64,000 bases of DNA from Aegicerativicinus sediminis (GTDB taxonomy: Bacteria > Bacteroidota > Bacteroidia > Flavobacteriales > Flavobacteriaceae). Positions 1 to 64,000 of this stretch are shown in pieces. Position 1 is the first letter of the stretch. Each line of letters opens with the position of its first letter. Under the pieces are notes generated by a model, which saw nothing but the letters and a program-made list of their open reading frames with translations, had not been told where the DNA came from and did no database searches. The stretch lies in contig NZ_CP064295.1 of NCBI RefSeq assembly GCF_015476115.1, positions 3,466,001 through 3,530,000 on the forward strand, written 5' to 3'. The position numbers and the translations under genes were made by a program.

Positions 1-474
1 TTTCGCATGGGTAAACACAGCGACACCATCTTTATACTTTGCATCATAACTAATACCAGATTTTATTGCAGTAGCGGTTATTCCGGCATCAAATTGAAAT
101 TTTCCTTCTTTAAATTTGTTAACCTCATCCAAAGTTTCAAAAAAGATGATTTCAATAAGGGCTTCACCTCCTAATTCTAGACCAATATTTAATTCAGCCA
201 AATGGGCCATTCCTTTTTTAACTCCATATTGATATAGAACTCCATTTCCGGAAGCGCCACCAACGATAAATCCGCCTTTACCAACATTTGGAAAAATGAC
301 ACAACCGGCAGATTTATCAAAATAATGACGCATATTTGGATTTACTTTTAGCAAAGTTTGGACTGCCTTATCTGCATCTTTAATAACTTTTTTGTCTTTT
401 TTGCTCTGTCCCATTACTGGTATTGTAAGTGTCAATACCATAAGAAGAGCAACCATGTTTTTTAAGTGTTTCAT
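1..474 (-). CDS. SYLF (YSC84-like) lipid-binding domain protein, 3' end outside window
   Basis: Translating the minus strand from the ATG at 474 gives an uncut frame to the window edge, so the C-terminus is missing. The product starts with a signal peptide (MKHLKNMVALLMVLTLTIPV, then MGQ) followed by a glycine-rich stretch (FPNVGKGGFIVGGASGNGVL) and GVKKGMAHLAELNIGLELGG. This is typical of SYLF/YSC84 domains, which bind lipids in eukaryotes and occur as small exported proteins of unclear role in bacteria. It is probably periplasmic or membrane-associated. No partner gene is close; the next gene is 190 bp away on the opposite strand. Family assignment is fairly sure; function is not known. Confidence 0.85.
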   Translation of the reverse strand, partial: MKHLKNMVALLMVLTLTIPVMGQSKKDKKVIKDADKAVQTLLKVNPNMRHYFDKSAGCVIFPNVGKGGFIVGGASGNGVLYQYGVKKGMAHLAELNIGLELGGEALIEIIFFETLDEVNKFKEGKFQFDAGITATAIKSGISYDAKYKDGVAVFTHAK

Positions 475-664
475 AATAGTTGTAATGTTTGATTAATAGT
501 CTTTCAAGTTATTAAAAAATCTCCACTTTTAATGTAATAGAATTAACCTATTCCCCTTATTTTTATGCTCAAATAACGTTAGATCAATAATAAATCCTTA
601 ACGGCTTAATCATTGGGAATAAACAACTTATATTTTAAAACAGTATCAATATTCAATAAATCAG

Positions 665-1648
665 ATGAAACATTATTTACCACTTTGCCTTATTTGTCTT
701 GCTTATTTTACTTCCTATTCTCAAGAAGAGAATGTGGAATATTCAGATGCTAATGAATTTGTGGAAACTTTTAAAAATCGTATTACTGCAAAATTGTTTT
801 ATGTAAACACTTATAATTCCTATGTATTTAGTGACCGTAATTCCAATCTATCATTTGATCTGGAACCAAATAAACAAAATAGGATAGGAGCAAGTATAGC
901 TTACGATTTTTTATCTCTTTCCTATTCATTTGCCCCTAACTTTATGGCAGAAAATGAGGACAATGAGGATTCTAAGTTATTCAATTTAGATTTTAGACTT
1001 TTCCTTGGAAAATGGATGCAAGAACTCTACTATAATCATGAAAAAGGATTTTACCTAACTGAGAAGGATAATGATTTGAATTTTGAAGTTTATTTGCCGA
1101 AAACCGCTGCTTTCAAAATAGGAGGTTCAACTTCTTACATCTTTAATGAAAATTTTTCTTATCGATCCATTTATAACCAATCACAAAAACAACTTAAAAG
1201 TGCAGGCTCCTTTATCCCAGGGGTCTATTACTATTATTCCAAAATAAAATTAAGGGCAGACAACTCTGAAGAAAGCGTAACTGGAGAATTAAAATCTTTT
1301 GATGTTGCATTAAACGCAGCCTATTATTACAACTTTGTTCCCGTAAGAAATCTACTGCTATCTGCTGGTGGGGGCGCTGGTTTGGGTATGAATCATTCAA
1401 GTTCAGACGACGAGGATCTAACTTCCTTATTAACTGAATTAAATTTCTCATTGGCGGTAAATTATGATATTGGAGATTTCTTTGTGGGATCTCACTTTAA
1501 TTATTTGATTTTGAACCATAATACAGATAGAACAACCTATACTGAAGACAACATACCTAAATTTCAGATTTATGCCGGTTATAGATTCAAGGCCTCCAAA
1601 AAAATGGTGAAGAAAACTGAGGAACTAAAGGATAAAGTAAATTTATAA
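665..1648 (+). CDS. outer-membrane beta-barrel protein, DUF4421-like
   Basis: A 327-aa exported protein. Residues 1-19 form a signal peptide (MKHYLPLCLICLAYFTSYSQ). The rest is a series of alternating, aromatic-rich strands (YDFLSLSYSFAP, YYYNFVPVRNLLLSAGGG, FQIYAGYRF) ending in a basic tail, as expected of a Bacteroidota outer-membrane barrel. The region around residues 60-120, with FDLEPNKQNRIGASIAYDF and later FRLFLGKWMQELYY, resembles the DUF4421 family of uncharacterised barrels. I see no TonB box or plug. It stands alone between the SYLF gene and the island boundary, so it is probably the last core gene on the left. Barrel fold likely; exact family moderate; ligand unknown. Confidence 0.75.
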   Translation: MKHYLPLCLICLAYFTSYSQEENVEYSDANEFVETFKNRITAKLFYVNTYNSYVFSDRNSNLSFDLEPNKQNRIGASIAYDFLSLSYSFAPNFMAENEDNEDSKLFNLDFRLFLGKWMQELYYNHEKGFYLTEKDNDLNFEVYLPKTAAFKIGGSTSYIFNENFSYRSIYNQSQKQLKSAGSFIPGVYYYYSKIKLRADNSEESVTGELKSFDVALNAAYYYNFVPVRNLLLSAGGGAGLGMNHSSSDDEDLTSLLTELNFSLAVNYDIGDFFVGSHFNYLILNHNTDRTTYTEDNIPKFQIYAGYRFKASKKMVKKTEELKDKVNL

Positions 1649-1749
1649 GAAATAAATTTTAACGAAATCTAACTGTCTTTATATCGTTAACTCATTGAGA
1701 ATCTTTTAGATTTTATATTTCTGCAGTATTAAAAACAAAAAATATTAAG

Positions 1750-1764
1750 TCGGGTGGCAGGATT
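1750..1764 (-). repeat. short tRNA-Pro 3'-end-like fragment (second, degraded copy)
   Basis: GTCGGGTGGCAGGATT here matches the T-arm/acceptor end of the intact tRNA-Pro at 19161-19234 read in the same orientation, with one G missing. Homology stops after ~15 nt. It may be scar from an older insertion at the same target, or chance similarity; the better copy is at 1924-1949. Confidence 0.45.
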
Positions 1765-1890
1765 ACCTCTCTTTGTTCGGTGATCCTGATTTGGGGATGT
1801 TGCTCAATCAACCCCCAAAACGCGACGCTTTTCAGGGTTCTTTTTTTATCCCCTTAACCATTGAAACTTCGATTAGGGATGGACATAAAA

Positions 1891-1918
1891 AAAACCCAAC
1901 ACTTTCGTGTTGGGTTTT
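1891..1918. terminator. rho-independent terminator-like hairpin beside tRNA fragment
   Basis: AAAACCCAACAC-TTTC-GTGTTGGGTTTT forms a near-perfect 12-bp stem with a four-base loop, preceded by an A run that would be a U run on the minus strand. It lies just past the 3' end of the tRNA-Pro-like fragment, in the same relative place as the hairpin at 19102-19135 beside the intact tRNA-Pro. This suggests that a tRNA end plus its terminator was copied or left here. Confidence 0.8.
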
Positions 1919-1923
1919 AATTG

Positions 1924-1949
1924 GTCGGGGTGGCAGGATGCCAACCTTC
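1924..1949 (-). repeat. tRNA-Pro 3'-end direct repeat, candidate island attachment site (left)
   Basis: The first 16 bases, GTCGGGGTGGCAGGAT, are identical to 19159-19174 at the 3' end of the intact tRNA-Pro gene, in the same orientation. Extended to 26 bases the match is 23/26; beyond that the rest of the tRNA is absent. Elements that integrate into a tRNA 3' end leave one intact tRNA and one 3' fragment at the far end, which is the pattern here. I infer this is the left attachment scar of the 1.9-19.2 kb island. No recombinase gene is visible nearby, so the site may be inactive. Confidence 0.65.
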
Positions 1950-2126
1950 ATATTTTAATTATTGATTATCAGTGTTTTAAAGAACTTCATTTTGTTCTGG
2001 TAACCGATTTGGTAACCCTAAATGATTTGGCTTTGCTTTAGCTTTGATTTTATACCCCCTTTGAAATAAGGTGAATTACAAAACCATATAAATTTAATTA
2101 ATTGAGAGGATATTTAATAGTAGAAT

Positions 2127-2321
2127 CTAATTAATATATCGTTTGATGGTTTCTAAATCGATGCCAGAATATTCACTGAATTCCTCAAGGGTGATGTATT
2201 GATGTTGTTCCTTATTGAAGTGTGATTTAATTTTGGTTAAGAGTTGACGACCATAACGCTCACTCTTACCTGTAATGAGTTGAATGTCTTTGGGATAAAT
2301 ACAAGCTCTCACTACCTCCAT
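2127..2321 (-). CDS. small conserved HTH-like protein of Flavobacteria
   Basis: A 64-aa basic protein starting MEVVRACIYPKDIQLITGKS. Two short helical segments, around residues 11-32 (IQLITGKSERYGRQLLTKIK) and 41-62 (YITLEEFSEYSGIDLETIKR), look like winged-helix or excisionase-type DNA-binding units. Proteins of this type recur in flavobacterial genomes in accessory regions. It is the first gene inside the island's left end, the usual place of an integrase/excisionase module, but no integrase is present. A role in element excision or regulation is only a guess. No disruption is seen and the ATG start is the only reasonable one. Confidence 0.65.
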   Translation of the reverse strand: MEVVRACIYPKDIQLITGKSERYGRQLLTKIKSHFNKEQHQYITLEEFSEYSGIDLETIKRYIN

Positions 2322-2455
2322 CTATACTTTATCTAGGCTTTTTACTTAAGTTAACTATTAAGTAAATTTATAAACTTATACCTTTATTCTATGATTTAAA
2401 TACCAAATTATTGGTTATTATTATTTTTGACTTGTTCTAAAAATTTGATTATCCC

Positions 2456-3010
2456 ATGTCACCAAAAAATGAAAAGCTGTTCGATATCCTAAGGAAAAAA
2501 AATATTAGAGAATGGAATACCGCAGAAGTCCACGGGCATATAATCGAGCAATTTTTAAATGTTGAAGATTTAATAGATGATCTGATATTGGATTTTGTAA
2601 AGCCTTCTAAGCCCGACACTTTTAAAAAAGTATTTCTAAACAGCTCTATAGTTACAATTGGGGCTAAGGTAAAGATTATAGCTAATTACGGGGTAGATAA
2701 TAAAATCCTTGATAAAATTAGAAGACTTACTAATATCCGAAATGGGTTTTCACATTCCAGAATTCATGGAAATATTAGAATTATTTTAGGAGAAGTAAAT
2801 TCTGATAAGTCTAGGGAAATCACGACTGAAGCAGAAAGTGTTATTTCGGTTATGAATAGTAATGGGAAACTTGAAACGAAAAATGCCCATGATTTGCTTC
2901 AGGAGTTTATAGACACAAAGAATGAACTTGTTGTATTATTAAAAGCGATTCTTCCCAAAGAAGTAATTAAGGAGGCTCCTAAAAGAAGAGAGGTGCCGCC
3001 AGTGGAATAA
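2456..3010 (+). CDS. putative HEPN-like protein with Rx4H motif
   Basis: A 184-aa soluble, helical protein with no signal peptide or membrane segment. Residues ~97-107 read NIRNGFSHSR, an R-N-x3-H motif followed by a basic residue. This is the Rx4-6H motif that forms the RNase site of HEPN domains, used in toxin-antitoxin and abortive-infection proteins. The N-terminal half (HIIEQFLNVEDLIDDLILDF) and the segment after the motif are predicted helices, consistent with a HEPN bundle. I do not recognise a named family. It stands between the island boundary and the phage-like cassette. It could be a defence RNase or a DUF4145-type HEPN protein; the motif is seen, the function inferred. Confidence 0.6.
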   Translation: MSPKNEKLFDILRKKNIREWNTAEVHGHIIEQFLNVEDLIDDLILDFVKPSKPDTFKKVFLNSSIVTIGAKVKIIANYGVDNKILDKIRRLTNIRNGFSHSRIHGNIRIILGEVNSDKSREITTEAESVISVMNSNGKLETKNAHDLLQEFIDTKNELVVLLKAILPKEVIKEAPKRREVPPVE

Positions 3011-3093
3011 TAGGAAATATCGGCTTGAAACGACTCCTTTAAAAATTTCATGGACTATAAATGTTTGTTTTGCCCAAACAATAAACTATTTAT

Positions 3094-3850
3094 TATGGCA
3101 AGACAGACGGGTATCATCAAATTAAGAGGTACGATTGGTGATATTTCATTTTACAAAAGTACTGATGGACATTTGGCTCGCGCTAAGGGCGGCGTAGAAG
3201 CTGAACGAATTGCAAATGATCCAAACTTCCAAAGGACCCGTGAAAATGGGTATGAATTTGGACGAGCCGGAAAAGCTGGTAAAGTAATTCGAAATGCTAT
3301 TAGAATTCTTCTCCAAAACGCTAAGGATAAACGTGTTGTTAGTAGACTTACCAAAACCCTAGTGGCAGTTACCAAAACTGACGAAATTAATGAAAGGGGA
3401 GACCGTACAGTTCAAGATGGGGACTTAATCCTCTTAGAAGGGTTTGATTTTAATTTAAATGGTAAATTGGGTGCAACCCTTTATGCCTCTTTCCAAAATG
3501 CCTATAACAGAGTTTCTGGAGCAGCTACCGTGTCAATGGATCCTTTTTCACCCACCGTTAGAATTGCAGCTCCATTAGGCACAACCCATTTTAAGTTGGT
3601 ATCTGGAGTTGCTGAATTGGATTTTGACAATGAATCTTCCAATTTTGAAACGGACGGAACAGCAATTTTACCATACTCTGCACCTGATACTGCAGCTATT
3701 TCTCTATCTGCTTCAATTACGCCGAATTCCGGATTACCGGTTATTCAAGTATTAGGAGTGGAGTTTTATCAAGAAGTAAATGGGCAGATGTATCCATTGA
3801 AAAATGGAGCTTATAATGCCCTGGCCGTGGTGTTGATTGACCAGGTATAA
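3094..3850 (+). CDS. conserved Bacteroidota protein, phage-like cassette gene 1
   Basis: I choose the ATG at 3094 (MARQTGIIKLRGTIGDISFY); the frame opens upstream at 3050 but the extra residues are not family-like. The 252-aa product has a strongly conserved-looking basic N-terminus (GTIGDISFYKSTDGHLARAK, RTRENGYEFGRAGKAGKVIR) and a beta-rich C-terminal half. Homologues are common in Bacteroidota genomes and often sit directly before a DUF5675 gene, as here. The stop codon overlaps the next start (TAATG), showing translational coupling. No enzyme motif is visible. It could be a phage-derived structural or DNA-associated protein; function is not established. Confidence 0.75.
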
Positions 3851-4296
3851 TGGAATTTATACTTTTTAGGGATTATTTCGCAGGGGGTACCAATGGTACC
3901 CTCTTTTGCAATGGCAACTTTATTTGTTTTACCATAGAACTTCCGTGGGAAGGAAATCGTAAGAATATTTCTTGTGTCCCAGAGGGCAGGTATGAATTGT
4001 TCCCTAGATTCTCTAGCAAGTTTGGAAACCATCTATTGGTAAGAGATGTGCCTGGACGAAATTTTATCCTTCTTCATGCTGCAAATAATGCAAAACAAGA
4101 TTTACGCGGCTGTATTGCACCAGTACACATTTTGAACGGCATTGGCAAAGGTTTGCAATCCAAAGAGATGTTACAACGCATATTATCAATAAGCCACCAG
4201 GCTTTTGAAGAGAAAATTACTGTTTCATTAACCATTTTATCTACCAATTATGACACTATTAGAACGCTTTACGCACCCAACACCAAGATTTTTTAA
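3850..4296 (+). CDS. DUF5675 family protein
   Basis: A 148-aa protein beginning one base inside the previous stop (TAATG). It carries the DUF5675 signature: TNGTLFCNGNFICFTIELPW, then a conserved PEGRY, VPGRNFILLHAANNA and LRGCIAP. The His of LLHAANN and the Cys of RGCI, spaced about 13 residues apart, recall the His/Cys pair of YkuD-type L,D-transpeptidases, but that link is my inference. No signal peptide. It is coupled to gene 1 of the cassette and overlaps the holin-like gene downstream by 47 bp. The order suggests a lysis or cell-wall-targeting role, but no function is established for the family. Confidence 0.8.
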   Translation: MEFILFRDYFAGGTNGTLFCNGNFICFTIELPWEGNRKNISCVPEGRYELFPRFSSKFGNHLLVRDVPGRNFILLHAANNAKQDLRGCIAPVHILNGIGKGLQSKEMLQRILSISHQAFEEKITVSLTILSTNYDTIRTLYAPNTKIF

Positions 4297-4465
4297 AACC
4301 TTACGTAATATTGGAATTGCCTTAGCCACAGCAGGCGGAGCAATTATAGCAGCGCCCATTGCATTACCAGGAATTGTTGTGACCATTGCTACCTACATGA
4401 CGGTGGCTGGAACCGTTGCTACGGCTGTAAGTCAGGCGGTTGTGAGTGACCAGCCTAAGAATTAA
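4250..4465 (+). CDS. holin-like small membrane protein
   Basis: A 71-aa protein with a charged N-terminus (MTLLERFTHPTPRFFKTLRN) followed by two hydrophobic, glycine/alanine-rich segments at about residues 21-43 and 45-64 and a short polar tail (SDQPKN). Size and two-helix layout fit class II holins or pore-forming peptides. Its start lies 47 bp inside the DUF5675 gene in another frame, so the three cassette genes are translationally linked. A clear terminator follows at 4497-4531. Holin is an inference from topology and neighbours; it could equally be a small membrane anchor. Confidence 0.65.
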   Translation: MTLLERFTHPTPRFFKTLRNIGIALATAGGAIIAAPIALPGIVVTIATYMTVAGTVATAVSQAVVSDQPKN

Positions 4466-4496
4466 GATAATAGCCCAAAGCTTGGGTTTAAAGTTA

Positions 4497-4531
4497 AACC
4501 TGGAATTATTTATGTATAATTTCAGGTTTTT
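4497..4531 (+). terminator. terminator after the DUF5675/holin-like cassette
   Basis: AACCTGGAATTA and TAATTTCAGGTT form a 12-bp stem with one G-U pair and an ~8-nt loop, followed by a T run. It lies 31 bp after the holin-like stop and separates the cassette from the kinase operon. Confidence 0.8.
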
Positions 4532-4671
4532 CATTTTTATAGGGAGGGTTTAATGTTTAAATTACGTCCTTATAATATCTCTCCCTAAAATACGGCCTTT
4601 TGAATTGTTTGAATTAAACCATTTGCCAATGGCCTTTCGTAACGTATAACTAAACATTTACTACCATTACG

Positions 4672-5790
4672 ATGGAGCAGAAGATCATTAAGTTTCTACG
4701 ATCTAAGGATTTTAAATTTATAGAAGAAGTTGGGCAGGGTGGAACCGGAAGAACCGTTTTATTAGAGGATGAAATCATCAATGAACGTTTTGTTTGTAAA
4801 AAATATTCACCTTATTACCCAGAGACTAAAACTTTGTTTTTTGACAATTTTAAGGAAGAAATTAAACTGTTGCATCTGTTATATCATCCTAATGTGGTTA
4901 GGGTTTTTAATTATTATTTATATCCCGAGGAATTCACTGGTTATATATTAATGGAATATATAAAAGGATGCTCCATAGATAACTACCTAGAGGAGAACCC
5001 TGATAAGCTCAATTCAGTGTTTGAACAGACCGTCGACGGTTTTTTGCATTTAGAAAAGAATAAAATTTTACACAGAGATATCCGACCTGAAAATATCTTG
5101 GTTAACAATGATGGAATTGTAAAAATAATTGATTTCGGATTTGGTAAAAAAATAGAATTTGACAAGGATTTTGATAAAAGCATTTCTCTAAACTGGCGTT
5201 ATTCGTTACCAAAAGATTTTAAGGCTACAACTTATGATTTTAGCACTGAAGTGTATTTCTTAGGAATGCTATTTCATGAGATTATTCAAGACTACAATCT
5301 ACAGGATTTTGCATTTGATAATGTTCTTAAACAAATGACCATTAAAAGGAAGGAAGACAGAATATCCTCCTTTTTTGATTTGAAAAGGTCCATGATTGAA
5401 AAAGGAGAGTCCTCTATAGAATTTACCAACGATGAAAAATCTATATATGACAATTTTGCCTCAGGATTAGAAAAGATTTTTGGAGGTATTTATGAGGGTG
5501 CCGTTTACAGAGATGATATACCTACTATTTTAAAACGTCTACAAGATCTTTATAATGTTTCTTTATTGGAGACTTATATCCAAAATCCAAATAAACTTAC
5601 TAACTGTTTCGTAAATGGTAAATATAGGTACACAACCTCCTATAAGTTTCATGTTTCATACCTTAAAAAATTTATTGCATTCTTTTCTGGTTTATCTATT
5701 GAAAGAAAAAAGATCGTTTTGAATCATTTATGGCAGCGGATAGACAAAATAGAGCGTATACCAGATTATGATGACGATTTACCATTTTAA
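4672..5790 (+). CDS. Ser/Thr-type protein kinase, first gene of defence-like operon
   Basis: A 372-aa cytosolic kinase without a membrane segment. The kinase core fills about residues 14-240: glycine loop GQGGTG (21-26), the VAIK-type lysine in FVCKKY (~43), helix-C glutamate in FKEEI, catalytic HRD at 134-136, metal-binding Asn141 and DFG at 154-156. All catalytic residues are present, but the usual HRDxK lysine is Arg (HRDIRPEN). Residues ~245-372 form a helical C-terminal part I do not recognise, ending acidic (DYDDDLPF). The next gene starts 15 bp downstream, in a three-gene operon with an ApeA-type HEPN protein and a DUF3883 nuclease. Substrate unknown; phosphorylation of a partner or a host protein during infection is inferred. 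Confidence 0.9.
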   Translation: MEQKIIKFLRSKDFKFIEEVGQGGTGRTVLLEDEIINERFVCKKYSPYYPETKTLFFDNFKEEIKLLHLLYHPNVVRVFNYYLYPEEFTGYILMEYIKGCSIDNYLEENPDKLNSVFEQTVDGFLHLEKNKILHRDIRPENILVNNDGIVKIIDFGFGKKIEFDKDFDKSISLNWRYSLPKDFKATTYDFSTEVYFLGMLFHEIIQDYNLQDFAFDNVLKQMTIKRKEDRISSFFDLKRSMIEKGESSIEFTNDEKSIYDNFASGLEKIFGGIYEGAVYRDDIPTILKRLQDLYNVSLLETYIQNPNKLTNCFVNGKYRYTTSYKFHVSYLKKFIAFFSGLSIERKKIVLNHLWQRIDKIERIPDYDDDLPF

Positions 5791-5805
5791 TTTCTAAATA
5801 AAAGA

Positions 5806-7182
5806 ATGATACAACCCTTTCAACTAAAAGGTCAATGGTTTTTACCTGGAAGTAACGATACCATTTCGGGATTACTTAGATTCAGTCCCGGAGAACCAAT
5901 TCTTTTGGAGCTTTATGGAAGTTTAAGCCGGGAGTTTTCAGATAATTCGACAGTTGAGATAATACTTGGATTGACCGAGAAAGGTAAAATTACCTTAGTC
6001 AACTGTTATCCAATCAATCAGAATACAACGAATGGGCTGCTTTTTGTGAACTATGAGCCAACCCATATTTTTAAAGGGGTTTATTTTAATACCATCCACA
6101 GCCTCCATTTTAGGAAAGTTAGTTTTGATCTTTTTAATTTTTACAATTGGTTTTCCATTTCTGGTCGATCTTTTGAATTTTCCGCGCCGAATCAACATTT
6201 TAGTTTAGGTTATGAGCGAATGCCAGCGATTTCATTTATACTGAAAAGCGATCTTAATGGGGAAATTTCATTTGGAAATTCACTTTCAACTTCCCTAAGA
6301 ACAAACTCAACAGAGATTCGGGAATCGTTAAGAATTACATTTAATTACACCCAAAAAACCAAATTTCTTGAGATACTTAAGGATATTGATGTTCTTACAA
6401 AATTTGTGACATTGATGTCCTTTGAGCAAAGCTACCCCACTTCTATACAGTTTATGGATCCTGATTATAAGGAGGAGTTTATGGGCCCGACAACTACAGC
6501 AGTAGAAAAACCAATTGGATGTTTTTTTAAGGACCGACTATTTAATCCTGCTCATTCCAGAAAAACTCCAAAAACATTTTTTTTAGATTATTCCTCCGTT
6601 TCTTCAGGCTTTCCAGGGCTTATACAAAAATGGTATTCTATGAATCAGGAAATGCCTGAAATTTTTGATCTAGTTCTAGACCATTTTAACAATAGAGGTT
6701 ATTTCAAATACCATAAATTCATGGAATGTGCCAGAGCTATTGAGAAATTGCATGGCTATTTATTTAATTCTACCAGAATACCAATAGAAAAACATCAGGC
6801 ATTGGTGAGTAATATTTTAACAAAAGTGGACCTCAAAGATGATCCTGAAAATGAGAATTGGTTACGAAATATTCTTCGCCATAATGACCCCTTTTTATCC
6901 CAGCGCATTTATGAAGTCATTGAAACTTATACCAATTCCTATATACAACAACATATTAAAAAGGCTAAAAATTTTGGACATAGGGTGACTGCAAGCAGGA
7001 ACTATTATACCCATTTTTCAGAGGAAAGCAAGAAACGTGCTGAAGACGGTTTAAAATTATTGATAACAACTAGAAAATTAAGAGGAATAATTATATCGGC
7101 TTTGCTTACAGAATTAGGAATAGAAAAACATATAATAGAAAAAGGATTGCAGGATCATTTAATTATTCCTGATACTAAATAA
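5806..7182 (+). CDS. ApeA-type HEPN anti-phage protein
   Basis: A 458-aa protein. The N-terminus (FQLKGQWFLPGSNDTISGLL, residues 5-24) matches the opening of the ApeA N-terminal domain, which continues as a beta-rich region to about residue 260. The C-terminal ~150 residues are helical and contain RNYYTH at 398-403, the R-N-x3-H RNase motif of HEPN domains. ApeA proteins are known abortive-infection effectors that act through their HEPN domain. Length agrees with the family. It begins 15 bp after the kinase and ends 13 bp before the DUF3883 gene, so the three are co-transcribed. ApeA is known as a single-gene system; a kinase and nuclease in the same operon is unusual to my knowledge. Confidence 0.88.
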   Translation: MIQPFQLKGQWFLPGSNDTISGLLRFSPGEPILLELYGSLSREFSDNSTVEIILGLTEKGKITLVNCYPINQNTTNGLLFVNYEPTHIFKGVYFNTIHSLHFRKVSFDLFNFYNWFSISGRSFEFSAPNQHFSLGYERMPAISFILKSDLNGEISFGNSLSTSLRTNSTEIRESLRITFNYTQKTKFLEILKDIDVLTKFVTLMSFEQSYPTSIQFMDPDYKEEFMGPTTTAVEKPIGCFFKDRLFNPAHSRKTPKTFFLDYSSVSSGFPGLIQKWYSMNQEMPEIFDLVLDHFNNRGYFKYHKFMECARAIEKLHGYLFNSTRIPIEKHQALVSNILTKVDLKDDPENENWLRNILRHNDPFLSQRIYEVIETYTNSYIQQHIKKAKNFGHRVTASRNYYTHFSEESKKRAEDGLKLLITTRKLRGIIISALLTELGIEKHIIEKGLQDHLIIPDTK

Positions 7183-7195
7183 TAGTAACAATATC

Positions 7196-8455
7196 ATGAA
7201 TTTAGAAGACTTACGCGACGCACAGGCGGCCTTTCTTAAACAAATTTCTACGGTTACAAACAATAGGAAGGAAGCCCATGAACTAAGGAAACGATTTGTA
7301 GCTTATTATACAGAAGATCGAATACGGGACATGGACAAATTTCATTATGCCATTGGCAATGAGCAGCCGGACAAAGGATATAACTTTTGTTATACACTTG
7401 AACGCAAATTGGATGTTTTAGGCAGAATCATTGGATCTACCTCGGCAAAATTTGGTTTGTATTATGGGAGAACCAAAAGTGATCCAGAAATTAAATACCG
7501 GTATACTAAAAAGTTTGGGACGAATACGGAAGAGGCTTTTGATGCAATAAAACAGTCTTTATTGGATTTGATTATAGCAGGAAAAGATGGCGATTTGGAG
7601 ACTTTAGTTAAAAATCCACATTCAGACATGTTTAAGGGGAAAATTCTGAGCACCTATTATCCTGAACGGTATTTGAATGTCTTTTCTGATGACCATTTAC
7701 AGTATTATTTGGTGCAATTGAATTTAGATACTGAGAAACTCTATTATTCTGACCCTATCATAAAACGGGAGGCTTTATTGGATTTTAAAAACCGTGATGA
7801 AATTATGAAAGAATGGAGTACCGATAATTTTGCTTATTTCCTATATAGGGTCTATCCTGGAGCTCCGGTGATGAAGGATGGCAAGTTGGTACCAAATCGA
7901 AATTTACATGGGGTAATTGATTTTCCGTGGCAACCAAAGCCAGAATTTGTGGATCTCGCTATTGCACCTTTACAAGTACCATCCAATAGAAGGGAACCGA
8001 GGGGATTGCCTAAAGAAAATCCGGATTATGAGAAGGAGGCTAGGTGGCTTAAGAAATTAGGTGATAGAGGAGAGAAACTTGTCATTGATATGGAGAAAAA
8101 ACGATTGGAGGCCTTAGGTTTAAAACATTTGGCTGACAAGGTTGAAAAAATTACAAGTGATGCTGTTGGCTATGATGTTAGATCCTATAATGAACAAGGT
8201 GAGGGGTTGTGCATTGAGGTAAAGACCACCTCCAATAAACTGGGTATGGCAAATTTCTATCTATCATCCAATGAATTGATTAAGGCCAAAAAGCTTAACA
8301 ATTACTTCGTGTATGTGGTATATGATATTTTGTCTAAGAATCCCAAAGTTTGGAAACTGGCAAATCCATTTAATCCAGAACATGAGCATGTGCACTTGAC
8401 ACCCGTTAATTATAGGGTTCAAATAAACAACCATGGATTGGGGCGGGAAACATAG
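7196..8455 (+). CDS. DUF3883 domain protein, probable Mrr-like nuclease
   Basis: A 419-aa cytosolic protein. The N-terminal ~250 residues are unassigned (MNLEDLRDAQAAFLKQ...). The C-terminal ~130 residues carry DUF3883: LGDRGEKLVIDMEKKRL (288-304), GYDVRSY with Asp327, and CIEVKTT with Glu341 and Lys343. This gives the E...D...ExK pattern of PD-(D/E)XK restriction-like nucleases. DUF3883 proteins are common beside defence genes. It is the last gene of the kinase-ApeA operon, 13 bp after ApeA. The N-terminal part may sense a signal or bind a partner. Nuclease fold is well supported; substrate is inferred. Confidence 0.85.
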   Translation: MNLEDLRDAQAAFLKQISTVTNNRKEAHELRKRFVAYYTEDRIRDMDKFHYAIGNEQPDKGYNFCYTLERKLDVLGRIIGSTSAKFGLYYGRTKSDPEIKYRYTKKFGTNTEEAFDAIKQSLLDLIIAGKDGDLETLVKNPHSDMFKGKILSTYYPERYLNVFSDDHLQYYLVQLNLDTEKLYYSDPIIKREALLDFKNRDEIMKEWSTDNFAYFLYRVYPGAPVMKDGKLVPNRNLHGVIDFPWQPKPEFVDLAIAPLQVPSNRREPRGLPKENPDYEKEARWLKKLGDRGEKLVIDMEKKRLEALGLKHLADKVEKITSDAVGYDVRSYNEQGEGLCIEVKTTSNKLGMANFYLSSNELIKAKKLNNYFVYVVYDILSKNPKVWKLANPFNPEHEHVHLTPVNYRVQINNHGLGRET

Positions 8456-9520
8456 GAATAAACCAGTAAGGATGAAGGTGGATTGCAACTACTATTTTTT
8501 TGACAAAAGACAATCTTTTGATTGCTGGCGCAGAAGGCTGTCAAGTTTATTGGAAAAAATTTCCCATAGGGAGGGGTCGATGGATTAGAAAATTTTTTCA
8601 AAACCAGAGGCTTGAACTTTATTGCCGTGAGGGCTGGACTAGGGAAGCCAACTACTTTAGATGTCTTTTTCAAAAAATAGCAGGATTTAGTGAGCGGGCC
8701 TCGCGAGGCCCTGCGAGCGGAGCAAAGGTGGTGTGGTTGTTAACGTGGAGCGTTTACCACAGCTACGTGAAACGCGGGGGTGGCGCAAGGCGATAGCCGT
8801 GTTTTTGCACCAAAGGCTAAAACACAAGTGTGTAGACTAGTTTGAGTGTTTGGGTTTGTTAAAAGATGATTGGAGGGCGATTCTAAAAATAAAGGAGTGG
8901 TTTGTAGTATACACTCTTGTGAGGAATCTAAAAAAATGGTTGTTCCAATAAACTTATCCTTAAAAGTAAATTTAAGTAGGATAGGAGGAGAAAGGAAAGG
9001 CACAACGATTTTAGGTGGCGTATAAGCAAAAACTGTGACGCCCCCAGCCTGAAGCGACCCGCAGGCGAGCAAAATTATGAAACAGCGGTTACCCCCGCTA
9101 TTAAGAGGCGAAGCCAACATTTATGGGGAAAGCCATTTATGGCTTGGGGGTAACAGTAGCTGTGGGTGAGGAGGGAAACGACTGTGTGAAACAAAACAAC
9201 CGGAAATGGTGTGCGAGGAGGTGACACCGCAGCACCCATTGTAGGGGTATGTGCAAGTTTTGTAAATGTGATATGGATTTGATTTTTGACCCAACTTGCA
9301 GCTATGGTTTGTGGAACAAAAGGAGATGACTTACGAACACCTTATAACCTGTTTTTTGAATCTAAACTTTTGAAGTTATGTAAAAAAAATATTTATCTTT
9401 AAAACCCTTCCTAATTACAAGATAATCAGCACATTTTATTAAAATTTTTTAATGTTTAAATGCTTATAAACGCATCTAACACTGTCATTATTTGTATTTA
9501 ATTAAACCTAATTTTTTATT
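8456..9520. other. long intergenic region with GC-rich, highly structured core (~8690-9305)
   Basis: No convincing gene lies in these 1,065 bp; frames on either strand lack family features. The core is much richer in GC than its surroundings (36 of 60 bases at 8701-8760 against 15 of 60 at 4861-4920). It contains many inverted repeats: a perfect 16-base palindrome GGGCCTCGCGAGGCCC (8696-8711); GTGGTTGTTAACG paired with CGTTTACCAC around 8732-8760; GGTTACCCCC near 9087-9096 paired with GGGGGTAAC near 9146-9154, enclosing AAGCCAT-TT-ATGGCTT; and TGCAAGTT (9251-9258) paired with AACTTGCA (9293-9300). This suggests a structured RNA or a folded DNA element. I do not recognise a known RNA class. 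Confidence 0.5.
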
Positions 9521-11011
9521 ATGAAACATTTTTATTGCACCCTTGTTTTTACTATTACGCTTAGCTTATTTACAGGAGATTTAATTGCACAATCACCCCC
9601 AGATACAATCTCCAAGATAACTGACAGCAAGGTTCCTTTTACACCCGGGGCCTTCGATAAGTATCTTATTGACCAACTTTCCTTCCTAATATTGGGTAAA
9701 GGGAACCTTCAAACTGGTTTTGGATTTGAACTCAATAAGGAAAAGACCGACCTAAAATTTAATGGACTTCTTTTAAACTCTCCAAAAAGCCTTTTAACTG
9801 CTGAAGCTACATTTAAAGCAAAAGAAGGATTCTATTTTTTTGATGAGGAAAAGGGTGGAAGCCAAGCGAGCATTAGTTTGGTTTACCATGTATTGTTTGG
9901 AAAAAATGTAAGCAGTTTTGTAAAAAGGGATGAGCAGGATAGAAAACTCCTGATGGTTTCTATCTACAATAAACTTTGGAGAACGGAACTACATTATCAC
10001 TATTTAAAAACTATCCTTGATTCTTATAATTTGTACAAGGAAAACGCCAAAGTTAAGTCGACTTTGGATACCTTAAAAAAGCAGTATAATTTAATAACCC
10101 CCGCTTTGCCCAAATTTGATATTCTTCAACCAGACCAGGCTAAAGGGGTGGATATAAAAGCCTATTTGAAAAATGGTAATCTTGGACCCCTAGAAATAGT
10201 AGATCATGACCAAACCATCAAAACCATAGAGAGTTCTATGTATGACTTGGAAAAGGTATTAACCGATTTTAAAGCCAAAGAAACTTATATATTGAAGGAT
10301 CTAGAAAAGGAATTGTTTGGGTTAGAACGCACTTATACAAATCCTTCGGCCATGGGAACGCATCTAAATTACCTTTCTTTTGAAGGTTATTATGAACGTG
10401 AAAGCCTCAACTTATTTCATTTTGATAATACTCTTAGTTTTGGTAAGATGTTTCAAGAGGAGCGCAGAGATAATTACGGATTGAAAGCTTCTTTTAACTA
10501 TTATTATTTAAAGGGACCTAAAGGATGGAAATGGGTACCAAATAATGGCTATATTAAGATTGGAGGGTTTGCTGGCAGAGGTACCAATTTTTCAAAATTG
10601 ACCCAAAAGGAACTTGAAACTGTTTCAGTAATTGGTGAAGATGTAAATGGCAACAGCATTGAATTAAAAGATACCAAGAAAGCTTATTCGGGAGAAACAC
10701 CTTATGTCTATGGATTTAAATATGGGTTATTTGCCGATGCCTATGCTTTGTTTTTTAAGCAAAAGTTTGGGGTTTTTGGTGAGATTAAGTACGAAAATAT
10801 TTCGTTTGGTGATGAAACTGGAGTTGACGATATTGATTTGTTGCCGCTTCGATTGGGAATACTCTACACATTTAAATCTAAGGAGAAGGATGCCACTTTT
10901 TTGGTAGCGCGGATTTTTATGGATCGTACGGATTTAGGATTATCTCCTAACAAGCCTGATAATGATCTTAGAATTGGATTTGGAGTTGGGATACCTATTA
11001 ACTTTAGATAG
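9521..11011 (+). CDS. exported protein with central helical region and C-terminal beta-barrel-like domain
   Basis: A 496-aa protein with a signal peptide (MKHFYCTLVFTITLSLFTGDLIAQ, about 24 residues). Residues ~60-130 look beta-rich, ~150-270 are charged and probably coiled (IETIESS-type and LTDFKAKETYILKDLEKELF segments), and ~290-496 return to amphipathic, aromatic strands ending GFGVGIPINFR with a terminal Arg, as in outer-membrane barrels. I do not recognise the family. It stands alone between the structured non-coding region and a decayed gene and is followed by a good terminator. An outer-membrane location is inferred from strand pattern and C-terminus. Confidence 0.7.
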   Translation: MKHFYCTLVFTITLSLFTGDLIAQSPPDTISKITDSKVPFTPGAFDKYLIDQLSFLILGKGNLQTGFGFELNKEKTDLKFNGLLLNSPKSLLTAEATFKAKEGFYFFDEEKGGSQASISLVYHVLFGKNVSSFVKRDEQDRKLLMVSIYNKLWRTELHYHYLKTILDSYNLYKENAKVKSTLDTLKKQYNLITPALPKFDILQPDQAKGVDIKAYLKNGNLGPLEIVDHDQTIKTIESSMYDLEKVLTDFKAKETYILKDLEKELFGLERTYTNPSAMGTHLNYLSFEGYYERESLNLFHFDNTLSFGKMFQEERRDNYGLKASFNYYYLKGPKGWKWVPNNGYIKIGGFAGRGTNFSKLTQKELETVSVIGEDVNGNSIELKDTKKAYSGETPYVYGFKYGLFADAYALFFKQKFGVFGEIKYENISFGDETGVDDIDLLPLRLGILYTFKSKEKDATFLVARIFMDRTDLGLSPNKPDNDLRIGFGVGIPINFR

Positions 11012-11018
11012 TGAACAA

Positions 11019-11038
11019 GGGCTCTAAGGAGCCCTTTT
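11019..11038 (+). terminator. terminator of the 9521-11011 gene
   Basis: GGGCTCT-AA-GGAGCCC followed by TTTTA, starting 7 bp after the stop codon. The stem is 6-7 bp and GC-rich. Confidence 0.85.
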
Positions 11039-11444
11039 ATGCATTCTTCTGTTGGTCGATATTTACCCTTATTTCCTCCCGTAGTTTGATGTTTGAATGT
11101 AGAAAGTTTCTTTCGGCCAATAGGCGTGAAACTTCGTTATATACTTGATGTTGGGCTTTTGTATCTCTAATAGTAATAATCATCGTGAATTCTTGGTTTA
11201 ATATTTCACCATCGACCAGGGCCCTGGATTCTGAAAAATCCCTATAGGTGCCTTTAATTCTGGCTTACCATTTCCGATGGCCTGCTAAACCATCGCGCTG
11301 TCTGGCAGCTTTCATTTCACTTAGATTAACACAATACTTTTTAACTGGCTGGTATTTGTCTCCATAGTTTAGCAGCATTCGTTCTCTTGCGTATTCGCTA
11401 TCGGGAAAGATTAAGAAAAAACCCTCATTTTTGAGCGGATTTTG
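11037..11444 (-). pseudogene. decayed gene fragment with internal stop, family unknown
   Basis: One minus-strand frame reads ~135 codons from 11444 to a TAA at 11037-11039 with a single in-frame TAA at 11265-11267. Before the stop it gives FLIFPDSEYARERMLLNYG and LSEMKAARQRDGLAGHRKW; after it ARIKGTYRDFSESRAL and QVYNEVSRLLAERNFLHSN. The composition on both sides is protein-like and continuous, and there is no start codon at the 5' end, so this looks like the C-terminal remnant of a once intact gene. I do not recognise the family; a mobile-element gene is possible from context. The 11445-11686 stretch upstream shows nothing else I can support. Confidence 0.55.
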
Positions 11445-11686
11445 TTATGATTGATCTAATTAAGTTCTTTATTTAGTGATTACAAATTTTGTTCAACTAC
11501 GGTAAAAACTATTTAATAATTATTTTTTTTTTGTCTCCTAACATCACTGCGTTTTCGGTCTTAATACCATTTTTTGACATAAATTCTAAACATGGTGATG
11601 GTGTCTACAAGGAAATTGCAGATTTCATAAATCAAAGTATGGCTGAGGAAGCCTACAGGTACATTTACCTATGAGAAAAGTTTGCG

Positions 11687-12379
11687 CTAACTGCCAATTA
11701 CATTTTTTATGCGTTGCTGTATGATTTCCATGCGCTCCTCCACTTCGCTGTAGTGTAAACAACCTTGCATGGCCGCAGAAATGGATTTATTATTTAAAAA
11801 CTCCGTTAGCTTTTCGATTAAATAATCTTTTACCTCTACATCTGTTTGCATTATTTGCGTGTCTATATCACTGGTATAATTTAAAAGATACGTAATGTCT
11901 TCCAGGTCATGGCTGGCATAGATATCTTTAATGCCTCGGTCGTAAAAGGCAACCATTTTTGTGGCAAGGAAGTAGGAGAGTGGTAATATTTTAATGGTTA
12001 CCTCATCTAGTTTTTTAGTAATCGCTTTTTCGAACCCCATTTTAAACCAAGGGTTGGAGGGAGCCCAACCAACACCTTCGGTTGACATGACATCCACGAA
12101 AAGATCTTCGTACCTAAATCTACAGTTTACCGGGTCGTCTGCATTTTGTGTAAACCCACGAGCCACTAAGGCTTCGCGTAACTCCTCTAGTTTGGCAAAT
12201 GAGGCTAATTGAAAGGTAAGATCTATGTCTTTGGTAGGACGGATATCCTCTGCTGCAGGATCATCTATATAGAGACTTACCATTGCGCCGCCCACATATA
12301 CTACCTCGTCGTTTAAGTCTCCTAAAGCGGCCGCGACCTTTTTAGTTGCTTTAATATTTATGAGGGTGTTCTTTAGCAT
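11687..12379 (-). CDS. AbiEii/MNT-like nucleotidyltransferase (toxin candidate)
   Basis: A 230-aa protein with a minimal nucleotidyltransferase motif: VYVGGAMVSLY (residues ~27-37) and RPTKDIDLTF (~47-56), giving the GG...DxD pattern of the AbiEii/MenA-type fold, with a third acidic candidate in LFVDVMS. The C-terminal part is helical. Such proteins act as toxins that modify tRNA or other targets, balanced by a DNA-binding antitoxin. The preceding gene overlaps it by 7 bp and encodes an HTH-like protein, the usual two-gene layout. Palindromic operator-like sites lie upstream. Fold assignment is strong; toxicity is inferred. Confidence 0.8.
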   Translation of the reverse strand: MLKNTLINIKATKKVAAALGDLNDEVVYVGGAMVSLYIDDPAAEDIRPTKDIDLTFQLASFAKLEELREALVARGFTQNADDPVNCRFRYEDLFVDVMSTEGVGWAPSNPWFKMGFEKAITKKLDEVTIKILPLSYFLATKMVAFYDRGIKDIYASHDLEDITYLLNYTSDIDTQIMQTDVEVKDYLIEKLTEFLNNKSISAAMQGCLHYSEVEERMEIIQQRIKNVIGS

Positions 12380-12891
12380 ATACGTTGTTCCAACATTCTT
12401 AATGCAAGGTTTTTTTCTCTAGCCCAACCTACGCGAACAGCATCCAGCAACGCTAAAATTTCATATAACACTGGGTCTAATTCAACCGCTTGAGGTACGG
12501 TAGGATATAGGGGTAAAATGCTTTGTCCACGGGCTCTTCCTTTGGCATACGGCCATACGTAGTATTCCTCACTTAGAATTTCATTCGTTAACGGTGGTGC
12601 ACTATGTGCGGTTAAGGTACCTCTGACCACCGGGCCAGGATTTTGAGGAAAAACCACATGCAAGCCATACTGTATAAAATCGAAAAACACTCTACGATTT
12701 ACCTCAGTGCCCTTATTGATAAGTAAACCTGCATAGGACGATCTGGCGATGGAACTGCTTATTTCTGATTGGCTCATGTAGAGGGTTTGTGCCAATTCCA
12801 TTTGGGTATAGTCTGGACTTTCTAGAGCTATGAGCTTAGATAGCAGAACTATATCTTGAGGTTTCATCTGTTGTGCGCTTTTATTACCCAT
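12373..12891 (-). CDS. HTH-containing protein, probable antitoxin/autorepressor of the nucleotidyltransferase pair
   Basis: A 172-aa protein. Residues ~11-55 (MKPQDIVLLSKLIAL...YTQMELAQTLYMSQSEISSS) form a helix-turn-helix with MELAQTLYMSQSEISSSI as the likely recognition unit. The remaining ~110 residues are proline-rich and unassigned (VVFPQNPGPVVRGTL). It precedes and overlaps the nucleotidyltransferase by 7 bp on the minus strand. AbiE-type systems encode a DNA-binding antitoxin first, and two palindromes in the 100 bp upstream would suit autoregulation. It differs in sequence from classical AbiEi, so this may be a related but separate pair, or only a transcriptional regulator. Confidence 0.7.
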   Translation of the reverse strand: MGNKSAQQMKPQDIVLLSKLIALESPDYTQMELAQTLYMSQSEISSSIARSSYAGLLINKGTEVNRRVFFDFIQYGLHVVFPQNPGPVVRGTLTAHSAPPLTNEILSEEYYVWPYAKGRARGQSILPLYPTVPQAVELDPVLYEILALLDAVRVGWAREKNLALRMLEQRIC

Positions 12892-12900
12892 AGTTATTTT

Positions 12901-12988
12901 ATATCGCGATATGCAATAATATGAATTAATATCAATAATAGAAAGGCTTTACATAAAAATATCGCATATTGCGATATGCGATATTTTT
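12901..12988 (-). promoter_or_regulatory. two palindromic operator-like sites upstream of the HTH/nucleotidyltransferase pair
   Basis: ATATCGCGATAT at 12901-12912 is a perfect 12-base palindrome 9 bp before the HTH start codon. At 12955-12988 a 34-bp near-palindrome has 14-base arms AAAAATATCGCATA and TATGCGATATTTTT. Both share the ATATCGC half-site, which is what one expects of operators bound by one dimeric regulator, most simply the HTH protein itself. Seen directly; binding is inferred. Confidence 0.7.
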
Positions 12989-13015
12989 GATATAAGGTAG
13001 ATTAAGTTTTTAAAA

Positions 13016-13405
13016 TTATGTAAATAAAACTAATAAAAACAGGATGATAATAAGCAAAATCAGCAACCACAACAACCAATTATTAAATTTGTTGGTGTCT
13101 TTTTCATGGCATGGTTTACACCAGACGGTTGGTTCTGTACCTGGTTGATTCACCACTATTTCTGGAGTTTTTTCGGAGGACACCTCAAAGGTGTAACTAC
13201 CGTCTAAATTATCTGAAATAGATGAGGTTAACTCGGTTTCAGCATTTCCTTTAATATCTAATTCATTGGCTCTACCCGGACCAAAATGATTACCAAAAGC
13301 ATCTTTAGGAATCAATGTAACTTTCCATCGGTTTTGTCCAAGGTCTGTATAGGATATGTCTGATTTGCCTGGATCTATTTTTACATCTACATACATTGAC
13401 CACAC
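13016..13405 (-). CDS. small tail-anchored protein coupled to the trypsin/VWA gene
   Basis: A 129-aa protein without a signal peptide. Residues 1-~90 look like a small beta domain (YTDLGQNRWKVTLIPKDAFG, LDGSYTFEVSS), similar in feel to Ig-like fold repeats. A CxxC pair (WCKPCHEKD) follows, then a single C-terminal hydrophobic helix (~109-129, LLWLLILLIIILFLLVLFT), so it is probably tail-anchored in a membrane. Its ATG lies 19 bp inside the upstream trypsin/VWA gene in another frame, implying coupled translation. It may anchor or regulate that protein. Family not recognised. Confidence 0.65.
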   Translation of the reverse strand: MWSMYVDVKIDPGKSDISYTDLGQNRWKVTLIPKDAFGNHFGPGRANELDIKGNAETELTSSISDNLDGSYTFEVSSEKTPEIVVNQPGTEPTVWCKPCHEKDTNKFNNWLLWLLILLIIILFLLVLFT

Positions 13406-15933
13406 CGCTTCCCGAGTGGCTTTACAATGATGGCCATAGGTTGCAACCGCCCTGAATGAAATAGACCCTGAGCGTTGAATAAGTCTTTAATAGGATTGCC
13501 GAAAATGCCGTCTGGACCCATGGAACCATCTTCGTGCACACCGTCATCAAACAATTTAAAATTAAGGGTTTCATAGTCAACCAACTTACCCGCTTGGTCG
13601 TCCTTAATTTTAATTAGGCTCGCATAGATTGGCGGTATGGTATCCCCATCTATTTGTAAGGTAGATTGCATGCCTTTATTAACCAAAATGTTACCTGTAC
13701 TTTGTAATGGCCTTTTAACAAATAACTCTACAGAAGCATGGCTTGGGCTTACATTGGTATCATAAGACAAACGTACTAATGGGTTATAAGAATTGCCAGT
13801 ATAGCTGAATTTCTTTTGAGAAAGCACATGCAATTTTGGACCACCTTTAGCTATAACATTTACAAAATAATTTAGGTTATGGGGGGCAGGCGTAAACTCT
13901 CCTTGACTTGGCCTAAACACATTGACCTGCCAGAGACCGTCTTGCTCACCATCGATAGGTAAAGTAAGACGTGCATAAACCCAGGTTTTACCCCTATCGG
14001 TTATGACATTCGCATGGGAGAGTGATATAGTATTACCATTAGGTGTTGAAATATTAAATGTAAGTTGGCTATCGACCCTATCCCAACCCACTACGATGGT
14101 TGCTGACTCTTCGCCACAAATATTAAATGGCATAGGTTTAGCCTTATTTGTGGTACGAGGCAAGTGGAAATCTGGATCCATAAGGAAACCCGATTCGAAA
14201 ATATTCCCAAAGCAACTCGCAAAGAATTTTTTCAGCGTTAATTCGTCTTGTGCCACGGTGTAACTGCCATCATGAAGAATTGCCAGACGCGCAAGCGTAG
14301 GTCCGTCTAAATTGGATGCATCTCCATAACCTACAATGCAGAACCTGCGGTTGCCAAAGGAAGCTTCCACATCCTCAATCATGGGAGGAGTGTTTTGCAT
14401 ACCATCGGTAAGCAGTAGGATAACTTCATCTTTGGTAGCACTGCCACTGAATTGACTAATGGCGGTTGACAAGCCACCGCCTATAGTGGTGGTGCCATTA
14501 GGAATGAGTCCACCAACGATTCCCCCTGAATATGGCGCGGGACCGATAAGGGTATTTTTATTAGCATTGTTATTGGGTGCAAGACCATGATCTAAATTTG
14601 GTGCATTTGCGAAGGATACCAGTCCGGTACGATTACCTCCACCTTGTTGAACCATTGAAATAAACAGGGAAGCAGCATCTCTAGCCTCCTCAATTTTTGT
14701 TCTACCCGTTTGGGTAATTTGTGCCATAGAACCTGAACGGTCAATGACAATCATTACGTCTCTATTAACAGTTGGAGGAGGGGGCGTGGTACCAATTATT
14801 TTTAACAAGGTAGCCGTAGGAAAATAGGAGAGGGTACTACTACAATTACCAAGATTATCCCTTCTTCCACCAGCAGATAGAGTTCCTACAACATTACCAA
14901 GTTTATCATATAGGCCTGAACCTGAACTACCACCGGCAACATCGATACTTATCCGTATGCTATTGGTTGACACGGAAAGCACACTAAAAAAGTCACCTGT
15001 TTTAGGCGAGGCTTTTTTAACCGCACCGTTGGGATGGTGTATGGCAAACAATTCTTCTCCTGGGGCGGGAAGATCTGTCCTCATGGGTAGGGGTGAAATT
15101 CCTGAGGTACCATTTGAGATATCGATACGAAGGATTAAATAATCTTTACCATCTGTGGTAAAATTGTATTCCACAACTTCCAATACCTTAAATATCTTTG
15201 GTTCGTAGGTTGCGGGTTTATTGCCAGAGGCGTCCGTTTGGTACCCAAGAACTACGGAGGCAGATAAGGCTCCAGATAGATCGGCTGGGGAATTGGTGCC
15301 AGAAATTGCCAGACAATGACCTGCAGAGAAGACGAGATCGTCTGCAATTAAGGTAGCGGAACAGGTAGATAGGTGATCGCCATGGGCCGAAATGATCATA
15401 CAAGCAGCTTTGCGTGCGGCATCTCTTAAGTCATTTGGGAGGGTAGCAGCATTCTTCCATTTGGGATCGGAAAAACAGGTTGTTGCATTGGCTCCACAAA
15501 TCCAATACGTATCGTAAACCGGTTCTACATAAGGATTGGTATGTAAAAAAATGTCGCAGTTGGTAAAGGTGCAGGGATTGGCACCTTCATGAATTCGGTG
15601 TGCACGTCCGAAACCAACAAGTTGAACCCCACCCGTTGCCGCTCCATCTTGGATGTAGTTTATGGGAATGTTTCCTGACGGGAGTGCGTTTACATTGATT
15701 GGTCTGGTCCAGAATTCGCTACCTGAAGCACTGTTAAAAACGTCTTTTCCATAACCTAGATTTACCTCTAAACGGTTGTTGGCAGGGAAGGAGGCATTGT
15801 TAAAATGAAGGATAACAAAACGAGAGGGCTGTCCAGGTTCCTGGGGGTGGTCATAATTAATGGAGTTGATCGGATGGTTTGGCCCAATACCAATAGGAGT
15901 AATGGTAATCAGTCGGCCAATGTTGTGTGACAT
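13387..15933 (-). CDS. trypsin-like protease plus von Willebrand A domain protein
   Basis: An 848-aa protein. Residues ~170-380 carry a chymotrypsin-fold protease: SAGHC with His206, KDYLIL with Asp264, and GGSSGSG with the nucleophile at Ser337. Residues ~390-580 form a VWA domain with an intact metal site (IDRSGSMA, ~397-403; LLTDGMQ). Residues ~600-848 are beta-rich and resemble Ig-like repeats. The first ~150 residues are a beta domain containing paired cysteines (CTFTNC, WICGAN, TTCF). There is no N-terminal signal peptide, unusual for a trypsin-like enzyme. It overlaps the tail-anchored gene by 19 bp. In accessory regions trypsin and VWA domains occur in conflict systems; here that role is inferred. 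Confidence 0.85.
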   Translation of the reverse strand: MSHNIGRLITITPIGIGPNHPINSINYDHPQEPGQPSRFVILHFNNASFPANNRLEVNLGYGKDVFNSASGSEFWTRPINVNALPSGNIPINYIQDGAATGGVQLVGFGRAHRIHEGANPCTFTNCDIFLHTNPYVEPVYDTYWICGANATTCFSDPKWKNAATLPNDLRDAARKAACMIISAHGDHLSTCSATLIADDLVFSAGHCLAISGTNSPADLSGALSASVVLGYQTDASGNKPATYEPKIFKVLEVVEYNFTTDGKDYLILRIDISNGTSGISPLPMRTDLPAPGEELFAIHHPNGAVKKASPKTGDFFSVLSVSTNSIRISIDVAGGSSGSGLYDKLGNVVGTLSAGGRRDNLGNCSSTLSYFPTATLLKIIGTTPPPPTVNRDVMIVIDRSGSMAQITQTGRTKIEEARDAASLFISMVQQGGGNRTGLVSFANAPNLDHGLAPNNNANKNTLIGPAPYSGGIVGGLIPNGTTTIGGGLSTAISQFSGSATKDEVILLLTDGMQNTPPMIEDVEASFGNRRFCIVGYGDASNLDGPTLARLAILHDGSYTVAQDELTLKKFFASCFGNIFESGFLMDPDFHLPRTTNKAKPMPFNICGEESATIVVGWDRVDSQLTFNISTPNGNTISLSHANVITDRGKTWVYARLTLPIDGEQDGLWQVNVFRPSQGEFTPAPHNLNYFVNVIAKGGPKLHVLSQKKFSYTGNSYNPLVRLSYDTNVSPSHASVELFVKRPLQSTGNILVNKGMQSTLQIDGDTIPPIYASLIKIKDDQAGKLVDYETLNFKLFDDGVHEDGSMGPDGIFGNPIKDLFNAQGLFHSGRLQPMAIIVKPLGKRCGQCM

Positions 15934-16022
15934 GATTGAATATTTTAGTTAATTACAAAGCCTTGGACTTAAAAAGTCCGTTAGGTCAACTCGGAAATTA
16001 ACTTAAGAAGAATATATGTTTA

Positions 16023-16040
16023 GCGCAGCTATCGCTGCGC
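16023..16040. other. hairpin in the intergenic region before the trypsin/VWA gene
   Basis: GCGCAG-CTATCG-CTGCGC is a perfect 6-bp stem in the 204-bp gap between the XRE regulator and the trypsin/VWA gene. No U run follows, so it is more likely an operator or a 5'-leader structure than a terminator. Confidence 0.4.
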
Positions 16041-16137
16041 ATTGCCCAAATTGCAATAAAAAGATCTCAGGAGAGTTTTATAAAGATAGTAAAAAAAAGC
16101 GTGGATAAATTATCTTTTTCCATTGAAAATTAGCGCT

Positions 16138-16464
16138 TTATACTTGCTTCGGTTCTTTAAACATGGAAGCTGTTTCCGCCCCAAAAATTTGGGCGATGAT
16201 GTTTTTTAGGCTAGGCGCCAATAAGCGGTATAATTCTCTTTTTTCTAAAGGGACATCCTCCTCTGATACTGTAAGAAAATGTAATATAGCTGGAGGTATT
16301 TCAATAACCTCACAAATTTTTTCCAGGGTATCAGGGGAGGGATGATAGGTTCCATTTATAATTTGGGATACTGCAGTTGGAGATTTGCCAATTTGTGCTG
16401 CTAACTCTAACTGGGTAATCCTTTTCTTTTTAAGAATGGTACCGATAATGTCTCCTAAAGTCAT
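16138..16464 (-). CDS. XRE-family HTH regulator
   Basis: A 108-aa protein with an N-terminal XRE/Cro-type helix-turn-helix (residues ~3-60): GTILKKKRITQLELAAQIGK, then SPTAVSQIINGTYHPSPDTL, then LEKICEVIEI. The C-terminal ~45 residues are charged and helical. It lies 5 bp after the small gene at 16470-16670 on the same strand, and before the trypsin/VWA gene. It probably controls this local cluster. It could be the antitoxin of a small TA pair, but no toxin is recognised next to it. Confidence 0.85.
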   Translation of the reverse strand: MTLGDIIGTILKKKRITQLELAAQIGKSPTAVSQIINGTYHPSPDTLEKICEVIEIPPAILHFLTVSEEDVPLEKRELYRLLAPSLKNIIAQIFGAETASMFKEPKQV

Positions 16465-16469
16465 ATGTG

Positions 16470-16670
16470 TTATATTATATCTATCATATTGAGGATCGGT
16501 GCGATAAATTGTGCCAAAATAAAAACCACCTTAATGATGTCTTCGATGGTAACTGCTTTTTGTAATTCAACCTTCGCCCAAATAGCTTTTTCAATCTGAT
16601 CGGGCGGCAGTTGGTTGGCCTCAATTATATCCGATAACACCTCAATAATTTCGGTTTTATCTATATACAT
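16470..16670 (-). CDS. small unknown protein upstream of the XRE regulator
   Basis: A 66-aa protein, MYIDKTEIIEVLSDIIEANQ at the start, acidic and helical, with a hydrophobic C-terminal stretch (IIKVVFILAQFIAPILNMID) that could be one membrane helix. It ends 5 bp before the XRE gene starts, so the two are probably co-transcribed. I do not recognise it. It might be a toxin-like peptide or a small partner protein of the regulator. Confidence 0.55.
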   Translation of the reverse strand: MYIDKTEIIEVLSDIIEANQLPPDQIEKAIWAKVELQKAVTIEDIIKVVFILAQFIAPILNMIDII

Positions 16671-16732
16671 TATTTCAATTTTAAGTTCTACATTCCGTTA
16701 ATCGGCGCTAAACTAACAGTTAGCACCATTGG

Positions 16733-17509
16733 TTATGCTATACTTAAAACTGAATCGTGGTAATCGTCTAGGTTTTTAAAATGAAAACTGTGGTGTCTAT
16801 GAAAAAACGTTTTTTTGTTTAAGACAAACCTCAGGATTGCCTTATTGATTTTCTTTATTAATTGAACGACCTTTTGTAAAGCGGTAAAGGCAGTTTCAAA
16901 TTTGTAAATGGAATTTAAAAAGTCGTTAAAGGTACCGTTACCTAATTCCCTGAACCATAAACCTCCCCAATAAGTAAACTCAACGTCGCCATTATCCTCA
17001 AAAATTAAAGCCTGAGATATTAAATTATAACTGTCACTTAAATCATAAAACGCCCTGGTTAACTCATATTCTCTTAACCGTCTTAGGCTTTCGTATTCTT
17101 TGACTGCGTTATTAGCCTGTGAAAAAAAATTAATCTTATGTATATCTATGTATCCTCGATTAGAGGTTGGATCCACATCGATATCTTTTCTCAGTTCCGC
17201 GGGAAGATTCCAGTTATTTTGGAGCCCACTGCATGCTAGCTTGTTAATTAGAGAATTAATCCAAGAAGGATCAAGCCAAGGTTTCAACGAATAATCAGCG
17301 CTTAGTTTTTGCTGTCTATCTAGTTTTTTAACATTGGATTTCCACAACCGCAGAATGTCCTTTTTAGATTTTATTTGGAAATATTTATTGGCGGCATTAG
17401 ACTTCTTCGATTCCAACAATTTATCTAACAAAGAAAGGGACCTATTTTCCTTAAAAGGCGTATGGTCTACTTGTTGTCTAAATATTGTTAGGAAAGTCTC
17501 TTCCATCAA
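16733..17509 (-). CDS. unknown 258-aa helical protein
   Basis: A soluble, mostly helical, basic protein with no signal peptide, membrane segment or recognised enzyme motif. Notable parts are a Trp-containing middle (KPWLDPSWINSLINKLACSG), YWGGLWFRELGNGTFNDFL, and a histidine-rich C-terminus (FFHRHHSFHFKNL). It is 62 bp upstream of the small gene at 16470 on the same strand, so it may head the minus-strand cluster running to 13016. Its AT-rich coding and island position suggest horizontal acquisition. No function is proposed. Confidence 0.6.
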   Translation of the reverse strand: MMEETFLTIFRQQVDHTPFKENRSLSLLDKLLESKKSNAANKYFQIKSKKDILRLWKSNVKKLDRQQKLSADYSLKPWLDPSWINSLINKLACSGLQNNWNLPAELRKDIDVDPTSNRGYIDIHKINFFSQANNAVKEYESLRRLREYELTRAFYDLSDSYNLISQALIFEDNGDVEFTYWGGLWFRELGNGTFNDFLNSIYKFETAFTALQKVVQLIKKINKAILRFVLNKKTFFHRHHSFHFKNLDDYHDSVLSIA

Positions 17510-17605
17510 TTAAAAATTATATAAATACTTTACAAATTTAAGTATTTATTAAATATTATGCAAATTGATTTGCTGAAAATTTATCAAAATAGTCAACTGC
17601 TTTGA

Positions 17606-17866
17606 CTAATCGTCCTTTGATTCGATACTGTTTACCTCCAAGAGTTTGAGAAAGTCCAAGATTAAAGCATATTTCTTGGATTTGGTGGTGTAAATAATCA
17701 ATTGAACCGTGCCATTATTTGAAGTAATGGAATCTTGATCCGCTTGGAGTTTGAGTGTTTTTATGTTGTGGACCCCCAATAATTGTGGGATTTTTGTAAG
17801 CACGTGATTATTACTTAAGACTTTGATGGTTATGTTATGGAGCTGTAATGGTTCTGGCTTTTCCAT
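17606..17866 (-). CDS. small protein, paralogue of the upstream neighbour
   Basis: An 86-aa protein with alternating strands and helices (LHNITIKVLSNNHVLTKIPQ, LKLQADQDSITSNNG, VQLIIYTTKSKKYALILDFL). It aligns along its whole length with the gene at 17884-18135; both share SNNG, SKK, DSI and the NH-L-KI-QLL pattern. The fold pattern beta-alpha-beta-beta-alpha recalls ACT-type ligand-binding domains, but no clear signature is present. The two genes are 17 bp apart on the same strand and probably make a heteromer. Function unknown. Confidence 0.6.
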   Translation of the reverse strand: MEKPEPLQLHNITIKVLSNNHVLTKIPQLLGVHNIKTLKLQADQDSITSNNGTVQLIIYTTKSKKYALILDFLKLLEVNSIESKDD

Positions 17867-17883
17867 GATAGTTGGAGATTAAT

Positions 17884-18135
17884 TTACTTTTGAAATTCTG
17901 ATAGTTCCACCAATTTTTGAAGGTCGTATAAAAAGCATTTCTTTTTAGATTCGACTGTAAAAATGGTCAGATTTAAAAATCCATTATTAGAATGAATGGA
18001 ATCATTTACCAATTGGACCTTAACAGCCTTTACATCATATACTTGCAACAATTGTCCAATCTTTTCAAGTAAATGGTTTGTAGATTTTATTTGAAATTTC
18101 AAGTTGTACAATAAAGGAGATTCTAAATTTATCAT
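17884..18135 (-). CDS. small protein, tandem paralogue (ACT-like pattern)
   Basis: An 83-aa protein (MINLESPLLYNLKFQIKSTN...). It shares with the downstream 86-aa protein the same lengths of strands and helices and the residues NHLLEKIGQLL, NDSIHSNNG and ESKK. It arose from a tandem duplication that has since diverged. No membrane segment or catalytic motif. It might be a small ligand-binding regulator; this is only a fold-level guess. Confidence 0.6.
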   Translation of the reverse strand: MINLESPLLYNLKFQIKSTNHLLEKIGQLLQVYDVKAVKVQLVNDSIHSNNGFLNLTIFTVESKKKCFLYDLQKLVELSEFQK

Positions 18136-18154
18136 TTGAAAACATTTATAAATT

Positions 18155-18188
18155 AAAAAAGCCCCGTATAACCTATTGGTAACGGGGC
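18155..18188 (-). terminator. terminator after the DsbD-alpha-like gene
   Basis: On the minus strand GCCCCGT and ACGGGGC pair, with AACC/GGTT extending the stem around a short loop, followed by a U run (AAAAAA on the plus strand). It lies 25 bp past the stop of the 18213-18662 gene. Confidence 0.85.
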
Positions 18189-18212
18189 TCTTATAGAGAG
18201 TTAGTTTTCCCG

Positions 18213-18662
18213 TTACTTGGGCAGTTTAATGTTGAACGCTACTTCTTTTGGAGGTAAGCAGCTTTCATTGTTGCAGACCATATAATAGACATAGCCAGTA
18301 ATGGGCTGTTGAATGTCTGTGATTTTGATTTTTTGGACAAAGTCCACTTTAGTTTCAAAGTATTTGGTGTTGGCATCAAACACTTCTTCAAACTTTTCAT
18401 GCAGTTCGCCATTTTCAATTGTAGCACCTAGCAAGTTTAGATTTGTAGGGGTTTCAAAAACAAATTCTGTTGGGATAGGACCATTGTGGTCTGTAAATTG
18501 AGAGTAAATATGCCATTCACCCTCAAGGGTTGCAGTTGCAATAATTTCATAGGTATTTGACCCAGTCTTTGTGGCATTAAATGACCAACTTACTGGATCG
18601 TAGATTTGCGCAAAAAGCTTTGGTGTGGCTACCAGCATTAGTATTAGAATAACTCTTTTCAT
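18213..18662 (-). CDS. DsbD N-terminal (alpha) domain-like periplasmic protein
   Basis: A 149-aa exported protein: signal peptide MKRVILILMLVATPKLFAQ, then one Ig-like domain with WHIYSQFTDHNGPIPTEFVF, a strand-rich middle and YYMVCNNESCLPPKEV near the end. The C-x4-C pair followed by PP is the redox pair of the N-terminal domain of the thiol reductase DsbD. No membrane domain or thioredoxin domain follows, so this is a stand-alone alpha domain. It could exchange electrons with an unlinked DsbD/CcdA or act as a chaperone-like thiol protein. Terminator at 18155-18188. Confidence 0.8.
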   Translation of the reverse strand: MKRVILILMLVATPKLFAQIYDPVSWSFNATKTGSNTYEIIATATLEGEWHIYSQFTDHNGPIPTEFVFETPTNLNLLGATIENGELHEKFEEVFDANTKYFETKVDFVQKIKITDIQQPITGYVYYMVCNNESCLPPKEVAFNIKLPK

Positions 18663-18695
18663 TGTCTGTCTTTTTTTTTAGACGTATGTATGAGG

Positions 18696-18926
18696 TTAAA
18701 CCCTCTCTTGATAATCGTTAAAATTCAGAATGAATCCTAAATAGGTCGGAATATTAGCTTTCATTTTTAATATTTTTTCGTTGGATTCGTTGCGTAAATC
18801 GTTTGTCATAATCTTTACACATACTAACAAACCTATAAATATCGCAGATGCTAATAATGACGCGAGCATTGTTAAAATGATCAACCGTTTTCTATACGTG
18901 ACATACTTCTGCATCATAAACCACAT
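18696..18926 (-). CDS. small single-pass membrane protein
   Basis: A 76-aa frame with a basic N-terminus (MQKYVTYRKRLI) and one hydrophobic helix (~17-40, LIILTMLASLLASAIFIGLLV), then a charged tail. The start may be the internal ATG that gives MQKYVTYR (M5). It lies 33 bp upstream of the DsbD-alpha-like gene on the same strand. No family recognised; it could be a small membrane partner or a spurious frame. Confidence 0.4.
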   Translation of the reverse strand: MWFMMQKYVTYRKRLIILTMLASLLASAIFIGLLVCVKIMTNDLRNESNEKILKMKANIPTYLGFILNFNDYQERV

Positions 18927-19101
18927 AATTTAATTTGCCATCATTTTCCCATACGGTTTTTACATATGATATTTCCATGATATTTGCCATTCTTTTGTGT
19001 GTTGTAAGGATGTGAGAATGAGGTATACCTGAGGTAAACGTTAGAATAGGTAACCTAATTATACCAAAACGATATAAATTTTATGAAGGTGTTAAAACAA
19101 T

Positions 19102-19135
19102 AAAACCTTGATAATCATAAAATTATCAAGGTTTT
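19102..19135 (-). terminator. terminator downstream of tRNA-Pro
   Basis: AAAACCTTGATAAT and ATTATCAAGGTTTT form a 14-bp stem with a six-base loop, ending in a U run on the minus strand. It lies 25 bp past the 3' end of tRNA-Pro and closes the tRNA-Ser/tRNA-Pro transcript. Confidence 0.85.
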
Positions 19136-19160
19136 GATTGAAATTGATTTCTCAATTTGT

Positions 19161-19234
19161 CGGGGTGGCAGGATTCGAACCTGCGACCTCCTGCTCCCAA
19201 AGCAGGCGCGATGACCGGGCTACGCTACACCCCG
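19161..19234 (-). tRNA. tRNA-Pro (anticodon TGG)
   Basis: On the minus strand the 74 nt fold as a complete cloverleaf: acceptor CGGGGTG/CACCCCG, anticodon stem CCTGC/GCAGG with loop TTTGGGA (anticodon TGG), and T-arm with GGTTCGAATCC. CCA is not encoded. Its 3' end is the intact copy of the sequence repeated at 1924-1949, making it the likely integration target of the island. Confidence 0.97.
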
Positions 19235-19252
19235 AAAATTATTAGGAAAAAG

Positions 19253-19336
19253 CGGAGAGACTGGGACTCGAACCCAGGCGACGGTTACCCGTCGACAGAT
19301 TAGCAATCTGCTCCGTTACCACTCCGGCACCTCTCC
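19253..19336 (-). tRNA. tRNA-Ser (anticodon GCT)
   Basis: 84 nt on the minus strand: acceptor GGAGAGG/TCTCTCC, anticodon loop TTGCTAA (anticodon GCT), a long variable arm (CGACGGGTAACCGTCG) typical of serine tRNAs, and T-loop GTTCGAGTC. It is 18 bp upstream of tRNA-Pro and probably co-transcribed with it. Confidence 0.97.
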
Positions 19337-19549
19337 TTTGTACTTTATGGTCTTAAAGAACGTTTGCTTAATATTAAAATTGCCTTTTAAAACTAAGCGG
19401 GTGCAAATGTAACTTTTCATCTCAAAGAACACAACAAATTTTGAAGATTTTTTATCTAACTTTTTACTTTATTCTCTTTGAATTTGATTGCCAGCAACTA
19501 AGGCAAATAAAATTCAGCAATTGTTAAAATTTTAATTTGCTACAATTAA

Positions 19550-19571
19550 AAGTATTTAATACTTATATTTG
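19550..19571 (+). promoter_or_regulatory. promoter with overlapping operator of the LexA-like gene
   Basis: TATATTTG at 19564-19571 fits the Bacteroidota -7 element TAnnTTTG. Directly before it, AAGTAT-TTA-ATACTT (19550-19564) is a perfect 6-base inverted repeat overlapping the -7 box by one base, a natural repressor site. The ATG at 19576 follows so closely that the mRNA would be nearly leaderless. Autorepression is inferred. Confidence 0.65.
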
Positions 19572-19575
19572 TAGT

Positions 19576-20349
19576 ATGAGTGTCATTGCTAACAATATTC
19601 GCCATTTGCGCCTGCTAAAAGGGCTAACCCAAGAGACGTTATCAGAAGATTTAGGCGTTACCAGAGCCAGAATAGGTTCCTATGAAGAGGGGAGGTCTTA
19701 CCCTAATATCGATTTCTTGATATTAATTTCTGATTATTTCAAGTTACCAATAGATATTTTGGTACGTAACGATTTGAGCAAATCTAAAGATGCTTCTTTT
19801 ATAGAGATTGGCAACCAAAGGGTATTGTTTCCTATTACTGTTGATAGCGACCATGATGACCTTATTGAAATCATTCCTGTTAAAGCATCTGCAGGCTATT
19901 TATTAGGTTATGACGATCCTGAGTATATAGAGCAGTTACAGCGTATAAAACTGCCTTTCTTACCAACAGGGAAACATCGTGCATTTCCTATTAAAGGAGA
20001 CTCTATGTTGCCAATGAAACCTGGTGGATTTGTCGTTGCCCGATTTATTGAAGATAGAAGGGATATAAGAAGCGGTCGCACTTATGTAGTAATGACCAAA
20101 GAAGAAGGTCTAGTTTATAAACGGGTATATAACCAGATTGAAGAAAACAATACCCTGTTATTGGTTTCAGATAATTCTATTTATGAACCTTATGAGGTTT
20201 CAATTGATGATGTTTTGGAGATTTGGGAATTTACCTGTAGCATTAATACCCAAGAATATGAACCAGAAGAATTGAAAATAAGTAGCATTATTACTATGTT
20301 TAATCAATTAGGTGTTGAATTGAAGGCCTTAGAAAAACACCTATCATGA
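19576..20349 (+). CDS. LexA-like repressor: XRE HTH plus S24 self-cleaving domain
   Basis: A 257-aa protein from the ATG at 19576 (MSVIANNIRHLRLLKGLTQE); the longer frame from 19537 would run through the promoter. Residues ~3-60 are an XRE helix-turn-helix. Residues ~110-215 are a LexA/UmuD-type S24 domain with an Ala-Gly cleavage site (KASAGYLLGY), the nucleophile in KGDSM and the lysine in VYKRV. Such proteins repress damage-response genes until self-cleavage. Its last four bases (ATGA) overlap the start of a DEDDh/GIY-YIG nuclease gene, so it probably controls DNA repair in the same transcript. This is a C2/LexA-type regulator rather than classical LexA. Confidence 0.9.
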   Translation: MSVIANNIRHLRLLKGLTQETLSEDLGVTRARIGSYEEGRSYPNIDFLILISDYFKLPIDILVRNDLSKSKDASFIEIGNQRVLFPITVDSDHDDLIEIIPVKASAGYLLGYDDPEYIEQLQRIKLPFLPTGKHRAFPIKGDSMLPMKPGGFVVARFIEDRRDIRSGRTYVVMTKEEGLVYKRVYNQIEENNTLLLVSDNSIYEPYEVSIDDVLEIWEFTCSINTQEYEPEELKISSIITMFNQLGVELKALEKHLS

Positions 20350-21707
20350 TTTACACCGTAATCGATGTAGAAACGACCGGTAGAACCAATAAATTAACTG
20401 AGATTTCAATTTTCAAAATTGAAGATGGGGAAGTGGTAAATGAATTTACCTCACTCATTAATCCTCAAATTCATATTCCAGATTACATAACGGCTCTTAC
20501 AGGCATCGATAATACTATGGTTTCCGATGCTCCAACATTTGAAGAAATATCGACAAATATTATTGAAATAACCGAAGGAGCCATATTTGTCGCACACAAT
20601 GTAAATTTCGACTATAACGCCATCCGGAATGAATTCAAAGAGATTGGGGTAGATTTCAGACGGAAAAAACTATGCACTGTTAGGCTATCAAGAACGATCT
20701 ATCCAACCTTAAGATCCTATAGCTTAGGTAAACTCTGTCATTCATTGGGCATAACAATTACAGATCGCCATAGAGCTAGAGGTGATGCCCAGGCAACAAC
20801 CGTTTTATTCAAGAGATTGTTGAATGAAGAAGGCGCAGATAAAGTTTTCAAGGAGTTCTTAAAAAAATCCTCTAAAGAATCTACACTACCAACTCATTTG
20901 CCTGCACAAGTGTTCAATAGGATACCAGAAAAGGTGGGTATTTATTATTTCAAAGACAAAAAGGGAAAGATTATTTACGTTGGCAAGGCCAAGAATTTAC
21001 GGAATAGGGTATTAGGACATTTTTACGATAAATCGACCAATGAAATCCAATTGTGCCGGGAAACTGCTGATATAGATTTTAATTGTTCCGGCAGTGAACT
21101 TATTGCTTTATTAATGGAAGATGCCGCCATTAAACATCATTTCCCGAAGTATAATAAAGCATCTAAACGCCCTGTTCAATCCTATTCAATTGTTACTTAC
21201 GAGGACAGAAAAGGTATTTTACACTTAGCCTTCACTAAATTGAGGCATAAGAATGAATCTGAATTAGAGTTTTATAGCATGGCAGATTGCAGATTGTTTT
21301 TAGAGCAATTATGTGAGGAATTTCAGCTCTGTCCAAAATATTGCCATTTACAGGAGGGTGTAGATCACTGCAACCATTATAAAATTAAGGACTGCAAGGG
21401 AATATGTCGTGGTAAGGAAGAGGTAGAAAGTTATAATCAACGCGCTTTAAACGCACTTAATGTGGCCAAAAAACGTAGCGATAATATTATACTTAAGTTT
21501 AAAGGACGCAATAAAGAGGAAGAGGCTTTTGTATGGATGAAAAATGGTCGCTATCTAGGGTATGGCTTTATAAATAAAGAATTTCAAATTAATGGCGAAG
21601 ACGAGCTGGAAAGTTATTTGATACCTCAGAAAGATAACAATGATATTCGCCGGATTTTAAGAAAATCCATTCTTACACATAAAGAAACAGTAATTCAAAA
21701 CTCTTGA
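20346..21707 (+). CDS. DEDDh exonuclease fused to GIY-YIG (UvrC-N/Cho-like) endonuclease
   Basis: A 453-aa protein. Residues 1-~165 are a DnaQ-type exonuclease: VIDVETTG (metal-binding Asp and Glu), HNVNFDYNAI and HRARGDA with the DEDDh histidine. Residues ~195-275 are a GIY-YIG domain: VGIYYFKDKKGKIIYVGKAK and NLRNRVLGHF. The C-terminal ~170 residues include four cysteines (CPKYCHLQ, CNHYKIKDCKGICRG), possibly a metal-binding unit. The exonuclease/GIY-YIG fusion is known in bacteria as a repair-type nuclease. It overlaps the LexA-like gene by 4 bp (ATGA), implying damage-regulated, coupled expression. Confidence 0.92.
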   Translation: MIYTVIDVETTGRTNKLTEISIFKIEDGEVVNEFTSLINPQIHIPDYITALTGIDNTMVSDAPTFEEISTNIIEITEGAIFVAHNVNFDYNAIRNEFKEIGVDFRRKKLCTVRLSRTIYPTLRSYSLGKLCHSLGITITDRHRARGDAQATTVLFKRLLNEEGADKVFKEFLKKSSKESTLPTHLPAQVFNRIPEKVGIYYFKDKKGKIIYVGKAKNLRNRVLGHFYDKSTNEIQLCRETADIDFNCSGSELIALLMEDAAIKHHFPKYNKASKRPVQSYSIVTYEDRKGILHLAFTKLRHKNESELEFYSMADCRLFLEQLCEEFQLCPKYCHLQEGVDHCNHYKIKDCKGICRGKEEVESYNQRALNALNVAKKRSDNIILKFKGRNKEEEAFVWMKNGRYLGYGFINKEFQINGEDELESYLIPQKDNNDIRRILRKSILTHKETVIQNS

Positions 21708-21807
21708 AATTATTAATCTCTTTAGCAATTGAGTTAACAATAGAAAATAGCAGAATGTATTTTAGCGTTAACAATAATCTAATCACACTTTATTAGTCTA
21801 GATAACT

Positions 21808-21945
21808 ATGAAAAATTTACTAAGAGCTATTTTAGCGGGTTGGGGAGCCAACAAAATTGGTGGAGGAAAATGTGGATGTATAGGAACTATCGTTGTCTTT
21901 CTAGTACTCTATTGGCTACTAGGATACGTCTTTGAAGTTTTCTAA
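21808..21945 (+). CDS. 45-aa membrane microprotein
   Basis: ATG at 21808, stop TAA at 21943-21945. The product starts MKNLLRAILAGWGANKIGGG, then KCGCIGTIVVFLVLYWLLGY, then VFEVF. It has a glycine-rich turn, one strongly hydrophobic helix and a basic N-terminus. Similar tiny proteins (AGWGAxKxGGG followed by IVFxLxYWLLG) occur in other Bacteroidota, so this is probably a real gene too short for ordinary gene finders. It overlaps the 3' end of the convergent methyltransferase gene by 4 bp. Function unknown. Confidence 0.65.
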   Translation: MKNLLRAILAGWGANKIGGGKCGCIGTIVVFLVLYWLLGYVFEVF

Positions 21946-23123
21946 ACCTTCGCTGTTACCAAAACCACTTTTTGATCGTTGCAGTTTGTGGTGAAAAAAA
22001 GATAAGTAGTCCCACCATCCGATATTTTAAATGATTTTCGCAGTTCCTTTACTGAAATTGGAAAATTCCTAGTTGCAATATTGGCTTTATCAGGCAGTTT
22101 GGACCTTAACGCTTTTTTATGGTAGGGTAGAACCTCTAAAATTTCAAATTTTCTACCAGGGAATTCAATATGTTCAGAAGAAGTATAAAGGTGGGTATTT
22201 TGGTTAAGTTTATTTAGTCCCCACCGATGACTTATCGTTTTAAAGCCACCCGATTTCATTAAGGAAGAGTAAGGCTCATAGAGAAATTTATCCACAGCAC
22301 CTACCTTTGTAACAGCATTAATTTCTTCAGTCGGGGCAAACTCTAACTTTAAATGTGGAGATCTAATTAAATCCTTCGCAATTATTTTTGGCTCCTTAAT
22401 GAAACCTTTCTCTGTTACGAAAATAAGTTCCTTCATATCATTATCAATCGAAATACAATGCACCTCTTTAACCCCTTCAATAGACCTAATTACCTCTGTT
22501 ACATCTAAAAGTGGAGAAGTTTTAATAACTAAAAGGGAGGTTTTACGCCAAATATCAGGCAATAAACCTATAACGTTAGGATAACAATCTTCTAATCTCA
22601 CAATTTTGCCACGCTCACCATCCCTTCTTCCAGGATCTATATAAACCACATCAAATTTTCCGTAATCTTCAGATTCTAACATTGCTTCTGCCGATATATT
22701 TAAAATTTGAATATTAGGTCTATTCAATACAGAAAAATTGTGATTCACAATTTGTGAAAGTCCCTCATTTATTTCACAACCGAATACATGAGTAAATCTA
22801 TTTGAAAAATAAAAATCATCAACTCCAAAACCAGAGGTTAAATCTAGAAGTGTTTTTCCCTCTACCAATTTACTTTTATAATCAGCTGTAAGTTCTGAGG
22901 AGCTTTGTTCTATATTCAATTTTGGCGGATAATATATCCCTTCTGTATTGTACCAGGTTGGGAGTTTTTCTCTTATCCTATTTTTTCCATCTATCTGCTC
23001 CACAATTTCTTGCATCGAGACATCCTCAAAAGGAGATTTTTGAAAAATTAATTCGCGGATATGGTCATTAAGGTGTTGATGGATAAATTCTTGAATCTCG
23101 CTATTTAACAGCAATAAATTCAA
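21942..23123 (-). CDS. class I SAM-dependent methyltransferase with THUMP-like C-terminus
   Basis: A 393-aa protein. The Rossmann core (~85-220) shows motif I LLDLTSGFGVDDFYFS, then GCEIN, and the catalytic-loop-like YIDPGRRD. The C-terminal ~100 residues fit the THUMP-like domain of a Bacteroidota RNA/rRNA-methyltransferase-like family (ISVKELRKSFKISDGG, YLFFTT). It is probably an RNA methyltransferase; the target is unknown. Its start is 1 bp from the end of the AI-2E transporter gene upstream, so it is the last gene of that run. Confidence 0.85.
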   Translation of the reverse strand: MNLLLLNSEIQEFIHQHLNDHIRELIFQKSPFEDVSMQEIVEQIDGKNRIREKLPTWYNTEGIYYPPKLNIEQSSSELTADYKSKLVEGKTLLDLTSGFGVDDFYFSNRFTHVFGCEINEGLSQIVNHNFSVLNRPNIQILNISAEAMLESEDYGKFDVVYIDPGRRDGERGKIVRLEDCYPNVIGLLPDIWRKTSLLVIKTSPLLDVTEVIRSIEGVKEVHCISIDNDMKELIFVTEKGFIKEPKIIAKDLIRSPHLKLEFAPTEEINAVTKVGAVDKFLYEPYSSLMKSGGFKTISHRWGLNKLNQNTHLYTSSEHIEFPGRKFEILEVLPYHKKALRSKLPDKANIATRNFPISVKELRKSFKISDGGTTYLFFTTNCNDQKVVLVTAKV

Positions 23124-23124
23124 T

Positions 23125-24216
23125 TTAGTTTAAGCCTCTTGTTAAGGTTCTAACCAATTTATTTTGCGGTAAAAATTCTTTAGCGATTACTTTTATAACA
23201 GTGTATGCAGGAACCGCTGCAATCATTCCAATAATCCCAAAAACAAGTCCTGCAATAATAATAACAAGGAATATTTCTAAAGGATGCGATTTTACACTTT
23301 TGGAAAAAATATAGGGCTGACTAAAGAAATTATCTACCAATTGGCCAATGGTAAAACCAATCATTACATAAATGGTTTTTGGCAGTATAACGGACGTAAA
23401 ATCGAATTGAAGATTGCTAGACATGGTTAACAATACCATAAGAATCGCACTAATTAATGGGCCTAAATACGGGATAATGTTAATTACGGCACATAAAAAT
23501 GCTATTACTACCGCATTTTCTATTCCAACAACAAGTAAGACGATAGTGTAAATAACAAACAGTATAGTAAGTTGCAGCAACAACCCTACAAAATACCGTG
23601 ACAACAAATCCTTTATCATCGTCATGGATTTTCTCACTTTTAATACATTATGGTCTGGAACAAACATTAAAATGCCGTCTTCCATAACCCATGCGTCTTT
23701 AAGGAAGAAAAATGTTATAAACAGTACCGAAAAAAGGCCAATGCCAAAACTACCAAGTCCAGAAATAAAATTGTTCAAGAATTCTGGAATCATGCCATAA
23801 TCCAAATTCTGCAGGAAATTAGTTTGGTTAAAATTGCTATGTGCAAGTTCATGATTAACATTCAGGAAATCCATTATTTGTAAATAGATTTGCTCAACGT
23901 TAGCTTCTAATTTTTCAATATCAAGTAGCGCTAAATTATGCCCTTGGTCGACAATTAAAGGCACAAACAAACTTATAATTCCTAAGAATATCCCCAAGAG
24001 TAGCACAATTGTTATAATAACTGCTAATAACTTATTAAATCTCAATTTTCTCCTTAGAAAGTAAACTAATGGTCTACCTATTAGGGATAGCACTCCAGCT
24101 ATTACCAAATAACCGATCACCGATCTAATCTCATAAATAAAATAAAGTAAAATGGTTATGCCGGCTAATGTGAAAATGGCCGTTAATATCCCTTTGGCTA
24201 TTGTTTTAGAATCCAT
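23125..24216 (-). CDS. AI-2E family transporter (copy 2)
   Basis: A 363-aa membrane protein with about eight hydrophobic segments and the family pattern: two N-terminal helices, a soluble stretch (LDIEKLEANVEQIYLQIMDF), then FFLKDAWVMEDGILMFVPDH, SRYFVGLLLQL, NIIPYLGPLISAIL and the C-terminal SHPLEIFLVIIIAGLVFGI. AI-2E-type exporters have been linked to autoinducer-2 or Na+ export, but most have no proven substrate. It follows its paralogue by 53 bp on the same strand. The two are strongly diverged tandem copies. Confidence 0.9.
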   Translation of the reverse strand: MDSKTIAKGILTAIFTLAGITILLYFIYEIRSVIGYLVIAGVLSLIGRPLVYFLRRKLRFNKLLAVIITIVLLLGIFLGIISLFVPLIVDQGHNLALLDIEKLEANVEQIYLQIMDFLNVNHELAHSNFNQTNFLQNLDYGMIPEFLNNFISGLGSFGIGLFSVLFITFFFLKDAWVMEDGILMFVPDHNVLKVRKSMTMIKDLLSRYFVGLLLQLTILFVIYTIVLLVVGIENAVVIAFLCAVINIIPYLGPLISAILMVLLTMSSNLQFDFTSVILPKTIYVMIGFTIGQLVDNFFSQPYIFSKSVKSHPLEIFLVIIIAGLVFGIIGMIAAVPAYTVIKVIAKEFLPQNKLVRTLTRGLN

Positions 24217-24269
24217 TTAGTAAATATAAAAGCATTTTTTGAATTCCATTAATTTCCAATTATAAGAAA

Positions 24270-25358
24270 CTACATTCCACTTGTAAGTCGTTTTACAAAA
24301 CGATATTCAGAAAAGAATTCCTTTAATATTACTTTAATTGTAGTATAAAGTGGTACGGCTAAAATCATCCCTACAACACTAAACAATAATCCCCCAACAA
24401 TGATAACAATAAAAATCTCTAGGGGATGGGATTTCACACTTTGACTAAATATAATTGGTTGAGAAATAAGATTGTCGAATAATTGCGCGATTGCAACACC
24501 AACCGCAACAATCATTAAAAGAGGCACCAACTCTGAACTGAAATCTGCACCGAGGTTGTTTGAAATAGTAACCAGCACCAAAACAGCAAAACCTAATAAC
24601 GGTCCTAAATAAGGCACAATATTCAATGCGGCGCATATTAATGCGATTGCAAGGGCATTAGGTATTTCGAGATACATCAACAAGATTGTATAGAAAAATG
24701 TAATTATTAATGCCTGCAATACTAATCCTAAAAAGTATCTGGACAATAATTCTTTAACATCACCCATGATTGTTATAAATTTCTGCTCATTTCTTGGATG
24801 CGCAAACGCAGTAACAACATGAGTAACCAAATCTTCATCCTTGAGTAGAAAAAAGGAAATGAACACCACTGATAATAACCCCACTACAAAATTCCCTATT
24901 TTATCGAAAAAAATATCAACAAAATTTGGGATTAGCTCTGCATTAAAGTTTCGTACATAATCGGTACGTTTAATACCTTCTATAATGTTTATTTTCTCAA
25001 CACCCAAATATTCACTCGCTTGAATGTTTAATTCATTTAAGTCCCGTTTTATTAATGCAAGATCTATATCCGCAATACTTTTGCTTTGCTCAATGATAAT
25101 GGGAACAAAAATCCAGAGCATAACAACAATATACCCTATAAACAACATTAATGTTGCAAAAGCAGCTGCGGTATTATTGAAATGTAATCTTAATTTGAAC
25201 CATGAAACTATAGGACGACCGATTAAGGCTACGACTGCAGCAATACCTATATAAAGTATCAAAGCGGAAATCTTGAAAAGGAATAGAAGTAACAGAATAA
25301 TTCCCACTATTATCCCTATAGTCCTTAAATGACCTTTAGATATATTGTTGTAGTCCAT
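24270..25358 (-). CDS. AI-2E family transporter (copy 1)
   Basis: A 362-aa membrane protein starting MDYNNISKGHLRTIGIIVG. I prefer this ATG because it aligns with the start of its paralogue (MDSKTIAKGILTAIF); the longer frame adds only MQYLYF. It has the same markers: FFLLKDEDLVTHVVTAFAHP, SRYFLGLVLQAL, NIVPYLGPLLGFAVL, SHPLEIFIVIIVGGLLF. First gene of a three-gene minus-strand run with copy 2 and the methyltransferase. Substrate unknown. Confidence 0.9.
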   Translation of the reverse strand: MDYNNISKGHLRTIGIIVGIILLLLFLFKISALILYIGIAAVVALIGRPIVSWFKLRLHFNNTAAAFATLMLFIGYIVVMLWIFVPIIIEQSKSIADIDLALIKRDLNELNIQASEYLGVEKINIIEGIKRTDYVRNFNAELIPNFVDIFFDKIGNFVVGLLSVVFISFFLLKDEDLVTHVVTAFAHPRNEQKFITIMGDVKELLSRYFLGLVLQALIITFFYTILLMYLEIPNALAIALICAALNIVPYLGPLLGFAVLVLVTISNNLGADFSSELVPLLMIVAVGVAIAQLFDNLISQPIIFSQSVKSHPLEIFIVIIVGGLLFSVVGMILAVPLYTTIKVILKEFFSEYRFVKRLTSGM

Positions 25359-25465
25359 AAAGTAAAGATATTGCAATAATAAGCAGAAGTGTTAAAGAAA
25401 TTGTACGCCTTCAAAAAATTTTATTGCTTTAAAGCAGTAATAATTAACGTTTTCATCCTATTTCC

Positions 25466-25912
25466 TTAAACGGAACCTAACTCATAGAGTGCAATGGCGG
25501 TGGCAGAAGTAACATTCATGCTATAGTTTTTCCCTAACATTGGGATATAAATTATTGAATCGCATTCCTTTAGTATCTCATTTTCAATACCATCTTTTTC
25601 ATTACCAACAATAAGAACAAGGTTGTTTGGATTTGGCACTTTAAAAGATTTTATAGGAATTGCCTCAGAGTTTAACTCAAGAGCAATTATGGACTTTTTA
25701 TCAGATTTAAATTTTTGTATTAAATCCATTGTTGACTGAGCTAACTCCCAAGTTATGAATTGATGCGCATTACGTGAAACCTTTTTTACCTTTCGAGTAT
25801 CTATACCAATATTACCAGTAAAAACCACCTTTTCAACATTGAAAGCATCAGCCAACCTAAGAAGTCCTCCTATATTCGCAGAATTAGTAATATTATGGCC
25901 TAACAGGATCAA
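25466..25912 (-). CDS. TrmH/SpoU family RNA methyltransferase
   Basis: A 148-aa single-domain SpoU enzyme. The N-terminus is MILLGHNITNSANIGGLLRL (motif 1, N.ANIG..RLA), followed by NAHQF, and near the C-terminus the knot motifs LIVGNEKDGIENEIL and IYIPMLGKNYSMNVTSATAIALYEL. There is no RNA-binding N-terminal extension, so it is a short TrmL/TrmH-like 2'-O-methyltransferase acting on tRNA or rRNA. The start codon is TTG. It ends the run from lptD leftward and lies 20 bp after DUF4159. Confidence 0.9.
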   Translation of the reverse strand: MILLGHNITNSANIGGLLRLADAFNVEKVVFTGNIGIDTRKVKKVSRNAHQFITWELAQSTMDLIQKFKSDKKSIIALELNSEAIPIKSFKVPNPNNLVLIVGNEKDGIENEILKECDSIIYIPMLGKNYSMNVTSATAIALYELGSV

Positions 25913-25932
25913 ATTAGGTTAACTCGTTAAGT

Positions 25933-26583
25933 TTAATGTTCGAAAGCGTATTTTAAGATATTAGCACCCATTTTCAATGCTTTCTCCCTTACCTCCTCTG
26001 GGTCGTTATGAACCTCGGGATCTTCCCACCCATCACCTAAGTCACTTTCATAGGTGAATAATAAAATAAGGCGCCCCTCGTGAAACAAACCTAATGCCTG
26101 TGGGCGTTTTCCATCGTGCTCATGAATTTTGGGTAATCCATTTGCAAATTGGAAAGGTGTTGAAAATATTTCATGTGAAGTTGGTAATTCTTTCAACTCC
26201 TGATCCGGGAAAACCTTTTTCAATTCACGCTCTAAATAAGGTTTTATGCCGTAATTGTCATCAATATGAATAAACCCTCCAGACAGCAAATAATCCCTTA
26301 AGTTCTGGGCATCATCTTCACTGAAAAATACATTTCCATGACCCGTCATATGCACAAATGGATATTGAAACAAGTCTTCACTTCCAACCTCGACCGTCTC
26401 TGGTTTCGCATCTAGTTTGCTGTCTATTTCGCTGTTGCAAAAGGAAATCAAGTTTTTTAAAGCCGTAGGGTTACTGTACCAATCGCCACCTCCTTTGTAT
26501 TGCAACACAGCAATCTTTTGGCCAAAGGCGTTAATGTTTATCAACAAAAATGAAATAAGTATTAAGGGAAAGATTCGGCTCAT
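25933..26583 (-). CDS. DUF4159 domain exported protein
   Basis: A 216-aa protein with a signal peptide (MSRIFPLILISFLLININAFG) and DUF4159 features: AVLQYKGGGDWYSNPTALKN, FPFVHMTGHGNVFFS, GGFIHIDDNYG, PQALGLFHEGRLILLFTYES and NILKYAFEH. The fold is flavodoxin-like/GATase-like and common in Bacteroidota; function is not established. It lies between rsmE and a SpoU methyltransferase on one strand, in the usual flavobacterial order. Confidence 0.9.
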   Translation of the reverse strand: MSRIFPLILISFLLININAFGQKIAVLQYKGGGDWYSNPTALKNLISFCNSEIDSKLDAKPETVEVGSEDLFQYPFVHMTGHGNVFFSEDDAQNLRDYLLSGGFIHIDDNYGIKPYLERELKKVFPDQELKELPTSHEIFSTPFQFANGLPKIHEHDGKRPQALGLFHEGRLILLFTYESDLGDGWEDPEVHNDPEEVREKALKMGANILKYAFEH

Positions 26584-26639
26584 AGTTCAAATGTAAACAT
26601 TCTCGTTAATGCTTGTTCCAACTTTACGAATGTTTGATC

Positions 26640-27344
26640 TTATTGATTGATAAAATTTACACTATGACAGACCACAACACCTGCAGTTTCAGTCCTTAAG
26701 CGAGAATCGCCAAGACTTATAGGTTTACAACCTTTAGACAAGGCATTTTCAATTTCTTTTGTAGAGAAATCACCCTCAGGACCAATAAGTATTGTATAAT
26801 TTTTAGAAGGTTCAACTACATGCTTTAACAATACTCTTTCCTGAGGTTCACAATGCGCGATTAGAACTTGGTTGCTTTTAAATAATTCCAATGCCTTCTG
26901 AAAATCAGTTAAATCGTTCAATTTAGGTTTATAGGACTTTAAAGACTGCTTCATCGCCGATTCTATAATTCGCTCACAACGGTCTATTTTTATAATTTTA
27001 CGTTCGCTATTGTCACAAATGATTGGGGTTATTTCAGAAATACCAATTTCCGTAGATTTCTCCAAGAACCATTCAAAACGATCTATATTCTTGGTAGGAG
27101 CAATTAAAATATGGAGATAATAGGGCAGAGGTTGTTGCTCTACAACACTTACAATTTCTACTTCACATCTCTTAAAATCATTGGATATAAGCTTTCCTTC
27201 AAATATCAACCCTTCACCATTTGTAATATGGAGCGAGTCGCCAATACTCTTTCTCAAAACCTTTGCTATATGCCGACTTTCATCTTTATCAAAAACCAGA
27301 TGCCTTGAATCACGCTTTAGGTCGCTATTATAGAACAATTGCAT
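26640..27344 (-). CDS. rsmE: 16S rRNA (uracil1498-N3)-methyltransferase RsmE
   Basis: A 234-aa protein. N-terminal PUA-like part (FDKDESRHIAKVLRKSIGD, HITNGEGLIFEG), then the SPOUT knot: LIAPTKNIDRFEWFLEKSTE, GISEITPIICDNSERK, LIGPEGDFSTKEIENALSKG and LGDSRLRTETAGVV. These are the classic RsmE motifs; length is normal. It methylates N3 of U1498 in 16S rRNA. 9 bp after guaC in the same run. Confidence 0.95.
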   Translation of the reverse strand: MQLFYNSDLKRDSRHLVFDKDESRHIAKVLRKSIGDSLHITNGEGLIFEGKLISNDFKRCEVEIVSVVEQQPLPYYLHILIAPTKNIDRFEWFLEKSTEIGISEITPIICDNSERKIIKIDRCERIIESAMKQSLKSYKPKLNDLTDFQKALELFKSNQVLIAHCEPQERVLLKHVVEPSKNYTILIGPEGDFSTKEIENALSKGCKPISLGDSRLRTETAGVVVCHSVNFINQ

Positions 27345-27353
27345 TGTAGTAAA

Positions 27354-28394
27354 TTACTCTGTATAAATCCTATTTTCTTGTTCAGAAACCTGAATAAAAG
27401 TAGTGCGTTTGGTAAGTTCTTTTAATCGTTTCGCACCCACATAGGTGCAAGTACTGCGAATACCACCTAATATATCCTTTATTGTTTCCTCAACAGCACC
27501 ACGGTAGGGTACTCTTACGGCCTTACCTTCACTTGCACGATAATCCGCAACTCCCCCTTGATGTTTGTCCATTGCGGTTTTGGAACTCATCCCATAGAAT
27601 TCCTTATATGTATTGCCATTTACCTCAATTTGTTCACCACCGCTTTCATCATGTCCTGCTAACATACCACCTAACATTACAAAATCAGCGCCTGCACCAA
27701 AAGCCTTAGAAAGATCTCCTGGTACTGCACATCCACCATCACTTATTATTTGACCTCCTAAACCATGGGCCGCGTCAGCACATTCAATAATTGCTGAAAG
27801 TTGAGGATATCCTACACCGGTTTTAATCCTAGTGGTACAAACTGATCCTGGCCCTATACCTACTTTTATTAAATCCGCACCTGCAAGCAATAATTCCTCT
27901 ACCATCTCACCTGTAACTACATTACCCGCCATTATGGTTTTGGATGGAAATTTTTCCCTAACCTTTTTTACAAAATCAACAAAGTGTTCTGAATAGCCAT
28001 TTGCAACATCAATACAAATAAATTTTAATTGAGGAACCTGCTCTAATACCTGTTCTAGTTTTTTTAAATCTGATTTGCCAATACCGGTACTCACAGAAAC
28101 ATAGTCGAAAATTGATTCATTAGAGTTATCAGCAAAAAACTTCCATTCTTCTATTAAATAATGCTTGTGGATTGCAGTAAACATTTGATGTTTAGACAAA
28201 ACTTTAGACATCTCAAACGTACCTACAGTATCCATATTAGCGGCCATGATTGGTATACCAGACCATGAAAATTTTGAATGCAAAAAAGTAAATTCTCGAA
28301 CAAGACTAACCTCTGAACGACTTTTTAAAGTTGATCGTTTTGGTCTAATCATCACATCTTTAAATCCTAATTTTATGTCCTGTTCAATTCTCAT
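27354..28394 (-). CDS. guaC: GMP reductase
   Basis: A 346-aa IMPDH/GMPR-family TIM barrel. It shows [20 protein letters not shown], the phosphate-binding [10 protein letters not shown], the catalytic cysteine loop [15 protein letters not shown] and the NADPH/GMP region [20 protein letters not shown]. There is no CBS pair, and the C-terminus EQENRIYTE fits GMP reductase rather than IMP dehydrogenase. It converts GMP to IMP for purine salvage. Located between ridA and rsmE in a tightly spaced run. Confidence 0.95.
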
Positions 28395-28403
28395 GTTTAC
28401 TTT

Positions 28404-28784
28404 TTATAACACAGCTATCATACTGATTTCCACATTAACGCTTTTCGGTAATCTGGAAACTTCCACCGTTTCTCTTGCAGGTGCTGTTTCCGACTTAAAA
28501 TAGCGACCATAGACCTCATTGATACTTTTAAAATTATTCATGTCGCTAATAAATATTGAAGTCTTAACCACGTTTTCAAAAGTGGCATTGGCCTGATTTA
28601 AAATCGCTTTTAAATTTTCCATTACCTGTTCAGTCTCCTCAGTTATAGAATTAATCCTCAACTCCCCATTTTCTGGATCAAGGGCAATTTGCCCAGATAT
28701 GAACAACATATTACCAGAAAGAACTGCCTGATTGTAAGGTCCGATTGGAGCTGGAGCTTCTGATGTTTGAATTATTTTTTTCAT
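28404..28784 (-). CDS. ridA: RidA family 2-iminobutanoate/2-iminopropanoate deaminase
   Basis: A 126-aa RidA/YjgF protein: SEAPAPIGPYNQAV at the start, FISGQIALDPENGEL, an asparagine-rich middle and ESAPARETVEVSRLPK-type end (SETAPARETVEVSRL). Arg of PARE binds the substrate carboxylate in the family. It hydrolyses reactive enamines/imines, mainly from threonine dehydratase. It is 23 bp downstream of lptD, an order common in Flavobacteriia. Confidence 0.95.
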   Translation of the reverse strand: MKKIIQTSEAPAPIGPYNQAVLSGNMLFISGQIALDPENGELRINSITEETEQVMENLKAILNQANATFENVVKTSIFISDMNNFKSINEVYGRYFKSETAPARETVEVSRLPKSVNVEISMIAVL

Positions 28785-28807
28785 TGTAGTTATTGATTAG
28801 TTGATTT

Positions 28808-31516
28808 CTAAAGTTGCTGATCGCGTTCTCTACGCTTGTCGTATTTCAAATCCTTCAAGAATTGAGAACTGATACCAATAAAGAAGTTCCATTGCCCATA
28901 TGTGCCAAAAGGAACCCATCTAAAACTCATCCTCCAGCTCATCAAATCACGTTCAAAATTTAATGTAGTAAAGGTAAAACCTTTATTTACCAAGTCATAA
29001 CCAGAAGAAACGCCAACCCTCCAATTGGGAGAAAGTTCCACATCTCCAGAAAACATTAAGGAATGGGAAGAAATTTGATTTTGTCTTGCATTATTGGAAT
29101 AATTAAGGGCATAGGCAATACGTAAATTCCAAGGTATAGCGTAATTGTAAAATTCCGATTTCGTTTCATCGTCCTTATCCTTATTCTTAAACGACTGACC
29201 CGTTATATCTAGAGGATCTCCAAAGAGGTCATCAGCCCTACCGCCACTTTGCACGGATTCTTCAATTGCCTCTTCGCTCATATCATCATCGCCACTCTTC
29301 TTAAAACTATTGTTGTTTAAAGAGTAACTCATGTTAAGACTTGCAGAAGTCATCCTAAACAAACTACCGCCATTATTGATGTTCAATTTATCTATTCTCC
29401 TATTATTATTATCTAAGGCGTATGGATCTAGTGTAGCACCAAAGTTGATACTCATTTTCTTCTTAAGGATTTGGGTACCACCAGACATTCTTATAGGTGA
29501 AATCCTCAATGAATCTGCAGCAAAATTATAAGCAGTGGAGAAATTTAAATTGTTTAAAATTGTAATCTTTTCAGGTTCTACTGAGGTTGAATCCTTAGAT
29601 CTGACCTTGGCTTCAATATTGTTTCCAACGGAAATACCCATTGAACTTGAAAAATTCTGGGTTGGCGTCCCAAAAATGGATTGTTCAAATCTAGTATAAT
29701 CTTCCAAAGTGGTGCCGTTGGCATCTATAATAGTGTAAGTATCATAATATTGATCAAAGGCTGGATTAATATTGTAAGAAATCGATGGTCTTATCACATG
29801 CCGAATTGCATGGATTTTCGGATCATTGTCATCCCGTTTAAAATTGAACATTCCATAAATGGTCGTTCCAACACTAGTACTGAAGTTATAAGTTCTGAAG
29901 CTATCAAATTCGTTTAATTCTTCAGTTACGACTTCTTCCTCTACGGGATCCCAATACTTCCTAATTGGATTAAGGGTCCAATTTTCTTCATAATTGGCAC
30001 CAGCACTTACACTGAAATACTTAAATACTTTAAAGTTTGTGGATATCGGAATTGAATGCCTTGCTCCAACTCTAGCATCCTGGAACATTTCGCTCTTAAA
30101 AAATAAGGAATCAGTAGTCTGTATTCTGTTTTCTGCCCTTACATTGTATTGTAAATTAATATTCTGAAACAAACCTTTTTTAGACCCCACCTTCGGTGCA
30201 AAAGGGAATATTCTACTAACGCTACCTTGAAATGTTGGCAGAGTCATATTAATAATTTGGGTATTAGTGTTCTGTTGGTGAGTAGCAGTTAAATTGATAT
30301 TTACCTGAGGTTCGCCTTGAAAAGTTCTAGAATACGACACCGAAGAGGATAGAGTGTTATTCAAGACATTTGATAGATTGGCTTGGCTTATTGATTGTTG
30401 GTAATAACGACTACTACCTAAGTTAACAGAAGCTGAAAATCTAGAATTTGGGTTAGATTTAGCATCTTGACTATGAGACCACCTAATATTGTAAAGTGTA
30501 GATTGTGAATAATCCGGAAAACCTCTTTCGCTACTAACAATCTTTTCATATCTAAAACCAAAACTTCCTCTAAATTTATATCGCCAAGCATAATTAGATT
30601 CAGCTTTTAACCCATAACTTCCATTAGTATAATAATCAGCCAAAATCGCCAAATCTGCATAATCACTTATGGCAAAATAATAACCTAAATTTTGCAGGTT
30701 ATATCCACGATCGTTTGCAGTGTCCTCTCCAAAACTAGGAAGTAATATTCCAGATGTTTGCTTATTCGTCAAAGGGAAAAAAGCAAACGGTAGCCAAATT
30801 GGAGTAGGGACCCCATAAATTTCCATATTGGTTGATCCTACCACAATCTTTTTATCAGGGACTAATTTTATTTTAGACGCAATAAACTCATATTCAGGGT
30901 CATCTAAATTTTCTGAAGTAGTAAATCTTCCTTTTTCAAGAAAGTAAACAGAATCATTTTCTTTTTTGGTTTTAGGTGCAAATACATTGAATTCACTTTG
31001 TTCTGTCCTTGAATTAAAAACCAATGCTTTCTTAGAATCCGTATTGAAAATAATAGAATCGGGTTCAATTACATTAGCACCTTGCTTAAAGACTGGATGT
31101 TGGGAATATTCGCCAGAGGTATCCTTCAATCTACCTGCATACACCAAGTTCTTTTCATAATCTATTATAATGATACCAGAGGTAATTTCCATATCTTCAT
31201 AGGAAACTTTTGCGTCATTATATAGTGTTATAGTCTTGGTTTTCTGATTGATTGCCGTATAATCGGTAGCACTATAATTAACAATACTGCTGAGAAGCCC
31301 CTTTTTCTTAGGAATTGAATCTGCAACAATCGTATCCGTTTCCTTTAAAGCTTCACCAATTTCCGGAATACTATCATTTTTAACAATTGTTGTGTCCTTT
31401 TCTACGTTAGGATTAATAGTTTGAATGCGCGGTGGAACATCCTGAGAATAGCCAGAAATGTTAATAAGTACTGTAAAACTTACCGTAAATACGAATTGTT
31501 TAAAGAGAGTGTGCAA
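28808..31516 (-). CDS. lptD: LPS assembly outer-membrane protein LptD
   Basis: A ~902-aa protein beginning at a TTG at 31516, giving LHTLFKQFVFTVSFTVLINI with SGYSQ as the signal peptide end. A longer frame from 31606 would add 30 residues across a promoter-like TACTTTTG (31565-31572), so I reject it. After the signal comes the LptA-like beta-jellyroll region (ITLYNDAKVSYEDMEITSGI, YEFIASKIKLVPDKKIVVGS), then PTPIWLPFAFFPLTNKQTSG and a very long strand-rich C-terminal barrel. This is the Bacteroidota LptD, which inserts lipopolysaccharide into the outer membrane with an LptE partner not seen here. It is divergent from an amidase gene. Confidence 0.9.
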   Translation of the reverse strand: MHTLFKQFVFTVSFTVLINISGYSQDVPPRIQTINPNVEKDTTIVKNDSIPEIGEALKETDTIVADSIPKKKGLLSSIVNYSATDYTAINQKTKTITLYNDAKVSYEDMEITSGIIIIDYEKNLVYAGRLKDTSGEYSQHPVFKQGANVIEPDSIIFNTDSKKALVFNSRTEQSEFNVFAPKTKKENDSVYFLEKGRFTTSENLDDPEYEFIASKIKLVPDKKIVVGSTNMEIYGVPTPIWLPFAFFPLTNKQTSGILLPSFGEDTANDRGYNLQNLGYYFAISDYADLAILADYYTNGSYGLKAESNYAWRYKFRGSFGFRYEKIVSSERGFPDYSQSTLYNIRWSHSQDAKSNPNSRFSASVNLGSSRYYQQSISQANLSNVLNNTLSSSVSYSRTFQGEPQVNINLTATHQQNTNTQIINMTLPTFQGSVSRIFPFAPKVGSKKGLFQNINLQYNVRAENRIQTTDSLFFKSEMFQDARVGARHSIPISTNFKVFKYFSVSAGANYEENWTLNPIRKYWDPVEEEVVTEELNEFDSFRTYNFSTSVGTTIYGMFNFKRDDNDPKIHAIRHVIRPSISYNINPAFDQYYDTYTIIDANGTTLEDYTRFEQSIFGTPTQNFSSSMGISVGNNIEAKVRSKDSTSVEPEKITILNNLNFSTAYNFAADSLRISPIRMSGGTQILKKKMSINFGATLDPYALDNNNRRIDKLNINNGGSLFRMTSASLNMSYSLNNNSFKKSGDDDMSEEAIEESVQSGGRADDLFGDPLDITGQSFKNKDKDDETKSEFYNYAIPWNLRIAYALNYSNNARQNQISSHSLMFSGDVELSPNWRVGVSSGYDLVNKGFTFTTLNFERDLMSWRMSFRWVPFGTYGQWNFFIGISSQFLKDLKYDKRRERDQQL

Positions 31517-31564
31517 TTTCTTTAAATGTATTTTTGTAAACGTCTGGCTCGGTTTTTGAATTGC

Positions 31565-31572
31565 CAAAAGTA
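31565..31572 (-). promoter_or_regulatory. promoter -7 element for lptD
   Basis: TACTTTTG on the minus strand matches TAnnTTTG. It lies ~50 bp upstream of the preferred TTG start of lptD and inside the longer alternative frame, which decides the start. Confidence 0.6.
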
Positions 31573-31652
31573 CATATATTTTTGGTAGCCTTTTAATAGA
31601 ATTCAAAAGTTTACCGCCCTAATCAAACTGTTAGTAAATAGACTTAACATTT

Positions 31653-32759
31653 ATGAAAACGTATTTGATAAAGCCATTTGTATTTATCTCATTAATATTA
31701 ACAACTTTTTACCTTTCTGCCTCAAATCCAAATAACCCTGATAACAAATTTGTAGTTGTTTTAGATGCGGGCCATGGAGGAAAAGATCCGGGAAGGCCAA
31801 CAAATTTTGGCTATAAGGAAAAAGATATTGCCTTAAAGATAGTTCTTGAATTAGGAAAGAAACTACAAAAAGATCCTCAAATTAAAGTTATTTATACAAG
31901 AACCACTGATGTTTTTGTTGATCTCTTCGATAGGGGCAAAATTGCCAATAAAGCTGATGCGGACCTTTTTGTCTCAGTTCATTGCAATGCACATCACACA
32001 CAAGCATATGGAACAGAGACTTATGTGTTAGGACTATCTAGAACCAAAACTAATTTTGAGGTAGCAAAGGCAGAAAATGAGGTAATTTATTTAGAAGATA
32101 ATTACGAAGCTAAGTATGACGGTTTCGACCCTAACTCGCCAGAATCTTATATAGGTCTTACCTTGATGCAGGAGGAATATTTAGATCAAAGTATTCTGTT
32201 AGCCCGATTTATTGAAGATAATTTTTCTAACAACTTAAAGCGCAAGAGTAGAGGTGTTAAGTATGCCGGACTTATCGTATTACACCAAACATACATGCCA
32301 AGTGTTTTGGTGGAAACTGGTTTTATTACGAATAGATCAGAAGGTGATTTCTTAAATTCTAAACGAGGGCAGGACCAGATGTCGACTTCTATTGCTAATG
32401 CTATTTTCAATTACAAGAAACGAATCGATCAAAATGTGGGGACACACCTCGATGAAGTGATGCAAACCCAACGGCCTAAAATTATTGAAGAATCAGATGT
32501 TGTTTTCAAAATCCAAATTGCTGCTGGAAAGCGAAAGATACTAACCGAACCATCTAATTTTAAAGGGCTTACAGATGTAACTATGGAAGATAGTTCAGAT
32601 TTCATAAGATATTACTACGGAAATACACCGGTATATTCTGAGGCTTTGCGCCTTCAAAAAGAAGCTAAAGCCAAAGGATACCCCTCATGTTTCATAGTAG
32701 CCTATAAGAATGGTGAAAAAATTGACGTTTCTGAGGCAAGAAAAAGCAGTTCCAATTAA
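31653..32759 (+). CDS. N-acetylmuramoyl-L-alanine amidase (Amidase_3)
   Basis: A 368-aa exported hydrolase. Signal peptide MKTYLIKPFVFISLILTTFY. Amidase_3 core at ~33-260: VVLDAGHGGKDPGRPTNFGY (zinc His), KEKDIALKIVLELGKKL (Glu), FVSVHCNAHH (zinc His) and SVLVETGFITN (catalytic Glu). The C-terminal ~90 residues (VVFKIQIAAGKRKI, CFIVAYKNGEKI) look like a SPOR-type septal peptidoglycan-binding domain. AmiC-like enzymes cleave peptidoglycan stem peptides during cell division. Divergent from lptD and 55 bp before an MCE gene. Confidence 0.93.
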   Translation: MKTYLIKPFVFISLILTTFYLSASNPNNPDNKFVVVLDAGHGGKDPGRPTNFGYKEKDIALKIVLELGKKLQKDPQIKVIYTRTTDVFVDLFDRGKIANKADADLFVSVHCNAHHTQAYGTETYVLGLSRTKTNFEVAKAENEVIYLEDNYEAKYDGFDPNSPESYIGLTLMQEEYLDQSILLARFIEDNFSNNLKRKSRGVKYAGLIVLHQTYMPSVLVETGFITNRSEGDFLNSKRGQDQMSTSIANAIFNYKKRIDQNVGTHLDEVMQTQRPKIIEESDVVFKIQIAAGKRKILTEPSNFKGLTDVTMEDSSDFIRYYYGNTPVYSEALRLQKEAKAKGYPSCFIVAYKNGEKIDVSEARKSSSN

Positions 32760-32783
32760 AAATAATCTTAATATTTTTATACT

Positions 32784-32791
32784 TACTTTTG
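32784..32791 (+). promoter_or_regulatory. promoter -7 element before the MCE gene
   Basis: TACTTTTG matches TAnnTTTG and lies 24 bp upstream of the TTG start of the MCE gene. It may add a second promoter within the amidase-MCE run. Confidence 0.5.
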
Positions 32792-32814
32792 TTAGCAACC
32801 AAATTACTTGACCA

Positions 32815-33789
32815 TTGAAGATCTCTAGAGAAGTAAAAACCGCAATCCTTGTAATCTCGGGGATTATTTTATTTATATATATCTACAATTTTCTGAAAGG
32901 GGATAACTTGCTAACATCGTCGAGAATTTATTACGCTTATTACGATAATGTGGAAGGTTTATCACCTTCAACCCCCGTTACAATTAATGGATTGAATGTA
33001 GGTAAGGTTCAGACAATTACATTTGACGAAGATGGATCTGGGAGGCTGCTTGTAAAAATGATTGTGGAAAACAATTTTAAATTTTCAGAAAATAGCACAG
33101 CTGAGCTATATGAAGCGGGATTAATTGGAGGTAAGGCTATTGCCATTGTTCCGGCTAACGACGGTGCTCCTGCTGCTAAAGATGAGGCCGTTTTGAAGTC
33201 TGAAATTAAGGCCGGTTTATCTGAATTAGTTAATAGACGGCTTACACCACTTCAAGAGAAGATTGAGAATACTATGGTAAGTGGAGATTCATTATTAACA
33301 AATTTCAACACAATATTTGATGATAACACCAAAAAGAATTTGCAAGATGCAATTGCCGAATTGAAACAAACTATAGTAGTGTTCAAGGAAATGGGAAATA
33401 GTGTTAATGCCTTAGTTTCTGCAAATGATGAAAAACTGGGCAGGACACTGGATAATTTTGAAAATGTCTCAAGTGATCTAGCACAAATCTCCGATTCTCT
33501 TGCGAGAGCTGACCTTGCAGGGACTTTAAAAGAATTACAAGGTGCCGTAGAAAATTTCAATCAATTATTGTCAAGTGTTAACAACGGGGAAGGATCTGTT
33601 GGAAAACTACTCAATGACGAAAAATTATATGCAAATTTAGAAGGTGCTTCTAAACAATTGGAAATGTTGTTGCAAGACATGAAACTTAATCCTAAGCGTT
33701 ACGTCCATTTTTCACTTTTTGGTAAACGTCCAAAACCTTACGACGCTCAAGAAAATATGGAGGAAGATAGCCTACAGCTACAAAACTAA
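32815..33789 (+). CDS. MCE/MlaD family lipid-transport protein
   Basis: A 324-aa protein starting at TTG (MKISREVKTAILVISGIILF). One N-terminal membrane helix (~8-26) anchors it. An MCE domain (~35-125) follows: YYDNVEGLSPSTPVTINGLN, GKVQTITFDEDGSG, and a C-terminal helical, asparagine-rich needle (LADLAGTLKELQGAVENFNQ region) typical of MlaD-type subunits. It shuttles phospholipids between membranes, normally with an MlaE permease and MlaF ATPase, neither seen in the window. Next gene starts 3 bp later. Confidence 0.92.
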   Translation: MKISREVKTAILVISGIILFIYIYNFLKGDNLLTSSRIYYAYYDNVEGLSPSTPVTINGLNVGKVQTITFDEDGSGRLLVKMIVENNFKFSENSTAELYEAGLIGGKAIAIVPANDGAPAAKDEAVLKSEIKAGLSELVNRRLTPLQEKIENTMVSGDSLLTNFNTIFDDNTKKNLQDAIAELKQTIVVFKEMGNSVNALVSANDEKLGRTLDNFENVSSDLAQISDSLARADLAGTLKELQGAVENFNQLLSSVNNGEGSVGKLLNDEKLYANLEGASKQLEMLLQDMKLNPKRYVHFSLFGKRPKPYDAQENMEEDSLQLQN

Positions 33790-33792
33790 TTA

Positions 33793-35103
33793 ATGAATTA
33801 TTTGCCGAACATATTATTTGCGATAGCCTTATTTGCAGGAATTGGATATTTCGTCTTCAATATTCGTAAACTCATTCGGAATATTGGGTTAGGAAAGCAG
33901 ATTGAATTAGATAGCAATCCTTCCAAACGATGGAAAAATATGGCAATGATTGCCTTGGGTCAATCAAAAATGGTGAAACGCCCCGTCGCTGGTTTAATGC
34001 ATATAATTGTATATGTAGGGTTCATAATAATTAATATTGAGGTTTTAGAGATAATAATTGATGGACTGTTTGGTACACACAGGGTTTTTAAATCGGCAGG
34101 AAGTTTGTATGGGGTTCTCATAGGTTTTTTTGAAATTCTTGCCTTATTGGTCCTTGTTGCGGTAATCGTTTTTTGGATTCGCCGAAACTTATTGAAACTG
34201 AAACGATTTTGGAAGCCAGAAATGAAAGGTTGGCCAAAAAATGATGCCAATTTCATCTTATATTTCGAAATGGTATTAATGGTTTTGTTTCTTGTTATGA
34301 ATGCTACTGACACTTCATTTCAAGAAATGAATTCGGGGAACGTAGTTAGCAAACACATTGCCTCATTGTTTTCAGGTTTTACGGAATCCTCACTACACTT
34401 GATTGAAAGATCCGCTTGGTGGCTGCATATCTTAGGCATATTGGTATTTTTAAATTACCTGTATTTCTCTAAACATTTACACATCTTATTAGCCTTTCCT
34501 AATACCTATTATGGCAAATTAGAACCTAAAGGACAGTTTAATAATTTGCAGGCGGTTACAAACGAGGTTAAAATGATGATGGATCCAAATGTTGATCCAT
34601 TTGCGACACCATCTGAAGAAGAACAAATGGCCATTCCTGAAAAATTTGGGGCTAGTGATATTACGGACCTTAGCTGGTTACAACTTTTAAACGCTTATAC
34701 ATGTACTGAATGTGGGCGATGCACCAGTGAATGTCCCGCTAATCAAACCGGTAAAAAGCTATCTCCAAGAAAGATAATGATGGATGTTCGGGATAGGACT
34801 GAAGAAATAGGTAAGCACCTAGATAAAGGCAGAAATGATTGGGAAGGCGATGATAAGCAATTATTGGACAACTACATCACAAGAGAAGAACTATGGGCTT
34901 GCACTACCTGCAATGCTTGTGTTGAAGCATGTCCAGTTAGCATCGACCCTCTATCCATTATACTCGAAATGCGACGATATCTTGTAATGGAACAATCTGC
35001 CGCTCCGACCGAATTAAATGGAATGATGACCAATGTTGAAAATAATGGTGCGCCATGGCCATATAATCAAATGGATCGCCTGAATTGGAAAAATGAAATG
35101 TAA
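33793..35103 (+). CDS. membrane Fe-S oxidoreductase (HdrC/NarI-like)
   Basis: A 436-aa protein. The N-terminal ~235 residues hold about five membrane helices (LPNILFAIALFAGIGYFVFN, LMHIIVYVGFIIINIEVLEI, WWLHILGILVFLNYLYFSKH), like the gamma subunit of nitrate reductase. The C-terminal part has two [4Fe-4S] motifs: CTECGRCTSECPANQ and CTTCNACVEACPVS. Together with the CCG-domain protein at 35913 it forms a heterodisulfide-reductase-like electron transfer unit at the inner membrane. Redox partner unknown. The last base of its stop overlaps the next start (TAATG). Confidence 0.9.
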   Translation: MNYLPNILFAIALFAGIGYFVFNIRKLIRNIGLGKQIELDSNPSKRWKNMAMIALGQSKMVKRPVAGLMHIIVYVGFIIINIEVLEIIIDGLFGTHRVFKSAGSLYGVLIGFFEILALLVLVAVIVFWIRRNLLKLKRFWKPEMKGWPKNDANFILYFEMVLMVLFLVMNATDTSFQEMNSGNVVSKHIASLFSGFTESSLHLIERSAWWLHILGILVFLNYLYFSKHLHILLAFPNTYYGKLEPKGQFNNLQAVTNEVKMMMDPNVDPFATPSEEEQMAIPEKFGASDITDLSWLQLLNAYTCTECGRCTSECPANQTGKKLSPRKIMMDVRDRTEEIGKHLDKGRNDWEGDDKQLLDNYITREELWACTTCNACVEACPVSIDPLSIILEMRRYLVMEQSAAPTELNGMMTNVENNGAPWPYNQMDRLNWKNEM

Positions 35104-35471
35104 TGGATGTGAAGAAAAAATACAATCCTTTGCTTGTCATTTGGTTAATGATGGTATTTTTGCTTTTCGCGAATCAATATGGGTATGGCCAAATAGGTTA
35201 TGCAAAAGATTCATTACAAATTAAGGTTTATACAGAAATTCAGTATAAGGAACATAAACCAACAGGTATAGAAGTAACTCACGTTTTTTGTGATTACTGT
35301 AATGATAAACAAAAAGAACACATTAAAAATATCGCCTGGGATTTAGCATTCAACGACAGATTTTCTCCTGAGAATGTCATTGAAGAGGGTAAAAAAAGAT
35401 TGGCGATGTATATTAGGATACCAAAAGACAAATTTATATTAATGAAAGATGAACAGAGAAGACGCAGATAA
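35103..35471 (+). CDS. small exported protein between the Fe-S and HAD genes
   Basis: A 122-aa protein with a signal peptide (LLVIWLMMVFLLFANQYGYG, about residues 10-29) and a short mature part (IQYKEHKPTGIEVTHVFCDY, CNDKQKEHIKNIAWDLAFND) with three cysteine-histidine type residues (CDYC). Its 5' end overlaps the Fe-S gene by one base and its 3' end overlaps the HAD gene by 23 bp, so it is coupled to both. No family recognised. Confidence 0.7.
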   Translation: MDVKKKYNPLLVIWLMMVFLLFANQYGYGQIGYAKDSLQIKVYTEIQYKEHKPTGIEVTHVFCDYCNDKQKEHIKNIAWDLAFNDRFSPENVIEEGKKRLAMYIRIPKDKFILMKDEQRRRR

Positions 35472-35898
35472 ATTATTGCACGATAAAGTCGAGGCTGGCG
35501 AAAAAGTAAGTCCAGTTTTGCCTGAGGGGGTTAAAAATTACCTTATCGATATAGATGGTACTATTACAGAAGATGTACCAAATGAGGAACCAGAACGAAT
35601 GTTGACCTGCGAGCCATTTCCAGATGCTTTAGAAACATGTAATAAATGGTATGAAGAAGGACATATGATATGTTTCTTTACCTCTAGAACTGGAGCCCAT
35701 AGGGAAGTAACAGAAAAGTGGCTTGACAAACATGGATTTAAATACCATAGTCTACTAATGGGTAAACCAAGAGGGGGAAATTACCATTGGATTGATAATC
35801 ACTTGGTAAAAGCTACCCGTTATAATGGTAAATTCACTGATTTAGTCGAGAAAAAAATGACCATCCAGGTTTTTGATGATGGCCATCATGATCATTAA
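35449..35898 (+). CDS. HAD-like phosphatase domain protein
   Basis: A 149-aa protein with a HAD motif I LIDIDGTITEDVP (DxDGT), motif II-like FFTSRTG, and a short C-terminal part KPRGGNYHWIDNHL. The C-terminus is His/Asp-rich (DDGHHDH). It is smaller than most HAD enzymes, and similar proteins are sometimes labelled phosphoheptose isomerase, a name the sequence does not support. Overlaps the upstream gene by 23 bp and lies 14 bp before the CCG protein. Substrate unknown. Confidence 0.8.
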   Translation: MNREDADKLLHDKVEAGEKVSPVLPEGVKNYLIDIDGTITEDVPNEEPERMLTCEPFPDALETCNKWYEEGHMICFFTSRTGAHREVTEKWLDKHGFKYHSLLMGKPRGGNYHWIDNHLVKATRYNGKFTDLVEKKMTIQVFDDGHHDH

Positions 35899-35912
35899 AA
35901 TTAAGTGCAATT

Positions 35913-36704
35913 ATGAGTGATAGCATCAAAATACCAACTATGGCAGAAATGTTTGCCGAAGGAAAACAACCAGATGTCTTATTTTGGGTAGGTTGTTCCG
36001 GTAGTTTTGATGATAGGGCAAAAAAAATCACTAAAGCTTTTATTAAACTCCTAGATAAGGCCAAAGTTAGTTTTGCTGTGTTGGGAACAGAGGAAAGTTG
36101 TACAGGTGATCCAGCAAAAAGAGCAGGTAATGAATTTTTATTTCAAATGCAGGCTGTAACCAATATTGAGGTTATGAATGCTTATGAAGTTAAAAAAATA
36201 GTTACTACCTGTCCGCATTGCTTCAATACATTAAAAAATGAATATCCCAGCTTAGGAGGAAACTATGAAGTGGTTCACCATACTCAGTTCTTAAAACAAT
36301 TATTGTCCGACGGAAAATTGACCATACAAGGTGGAAAGTTTAAGGGCAAGCGTATTACTTTTCATGACCCATGCTACTTAGGTAGGGCCAACAACATTTA
36401 TGAGGCACCTAGAGACCTGATTACCAAATTGGACGCAGAATTGGTTGAAATGAAAAATTGCAAGAGCAGAGGATTTTGTTGTGGTGCAGGTGGAGCACAA
36501 ATGTTTAAGGAGCCAGAAAAGGGTGACACGGATGTAAATGTGGAAAGAACCGAGCAAGCCTTGGAAACACAGCCAAGTATTATCGCGGCTGCCTGTCCAT
36601 TTTGTAATACCATGATGACCGATGGTGTAAAGGCGAAAAATGAAGAAAGCAATATCAAAGTCTATGATGTTGCTGAACTTATGGCAAGTGCAGAGGATTT
36701 ATAA
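35913..36704 (+). CDS. CCG-domain (HdrB-like) Fe-S protein
   Basis: A 263-aa soluble protein with two CCG-type cysteine clusters: an N-terminal half ending in TTCPHCFNTLKNEYP and a second half with HDPCYLGR, GFCCGAGGAQMF and CPFCNTMM. These bind iron-sulfur clusters in heterodisulfide-reductase B and succinate dehydrogenase/glycolate oxidase-like enzymes. It is the partner of the membrane Fe-S protein at 33793; the HAD and small exported gene lie between them. 9 bp to the next gene. Confidence 0.9.
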   Translation: MSDSIKIPTMAEMFAEGKQPDVLFWVGCSGSFDDRAKKITKAFIKLLDKAKVSFAVLGTEESCTGDPAKRAGNEFLFQMQAVTNIEVMNAYEVKKIVTTCPHCFNTLKNEYPSLGGNYEVVHHTQFLKQLLSDGKLTIQGGKFKGKRITFHDPCYLGRANNIYEAPRDLITKLDAELVEMKNCKSRGFCCGAGGAQMFKEPEKGDTDVNVERTEQALETQPSIIAAACPFCNTMMTDGVKAKNEESNIKVYDVAELMASAEDL

Positions 36705-36713
36705 AATTACAGT

Positions 36714-37199
36714 ATGTTAGTTGAGTTTGAACAATTACCAGAGGAAGCCAGACTTTGGATTTACCAATCAAATAGGCCATTTACAGAACAAGAACTAGAG
36801 GAAATAAAACCTTCCATTGAAAATTTCCTGACAACATGGACGGTACATGGCGCTGATCTATTAGCAGGTTATCTTATTAAATATAAGCGTTTTATTATAA
36901 TTGGCTTAAATCAGGACTTGAATAAAGCAAGTGGATGTTCCATTGATGCATCCGTAAGGTTTATTCAAGAACTAGAGAAAAAATATGGAGTCGATTTAAT
37001 GGATAAGATGAACGTTACTTTTAAGCAAGGAGAATTTATTGCTTACAAGCCTCTGACTGATTTTAAACTGATGGCAAAAAACAAATCGGTTTCTGGAAAC
37101 ACAGTCGTGTTTAATAATCTTGTTGTAAACAAAGCTGATTTTGAAGAGAATTGGGAAGTGCCCGCTTCAGAAAGTTGGCATTCAAGATTTATTAAATAG
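36714..37199 (+). CDS. conserved Bacteroidota protein, often mislabelled ABC transporter ATPase
   Basis: A 161-aa cytosolic protein (MLVEFEQLPEEARLWIYQSN). It has no Walker A, Walker B or ABC signature, so the common database label 'ABC transporter ATPase' is not supported. Conserved-looking parts are LWIYQSNRPF, HGADLLAGYLIKYKRFIIIG and SGCSIDASVRFIQELEKKYG. It closes the Fe-S run, 9 bp after the CCG gene, so it may assist that redox unit. Function unknown. Confidence 0.8.
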   Translation: MLVEFEQLPEEARLWIYQSNRPFTEQELEEIKPSIENFLTTWTVHGADLLAGYLIKYKRFIIIGLNQDLNKASGCSIDASVRFIQELEKKYGVDLMDKMNVTFKQGEFIAYKPLTDFKLMAKNKSVSGNTVVFNNLVVNKADFEENWEVPASESWHSRFIK

Positions 37200-37316
37200 A
37201 AAAGATTATTCGGTTAATTACTTCTTTATAAAAGTATCCTAAAGTCTTTTATACTTACTTCTATTTATACTAATTTGGCACGATTTTATCTGCTAAATTT
37301 AAAGATCCGCTTATTT

Positions 37317-40235
37317 ATGTTAAGGAGAATCACCCTCATTTCTATTATAACTTTATATACCATTTGTTCTGCAAAAGCCCAGAACAATCCACTTGTCACA
37401 GAAGATGAAGCCGCCCAGAATCAATGGGTAGATAGTCTCTACAATTCTATGACCCTTGAAGAAAGAATAGGGCAGTTATTCATGGTTCAAGTTTTTTCTA
37501 ACAAGGATGCTGTACATGAGGAGCAAATTGCCAAATTGATAAAGGAAAATCATATTGGCGGTTTAATTTTTTCATTGGGTGGTCCTTACAGACAAGCAAA
37601 ATTAAATAACAAGCTACAGTCAATGTCTAAAGTTCCACTTTTGGTTGGGATGGATGCAGAATGGGGACTTAGCATGAGGTTAGATTCTACCTTTGCTTAT
37701 CCATGGAATATGACTTTGGGTGCCATAAAGGATGAAAAATTAATTGAAAAAACTGGATTTCAAATTGGTAAACATTGCAAAAGATTAGGGGTTCATTTTA
37801 ACTTTGCTCCTGTTGTAGATATAAATACAAATCCTAAAAACCCAATCATAGGGAATAGGTCCTTTGGGGAAGATAGGGATGCCGTTACTGAAAAAGCACT
37901 TGCCTTTATGGAAGGAATGCAAAAGGCTGGTGTTCTGGCAAACGCTAAACATTTTCCCGGTCACGGTGACACGGATTCAGATTCCCACAAAACCTTACCG
38001 ACTATACATTTTAATGCAAAAAGGATTGATTCTGTGGAGTTGTACCCCTATAGAGAATTAATTAAAAAAGGACTGTCCAGTGTAATGGTTGCGCATTTAA
38101 ATGTGCCTGCGATGGAAAGTCGAGCCGGATATCCGTCTTCCATATCTAAAAACATAGTAACAAATGTGCTGCTCGACAGTTTGAAGTTTCAGGGTCTAGT
38201 TTTTACAGATGCCCTGGGGATGAAAGGCGCATCTAACTTTTCTCAGCCAGGTGATATCGATTTAGCAGCATTTGAAGCAGGGAACGACGTATTGTTAATG
38301 TCTGAAAATGTACCATTATCGATCGAAAAAATTTCAAATGCAATTAAGGCAGATCAAATTTCTGAAGAAAGGTTAGCTCGAAGTGTAAAGAAAATATTGA
38401 TGGCCAAATATAAGGTTGGCCTAAACAATTATGAACCCATAATACTCGAAGGTCTTGGTAAAGACCTAAATACTCTTGAAGATAATTTGTTAAATGAGGA
38501 ATTATTTGAAAATGCCATAACGGTTCTAAAAAATCAAAATGATATATTACCCCTTAGGGATTTAGAAAAAAAGAAGATTGCTTACGTTTCCTTCGGTGAT
38601 GATACCGGCACTCCATTTTTTACAGAATTAAAAAAATATACCAAAGTCCATGGAATAAAGGGTGAAAAACTAGATGATGTTTTGGGGAAATTAAGCAACT
38701 ATAATACTGTTATTATTGGGTTGCATAGATCTAACGATACCCCTTGGAAGGCTTATCAATTCACTGATAAGGAATTGGTATGGTTATACGAAATTGCTAG
38801 GCTTAAAGACGTAATTCTTACCGTATTTACGAGACCTTATAGTCTAAATGACTTAAAAAGTATAGAAAATATTGAGGGTATTGTTTTAGCTTATCAAAAT
38901 AGCAAGGTCGCTCAGCAAAAAACCGCCCAATCCCTTTTTGGGGGTATAGCTTCCAAAGGTTGCACTCCTGTCTCAATAGGAAACTATTTTAAACCAGGTG
39001 ATGGTTTAACCACCAATGCCCTAAAGGTTTTAACCTATGGTATCCCTGAAAGTGTTGGAATGTCGTCTATTGCTTTTGAAAAGGTAGATAGTGTCGCAAA
39101 ATATGCTGTGACTAATAAGATGACACCTGGAATACAGTTATTAGTAGCCAGAAAAGGAAAGGTAATATTTGAAAAAAACTACGGATATCATACCTATGAC
39201 AATAAGGAACCAGTAAAAAGTGAAGACCTTTACGACGTTGCATCATTAACTAAAATTTTAGCAACCTTACCGTTACTGATGGAATTAGTGGATAAAGGTG
39301 AAATCTCTTTGAACTCAACCCTTTCAGAATTACTTCCAGAGTACCATGGGTCTAATAAAGCAAACATAACTTTGAAAAGTATGTTATCCCATTATGCTCG
39401 TTTAAAGCCTTGGGTTCCCTTTTACGTGGCTACTTTAGACAGCATATCAGGAAAACCATCCGCAGACTATTACCGAAGAACCGAAAGTGATAAATTTCAT
39501 ATTAAGGTTGCGGAAAATTTATACCTACGAACTGATTATCCAGACAGTATTCAAAAAATTATTCGGGATAATGATTTATTGCCAAAATTGAGCTATCGAT
39601 ACAGTGATTTACCGTATTATATTCTCAAGTCTTATTTAGAAAGGTATTATGGGAGAGGATTGGATAAATTAATACAAGAACATTTCTATCACTCTTTAGG
39701 AGCCAATTATACGACCTATAACCCTTCTGAGATATTTAGTAATACTCAAATTGTTCCATCAGAAGAGGATAATTATTATAGGTTTCAACGAATTCAAGGT
39801 TACGTTCATGACATGGGTGCTGCTATGCAGAATGGTGTAGGCGGCCATGCTGGTATTTTTTCTAATGCTAACGATGTGGCTAAAATTATGCAGATGTATC
39901 TCCAAAAGGGATTTTATGGTGGAAAGCGCTATTTTAAACCAGAAACTCTTGAGTTGTTTAACACCTGTTACTACTGTTCTCAGCAGAACAGAAGAGGAAT
40001 TGGCTTTGATAAGCCTCAGTTAGGAGACAAGGGTCCAACCTGCGGTTGTGTCTCGCCTACAAGTTTTGGTCATTCCGGTTTTACGGGCACATATACTTGG
40101 GCAGACCCAGAGGATGAAATAGTTTACGTATTTTTAGCTAACAGAACTTATCCTTCCGCTGAGCAAAATATTTTACTTAGGGAAAATATTAGAACTGAAA
40201 TTCAACGCCTAATTTATGAGGCAATAATAGAGTAA
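37317..40235 (+). CDS. GH3 beta-N-acetylhexosaminidase fused to a beta-lactamase-type serine hydrolase
   Basis: A 972-aa exported protein from ATG 37317 (MLRRITLISIITLYTICSAK, then AQ); the frame opens earlier at a TTG that gives no signal peptide. Residues ~25-360 are a GH3 domain of NagZ type with KHFPGHGDTDSDSHKTLP, including the His/Asp catalytic pair of this subgroup, and FTDALGMKGA. A GH3 C-terminal-like region follows to ~560. Residues ~580-972 are a class C beta-lactamase/DD-peptidase-like domain with ASLTKILAT (SxxK) and YRYSDLPYY. Likely periplasmic peptidoglycan recycling, combining sugar and peptide hydrolysis. bshA follows after 1 bp. Confidence 0.92.
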   Translation: MLRRITLISIITLYTICSAKAQNNPLVTEDEAAQNQWVDSLYNSMTLEERIGQLFMVQVFSNKDAVHEEQIAKLIKENHIGGLIFSLGGPYRQAKLNNKLQSMSKVPLLVGMDAEWGLSMRLDSTFAYPWNMTLGAIKDEKLIEKTGFQIGKHCKRLGVHFNFAPVVDINTNPKNPIIGNRSFGEDRDAVTEKALAFMEGMQKAGVLANAKHFPGHGDTDSDSHKTLPTIHFNAKRIDSVELYPYRELIKKGLSSVMVAHLNVPAMESRAGYPSSISKNIVTNVLLDSLKFQGLVFTDALGMKGASNFSQPGDIDLAAFEAGNDVLLMSENVPLSIEKISNAIKADQISEERLARSVKKILMAKYKVGLNNYEPIILEGLGKDLNTLEDNLLNEELFENAITVLKNQNDILPLRDLEKKKIAYVSFGDDTGTPFFTELKKYTKVHGIKGEKLDDVLGKLSNYNTVIIGLHRSNDTPWKAYQFTDKELVWLYEIARLKDVILTVFTRPYSLNDLKSIENIEGIVLAYQNSKVAQQKTAQSLFGGIASKGCTPVSIGNYFKPGDGLTTNALKVLTYGIPESVGMSSIAFEKVDSVAKYAVTNKMTPGIQLLVARKGKVIFEKNYGYHTYDNKEPVKSEDLYDVASLTKILATLPLLMELVDKGEISLNSTLSELLPEYHGSNKANITLKSMLSHYARLKPWVPFYVATLDSISGKPSADYYRRTESDKFHIKVAENLYLRTDYPDSIQKIIRDNDLLPKLSYRYSDLPYYILKSYLERYYGRGLDKLIQEHFYHSLGANYTTYNPSEIFSNTQIVPSEEDNYYRFQRIQGYVHDMGAAMQNGVGGHAGIFSNANDVAKIMQMYLQKGFYGGKRYFKPETLELFNTCYYCSQQNRRGIGFDKPQLGDKGPTCGCVSPTSFGHSGFTGTYTWADPEDEIVYVFLANRTYPSAEQNILLRENIRTEIQRLIYEAIIE

Positions 40236-40236
40236 A

Positions 40237-41376
40237 ATGCGAATAGGAATTGTTTGTTATCCGACATTTGGAGGTAGTGGTGTTGTTGCCACAGAATTGG
40301 GTCTTGAATTAGCCAAAAAAGGGCATCATATTCATTTTATAACGTATAGTCAACCTGTTCGTTTAGAATTATTAAGCCATAATGTTCATTATCATGAAGT
40401 TAATGTTCCAGAATACCCCTTATTTCACTACCAGCCTTACGAATTAGCCCTTTCAAGCAAATTAGTAGACATGGTGAAGCTTCATAAAATTGAAATTCTC
40501 CATGTACATTATGCTATTCCTCATGCGTATGCGGCCTATATGGCTAAGAAAATGTTACAAGAAGAAGGAATCTATATACCAATTGTAACAACACTTCACG
40601 GAACAGATATAACCTTAGTCGGAAGTCACCCATTTTATAAACCGGCGGTAACTTTCAGTATCAATAAATCAGATGCCGTTACTTCCGTTTCACAAAGTTT
40701 AAAGGAAGACACCTTACGCCTTTTTGATATTAAGCGAGAAATTGAAGTGATTCCAAATTTTATAGATTTAGATAAATACAAATTTCTCTTCACAGATTGT
40801 CAGCGGGAAATGATGGCAAACGAAAAGCAGAAGATCATTACTCATATAAGTAATTTTAGAAAGGTAAAGCAAATACCAAATATTATAAGGATATTCAACA
40901 ATATCCAAAAAAAGATGCCAGCTAAATTATTGTTGGTTGGTGAGGGACCAGAGCGGGAAGGAGCTGAAAAATTATGTGAAGATCTAGGAATAGCCGAAAA
41001 GGTTATTTTCCTAGGCAATAGTAATGAAATTGATAAAATACTATGTTTTAGCGATTTGTTTTTACTACCGTCTTTAACCGAAAGTTTCGGACTTGCCGCT
41101 TTAGAGGCAATGGCTTCAGGTGTTCCAGTTATTTCTAGTAATTCTGGAGGAATACCAGAATTAAATGAACACGGTGTTTCAGGATTCTTAAGTAATCCCC
41201 ACGATATTGAAGACATGTCTAAAAATGCTATTTATATTCTGGAGGATGAGGCAAGATTGAAAAAATTTAAAAAGCAAGCAAAGGAGGTAGCTAACAGGTT
41301 TGATCTACACAATATCGTACCTCTTTATGAGAAAATTTATTTAAAAACGCTAAAGTCTTCTTATAGCATGAATTAA
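40237..41376 (+). CDS. bshA: N-acetyl-alpha-D-glucosaminyl L-malate synthase BshA
   Basis: A 379-aa GT-B glycosyltransferase. It opens MRIGIVCYPTFGGSGVVATE, then LGLELAKKGHHIHFITYSQP, HVHYAIPHAYAAYMA and the C-terminal donor site PSLTESFGLAALEAMASGVP. These match BshA, which joins GlcNAc to L-malate in the first step of bacillithiol synthesis. Family 4 length is normal. It starts 1 bp after the GH3 fusion, so released GlcNAc metabolism may be linked. Terminator follows. Confidence 0.95.
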   Translation: MRIGIVCYPTFGGSGVVATELGLELAKKGHHIHFITYSQPVRLELLSHNVHYHEVNVPEYPLFHYQPYELALSSKLVDMVKLHKIEILHVHYAIPHAYAAYMAKKMLQEEGIYIPIVTTLHGTDITLVGSHPFYKPAVTFSINKSDAVTSVSQSLKEDTLRLFDIKREIEVIPNFIDLDKYKFLFTDCQREMMANEKQKIITHISNFRKVKQIPNIIRIFNNIQKKMPAKLLLVGEGPEREGAEKLCEDLGIAEKVIFLGNSNEIDKILCFSDLFLLPSLTESFGLAALEAMASGVPVISSNSGGIPELNEHGVSGFLSNPHDIEDMSKNAIYILEDEARLKKFKKQAKEVANRFDLHNIVPLYEKIYLKTLKSSYSMN

Positions 41377-41404
41377 AAAAACCACCGTATCGGTGGTTTT
41401 TTAT
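41377..41404. terminator. bidirectional terminator between bshA and the minus-strand barrel gene
   Basis: AAACCACCG-TAT-CGGTGGTTT with A and T runs on the two sides; it can end transcription from both strands. Confidence 0.9.
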
Positions 41405-41424
41405 TTATTGAATGTCCAGACTGT

Positions 41425-41916
41425 CTAAAATTGATAACGTATACCTAATGCAATATCAAAATCGAGATCATCCCTGTAGTTTCCAAAACCTAATTCAGGC
41501 CTAAAGTCTAATGACAACATTAATGGAATGTCAAAGTTGTATTCAATTCCAATGTCACCAGCCACAAATAAAAAGGTTTCAGAATCATCCCCGTCATAAC
41601 CAGGATAATCATCATCGAAACTATAACTACCTAAACCACCACCTGGGCCAACATACCAGTTGAAACCACCATCTATGTTCCACACCCAGTGATAAAGACC
41701 TGCAAGCTTAAATCCATCCCAGTTCTTACCAGATCTCCAACCAAGGTCAATTTCTAACCTGTTATTGTCAGATAATGCACGCTGATATGAAACTTCTGCA
41801 CCAAAACCATCACTATCACCAAGTCGTAATCCAATGGCGTTGTCTGCAATTACCTGTGCGTTAGACATGGTTACATAACCAAAAAATACACAGATTATTA
41901 ATACTACTCTTTTCAT
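41425..41916 (-). CDS. small outer-membrane beta-barrel protein
   Basis: A 163-aa protein from the ATG at 41916 (MKRVVLIICVFFGYVTMSNA signal peptide). The longer frame from 41949 runs into the promoter box at 41939-41946. The mature part is a compact 8-strand-like barrel: IGLRLGDSDGFGAEVSYQRA, NRLEIDLGWRS, FKLAGLYHWVWNIDGGFNWY and the C-terminal FDIALGIRYQF ending in Phe, the outer-membrane assembly signal. No partner. Function unknown; OmpA/OmpW-like size. Confidence 0.85.
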   Translation of the reverse strand: MKRVVLIICVFFGYVTMSNAQVIADNAIGLRLGDSDGFGAEVSYQRALSDNNRLEIDLGWRSGKNWDGFKLAGLYHWVWNIDGGFNWYVGPGGGLGSYSFDDDYPGYDGDDSETFLFVAGDIGIEYNFDIPLMLSLDFRPELGFGNYRDDLDFDIALGIRYQF

Positions 41917-41938
41917 AAAATTTAAGTTTAAGTTTACA

Positions 41939-41946
41939 CAAAAATA
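41939..41946 (-). promoter_or_regulatory. promoter -7 element of the barrel gene
   Basis: TATTTTTG on the minus strand matches TAnnTTTG, 22 bp before the preferred ATG at 41916, and it decides that start. Confidence 0.65.
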
Positions 41947-42055
41947 CAATTCTTATTAACTTATATTAATCCATATAAGTAATAAACTTTAATTATTCAT
42001 TCTGTAGATTTACGTAGTATATCTAGGTTTAGATTAAATTATCTGAAAATAAACT

Positions 42056-44974
42056 ATGGCTATAACCATAAAAACTTCCCTATCAGAACTTTCTGAAAAT
42101 CTAGAAGGTGAACTTTATTTTGATGAGCTTTCTAAAACAATTTATGCGACCGATGCATCAGTATATCGGCAAAAACCTTTAGCTGTTGCATTACCAAAAA
42201 CAATTGCCGACATCCAAAGGCTTGTTACTTATGCTAAAAATAACAACACTTCACTAATCCCACGAGCTGCAGGTACTTCTCTAGCTGGTCAAGTGGTAGG
42301 TGATGGCATTGTGGTTGATATTTCAAAATACTTTAATAATATAATTTCAGTAGATACAATTAATAAAACTGTAACCGTTCAACCAGGGGTAGTAAGGGAC
42401 GAATTGAACCTATATCTGCAACCATTCGGTTTGTTTTTTGGTCCTAACACTTCAACCTCCAACCGCTGCATGATAGGGGGTATGGTGGGAAACAACTCTT
42501 CTGGAACCACCTCGATTAAATACGGTGTAACACGAGACAAGGTGGTATCCCTTAAAACAGTCTTGAGTGATGGGTCTGAAGTTGAATTTAAATCTTTATC
42601 TAAAAATGAATTTGAAAGGAAATTAAATCAATCGGATCTTGAAGGATCTGTTTACCGGGAAATATTTAATTCCCTATCCATTTCTGGAGTTAAAGAGCAA
42701 ATAAAAAGTCAATTTCCAAAAAATTCTATTCATAGAAGAAATACAGGTTATGCAATAGATGAACTTATAAAAACTAATGCCTTTCAAACAAACGGTCCTT
42801 TATTTAATATGTGTGATTTACTATGTGGTAGCGAAGGAACCCTAGCATTTACTACAGAGATAACATTACAGCTAGACGATCTACCGCCAAATCATGGTGC
42901 CATGATCGCAATTCATTATAAGTCTGTTTCCAATTGTTTAAGGTCTGTTGCGCCTTTAATGAAAATGGACTTGTATGCATGTGAAATGATGGATAAAACA
43001 ATTCTCGATTGCACAAGACATAATAGGGAACAGCAAGAAAACAGAAGTTTTATTGTAGGTGATCCCAAGGCAATTTTAATGTGTGAAGTTAGAAGTAACA
43101 GCAGTCAATCACTTGAAAATCAAATTAAGCTTATAATTGAGGAAATCTCCAGTTTGAATTTAAGTTATGCGACCATCGTTTTAAAAGGCGATGATATAAA
43201 CAAGGCCAACGAATTGCGTAAGGCTGGTTTAGGTTTGCTTGGCAATCTAATCGGGGATGAGAAATCAGTTCCCTGTATAGAGGATACAGCAGTTGCCGTT
43301 GAAGATTTGGCAGATTATATTGACGAGTTTACAGAATTGATGAATTCCTTTAACCAATCACCCATTTATTATGCCCATGCCGGTGCGGGTGAGTTGCATT
43401 TACGTCCGATTGTTAATATGAAAACATCAAAAGGGGTTAAAGATTTCAAGGAAATCACATTTTCCGTAGCTGAGCTTGTAAAAAAATACCAAGGTTCTAT
43501 GAGCGGGGAGCACGGAGATGGAATTGTAAGATCTGGATGTATTGATTTAATGATAGGAAAGGAAAATTATGAGATCCTGAAAAAAATAAAGACCGCATTT
43601 GATCCAAATAACATTTTCAATCCTGGTAAAATTGTTAATCCAAAACCTATGGATGAAAATCTCAGGTATGTTCCGGATAGGACCGAACCAAACATTGAAA
43701 CAATATTTGATTTTTCTGATTCCCTAGGTATATTAAGGGAAGCTGAAAAATGCAATGGGTCTGGGGATTGTAGAAAATTAGTTTCATTTGGAGGAACTAT
43801 GTGTCCGAGCTATAGAGCCACTAGAAATGAAAAAGACACCACAAGAGCTCGTGCCAATGCCCTTCGAGAAGTTTTGACAAACTCCACCAAGGAAAATAAA
43901 TTCGACCACCATGAATTAAAAGAGGTTTTCGATCTATGCCTAAGCTGTAAAGGATGCTCTAGGGAATGCCCAAGCAGTGTTGATGTTTCTACCTTAAAAT
44001 CCGAATTTTTGCATCAATACTATAAATCGAACCCAATTTCAAGAAGAGATTGGCTCGTGGCAAACAATACCGAATACCTAAAATGGGCTAGCAACTTTTC
44101 AAAAATTTATAATGCTGTTGTCGGTTGGAATGTTACTTCTAATATAATGAAATGGGCAATTGGTTTATCCAAGGAAAGATCCATACCAAAACTTTCAAAT
44201 ATCACCTTAAGAGACTATTACACTAAACATTATAAATCTATAAATAATCCGATTAAGACGGTTTATCTTTTTGTTGATGAGTTTACCAATTATTTAGAAT
44301 CCCATATTGGCATTGATACCATTGAGTTGCTCCGTCGATTAAATTACGAAGTTAAAATAGTTGATCATGACGAGTCTGGAAGGTCATTTATTTCCAAAGG
44401 GGTTTTGGAAAAGGTCAAGATATGTGCGAATAGAAATATCGATATTTTTAAGGGTTTAATTACGAAGGAAACCCCTTTAATTGGAATTGAACCTTCCGCA
44501 ATTTTAACCTTTAAGGATGAATATCCTAAATTGGTTACAGATAAAGATTCCGCTAAGCAGATAGGTAACTACACATTCCTAATTGATGATTTCATTGATT
44601 TTGAATATAAGGCAGGAAACATTCTAACGTCTTCCTTTAATTTGGAGGAAAAACATATAGTATTTCATGGACATTGCCACCAAAAAGCATTGGCAGATCC
44701 AAAATCTAGCTTAGAGATATTAGATATACCCAAAAATTATAAAGTTGAAAGAATTCCATCAGGCTGCTGTGGAATGGCTGGAAGTTTTGGGTTGGAAAAG
44801 GAGCATTACGAAATTAGTATGACTATAGGGGAACAAACCTTATTTCCAACCATAAGAAAAAATGAAAATTCAATTATTGCTGCAAATGGTACTAGTTGTA
44901 GACATCAAATTTATGATGGAACTAGGAGGGAAGCATTACACCCTATTTCAATTTTAAGAAGAGCTTTACTCTAA
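42056..44974 (+). CDS. FAD-binding and Fe-S domain oxidoreductase (GlcD/Dld-type)
   Basis: A 972-aa fusion. Residues ~30-260 are a FAD_binding_4 domain (IPRAAGTSLAGQVVGDGIVV, MIGGMVGNNSSGTTSIKYGV). Residues ~270-540 are the FAD-linked oxidase C domain (HAGAGELHLRPIVN, SGEHGDGIVRSG, FDPNNIFNPGKIVNP). A Fe-S part follows with CNGSGDCRK and CLSCKGCSRECPSSVD, then two CCG-type clusters (HGHCHQKAL, SGCCGMAGSFG). It oxidises a 2-hydroxyacid such as D-lactate or glycolate and passes electrons to its own Fe-S centres. Substrate cannot be told. Convergent overlap of 9 bp with lpxH-like gene. Confidence 0.93.
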   Translation: MAITIKTSLSELSENLEGELYFDELSKTIYATDASVYRQKPLAVALPKTIADIQRLVTYAKNNNTSLIPRAAGTSLAGQVVGDGIVVDISKYFNNIISVDTINKTVTVQPGVVRDELNLYLQPFGLFFGPNTSTSNRCMIGGMVGNNSSGTTSIKYGVTRDKVVSLKTVLSDGSEVEFKSLSKNEFERKLNQSDLEGSVYREIFNSLSISGVKEQIKSQFPKNSIHRRNTGYAIDELIKTNAFQTNGPLFNMCDLLCGSEGTLAFTTEITLQLDDLPPNHGAMIAIHYKSVSNCLRSVAPLMKMDLYACEMMDKTILDCTRHNREQQENRSFIVGDPKAILMCEVRSNSSQSLENQIKLIIEEISSLNLSYATIVLKGDDINKANELRKAGLGLLGNLIGDEKSVPCIEDTAVAVEDLADYIDEFTELMNSFNQSPIYYAHAGAGELHLRPIVNMKTSKGVKDFKEITFSVAELVKKYQGSMSGEHGDGIVRSGCIDLMIGKENYEILKKIKTAFDPNNIFNPGKIVNPKPMDENLRYVPDRTEPNIETIFDFSDSLGILREAEKCNGSGDCRKLVSFGGTMCPSYRATRNEKDTTRARANALREVLTNSTKENKFDHHELKEVFDLCLSCKGCSRECPSSVDVSTLKSEFLHQYYKSNPISRRDWLVANNTEYLKWASNFSKIYNAVVGWNVTSNIMKWAIGLSKERSIPKLSNITLRDYYTKHYKSINNPIKTVYLFVDEFTNYLESHIGIDTIELLRRLNYEVKIVDHDESGRSFISKGVLEKVKICANRNIDIFKGLITKETPLIGIEPSAILTFKDEYPKLVTDKDSAKQIGNYTFLIDDFIDFEYKAGNILTSSFNLEEKHIVFHGHCHQKALADPKSSLEILDIPKNYKVERIPSGCCGMAGSFGLEKEHYEISMTIGEQTLFPTIRKNENSIIAANGTSCRHQIYDGTRREALHPISILRRALL

Positions 44975-45820
44975 TTCCTTTTTAATTTTATTTTTATCCA
45001 AAATAGTAATTGCCGCAATGAGATCAGTGAATTCCATATTTTTTAATTCTTGATCAGCATAAAAAGGAGATAGGCGATCGTTATTATAATTATAGACTTT
45101 CCATCTTTTAAACTGGTATTCTAGGGCCGTAAAATTTTCCACCCAATCACCAGAATTGAGATATATGGTGCTCCCTTTAGAAGATTCTTTCAATAGCATT
45201 TTTGGTTGATGGATGTGACCACAAATCACATAGTCGTAACCATTTTCAATCGCCAAATCTGCAGCAATGGTTTCAAAATCACTAACATATTTGAGCGCTC
45301 TTTTAACGCCATTCTTTATTTTTTTTGAGATAGAATATTTTTCCTTACCAAGATTTACAAGAATCCAATTAACAAATCGATTTATTAGAATTAATAAACT
45401 ATAACCATAGCCACCCAATTTTGCCAACCATTTAGCCTTGTGTATTGAATGGTCAAACACGTCGCCATGAAATATCCAAGCCTTTTTACCATCCAAGTTT
45501 AATACAATTTTATCCTGTATAGAAATATTGCCCATTTCAGTACCAGAAAACTTTCTCAACAATTCGTCATGGTTTCCTGTAATGTAAACCACCTTGGTAC
45601 CTTCAGAGGCCATATCCATGATACGTTTTATAACTTTTAGATGAGATTTTGGAAAATATCTTTTGCTAAATTGCCATATGTCAATAATATCCCCATTCAA
45701 AATTAATTTCTTTGGACTAATAGAATTTAGATAAGTGAGAAGTTCTGTTGCATGGCACCCTATGGTTCCTAAATGGACATCGGAAATCACAGCAACCTCA
45801 ACTTTTCGTGTTTTCTTCAT
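44966..45820 (-). CDS. LpxH-like UDP-2,3-diacylglucosamine diphosphatase
   Basis: A 284-aa metallophosphoesterase: ISDVHLGTIGCHATELL, LILNGDIIDIWQFSKRYF, YITGNHDELLRKF, AWIFHGDVFD and VICGHIHQPKML give the five metal-binding blocks. The IDIW/RYFPKSH part is that of LpxH-type enzymes of lipid A synthesis (the second-type, Bacteroidota version). The start is clear. It overlaps the convergent FAD/Fe-S gene at its 3' end by 9 bp. Alternative: general calcineurin-like phosphatase. Confidence 0.88.
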   Translation of the reverse strand: MKKTRKVEVAVISDVHLGTIGCHATELLTYLNSISPKKLILNGDIIDIWQFSKRYFPKSHLKVIKRIMDMASEGTKVVYITGNHDELLRKFSGTEMGNISIQDKIVLNLDGKKAWIFHGDVFDHSIHKAKWLAKLGGYGYSLLILINRFVNWILVNLGKEKYSISKKIKNGVKRALKYVSDFETIAADLAIENGYDYVICGHIHQPKMLLKESSKGSTIYLNSGDWVENFTALEYQFKRWKVYNYNNDRLSPFYADQELKNMEFTDLIAAITILDKNKIKKELE

Positions 45821-45958
45821 TGTAGATTTTATTCGCTGTAAATAAACTACTTAAAGATTACCTTAACATTATCAGCTATTTAAATTTATATGAGGTTAAG
45901 GTTAACTAAATGTTATAAAAACAGATTTAAACATATGCCCATAATGGGCTTTTCAATT

Positions 45959-45993
45959 TTTGTTTTCTCTATAATAGGCGCTACATTTGCGCC
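45959..45993 (+). promoter_or_regulatory. promoter of aroC with inverted repeat around the -7 box
   Basis: TTTG at 45959-45962 and TACATTTG at 45982-45989 are spaced by 19 bp, an exact match to the Bacteroidota -33/-7 consensus. The -7 box lies inside GGCGC-N7-GCGCC (45977-45993), a perfect 5-base inverted repeat. aroC begins 17 bp after the -7 box. The repeat could be a repressor site or a 5' RNA hairpin. Confidence 0.8.
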
Positions 45994-46005
45994 AAATAAT
46001 AAAAT

Positions 46006-47064
46006 ATGGCTGGGAATTCTTACGGAACCTTATTTAAAATAACCACTTTCGGTGAATCTCATGGAGTAGCAATAGGAGGTGTAATCGATGGCTGCCCTGC
46101 TGGTTTAACTATAAATTTTGAAGCTATTCAACATGAATTAGATCGCAGAAAACCAGGGCAATCCAAAATTGTTACACAGCGAAAGGAACCAGATGAAGTG
46201 GAATTTCTCTCAGGAATTTTTGAAGGAAAAACCACCGGAACTCCCATAGGTTTTAATATTAGAAATACCAATCAAAAATCTAAGGATTATTCCCATATTA
46301 AGGATATTTACCGCCCTAGTCATGCTGACTATACATACGAAAAGAAATACGGTTTAAGAGACTATAGAGGTGGTGGCCGCAGTAGTGCTAGAGAAACAGC
46401 TTGCCGTGTAGTTGCAGGAGCAATTGCTAAGCAGTTACTCTCAAATATTGAAATAAATGCTTATGTTTCAGCGGTTGGATCAATTAAATTAACAAAAAAC
46501 TACCAAGAATTAGACCTTTCTAATACTGAGAATAACATAATCCGTTGCCCTGATGATGCCACAGCGGAACAAATGATACAGCTGATAAATGAAACCCGAA
46601 AAAAAGGGGATACTGTTGGTGGAATTATAACATGTGTTTTAAAAAATGTACCCATTGGCTTAGGAGAACCTGTTTTCGATAAACTTCATGCAGAATTAGG
46701 CAAGGCAATGCTTTCTATAAATGCAGTAAAGGGTTTTGAATATGGAAGCGGATTTGATGGAGCTAAAATGTTCGGAAGTGACCATAATGATCTTTTTAAT
46801 AACGACGGAAGCACTAAGACTAATTTGTCTGGAGGGGTCCAAGGGGGTATAAGCAATGGAATGGATATTTATTTCAATGTGGCATTTAAACCCGTTGCAA
46901 CACTCATACAAAAGCAAGAAGCTTTAGATTCTTCAGGTAATCTGGTTGAAATGCAGGGGAAAGGTCGTCATGACCCATGTGTGGTCCCTAGGGCAGTTCC
47001 GATTGTGGAGGCAATGGCTGCTTTGGTTTTAGCAGATTTTTATTTAAGAAATAAAATCTACTAA
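46006..47064 (+). CDS. aroC: chorismate synthase
   Basis: A 352-aa protein with all chorismate synthase blocks: [19 protein letters not shown] near the start, [40 protein letters not shown] and [20 protein letters not shown]. It makes chorismate from EPSP, the end of the shikimate pathway, using reduced FMN. Monofunctional, normal length. Stands as its own unit after a well-formed promoter. Confidence 0.97.
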
Positions 47065-47140
47065 TTCTAAAATTGTATCTTGAGGTTCTAATAAATATTG
47101 CCCAATTCTTCGGGCACTAATCCTAAATTTTTAATCTTTT

Positions 47141-48442
47141 ATGAAGAAACTAGCACTGCATTGGCAAATTTTAATTGGAATGGTTGCAGGTGTTGTGTTC
47201 GCGTTAATTATGGCGAACATAGATTGGGGAAAAACATTTATAGTAAATTGGATTAAACCCTTCGGAACCATATTCATCAATTTGTTGAAATTGATCGCAG
47301 TGCCCCTAATCTTGGCATCGCTGATTAAAGGTGTCTCTGACCTTAAGGATATATCCAAGCTTTCGCAAATGGGGGGTAGGACTATCATAACTTATCTTAT
47401 AACTACCGTAGTAGCGGTTTCAATTGGTTTGGCAATTGTAAACATTATCCAACCAGGTTATTCTATAACTGAAGATACACGGAATGAACTGGTAGAAAGT
47501 TATAAAGGGGATGCGGATTCGAGAATTGCGCAAGCTGAAGAACAAAAAAATGCTGGACCACTTAAAGCTCTCGAAGACCTGGTCCCAAGTAATATTTTTA
47601 AGGCTGCAAGTGATAATGGCAATATGCTGCAAGTTATTTTCTTTGCAATTTTCTTCGGAATTGGACTAATCTTAATACCTGAGAATACCGCAAAACCCGT
47701 GAAACAATTTTTTGACGGATTTAATGAAGTGATTCTAAAATTGATAGACCTTATAATGTTAGCAGCTCCGTATGGAGTTTTTGCTCTTTTGGCAGCACTT
47801 ATTGTGGAATCACCTAGTGCAGATTTATTCCTGGCATTGGCCTGGTACGCAATATGTGTGGTTATCGGTCTTATTTTAATGATATTTTTCTATCTACTCA
47901 TTGTATGGATTTTCACTAAAAAATCACCGAAATTTTTTATGAACGGTATGTCTCCTGCTCAATTATTGGCATTTTCTACAAGTAGCAGTGCTGCTACTTT
48001 ACCTGTAACTATGGAACGAGTAGAAGAGCATTTGGGTGTTGAAGAAGAGGTTACAAGTTTTGTCCTTCCTATAGGCGCTACCATTAATATGGACGGTACG
48101 AGTCTTTATCAAGCCGTTGCGGCAGTTTTCATTGCACAGGCATTTGGCATGCATCTAGATCTTGCAACACAATTAGGCATTGTAGCCACTGCAACTTTAG
48201 CTTCTATTGGCAGTGCTGCAGTTCCTGGGGCTGGCATGGTAATGTTGGTAATCGTTTTAGCACAAGCTGGTATTCCTGAGGCAGGATTAGCACTCATTTT
48301 TGCTGTGGATAGGCCATTAGATATGTGTAGAACAGTTGTAAATGTTACAGGAGATGCTTCAGTTTCTATGATTGTTGCAAAATCTGTTGGTAAACTTGGA
48401 GAACCTAAGGTTAAGAATTGGGACGATAATTACCAACATTGA
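47141..48442 (+). CDS. dicarboxylate/amino acid:cation symporter (DAACS)
   Basis: A 433-aa membrane protein with about eight helices and DAACS hallmarks: a serine-rich re-entrant loop (FSTSSSAATLPVTM), LPIGATINMDGTSLYQAVAA, then ATLASIGSAAVPGAGMVML and DRPLDMCRTVVNVTGDASV. These bind glutamate/aspartate or C4-dicarboxylates with Na+ or H+. A periplasmic insert near residues 120-150 is charged. Substrate unknown. It precedes the ATP-grasp operon by 52 bp; a link in substrate supply is possible. Confidence 0.93.
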   Translation: MKKLALHWQILIGMVAGVVFALIMANIDWGKTFIVNWIKPFGTIFINLLKLIAVPLILASLIKGVSDLKDISKLSQMGGRTIITYLITTVVAVSIGLAIVNIIQPGYSITEDTRNELVESYKGDADSRIAQAEEQKNAGPLKALEDLVPSNIFKAASDNGNMLQVIFFAIFFGIGLILIPENTAKPVKQFFDGFNEVILKLIDLIMLAAPYGVFALLAALIVESPSADLFLALAWYAICVVIGLILMIFFYLLIVWIFTKKSPKFFMNGMSPAQLLAFSTSSSAATLPVTMERVEEHLGVEEEVTSFVLPIGATINMDGTSLYQAVAAVFIAQAFGMHLDLATQLGIVATATLASIGSAAVPGAGMVMLVIVLAQAGIPEAGLALIFAVDRPLDMCRTVVNVTGDASVSMIVAKSVGKLGEPKVKNWDDNYQH

Positions 48443-48471
48443 TTTAAAATAACCTATCTTAAAGCAAACAT

Positions 48472-48479
48472 TAACTTTG
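48472..48479 (+). promoter_or_regulatory. promoter -7 element of the ATP-grasp/DUF1704 operon
   Basis: TAACTTTG matches TAnnTTTG. Its last three bases are the TTG at 48477 that could be misread as the start codon of the next gene. No good -33 element is visible. The true start is the ATG at 48495. Confidence 0.65.
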
Positions 48480-48494
48480 AGCAAATTAGATAAT

Positions 48495-49532
48495 ATGAAT
48501 ATCTGCTTCATTATGTATCCATGGGATCAAATCGACCCAGAAAATGATACAAGTTTGGCTTTAATAAAGGAATGTGTTAGAAGAGATCATGGGGTTGCCA
48601 TGTGTACCCCTTCAAACTTAACCATAAGAGATAGTGTTACGACAGCTTTTTGCAAGGTTATCGGTAGAATGGATAAGGTCTCCCGAAGCCTTAAGACCTT
48701 TTATAAACAGGTGAAACTTAGGGATGAAATGCTTCCTTTAGCTGGATTTGATGCCATCTTTTTTAGGGCAAATCCACCACTAGATCCTATCGTGTTAAAC
48801 TTTTTGGATTCGGTGAAAAATGATGTTTTTATTATCAACTCCATTCAAGGAATGCGGGAAGCAAATAATAAACTTTACACTGCTGCATTTGGGGATAGTC
48901 ACTCTAATATCATCCCCAATACCCATGTTTCAAAAAACAAGGACTACTTAATAAAACAAATTAAGGAGTCTAAAGCAGATAAGATGATTATTAAACCTTT
49001 GAACGGTTTTGGTGGTTCTGGGGTTATTCTAATTGAAAAATCTGCCATGAGTAATATTAATTCCCTTTTAGATTTTTATATCTCTAATGGTAGGGACGCA
49101 TCTAATTATGTAATCCTTCAAGATTATATTGAAGGAGCCGACCAAGGCGATGTTCGTGTGCTGATGCTTAATGGGGAGCCCGTGGGGGCTATGAGAAGGG
49201 TTCCTGGAGACGATGATCACCGATCTAATGTAAGTGCCGGTGGAAGAGTTGAAAAGCATACACTTTCTAAGGAGGAACGTGCACTTTGCAAACAAATCGG
49301 CCCCAAGTTAGTCCAAGACGGCCTATATTTTGTTGGTATTGATGTTATCGGCGGAAAACTTGTCGAAGTTAATGTGATGTCTCCTGGCGGTATTACTTAC
49401 ATAAACAAGGTTTATAAGAATAAAAGAAGGGTTGAGGAAAAGGTCATCGACTTTATAGAAAGTAAAGTACTCGATAAACTACAAGCCTTTAACCGAAGAA
49501 CCCGATTGAGAAAAACTGTAGACGAAGCCTAG
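48495..49532 (+). CDS. ATP-grasp ligase, glutathione-synthetase/RimK-like (1)
   Basis: A 345-aa protein from ATG 48495 (MNICFIMYPWDQIDPENDTS). The N-terminal ~120 residues are a preATP-grasp Rossmann part with PLAGFDAIFFRANPPLDP. The ATP-grasp core shows MIIKPLNGFGGSGVILIEKS, YVILQDYIEGADQGDVRVLM, MRRVPGDDDHRSNVSAGGR and FVGIDVIGGKLVEVNVMSPG, with the metal-binding Asp/Glu/Asn residues. This is the glutathione synthetase class, which joins a carboxylate to an amine. It heads a four-gene operon (6 bp to the next gene) with two hydrolases and a second ATP-grasp. Substrate unknown; the operon suggests peptide or protein-tail ligation. Confidence 0.9.
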   Translation: MNICFIMYPWDQIDPENDTSLALIKECVRRDHGVAMCTPSNLTIRDSVTTAFCKVIGRMDKVSRSLKTFYKQVKLRDEMLPLAGFDAIFFRANPPLDPIVLNFLDSVKNDVFIINSIQGMREANNKLYTAAFGDSHSNIIPNTHVSKNKDYLIKQIKESKADKMIIKPLNGFGGSGVILIEKSAMSNINSLLDFYISNGRDASNYVILQDYIEGADQGDVRVLMLNGEPVGAMRRVPGDDDHRSNVSAGGRVEKHTLSKEERALCKQIGPKLVQDGLYFVGIDVIGGKLVEVNVMSPGGITYINKVYKNKRRVEEKVIDFIESKVLDKLQAFNRRTRLRKTVDEA

Positions 49533-49538
49533 TATTTT

Positions 49539-50375
49539 ATGACAATATCTAAAATGAGTGTCGATGAAATTATCGATGCAATTGGTAATGAGAAAACTTT
49601 CCATGCCGTTTCAGATGATTATTCCTTTATAATAAAAATTGAGTCTTATGTTCATTTTATTTGTGGCGCCGTACACGATGGACATCAGTTCAGAAAAGAA
49701 TTATGGGAAAATTGCCTATTATCTGAATATGAACGGTGGTATGAAGAGGACCCAGAAACGTTGAATATGGTTAGAACCCATCCAATAACCATTGCTGGTT
49801 TAGACTCCAGGTTTGAATATGATCTCAACCGAGACCCTGAAAATGCAATTTATGAGGATGCTTGGGGGAAAAAGATGTGGAAGCAACCATTAAGCAAGGA
49901 AGCTAAAGATTTCAGTTTGGCGAAACATACAAATTTTTATAAGGTCGTAAATGCGCTTGTTTCAAAAATTGAACAATTATTTGGTCGATGCATTGTTTAC
50001 GATATGCATAGCTATAATTGGAGGCGCTGGGATAGAAAGGTGCCTACATGGAATTTGGGCACATCGAACATTGACAACAATCGTTTCGGTGGTATGGTCG
50101 AGGATTGGCGCGCTTCACTATCGGAAATGATTTTCCCAAATGATATAGATACAAAGGCTAAAGTTAACGATACCTTTCAGGGAAATGGCTATTTTTTAAA
50201 GTTTATAACCAATAACTTCAGTAATACACTGGTATTGGCGACAGAGATTTCCAAAGTCTATTGCAACGAATTAAGCGGCGTAATTTACCTAGACATAGTA
50301 AGTATAGTTGAAGAGGAACTTAAAAAAAGGATACCCCAACACGCCACTATCTTTATCGAGAAAACCAAACCTTGA
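49539..50375 (+). CDS. N-formylglutamate amidohydrolase family protein
   Basis: A 278-aa protein with the HutG-like fold: FICGAVHDGHQFRKELW (metal His), an arginine-rich part VRTHPITIAGLDSRFEYDLN, and IVYDMHSYNWRRWDRKVPTW (Asp-x-His). Metal ligands and the substrate-binding Arg of the family are plausible. It hydrolyses an N-formyl or other amide bond of an acidic amino acid. Alone these enzymes serve histidine breakdown, but no hut gene is present. It sits 6 bp after an ATP-grasp gene and 65 bp before DUF1704, so it probably acts on that system's product. Confidence 0.85.
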   Translation: MTISKMSVDEIIDAIGNEKTFHAVSDDYSFIIKIESYVHFICGAVHDGHQFRKELWENCLLSEYERWYEEDPETLNMVRTHPITIAGLDSRFEYDLNRDPENAIYEDAWGKKMWKQPLSKEAKDFSLAKHTNFYKVVNALVSKIEQLFGRCIVYDMHSYNWRRWDRKVPTWNLGTSNIDNNRFGGMVEDWRASLSEMIFPNDIDTKAKVNDTFQGNGYFLKFITNNFSNTLVLATEISKVYCNELSGVIYLDIVSIVEEELKKRIPQHATIFIEKTKP

Positions 50376-50440
50376 TAAATAAGACACTCTATTTTCTGAA
50401 AGAGCTAAAGAACATCAACAATATTTCATAATTCTGCATT

Positions 50441-52303
50441 ATGGGAAGTGAAACAATGGAGGATAAGACGACCCCGGTAATTAATGATCAACTATTAGAG
50501 AGGATTTGTACAAAAATCCAAAACAAAGGTGTTGTCTTTGAAAAATTTTCAGATAAGGGGACAGTCTACATCGATAAGCTATTACCTTACTTATGCATTT
50601 ACAGATACAATGAAGAAGACCCCTATTTTTCAGGGTTGTTAAAAACCCAAGGCGCCTATATTATCGTTCATGATTCAGTCGATTTAAAACCTCTTTTAAG
50701 AGCAATTGCAACTACCATGACAGAAAAATTCCATTCAATGCTGATTATGGAATTTTGGCCTGAAATTTCAAATGGTGATTATAGTTTTAAAATTCGTGCT
50801 CCAAAGGGAGACAGTTTACCTACAACAAAGGCATTAGCAGAAGGTTTTAAACAACTTTCTGAATTTAATATTCATATTACCAATACAATCTCTAAGAAAA
50901 AACCTAGACAACCAGACCACTTAAAACCTTTATTGGAGGATGGTGAATTAAAAAAATTAGGGGCAATAATTTATGGTGTAGGAATACCTACCATTTACAG
51001 AAACGAACCGAATAAAGAATTGTATTATCTGTTCTATCGAAAATTCCATTCCATTTTTTCTGAAACCGTAATGCGCTCGGCTTACGAATTTATCCGAGTA
51101 CAAACTGCCAACCCATTCGATAATTATTTAATGCTTGGCAAAACCAGCCTCGATGAAATTACCTTAAAGTCAGATAAGGAATTGGCAGAAATTAGTGAAG
51201 GAATGTCTTTTCTCTTAAGAACAACTCCGGTAAATAGTTATGAGGAGTGGATAAAATTTAAAGAGAATAATTATAAAAAGACTCCCTCTTTTAATTACCG
51301 ACTAATTGCCATTGATCCAGAAATTGAAAAGCGGAAACTATTTAATGTGCCAATCGATCAAATTGAGGATCCCACAATTGCTTTTATATTAAGGGGTAAA
51401 CGATTGGAAATTGAGAAACAGCTTACCATGCTTGAAGAGCGCGGGACTACCAATTTTAAACATGTCGGGAATAGTCTGTATGGAGTTATCCAAAGAAATA
51501 CCTTAAAAGAAGCAAAAAAAATTCTCCGGACTTTCCCTAAAAAGCAAAATTTATCTGGTAAGAAACGATACGATTGTTTCGAGTTTGCCAGTATTGCCCA
51601 AAAAGAGATTGATTATTATCAAGAATGCTTTCCGGACATTTCATTAAAGATTGAAATAAGGGATGATATTGCGGGAATTATGGTTTCTAAAACAAAATTA
51701 TTGGTTAGTAGCCAGCTCTCAATAAATTCAAAACGGGCAGATGCATTAATTCAACATGAAGTAGGCACCCACATAGTTACTTACTGCAATGGTAAAATGC
51801 AACCTCTAGAACAAATGTATGCTGGTTTTGAAGGATACGATCAGTTACAGGAAGGTATAGCGGTATTAGCAGAATATTTAGTGGATGGGTTAACAGTTAC
51901 AAGACTTCGGTTATTAGCCGGAAGGGTTGTGGCAGTAGACAGTATGGTAAAAGGAGCAAACTTTAAGGAGACTTTTAGACTATTAACCAAAAACCATAAT
52001 TTTTCTCCAACCTCCGCTTATTATATCTCCATGAGAATATATAGGGGTGGAGGATTGACCAAAGATGCAGTTTATTTAGCCGGTCTTATTGATGTACTTA
52101 ACTATCTAAAAAAGGGTGGTGATTTAAACATTCTATATTGCGGCAAATTCAACACGAACCACATCGAACTTATTCAGGAATTACTATATAGAGGTGTATT
52201 GAACCAACCTAAAATACCAAGGTTTTTAGAACGACCACAAGTTCAACAGCGATTAACGAGACTTCGAAATGGAATCGAAATTACGGATATGGTAAGTGAT
52301 TAG
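50441..52303 (+). CDS. DUF1704 'QEGLA motif' metallopeptidase, MATCAP-like
   Basis: A 620-aa protein. The catalytic site is HEVGTH at 439-444 (HExxxH) with the third zinc ligand expected in QEGIA at 470-474 (Glu471). This is the DUF1704 fold; the bacterial family is often labelled flavohemoglobin-expression-modulating QEGLA protein. The same domain in animals, MATCAP (KIAA0895L), is a tubulin tyrosine carboxypeptidase, so removal of a C-terminal residue is a reasonable model. The first ~150 residues form a beta-alpha domain of unknown role. It is between an amidohydrolase-like gene and a second ATP-grasp gene, which would let ligation and removal act as a pair. Catalytic residues are intact. 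Confidence 0.9.
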   Translation: MGSETMEDKTTPVINDQLLERICTKIQNKGVVFEKFSDKGTVYIDKLLPYLCIYRYNEEDPYFSGLLKTQGAYIIVHDSVDLKPLLRAIATTMTEKFHSMLIMEFWPEISNGDYSFKIRAPKGDSLPTTKALAEGFKQLSEFNIHITNTISKKKPRQPDHLKPLLEDGELKKLGAIIYGVGIPTIYRNEPNKELYYLFYRKFHSIFSETVMRSAYEFIRVQTANPFDNYLMLGKTSLDEITLKSDKELAEISEGMSFLLRTTPVNSYEEWIKFKENNYKKTPSFNYRLIAIDPEIEKRKLFNVPIDQIEDPTIAFILRGKRLEIEKQLTMLEERGTTNFKHVGNSLYGVIQRNTLKEAKKILRTFPKKQNLSGKKRYDCFEFASIAQKEIDYYQECFPDISLKIEIRDDIAGIMVSKTKLLVSSQLSINSKRADALIQHEVGTHIVTYCNGKMQPLEQMYAGFEGYDQLQEGIAVLAEYLVDGLTVTRLRLLAGRVVAVDSMVKGANFKETFRLLTKNHNFSPTSAYYISMRIYRGGGLTKDAVYLAGLIDVLNYLKKGGDLNILYCGKFNTNHIELIQELLYRGVLNQPKIPRFLERPQVQQRLTRLRNGIEITDMVSD

Positions 52304-52336
52304 TTATTCCTAAAATTTTACTTTAATAATTGAAAG

Positions 52337-53377
52337 ATGAAAATAGCATTTATAATAAATGATCATAATACAGAAAAACCTAATTACACAACTCCTGGCT
52401 TGGGATATGCAGCCTACAAGAGAGGGCATGATGTATATTTCATTGGGGTCGGCGAACTTTCGTATGCCTCTAAAGGTCATCTGTCTGTAAGATGTAAAAC
52501 TGTCACGGGTAAAAATTTCAATACTCAAGAAACATTTTTTAAGGCGGTACAAAAAGAGGAATTTTCAAAAGTTACTTCTGAAGAATTAGATGTTTTGTTT
52601 TTAAGAAACAATCCTTCAGATGAAATCAATGAACGTGACTGGGCACAAAATGCGGCTTTTATTTTTGGTGAAATCGCAATGCGAAATGGCGTTATTGTTT
52701 TGAACCATCCTAATAGTTTGGCAGGAGCGGTCAACAAAATGTATTTTCAGCATTTCCCAGAAATTTTAAGACCTAAAACGGTGATATCCAGAGATCACAA
52801 TGAGATTAAAGCATTTTTTGAAGAGCAAAAACAAAAAATGATTCTAAAGCCACTACAAGGTTCAGGGGGAGCAAATGTCTTTATGATGGATAAGAAAAAT
52901 GCACATAACCTAAGTCAAACCATTGATGCAATTTGTAGGGATGGTTTTGTTATAGCCCAAGAATATTTACCTGATGCGAAAAATGGAGACACTAGATTAT
53001 TTTTAGTTAATGGAGAACCGCTGGAGGTTAAAGGACAATATGCCATGATGAAAAGGGTGAATGCAAAAGGAGAAATACGCAGCAATATTCATGCTGGAGG
53101 AAAACCCACCAAAGCAGTAATGACAGACGAAATAATGGAATTAGCAGATATCGTTAGACCTAAATTAGTGCAAGATGGTATGTTTATGGTTGGCATAGAT
53201 ATAGTTGGCAATAAACTTATGGAAATTAATGTGTTTAGCCCTGGTGGTCTAAATGTTATGGGTCAAATGTACGGGGTTGATTTCTCATCAAAAGTAATTG
53301 AAGCTATTGAAAAAAAGGTGGATTATAAAAAAATGTATCCAGATTATTTATACAATAGTCGACTTGCCACACTCTAG
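52337..53377 (+). CDS. ATP-grasp ligase, glutathione-synthetase/RimK-like (2)
   Basis: A 346-aa protein (MKIAFIINDHNTEKPNYTTP). Core motifs: KMILKPLQGSGGANVFMMDK, FVIAQEYLPDAKNGDTRLFL, KRVNAKGEIRSNIHAGGKP and FMVGIDIVGNKLMEINVFSP. It is a paralogue of the ATP-grasp at 48495, related in fold but clearly diverged (GGSGV against GGANV and different N-terminal regions), so the two may use different substrates or act in order. Last gene of the operon, 33 bp after DUF1704. A terminator lies about 200 bp downstream. Confidence 0.9.
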   Translation: MKIAFIINDHNTEKPNYTTPGLGYAAYKRGHDVYFIGVGELSYASKGHLSVRCKTVTGKNFNTQETFFKAVQKEEFSKVTSEELDVLFLRNNPSDEINERDWAQNAAFIFGEIAMRNGVIVLNHPNSLAGAVNKMYFQHFPEILRPKTVISRDHNEIKAFFEEQKQKMILKPLQGSGGANVFMMDKKNAHNLSQTIDAICRDGFVIAQEYLPDAKNGDTRLFLVNGEPLEVKGQYAMMKRVNAKGEIRSNIHAGGKPTKAVMTDEIMELADIVRPKLVQDGMFMVGIDIVGNKLMEINVFSPGGLNVMGQMYGVDFSSKVIEAIEKKVDYKKMYPDYLYNSRLATL

Positions 53378-53580
53378 GAAATTTAAATGTATTTCATGGA
53401 GAAAAATTGCACTCTAACCATTTTAATCTTCGAATCTCTGCCTTTGAACGAAAATTTCTAAGAGGAAATCAATTTGATGGTACTTTTAGAATACAAGTTT
53501 AATAAAGCAAACCATAATACATTCGCTTATATAATCTTGCATAGAATTTAGAGTTATTAGTTTTTAATTAGTTGTTAATT

Positions 53581-53610
53581 GCAAAACCCTTCAGAACGAA
53601 GGGTTTTTGC
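53581..53610. terminator. bidirectional terminator after the ATP-grasp operon and the DCC gene
   Basis: GCAAAACCCTTC-AGAAC-GAAGGGTTTTTGC forms a ~12-bp stem. It ends the plus-strand operon and also the minus-strand DCC/mutS2 run, whose stop is at 53614. Confidence 0.85.
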
Positions 53611-53613
53611 ATT

Positions 53614-54033
53614 TTATTTATCTAAAAACTTTTCTTTTAAATCAGGGGTAGGAATCATGCATTTCTCTTGTTTACCAAACCATTTATATCGATTCTTACC
53701 AATATAATTATAAACGGCATCTCTTATAGCCTTTGGTACAACTATGAAAATAGCAAACAGATTAATTGGAAATTTCAATTTTGAAGCAATTCTTAAAGCT
53801 GCACTTGATCTTTTATAGATTTTGCCATCGGGAGTTTCCAATATAATTGATTCTAAATTACCTAAATCAATCATTTTCGATCCCAATGCCATTTTTGCAT
53901 ATTCACTCTGTAGGGATGCAAATTGAAATAAATTCTTTGAATCATTTCTTATAACATATTGAATTGAGTTATTGCATAGATTGCAAACCCCATCAAAGTA
54001 AATTACATATGTATTGTTAGGTTCAGTTTTCAT
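53614..54033 (-). CDS. DUF393/DCC family thiol-disulfide oxidoreductase-like protein
   Basis: A 139-aa protein with the DCC-family motif YFDGVCNLCNNSIQYVIRND near the N-terminus; the CxxC pair at VCNLC lies in a thioredoxin-like fold. There is no signal peptide. Later parts LGNLESIILETPDGKIYKRS and YKWFGKQEKCMIP are usual. The start overlaps the stop of mutS2 by 4 bp (ATGA), so it is translated after mutS2. Redox role inferred. Confidence 0.9.
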   Translation of the reverse strand: MKTEPNNTYVIYFDGVCNLCNNSIQYVIRNDSKNLFQFASLQSEYAKMALGSKMIDLGNLESIILETPDGKIYKRSSAALRIASKLKFPINLFAIFIVVPKAIRDAVYNYIGKNRYKWFGKQEKCMIPTPDLKEKFLDK

Positions 54034-56198
54034 TTTTTAGCCTCCACCAATTCTAATTGGCCAACATCTACATTTGTTGTGAACATCCCATAATTTACAA
54101 CTGCCTTATTTTTTTCAATCTTGTCGATGCTTCCAACAGCTTTTCCATCTAAAAGCCTAACGCGATCGCCGACCTTCAAAGAGGGCTTCGGTTTTTCATC
54201 GACTTTCTTCTCCAAAGATTCTTTTTTCTTTTTCTTTCGAATAGTTTTAATTTTATTCTGCACCTCTTTGGTTACAGCTCTTTCTTTTTGTTTTTCTTCT
54301 TTCCGTTCCTTATCAGTGATAGCCCGGTTACGCTTTGAATTTTCAATCTGAACCATTTTAAACAATTCCGACATCAAATCTCTTTTCTTTTTATCATTGA
54401 AATATTGCTCAGATAGGGCATCAAATTTTTGGCCAAGGAAAATTAACCTTTGGTCTTTGTCATACAGTTCTTGGTAACTTTCTAACTTCTTCTGAATTTT
54501 TTCATTAATCGCCTCCAATTTTTCCGCTTCAGATTGCGTTTTTAATTCATTCGCTTTTAATGACTTTTCAGTACGTTCTAATTTAGATCGTTCTTTGTGA
54601 AGTTTGGCAATGGTTGCATCGAAACGAACTTTACCTTTTTCAATTTTCTTTTTTGCCTTATTAATTAAATTAAATGGAATACCATTTTTTTGGGCAACCT
54701 CGAAAGTAAATGAGCTACCAGGTTGGCCAATACCCAATTTATATTCGGGTTCTAGAGATCTTTCGTTAAAAGACATATTGGCATTTTGCATGTATGGTAA
54801 TTCATTTGCTAATACCTTTAAATTAGAATAATGGGTAGTTATTATACCATATGCCTCCCGAGCATAGAACACCTCCAAAAAAGTTTCCGCCAATGCACCA
54901 CCTAATTCAGGATCACTTCCAGTACCAAATTCATCAATTAAAAATAGGCAACCCTTCTTACATTTCCTTAGAAAGTAATTCATTTGCTTTAATCGGTAGC
55001 TATAAGTACTTAAATGGTTTTCAATGGATTGGTTATCACCTATATCGCTCAATACATTTTTGAAAAAACATATGGTAGACTTTTCATGAACGGGGATTAA
55101 AATACCACTTTGAAACATTATTTGGAGCAACCCAACGGTTTTTAATGTAATACTTTTACCCCCAGCGTTAGGGCCAGAAATAACAATAATCCTATTTTCT
55201 CTATTCAAATCAATAGATTGAGGATACGTTTTTAATCCTTCTTTTTTGTTCTGAAGTAACAATAAGGGATGAAATGCATCACGAAGATGCAACACTTCTT
55301 CATTATTAATATTCGGTAGGATTCCGTTAATTGATTTAGCAAAATGAGCCTTGGCATGCAATACATCCAAAGCCGTTAAAAACTCTTGATAGTCTTTAAA
55401 TAAAAAGGAATATGGTCTTAATGTATTCGTTAATTCCTTTAGTATTCTTGTTATTTCCTCTTCTTCATCGTATTCAAGGTTATTAAGTTCACGAGTATAA
55501 TTTAGGGTGGCTTCTGGTTGAATATAAACAATACTTCCTGTTTTACTACCTCCCATTATCGAACCTTTTACACGCTTTCGGTACATCGCCTTCACGGCCA
55601 AAACTCGGACCCCATCCATAACTGACTCTCTAATCTCATCTAAAAAATCAAGACTCGATGAAGAGGATAAGGCATGGTTAAAACTTTGATTAATTTTTGA
55701 CCTAACTTCAGTTATCGATTTACGAATGCTTTTTAAGTCTTCTGACGCATCATCTTTTATTTCTCCGAAACGATCAATTACCTTTTTTATGGGGATTATA
55801 GGTTCTTCGGTAATTGGAATGTGACTTGAGAAGCTCTGAAGGCCTTGATAATAAATTTCAAATTTTTTGAGGAATTTTAGGATGCCATTCGCTGTTTCAG
55901 AAATACTTAGCAAGTTTCTAAATCCCTCTACCTCAATTTTAGAGTTTTCGATTTGTAGTAACCTCAACTGGTCTGAAATTGTCTCGAAGCGGTGATTAGG
56001 AATTCTATTTTCATTTTGTAAAGACGCAAGAAATTCATTGGTGAGCTGTAATTCTTGTAATAACACCTCCTTTTTATCTATAGGTATTATATGTGAGACC
56101 TTGTCTTTTCCTAAATCTGTCAAGCAATAGCCTTGAATAATACTAACTATTCTAGGAAATTCAAGGTCTTGTAAAGTTTTTTGGTGGATTCTCCCCAT
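54030..56198 (-). CDS. MutS2-type DNA mismatch/recombination protein without Smr domain
   Basis: A 722-aa protein. Walker A VISGPNAGGKSITLKTVGLL, Q-loop region and Walker B FLIDEFGTGSDPELGGALAE form the ABC-type MutS ATPase domain in residues ~330-500. A coiled-coil follows (LHKERSKLERTEKSLKANEL ...), and the end is a KOW-like beta part (LKVGDRVRLLDGKAVGSIDK). The Smr nuclease domain at the C-terminus of classical MutS2 is absent, so it would regulate recombination or rescue stalled ribosomes without its own cut. The DCC gene overlaps its stop. Confidence 0.92.
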   Translation of the reverse strand: MGRIHQKTLQDLEFPRIVSIIQGYCLTDLGKDKVSHIIPIDKKEVLLQELQLTNEFLASLQNENRIPNHRFETISDQLRLLQIENSKIEVEGFRNLLSISETANGILKFLKKFEIYYQGLQSFSSHIPITEEPIIPIKKVIDRFGEIKDDASEDLKSIRKSITEVRSKINQSFNHALSSSSSLDFLDEIRESVMDGVRVLAVKAMYRKRVKGSIMGGSKTGSIVYIQPEATLNYTRELNNLEYDEEEEITRILKELTNTLRPYSFLFKDYQEFLTALDVLHAKAHFAKSINGILPNINNEEVLHLRDAFHPLLLLQNKKEGLKTYPQSIDLNRENRIIVISGPNAGGKSITLKTVGLLQIMFQSGILIPVHEKSTICFFKNVLSDIGDNQSIENHLSTYSYRLKQMNYFLRKCKKGCLFLIDEFGTGSDPELGGALAETFLEVFYAREAYGIITTHYSNLKVLANELPYMQNANMSFNERSLEPEYKLGIGQPGSSFTFEVAQKNGIPFNLINKAKKKIEKGKVRFDATIAKLHKERSKLERTEKSLKANELKTQSEAEKLEAINEKIQKKLESYQELYDKDQRLIFLGQKFDALSEQYFNDKKKRDLMSELFKMVQIENSKRNRAITDKERKEEKQKERAVTKEVQNKIKTIRKKKKKESLEKKVDEKPKPSLKVGDRVRLLDGKAVGSIDKIEKNKAVVNYGMFTTNVDVGQLELVEAKK

Positions 56199-56350
56199 TA
56201 AGATTCCTTTAATTTTAGGATAGCAAAATTATGAAATATAGCTAGCATCTAGGATGCTAATAAATTTATACTTAATTAAAATGCCAATAGTATTATACAT
56301 TTTTTGAATGCTATACAAATCTTGGTATTTTTCAACTTTAATTTTATTTC

Positions 56351-57025
56351 ATGAATGTAGAGATTCATCCGAGCTGGAAAAATATTTTAAACGACGAATT
56401 TGAAAAGCCCTATTTTTCAGAATTGGTTGCGTTCGTAAAAAATGAATACCAACATCACACATGTTACCCACCAGGGAAAAAGATATTTAATGCGTTAGAT
56501 TTGTGTCCGTTTGATAAGGTTAAGGTTGTCATTATTGGTCAAGATCCTTACCACGGACCAAACCAGGCTCATGGTTTATGTTTTTCAGTAAATGAAGGAA
56601 TATCACATCCCCCATCGTTAATAAACATATTTAAAGAAATTCAAGCGGACCTCGGAACCTCTTATCCTAGATCGGGTAATCTAGAGCCTTGGGCAAAGCA
56701 AGGGGTATTATTATTGAATGCTACACTTACAGTTAGGGCTCATCAAGCAGGAAGCCATCAAAATAAAGGTTGGGAAATATTTACCGATGCTATAATTAAA
56801 GCAATTAGTGATAATAAAGAGGGGGTTATCTTTTTATTATGGGGTGGGTTCGCTAAGAAAAAAGCGAAAATAATAGATGCTAAAAAACATCATGTTTTAA
56901 CCTCTGGTCATCCATCACCACTTAGTGCAAATAGAGGTTTATGGTTTGGAAACCAGCATTTTAGCCTAACTAACTCCCTGTTGGAGCAAGCGAAGGAAGA
57001 GGCAATTCAGTGGTCGTTAACTTAA
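56351..57025 (+). CDS. ung: uracil-DNA glycosylase
   Basis: A 224-aa family 1 UDG: the water-activating loop GQDPYHGPNQAHGLCFSV, LLNATLTVRAHQAGSHQNKG and the DNA-intercalation loop GHPSPLSANRG, plus LLWGGFAKKKA. It removes uracil from DNA to start base excision repair. Normal length. Its 3' end overlaps the small membrane protein on the minus strand by 56 bp. Confidence 0.97.
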   Translation: MNVEIHPSWKNILNDEFEKPYFSELVAFVKNEYQHHTCYPPGKKIFNALDLCPFDKVKVVIIGQDPYHGPNQAHGLCFSVNEGISHPPSLINIFKEIQADLGTSYPRSGNLEPWAKQGVLLLNATLTVRAHQAGSHQNKGWEIFTDAIIKAISDNKEGVIFLLWGGFAKKKAKIIDAKKHHVLTSGHPSPLSANRGLWFGNQHFSLTNSLLEQAKEEAIQWSLT

Positions 57026-57155
57026 TTTTTGGTTTAAAAATCACCTTCGGTGTTGTTTTCATAGAACGTTTTTCAATCTTATTAACGCTAAAAAACAGTA
57101 GAAGAAAATTTAGTGCGATTAAACCGGCGAGTACAATACCAACAGTTAAAATCAT
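56970..57155 (-). CDS. small single-pass membrane protein
   Basis: A 61-aa protein from the ATG at 57155: MILTVGIVLAGLIALNFLLL (membrane helix), FFSVNKIEKRS and a basic proline-rich tail (TTELPLPSLAPTGS). A longer frame starts at a TTG (57203) that is part of a -7 promoter box, so I choose the ATG. Antisense 3' overlap of 56 bp with ung. No family recognised; could be an assembly partner of a membrane complex. Confidence 0.55.
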   Translation of the reverse strand: MILTVGIVLAGLIALNFLLLFFSVNKIEKRSMKTTPKVIFKPKIKLTTTELPLPSLAPTGS

Positions 57156-57200
57156 AAGTTCAGGTTTATAGTTAAGTAAAGTAGAAAGGTTTAGGTTTTT

Positions 57201-57208
57201 CAAATATA
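57201..57208 (-). promoter_or_regulatory. promoter -7 element of the small membrane protein
   Basis: TATATTTG on the minus strand. Its TTG is the start codon of the longer, rejected frame; the ATG at 57155 lies ~45 bp downstream. Confidence 0.55.
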
Positions 57209-57285
57209 CTTAAATTTATGTTAAATGAAAATATTACCTAACTATTGGATAATGAGTTTATTAACATGGTTATTCACCAAACCAA

Positions 57286-58134
57286 TTAGACTAGTATTTG
57301 ATTTGAAGGAAGAATTTTGTCTATAATACCCAATTGAAACAATGTTTCCTGTATCTGCGAAACCTTATAATCACTAAGTTGTTCTCGAGACCAATGGGTA
57401 GATTCTAGCCAAGCCTGAACATCCTCAAGCTTAATCCCGTATCTATTTGAAATTGTTTGATCTATTCCCCCCAATAATTTAAAACCGGTTGTATATGTAT
57501 TAACCGTATCCAAAATTGCTCCAACCTCTTCTTTGTTATCTTTCAGGAATTCATCTGTAGCTGCAATTACAAAACAAGGCCAAGGAGTAGGGCAGTTACC
57601 TATTTTTCTAAATATTCCCTGATCCACAAGAGGCTTGGTCATAAAAGTTTCCCACATAAAATAATCTGCAAACCCGCTTTTCAATGTATCTACAGCGCCT
57701 TCAATATTATTGACCACCTCAAATTTTAAATCCTCAGTTAAATTCCAGTTATGGTTTTCAGCATTCACATAGGCCATTAAATGAGAACCAGAACCAAACC
57801 TTGATATTGCGGCCTTTGTACCCTTTAAATCAGAAATTTTATGATAATCACTTTGTGAGGCGACATGAATACCCCAATTTAATGGAGAACCAACAAATTT
57901 TTGAATAATTTTAGATGGATTACCATCGACAATATCCTTTATGATACCCTCTGTTAGAATTACAGCCATATCAATGTCCCCATTCCTAAGAGCCTGACAC
58001 ATCGCTCCAGTGCCTTCTGGATAATCAATCCACCTCAGATTAATATCAAATTTATGGTATTCTTTATTCTTAAGGGTGAGATACCATGGGTAGTTAAAAT
58101 GTTCCGGGACTCCACCAATTGTAATTTTTTTCAT
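57286..58134 (-). CDS. substrate-binding domain protein without signal peptide
   Basis: A 282-aa periplasmic-binding-protein-like fold (type 2): KITIGGVPEHFNYPWYLTLK, GTGAMCQALRNGDIDMAVIL, LKGTKAAISRFGSGSHLMAY and VDTLKSGFADYFMWETFMTK. It resembles nitrate/sulfonate/thiamine-type binding proteins but begins directly with the domain and has no signal peptide or lipobox, and no permease or ATPase gene is near. It may bind a ligand in the cytosol. It is 10 bp downstream of a uridine phosphorylase-like gene, the last of a minus-strand operon. Confidence 0.85.
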   Translation of the reverse strand: MKKITIGGVPEHFNYPWYLTLKNKEYHKFDINLRWIDYPEGTGAMCQALRNGDIDMAVILTEGIIKDIVDGNPSKIIQKFVGSPLNWGIHVASQSDYHKISDLKGTKAAISRFGSGSHLMAYVNAENHNWNLTEDLKFEVVNNIEGAVDTLKSGFADYFMWETFMTKPLVDQGIFRKIGNCPTPWPCFVIAATDEFLKDNKEEVGAILDTVNTYTTGFKLLGGIDQTISNRYGIKLEDVQAWLESTHWSREQLSDYKVSQIQETLFQLGIIDKILPSNQILV

Positions 58135-58144
58135 CCTATTAAAT

Positions 58145-59017
58145 TCAAAGATTTACAATTTTTTTGAGGGTGTACTCAATTAATCTATTCATTGTCTTTC
58201 CCGCTTTTTTACTAAAATCACCTGTAATACGATTAGCAATAATTGCATTTAAAGAAATTGCTTTATGGCCTAATAATTTAGAGAGCCCATAAATTGCTGA
58301 TGTTTCCATTTCAAAATTAGTGACCTTCAATCCATTATAATTGAAATTGGTTATCCTTTCATTAAGACTTTCATCACTCAATTTCAATCGAAGACTTCTT
58401 CCTTGTGGGCCATAGAAACCAACATTTGTTAAGGTCATTCCCGATAAAACTTCCTTTGATTTAAAATGTTTAAATAACTTTTCATCAACTTCAGCGGCAT
58501 AGGGCATGGGGTGCAAAGTGTCTATATTGCAAGTATCCGCAAAATGGTTGGAAAGTACCTCATCCATTTGCCCATGATGACCATAAAAATGAATTAAACC
58601 ATCCATACCAATACCGTGGCTACTTATTACCAAACTATCAACAGGTATATCACTTTGAAGTGCTCCCGAGGTCCCAACCCTAATAATGTTAAGGGCTTTA
58701 AGATCCTCGTTTACCAATCTACTTTTAAGGTTGATATTTGCCAAGGCATCTAATTCATTTAAAACGATGTCGATATTGTCCGTACCTATACCCGTAGAAA
58801 TGACGCTTAATCGTTTCCCTTTGTAGACCCCGGTATGAGTTATAAATTCACGTTTTTCAACCCGGTGTTCAATTTGATCAAAATGCTTTGACACTCTTGA
58901 AACTCGTTGTGGATCTCCAACGGTAATAATAGTATCTGAAATTTGATGGGGCAATAGGTTTAGGTGATAAATACTGCCATCTTTATTCAGGATTAACTCA
59001 GAAGGCTTTAGTGGCAT
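58145..59017 (-). CDS. uridine phosphorylase-like nucleoside phosphorylase
   Basis: A 290-aa NP-I family enzyme: TVGDPQRVSRVSKHFDQIEH (phosphate site), ISTGIGTDNIDIVLNELDAL, IRVGTSGALQSDIPVDSLVI and NFEMETSAIYGLSKLLGHKA with the nucleoside-binding Glu-Met-Glu. These agree with uridine phosphorylase or a closely related hexameric enzyme. It splits nucleosides to base and ribose-1-phosphate. It overlaps DUF1835 by 20 bp upstream. Confidence 0.9.
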   Translation of the reverse strand: MPLKPSELILNKDGSIYHLNLLPHQISDTIITVGDPQRVSRVSKHFDQIEHRVEKREFITHTGVYKGKRLSVISTGIGTDNIDIVLNELDALANINLKSRLVNEDLKALNIIRVGTSGALQSDIPVDSLVISSHGIGMDGLIHFYGHHGQMDEVLSNHFADTCNIDTLHPMPYAAEVDEKLFKHFKSKEVLSGMTLTNVGFYGPQGRSLRLKLSDESLNERITNFNYNGLKVTNFEMETSAIYGLSKLLGHKAISLNAIIANRITGDFSKKAGKTMNRLIEYTLKKIVNL

Positions 59018-59948
59018 TAAAATTTGGTTTAATCAATTTATTCTCCTCCACACTAAAATGAAAATCTAATCTATTAAGGCCACCATAAGGAATATCATTA
59101 TTAACCACTATGCTAAAATTAGTGTTCCCACTAAGAGCCTGTTCACCAGTGGAGTTTAATTTAAGGTAATCCTCACCAAGGGTATAGAAAGGAGTTAGCA
59201 ATTCAATTAATCGTTCCAATTGAAGGTCTCCATAACCATAATAACCTTGAAAATTTAATATATAACCCAGTAGATGATGTTTTGAAGTGATATCATGCGT
59301 TTTTATTAACTCTAAAATGTTTTTTTCTAAGATGCCAAGACCAGTATTGGAATCCGGAAAACGTTTTAAGTGTGCTTTTAGACAATTGCTTAAGTAAATA
59401 AAGGATGACTTTTGAACAATATATGGCTTAAATAAGTTATGATCTTTACCACAGTAAATTCTCCATAAGGTATAGGCCAAATCTAAATCTTCATCCTTTA
59501 ATTTAATACGCTCCTTAAAATGTTTATTTAATTGTTCATCGTTAAGTTCCCCAAGTCCTTTTAATGTCTTTTCGGAATGTATCCATCCACTAGAAACCAG
59601 AAAAATTGGGAGATGAATCTTTTTTTGTCTTAACAGGCTTATCACCCCAATTAAATTAATATGGCAGAATAAGTCATATTCAAACCATAGTATAACTTCT
59701 GTGTAATTCTCGGGATGATTGAGCTTATCTATGTCTATTTTATACTTTTCTTCATCAAATACAAGATCATAAAACTGTGTAAAAAAGTCTTTTCGAAGCT
59801 TAACGTGGGATTCAGAATCTATAAATTCAGTTGTCGGGCCCTCACAGAGCATTTCACTCCATGTTAAAAAGTCTCCTTCATAACCCATACTTAGAAGTCT
59901 ATCGGTAAGTACATCACCATTAGTAATATGCAGTGTCATTTTCTCCAT
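58998..59948 (-). CDS. DUF1835 domain protein
   Basis: About 316 aa from the ATG at 59948 (MEKMTLHITNGDVLTDRLLS); a longer frame would start with GTG. DUF1835 features are LHITNGDVLTDRLLSMGYEG, DFLTWSEMLCEGP and ILWFEYDLFCHINLIGVISL. The family is found in Bacteroidota and Firmicutes, and its function is not established. It starts 1 bp past the SUI1 stop codon and overlaps the phosphorylase gene by 20 bp, implying coupled translation. Confidence 0.88.
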   Translation of the reverse strand: MEKMTLHITNGDVLTDRLLSMGYEGDFLTWSEMLCEGPTTEFIDSESHVKLRKDFFTQFYDLVFDEEKYKIDIDKLNHPENYTEVILWFEYDLFCHINLIGVISLLRQKKIHLPIFLVSSGWIHSEKTLKGLGELNDEQLNKHFKERIKLKDEDLDLAYTLWRIYCGKDHNLFKPYIVQKSSFIYLSNCLKAHLKRFPDSNTGLGILEKNILELIKTHDITSKHHLLGYILNFQGYYGYGDLQLERLIELLTPFYTLGEDYLKLNSTGEQALSGNTNFSIVVNNDIPYGGLNRLDFHFSVEENKLIKPNFNATKAF

Positions 59949-59949
59949 A

Positions 59950-60279
59950 TTAACCACCTACTCGTTTTACTTTAAAACCCAATTCTTTTAAATGAATCAT
60001 AATTTGATCTCTAAAATCCCCCTGTATGATTATGGTTTCATTTTTAAAACTTCCCCCCACACCTAAGAGTTTTTTTAGATCTTTTGCTAGAATTTTAAAA
60101 TCTTCAGTGGCACCATTATACCCTTCAATAATGGTTATTGGCTTACCTTTCCGCTTTTCATATTTACAAATAAGCGGGTCATCCTGCAACCATATTCCCA
60201 ATCCCTCTTCAGTCTGTTGTGATTCTTCAGATTCTTCGTGGTCTGGAAATAACGATTTTAATTGATCCTTTAAATCCAT
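59950..60279 (-). CDS. SUI1/eIF1-like translation initiation factor family protein
   Basis: A 109-aa protein. The C-terminal SUI1 domain is clear: YEKRKGKPITIIEGYNGATE, LKKLLGVGGSFKNETIIIQG and LKELGFKVKRVGG. The acidic N-terminus (EESEESQQTEEG) is variable. Bacterial SUI1 proteins (YciH) bind the small ribosomal subunit under stress. 3 bp after the dioxygenase gene on the same strand. Confidence 0.93.
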   Translation of the reverse strand: MDLKDQLKSLFPDHEESEESQQTEEGLGIWLQDDPLICKYEKRKGKPITIIEGYNGATEDFKILAKDLKKLLGVGGSFKNETIIIQGDFRDQIMIHLKELGFKVKRVGG

Positions 60280-60282
60280 TTT

Positions 60283-61233
60283 CTATTTTTTAATCAAACC
60301 CAATTCAACCAATCGTTCAGTTAAGAATTCTCCTGCCGTAATATCCTCATAAAGTTGGGGATGCTCTTCATCAACACAATTATCTAAAACATCTAACTTC
60401 ATACTACTAATTGGATGCATAAAGAACGGTATCGAATATCTAGAAGTGTTCCACAATTCACGTGGTGGATTTATAACTCTATGGATAGTTGATTTAAGCC
60501 TATTGTTGGTATGTCTGGAGAGCATATCTCCAACATTAATCATCAATTCATCTGGCTCGGCAATGGCATCAATCCATTCACCCTTATGGTTTTGAACTTG
60601 AAGCCCTCTACCTTGCGCCCCCATTAATAAAGTTATCAAATTAATATCTCCATGCGCAGCAGCCCTAACAGCTTCTTTTGGCTCTTCTAAAATAGGTGGG
60701 TAGTGTATAGGCCTAAGTATTGAATTTCCGTTATGTATATATTCATCAAAGTAATTTTCTTCTAATCCTAAATGAAGCGATAGAGCCCTGAGGACATATT
60801 TGGCTGTTTTCTCAAGTCTTTGGTAGGCTTCCTTTCCAACCTCATTAAACCTCGGCAATTCTTCAACCTCAACATTTTTGGGGTATTCTTTTTCTAACCG
60901 AGGATTGTCCTCGACATACTGCCCAAAATGCCAAAATTCTTTTAAATCTCCTTCCTTTTTTCCTTTAGCGCTTTCTTTTCCAAAAGACACGTAACCTCTT
61001 TGGCCTCCAATTCCTTCAATTTCATATTTCTGCTTTATTTCTAATGGCAACTCAAAAAAGTTTTTTACTTGAGTGTACAAATCTTCGACCAAATCATCAT
61101 TCAAAAAATGACCTTTTAAAGCAACAAAACCTATTTCTTCATATGCTTTTCCAATTTCATCAATAAATTTTTGCTTTCTCTCCGGATCATCGGAAATAAA
61201 ATCATTTAAATCTACACTAGGAATACTATTCAT
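60283..61233 (-). CDS. isopenicillin N synthase-like 2OG-Fe(II) dioxygenase
   Basis: A 316-aa protein. N-terminal DIOX_N region (SIPSVDLNDFI..., IGFVALKGHFLNDDLVEDLY) and the double-stranded beta-helix core with AAHGDINLITLLMG (iron His-x-Asp), RLKSTIHRVINP (third iron His) and the R-x-S of SRYSIPFFMHP. It oxidises a small molecule with 2-oxoglutarate; substrate unknown, since the family is wide. First gene of the run with SUI1, DUF1835, the phosphorylase and a binding protein. Confidence 0.9.
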   Translation of the reverse strand: MNSIPSVDLNDFISDDPERKQKFIDEIGKAYEEIGFVALKGHFLNDDLVEDLYTQVKNFFELPLEIKQKYEIEGIGGQRGYVSFGKESAKGKKEGDLKEFWHFGQYVEDNPRLEKEYPKNVEVEELPRFNEVGKEAYQRLEKTAKYVLRALSLHLGLEENYFDEYIHNGNSILRPIHYPPILEEPKEAVRAAAHGDINLITLLMGAQGRGLQVQNHKGEWIDAIAEPDELMINVGDMLSRHTNNRLKSTIHRVINPPRELWNTSRYSIPFFMHPISSMKLDVLDNCVDEEHPQLYEDITAGEFLTERLVELGLIKK

Positions 61234-61259
61234 CGAGAATTATTTATTAGTTCGAACTA

Positions 61260-61267
61260 CAAATTTA
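61260..61267 (-). promoter_or_regulatory. promoter -7 element of the dioxygenase operon
   Basis: TAAATTTG on the minus strand matches TAnnTTTG, 26 bp before the dioxygenase start. Confidence 0.6.
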
Positions 61268-61344
61268 ACCTTTTAAGATGTAAAGAGTTGTTCACCATTC
61301 GTCTAAAATTAACTCAATTCCTTATGAACACTCTCTTTTTTGGT

Positions 61345-61352
61345 TACATTTG
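61345..61352 (+). promoter_or_regulatory. promoter -7 element of the E1 dehydrogenase gene
   Basis: TACATTTG matches TAnnTTTG, 20 bp before the ATG at 61373. Confidence 0.65.
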
Positions 61353-61372
61353 GTTGATATAAGTTATTGGAA

Positions 61373-63373
61373 ATGCTGACTGCTACTGCAACATTAATCA
61401 AATTTGACAAGAAGGGTCTTGAGGACAATACACTTCTTCAATTGTACATGAATATGTTGAAGCCTCGATTGATTGAAGAGAAAATGTTAAAACTTCTTCG
61501 GCAAGGAAAGGTGAGCAAATGGTTTTCCGGCATAGGACAGGAGGCCATTTCGGTGGGTGTAACCATGGCATTACAACCAAATGAATATATTCTCCCAATG
61601 CACAGAAATTTGGGAGTTTTTACTACTAGAAAAGTGCCGTTAGAAAAACTTTTTAGCCAATGGCAAGGCAAAGCCAATGGTTTTACAAAAGGTCGCGACA
61701 GGTCATTTCATTTTGGAACCCAAGAACATAAAATTGTCGGAATGATTTCTCATTTGGGACCTCAATTGGGTGTGGCGGATGGAATAGCACTTGCAAACAT
61801 CATTTCAAACACTCATAGGGTTACAGCTGTATTTACAGGAGAGGGTGGTACTAGCGAGGGTGATTTTCATGAGGCTTTGAATATTGCCTCTGTATGGAAC
61901 TTGCCAGTACTATTTTGTATTGAAAATAACGGATATGGTCTATCCACGCCTACAAAAGAGCAATATGCCTGTAGAGATTTAGCTGATAGAGGAAAAGGTT
62001 ATGGAATAGATTCCTTCATTTTAGATGGCAATAATATTATTGAAATATATACTAAGGTTATAAAATTAACCGAAAGTATGCGAAAACGTCCACGTCCGAT
62101 ATTGGTTGAATTTAAAACCTTTAGGATGAGAGGGCATGAAGAGGCAAGTGGAACCAAATATGTTCCAGAGGAAGTGATGAATGAATGGAAGTCTAAAGAT
62201 CCCATTGAAAATTTCAAGTCATTTTTAATTGTCAATAAAATCCTCACCGTGGATATTGAGGAGCAGTTTCAAAGTGAAATTTCTAAAGAAATTGATGATG
62301 CCTTAGAAGCTGTTAATGAAGAACCAATTATAACTGCTGATACAAATGTAGAACTAGGGGATGTTTACCAACCGTTTGAAATTACTAAAACAAAAGTAGA
62401 AGCAACCAAAGATGAAATCCGTTTTATTGATGCAATATCTGATGGGTTACGAGAGGGGATGCGGAAACATAAGGAGTTGGTGTTAATGGGGCAAGATATT
62501 GCCGAATATGGTGGTGTTTTCAAAATTACGGAAGGTTTTTTAGAAGAGTTTGGCAAGGATAGGGTAAGAAATACTCCTATATGCGAATCCGGAATAGTGG
62601 AAACGGCCATGGGACTTTCCATAGCAGGGATGAAATCTGTTGTTGAAATGCAGTTTGCCGATTTTGTGAGCTCAGGATTTAATCCAATTGTAAATTACTT
62701 GGCCAAATCTTACTATCGCTGGAACCAAAATGCAGACGTTGTAATTCGAATGCCTTGTGGGGCAGGAGTGGGAGCAGGGCCTTTCCATTCGCAAACTAAT
62801 GAGGCCTGGTTTACAAAAACACCTGGACTTAAAGTTGTTTATCCGGCTTTTCCAGAAGATGCCAAAGGTTTGTTGTTAACGGCAATTGCAGACCCTAATC
62901 CGGTTATGTTTTTTGAACATAAGGGTCTTTATAGAAGTAAAAAAGGAGATGTTCCAAAGGGCTACTATAATATTCCTTTTGGCAAAGCTAACATATTGCG
63001 TAATGGCAAACAGGTTACCATAATTTCTTATGGTGCCGCTGTCCATTGGGCATTAGAGGTATTGGATAACAATCCAGAAATCGATGCCACCGTTTTAGAT
63101 CTAAGAAGTTTACAACCACTGGATACAGAAACAATTTTCACTTCCGTAAAGGAAACTAATAAGGCCATTATTCTTCACGAGGACAGTCTTTTTGGGGGAA
63201 TAGGCGCAGACATTTCTGCGTTAATTATGGAAAATTGTTTTAATTATCTAGACGCCCCTGTCATACGAGTTGGGAGTATAGAAACACCTATACCATTTGC
63301 TGAAAATTTAGAAAACAACTATTTACCAAAAGTTCGGTTCGAAAAGGAACTTAAAAACCTACTCAATTATTGA
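61373..63373 (+). CDS. alpha-keto acid dehydrogenase E1, fused alpha and beta subunits
   Basis: A 666-aa protein from ATG 61373 (MLTATATLIKFDKKGLEDNT); a TTG two codons upstream is less likely. Residues ~20-330 are the E1-alpha half with the thiamine-diphosphate motif (FTGEGGTSEGDFHEALNIAS, LFCIENNGYGLSTPT). Residues ~345-666 are the E1-beta half (LMGQDIAEYGGVFKITEGFL, ICESGIVETAMGLSIAGMKS). It is the branched-chain/2-oxoisovalerate type rather than pyruvate type by sequence feel, and the single-chain fusion is common in Bacteroidota. E2 and E3 genes are not in the window. The stop overlaps the convergent dipeptidase gene by 7 bp. Confidence 0.93.
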   Translation: MLTATATLIKFDKKGLEDNTLLQLYMNMLKPRLIEEKMLKLLRQGKVSKWFSGIGQEAISVGVTMALQPNEYILPMHRNLGVFTTRKVPLEKLFSQWQGKANGFTKGRDRSFHFGTQEHKIVGMISHLGPQLGVADGIALANIISNTHRVTAVFTGEGGTSEGDFHEALNIASVWNLPVLFCIENNGYGLSTPTKEQYACRDLADRGKGYGIDSFILDGNNIIEIYTKVIKLTESMRKRPRPILVEFKTFRMRGHEEASGTKYVPEEVMNEWKSKDPIENFKSFLIVNKILTVDIEEQFQSEISKEIDDALEAVNEEPIITADTNVELGDVYQPFEITKTKVEATKDEIRFIDAISDGLREGMRKHKELVLMGQDIAEYGGVFKITEGFLEEFGKDRVRNTPICESGIVETAMGLSIAGMKSVVEMQFADFVSSGFNPIVNYLAKSYYRWNQNADVVIRMPCGAGVGAGPFHSQTNEAWFTKTPGLKVVYPAFPEDAKGLLLTAIADPNPVMFFEHKGLYRSKKGDVPKGYYNIPFGKANILRNGKQVTIISYGAAVHWALEVLDNNPEIDATVLDLRSLQPLDTETIFTSVKETNKAIILHEDSLFGGIGADISALIMENCFNYLDAPVIRVGSIETPIPFAENLENNYLPKVRFEKELKNLLNY

Positions 63374-64000
63374 GGGTTTAACGCTGATTGAATTTCTTTG
63401 GCTTTTGCTTCAACTTCATCTAGTGCTCTAAGAAGATTTCCACTCCATAATTTACCAATTTCTTCTTCAGTGTAACCTCTTTTTACTAATTCCAAGGTGA
63501 CATTAAAGGTTTCTGAAGCATCATTCCATCCTTCAATTCCGCCGCCTCCATCAAAATCACTACTAATACCGACGTGGTCTATATCTAATTTGGAAATTAG
63601 GTAATCAATATGATCTACAAAATCTGATACATTAACTCCTTCTGGAACATCAGTCATCTCAGCTAATCGTTTGTCAACCTCAGGTTTAATACTGTTATAA
63701 GCATCATAATAGGCTCTACGGGCTTCTGGATCCAATTTTCGAATATCAGCTCTTTCCAAATAAGCCATATTGTTTGCTTCCATAACCTGTTTCCTAACAT
63801 CCCTTTCAAAATCTGATCTAGAGGTATTCTTTTCTGGGTCCACGTAACTTTTAAATGCTACAGTTTGCACCACACCACCATTTTTCTTTATCCATTCCAA
63901 TTGTTCATCGTCAAGATTTCTACTGTGGTTCCCTAAAGCTCTTGCAGAGGAATGTGAAGCTATAACAGGGGCTTCAGAAATTTCAATCATTTGCTTAATT
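63367..64000 (-). CDS. membrane dipeptidase (peptidase M19), N-terminus outside window
   Basis: At least 211 residues, with the frame open to the window edge. Family features are PVIASHSSARALGNHSRNLD (the active-site SHS-RN stretch), DHIDYLISKLDIDHVGISSD-F (late Asp), and SETFNVTLELVKRGYTEEEI-GKLWSGNLLRAL at the end. The zinc-binding HxD near the N-terminus is outside. It hydrolyses dipeptides and occurs as an exported lipoprotein in this phylum; the signal is not visible here. Convergent overlap of 7 bp with the E1 gene. Confidence 0.92.
   Translation of the reverse strand, partial: IKQMIEISEAPVIASHSSARALGNHSRNLDDEQLEWIKKNGGVVQTVAFKSYVDPEKNTSRSDFERDVRKQVMEANNMAYLERADIRKLDPEARRAYYDAYNSIKPEVDKRLAEMTDVPEGVNVSDFVDHIDYLISKLDIDHVGISSDFDGGGGIEGWNDASETFNVTLELVKRGYTEEEIGKLWSGNLLRALDEVEAKAKEIQSALNPQ

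Follow-up and report, generated by a model that had tools for sequence, protein, structure and literature searches.

The stretch of DNA analysed here (the window; 64,000 nucleotides from Aegicerativicinus sediminis) carries, in this order, genes for a CL8 protein, a DUF5675 protein, a small holin-like ORF, a protein kinase, ApeA and a NOV_C protein, then a conserved inverted-repeat box that we call box 1 and a non-coding unit that we call the block (Table 1). Box 1 comes directly after the defence operon and to the left of the block. A first-pass annotation, made from the letters alone, had placed a GC-rich, structured segment at 8690-9305; we set the unit at 8680-9352, a slight shift, because its ends are conserved among relatives. 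In the window these ends are prolonged by a run of A and a run of T.

Table 1. Positions within the window of the block, its helices and the surrounding island features
Feature	Position	Strand	Basis
Left copy of the 16-bp tRNA-Pro 3'-end repeat	1924-1939	+	sequence repeat
CL8 protein, 251 aa, recurrent left neighbour	3095-3847	+	ORF clustering; no Pfam or PHROG family
DUF5675 protein	3850-4296	+	PF18925, E 6.8e-29
Small hydrophobic ORF, 71 aa, similar ORF in L131	4250-4465	+	'holin-like' is our reading
Protein kinase, cargo	4672-5790	+	Pfam Pkinase; PADLOC mad6 and PD-T4-6 families
ApeA with HEPN domain, cargo	5806-7182	+	Pfam, PADLOC
NOV_C protein (DUF3883 of the first-pass annotation), cargo	7196-8455	+	PD-T4-1 family
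Box 1, second conserved inverted-repeat box, TCAAG..CTTGA, TTGGAAAAAAT..ATTTTTTCAA	8539-8615	+	strict pattern
Structured non-coding unit (block)	8680-9352	+	ends GCAGG (8680) and CCTGT (9348-9352)
16-base perfect palindrome GGGCCTCGCGAGGCCC	8696-8711	none	exact position
Predicted long-range helix H2, 5' strand (CCTGCG..AAAGGT)	8708-8729	+	subtype A and B folds; sequences side by side
H2, 3' strand, with most conserved core AGCCTGAAGCGACCCGCAGGCGAGC	9046-9070	+	DNA search, pattern, side-by-side sequences
H3, 5' strand (compensated helix, 12 pairs)	9082-9097	+	RNAalifold and covariation counts
H3, 3' strand	9145-9163	+	RNAalifold and covariation counts
Hairpin, 15-nt arms, 80% complementary (9252-9266/9286-9300)	9252-9300	+	inverted-repeat pairing
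tRNA-Pro(TGG); 3' end 19159-19174 is the right repeat copy	19159-19234	-	tRNA match

The block is without a credible gene, as had been said of some 600 bp here: the longest ORF inside it (126 aa, antisense, 8740-9120) gained no support, and the alignments of relatives contain single-base indels within the conserved part. The GC excess noted earlier is also present, with a GC content of 0.462 for the unit vs 0.381 and 0.326 for its 1-kb flanks and 0.356 for the window, rising to 0.60 at 8701-8760. The palindrome lies exactly where it had been described, the pairing seen near 9251-9300 is the hairpin of Table 1, and that seen near 9085-9155 is helix H3, the best-supported stem of the block. As RNA, 8680-9320 folds to -196.3 kcal/mol vs -182.1 (sd 6.1) for 20 dinucleotide shuffles (z -2.3, with 0/20 shuffles as low), which is above chance and modest for a single sequence. 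Perfect short hairpins are not over-abundant, 41 with four-base loops being found in 21 diverse copies of the block vs about 50 in shuffled sequences.

The suspected connection to mobile elements is borne out by the position of the window copy, which sits in a mobile tRNA-Pro island bordered by a direct 16-bp repeat. Like other tRNA-anchored islands, this one lies between the tRNA and a displaced copy of the tRNA 3' end; a weaker copy of the 16-base repeat is present at 1750, and a 15-base repeat pattern with at most one mismatch matches only the 1924 and 19159 sites in the 4.09-Mb genome. This geometry fits integration at the tRNA-Pro 3' end and would give an island of ~17.2 kb. The window island differs from tRNA-anchored islands in having no integrase among the 18 island ORFs scanned. 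In genome G001, of the same genus, a 49-bp piece of tRNA-Pro lies 10.7 kb from the tRNA-Pro, on the wrong side for simple integration. To the right of the block, 9521-11011 encodes a 496-aa protein with no Pfam, PADLOC or PHROG match, present in 2/40 genomes including its own; a gene pair at 11687-12891 matches PDC-M21 (A and B), a candidate defence system, with an AbiEii-like domain in one of the two; and an 848-aa protein with trypsin-like peptidase and von Willebrand A domains is encoded inside the island at 13387-15933.

Copies of the block are scattered over Bacteroidota. A DNA search with the block matched 5 of 60 genomes, the window's own genome holding one copy, and a 25-base degenerate pattern of the core found 100 stretches in the genome collection, nearly all of them from Bacteroidota among the matches listed. 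When scored with a profile of the 3' part, most of the pattern copies gave strong matches and the non-Bacteroidota ones proved to be mostly chance; the matches in Streptomyces (L016), an actinobacterial MAG (L045), Hylemonella (L057) and a cyanobacterial MAG (L079), with no or weak profile scores, were rejected as chance. No match to the block was found in plasmid and phage collections at E 1e-5, and the profile did not support the sole IMG/VR pattern match (L107; E 0.76). A covariance model of the family (R1), built on 24 sequences, recovered 9031-9191 of the window at E 5.2e-28, the window copy itself being in the model, and had matches in 31 of the 299 genomes searched from the window's family and in 26 of 395 from its class. 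Carrier genomes in these two groups have 1-3 copies and no arrays were seen; judging from these searches, the block is a patchy, accessory element. Its length in 21 diverse copies ranges from 550 to 878 bases, and across the scattered Bacteroidota relatives the fold, rather than the letters, appears to be conserved. Crocinitomicaceae, Marinoscillum, Marivirga and Dysgonamonadaceae have copies that are 97-99% identical along their entire 736 bases. The lineage of Marinoscillum was checked as Cytophagales, and we take Crocinitomicaceae to belong to Flavobacteriales, Marivirga to Cytophagales and Dysgonamonadaceae to Bacteroidales; because near-identical copies occur in these three orders, the block moves between orders. 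A Cytophagales-type copy is present on two contigs of a Rickettsiales-labelled MAG (L041 and L056), which may be misbinned or have received the copy by transfer.

The ends of the unit are discrete, in that it remains intact between unrelated flanks (33 distinct left and 24 distinct right flanks). They also pair with one another, as in GCAGGTAAA/TTTACCTGC, GCAGGTAAT/ATTACCTGC, GCAGGTTATA/TATAACCTGC, GCAGGAAAA/TTTTCCTGC and ACAGG../..CCTGT. Complementary ends were found in 68 of 116 copies by a search that demanded 6 pairs, so that the count is biased and the examples are illustrative; the 48 copies without complementary ends under this rule were left out of the end analysis. Cytophagales-type copies (e.g. 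L029) have a GTGCGNTGGGAAAA-like motif in the same orientation in both flanks.

The search for compensating changes in homologues that the first-pass annotation had proposed found them in H3, in two sequence sets. RNAalifold, applied to a sequence-only alignment of 24 type I sequences, recovered H3, many of its pairs showing double changes. All 287 scorable cells are paired, both sides have changed at 8 of the 12 pairs (50 cells), and the covariation score is 0.471 vs 0.157 when shuffled, with 0/500 shuffles reaching it. The second set has 28 sequences, of which 27 are additional copies taken from other loci, some perhaps from genomes overlapping the first set; here 95.5% of 336 cells are paired, double changes occur at 10 of the 12 pairs (64 cells), and the score is 0.505 vs 0.209, again reached by none of 500 shuffles. 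Controls in which H3 was slid along the alignment had at most 54.6% (24 sequences) and 48.7% (28 sequences) of cells paired. A further measure, counting further pair types, was unexceptional, being reached by 22/500 and 182/500 shuffles in the two sets. By these alignments, H3 is strongly compensated and is the firmest evidence for structure in the block.

Beyond H3 covariation is weak, with 21 of the top 120 covarying pairs 90% paired in a full-length alignment that is under-powered (effective number 7.7, with two clades dominating). The H2 strand is nearly invariant and hence weakly tested by covariation; the window pair A8726-U9050 in this predicted helix is G-C in most relatives. Type II copies, in which the core and 5' domain are common and the 3' part is different, were excluded from alignment A2. 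Outside H3, the proposed structure rests on consensus folds and sequence conservation.

The genes around the block fall into recurrent modules and variable cargo. We clustered ORFs around 102 copies (a set including the single viral pattern match) and the window, with Pfam names given where a representative was scanned. DUF6266 occurs in 45 of the clustered loci, DUF6943 in 25, CL8 family proteins in 13 and Piwi (Argonaute) proteins in 14, and the constant companions across loci are DUF6266/DUF6943 or CL8/DUF5675/holin-like modules. Module genes account for 58 of 371 ORFs near the block vs 0 of 261 ORFs when 20 control regions are taken from the same genomes. The linkage is one-sided, as DUF6266 occurs without the block: it is the commoner of the two (57 vs 31 of 299 genomes), a hidden block was absent at 12 of 12 chosen DUF6266 loci without one, and 0 of 19 CL8 regions from other genomes had a block by profile. 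The strict box 1 pattern was found with 21 of 116 copies, always in + orientation and always left of the block, and in none of the 20 control regions.

On both sides of the block the cargo varies, and includes metal resistance, Argonaute, restriction-modification and other genes. A cluster of metal-binding/copper-transport type, named by reading the sequences, occurs in 24 loci, and a Pfam scan of a set of family neighbours returned CusB-type, efflux and E1-E2 ATPase domains. Among the PADLOC matches near the block are Argonaute, PglX, restriction-modification methyltransferases and AbiL, and those in controls are mostly helicase families such as DpdF and GajB; 232 families were matched near the block vs 81 in controls (in each case a random sample of 130 proteins out of a larger set), tallies for which we give no p value because families, not proteins, were counted. 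Argonaute genes in the 14 loci (L009, L030, L044, L086, L106 and others) lie beside the block on its right side, sometimes as the first gene after it.

This variability bears on the suggestion, made in the first-pass annotation, that the block could be a defence guide, decoy or trigger RNA, which we consider here as a role tied to the ApeA operon next to it. Adjacency in the window speaks for such a role, but there is no constant association with ApeA: in relatives the block adjoins metal-resistance, Argonaute and restriction-modification genes, and cargo occupies several positions, that of the window operon being flanked by the DUF5675 module and box 1. Because other genes adjoin the block in relatives, the defence operon looks like exchangeable cargo, and we consider an ApeA-specific role very unlikely.

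A non-autonomous, MITE-like insertion element with no host function would account for the terminal inverted repeats and the unrelated flanks. We nevertheless give this explanation little credence, since insertion elements of this kind have many copies per genome and the block has few, no target-site duplication was apparent by eye in the flanks of the block, the unit contains a compensated helix, and DUF6266 or CL8 keeps it constant company, being present in 35 of 39 family-search loci and nearly always to its left. (These 39 loci overlap partly with the clustered ones; L245, scoring under 60, was excluded.)

The main rival to an RNA is a folded DNA site, that is, an attachment, transfer-origin or cargo-insertion landmark that would work single-stranded or as a cruciform and have no RNA function. 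The sharp complementary ends of the block, the cargo on both sides and the lack of a promoter signal (below) agree with such a site, and because recombinase genes adjoin some copies the RNA reading is open to doubt: a tyrosine-recombinase-like cluster (CL9, named by reading the sequences) occurs in 10 loci, in most of them immediately to the right of the block. In L275 (1781-8064), an array of orphan RHS C-terminal cassettes appears to have received a unit of XRE, primase, Int, Int and block, which the 13-bp repeat TGTGGGGCTTTTT borders on both sides (gene names again read from sequences). Long imperfect palindromes, perhaps an attachment site, lie near CL8 and recombinase modules in L131 (~5880-5935) and L275 (~7735-7840). 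A length of more than 600 bases is unusual, however, for recombination or transfer sites in DNA, most of which are shorter; most copies have no recombinase nearby, carrier genomes hold few copies and no arrays, and fold energies favour one strand. Integron attC sites, with short R/L core boxes and cassette arrays, were compared with the block on size and lack of arrays only. We regard a DNA site as a possible explanation, if a less than probable one.

Both fold energy and base composition favour the + strand. Consensus folds of the whole unit reach -353.2 on the + strand vs -305.4 on the - strand (18 sequences), and those of the second subtype -398.8 vs -346.8 (10 sequences); the purine content of the + strand is 59%. 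Other strand measures are neutral: wobble cells (G-U : A-C) number 2:0 in alignment A2 and 7:10 in A7, or 9 vs 10 overall, and leave the strand undecided, a GNRA tetraloop test gave 1 against 0, and an own-versus-other test of the 5'/3' duplex gave p 0.003 equally on both strands. Matches to a Bacteroidota-type promoter consensus rose above the shuffled level on neither strand. In 80 of 90 loci the first ORF to the right lies on the - strand and faces the block; to the left, the first ORF is a - strand one, pointing away, in 57 of 81. Right-hand ORFs facing the block suit an independent + unit with convergent genes and also leftward read-through, which is made plausible by the predominance of - strand ORFs on both sides. 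The block could then be an untranslated or intercistronic segment of a leftward operon, a reading that the undecided wobble pairs also allow. We think it improbable, given the fold energies of both subtypes and the window itself, where both neighbours are on the + strand.

Comparison with known RNAs agrees with the earlier statement that the block matches no known class. Rfam searches returned two tRNAs only from the whole window, and no match either from 8450-9520 at E up to 1 or from the loci of six relatives; group II intron models and the curated covariance models of known families including GOLLD, ROOL and OLE were likewise without a match in these searches. Large structured RNAs are few in bacteria, and several of the known ones are phage-borne and without a clear role. 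GOLLD, ROOL and OLE are described in PMC12286853 as large ornate RNAs of hundreds of bases with an elaborate fold and a poorly understood function, GOLLD and ROOL being carried with phages or prophages. The same source gives GOLLD a conserved 3' part and a less conserved 5' part, to which the block is rather similar. The block is of a length with these RNAs, one 12-pair helix being compensated and the others predicted; it differs from them in having no Rfam match and in residing in Bacteroidota islands with DUF6266/CL8 modules, and its status as an RNA is putative. The candidate structured RNAs of Bacteroidetes include 6S-flavo, Bacteroid-trp, Bacteroidales-1, Bacteroides-1 and Flavo-1 (PMC2864571; Weinberg et al. 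2010), and the motifs among those it names that have an Rfam number gave no match in the Rfam searches above, Bacteroides-2 and GUCCY-hairpin being given there without one. The STAXI motif of that source is, like the block, structured and found near integrases and other DNA-handling genes, but is described there as tandem pseudoknot repeats; its comparison with the block by model was through the Rfam scan. We found no published description of the element, a provisional result as most subscription papers lay beyond the search.

The block is one member of a family that has discrete ends, one compensated helix, linkage to gene modules, changing cargo and near-identical copies in different orders, and that in the window lies in a tRNA-Pro island. 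By a narrow judgement, we favour the view that it represents an undescribed family of large structured RNA, presumably transcribed, that forms a scaffold part of horizontally moving Bacteroidota islands. A transcribed large RNA is favoured on two grounds: structured RNAs typically show what is seen here, a compensated stem inside a unit of 670 bases whose ends pair, and the length argument given above speaks against DNA sites. The block would then be one copy of a family of structured non-coding elements of ~550-900 bases closed by a terminal helix, acting as an RNA transcribed in the + orientation and folding into a multibranched body with paired ends. Such an RNA would most likely serve the island, through mobilisation or in a particle or RNP with the module proteins, and not any single cargo system, because block, box 1 and a DUF6266 or CL8 module recur while the cargo changes. 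The family would add a further candidate large RNA, found in several Bacteroidota orders, absent from Rfam and tied to two uncharacterised modules, and the block could serve as a marker by which Bacteroidota islands with defence and metal-resistance genes might be located.

A bolder proposal, which we offer as speculation and consider rather doubtful, would rank the block with GOLLD and ROOL as a large ornate RNA of a new class, at work in Bacteroidota mobile islands that form a family so far unrecognised. The other constant parts of these islands would be an Ig-like CL8 or a DUF6266 protein, together with a lysis-type cassette of DUF5675 and holin-like genes; the RNA and these proteins would act jointly in packaging, export or transfer, and defence and metal-resistance genes would be cargo. 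The structure model of CL8 is confident (pLDDT 91.4), but its matches are middling: the best Foldseek match has E 4.6e-4, the VIA match has Z 7.0 and rmsd 3.2 over 104 aligned positions, and there is no viral match at E 0.001. The matched part is residues 127-250, with C2- and fibronectin-like sandwiches, the N-terminal part being barely tested by this comparison. The DUF6266 model is weak (pLDDT 69.5). After CL8, in both L131 (4001-5603) and the window (3095-4465), come DUF5675 and small holin-like ORFs, an arrangement resembling a lysis-type cassette without a phage.
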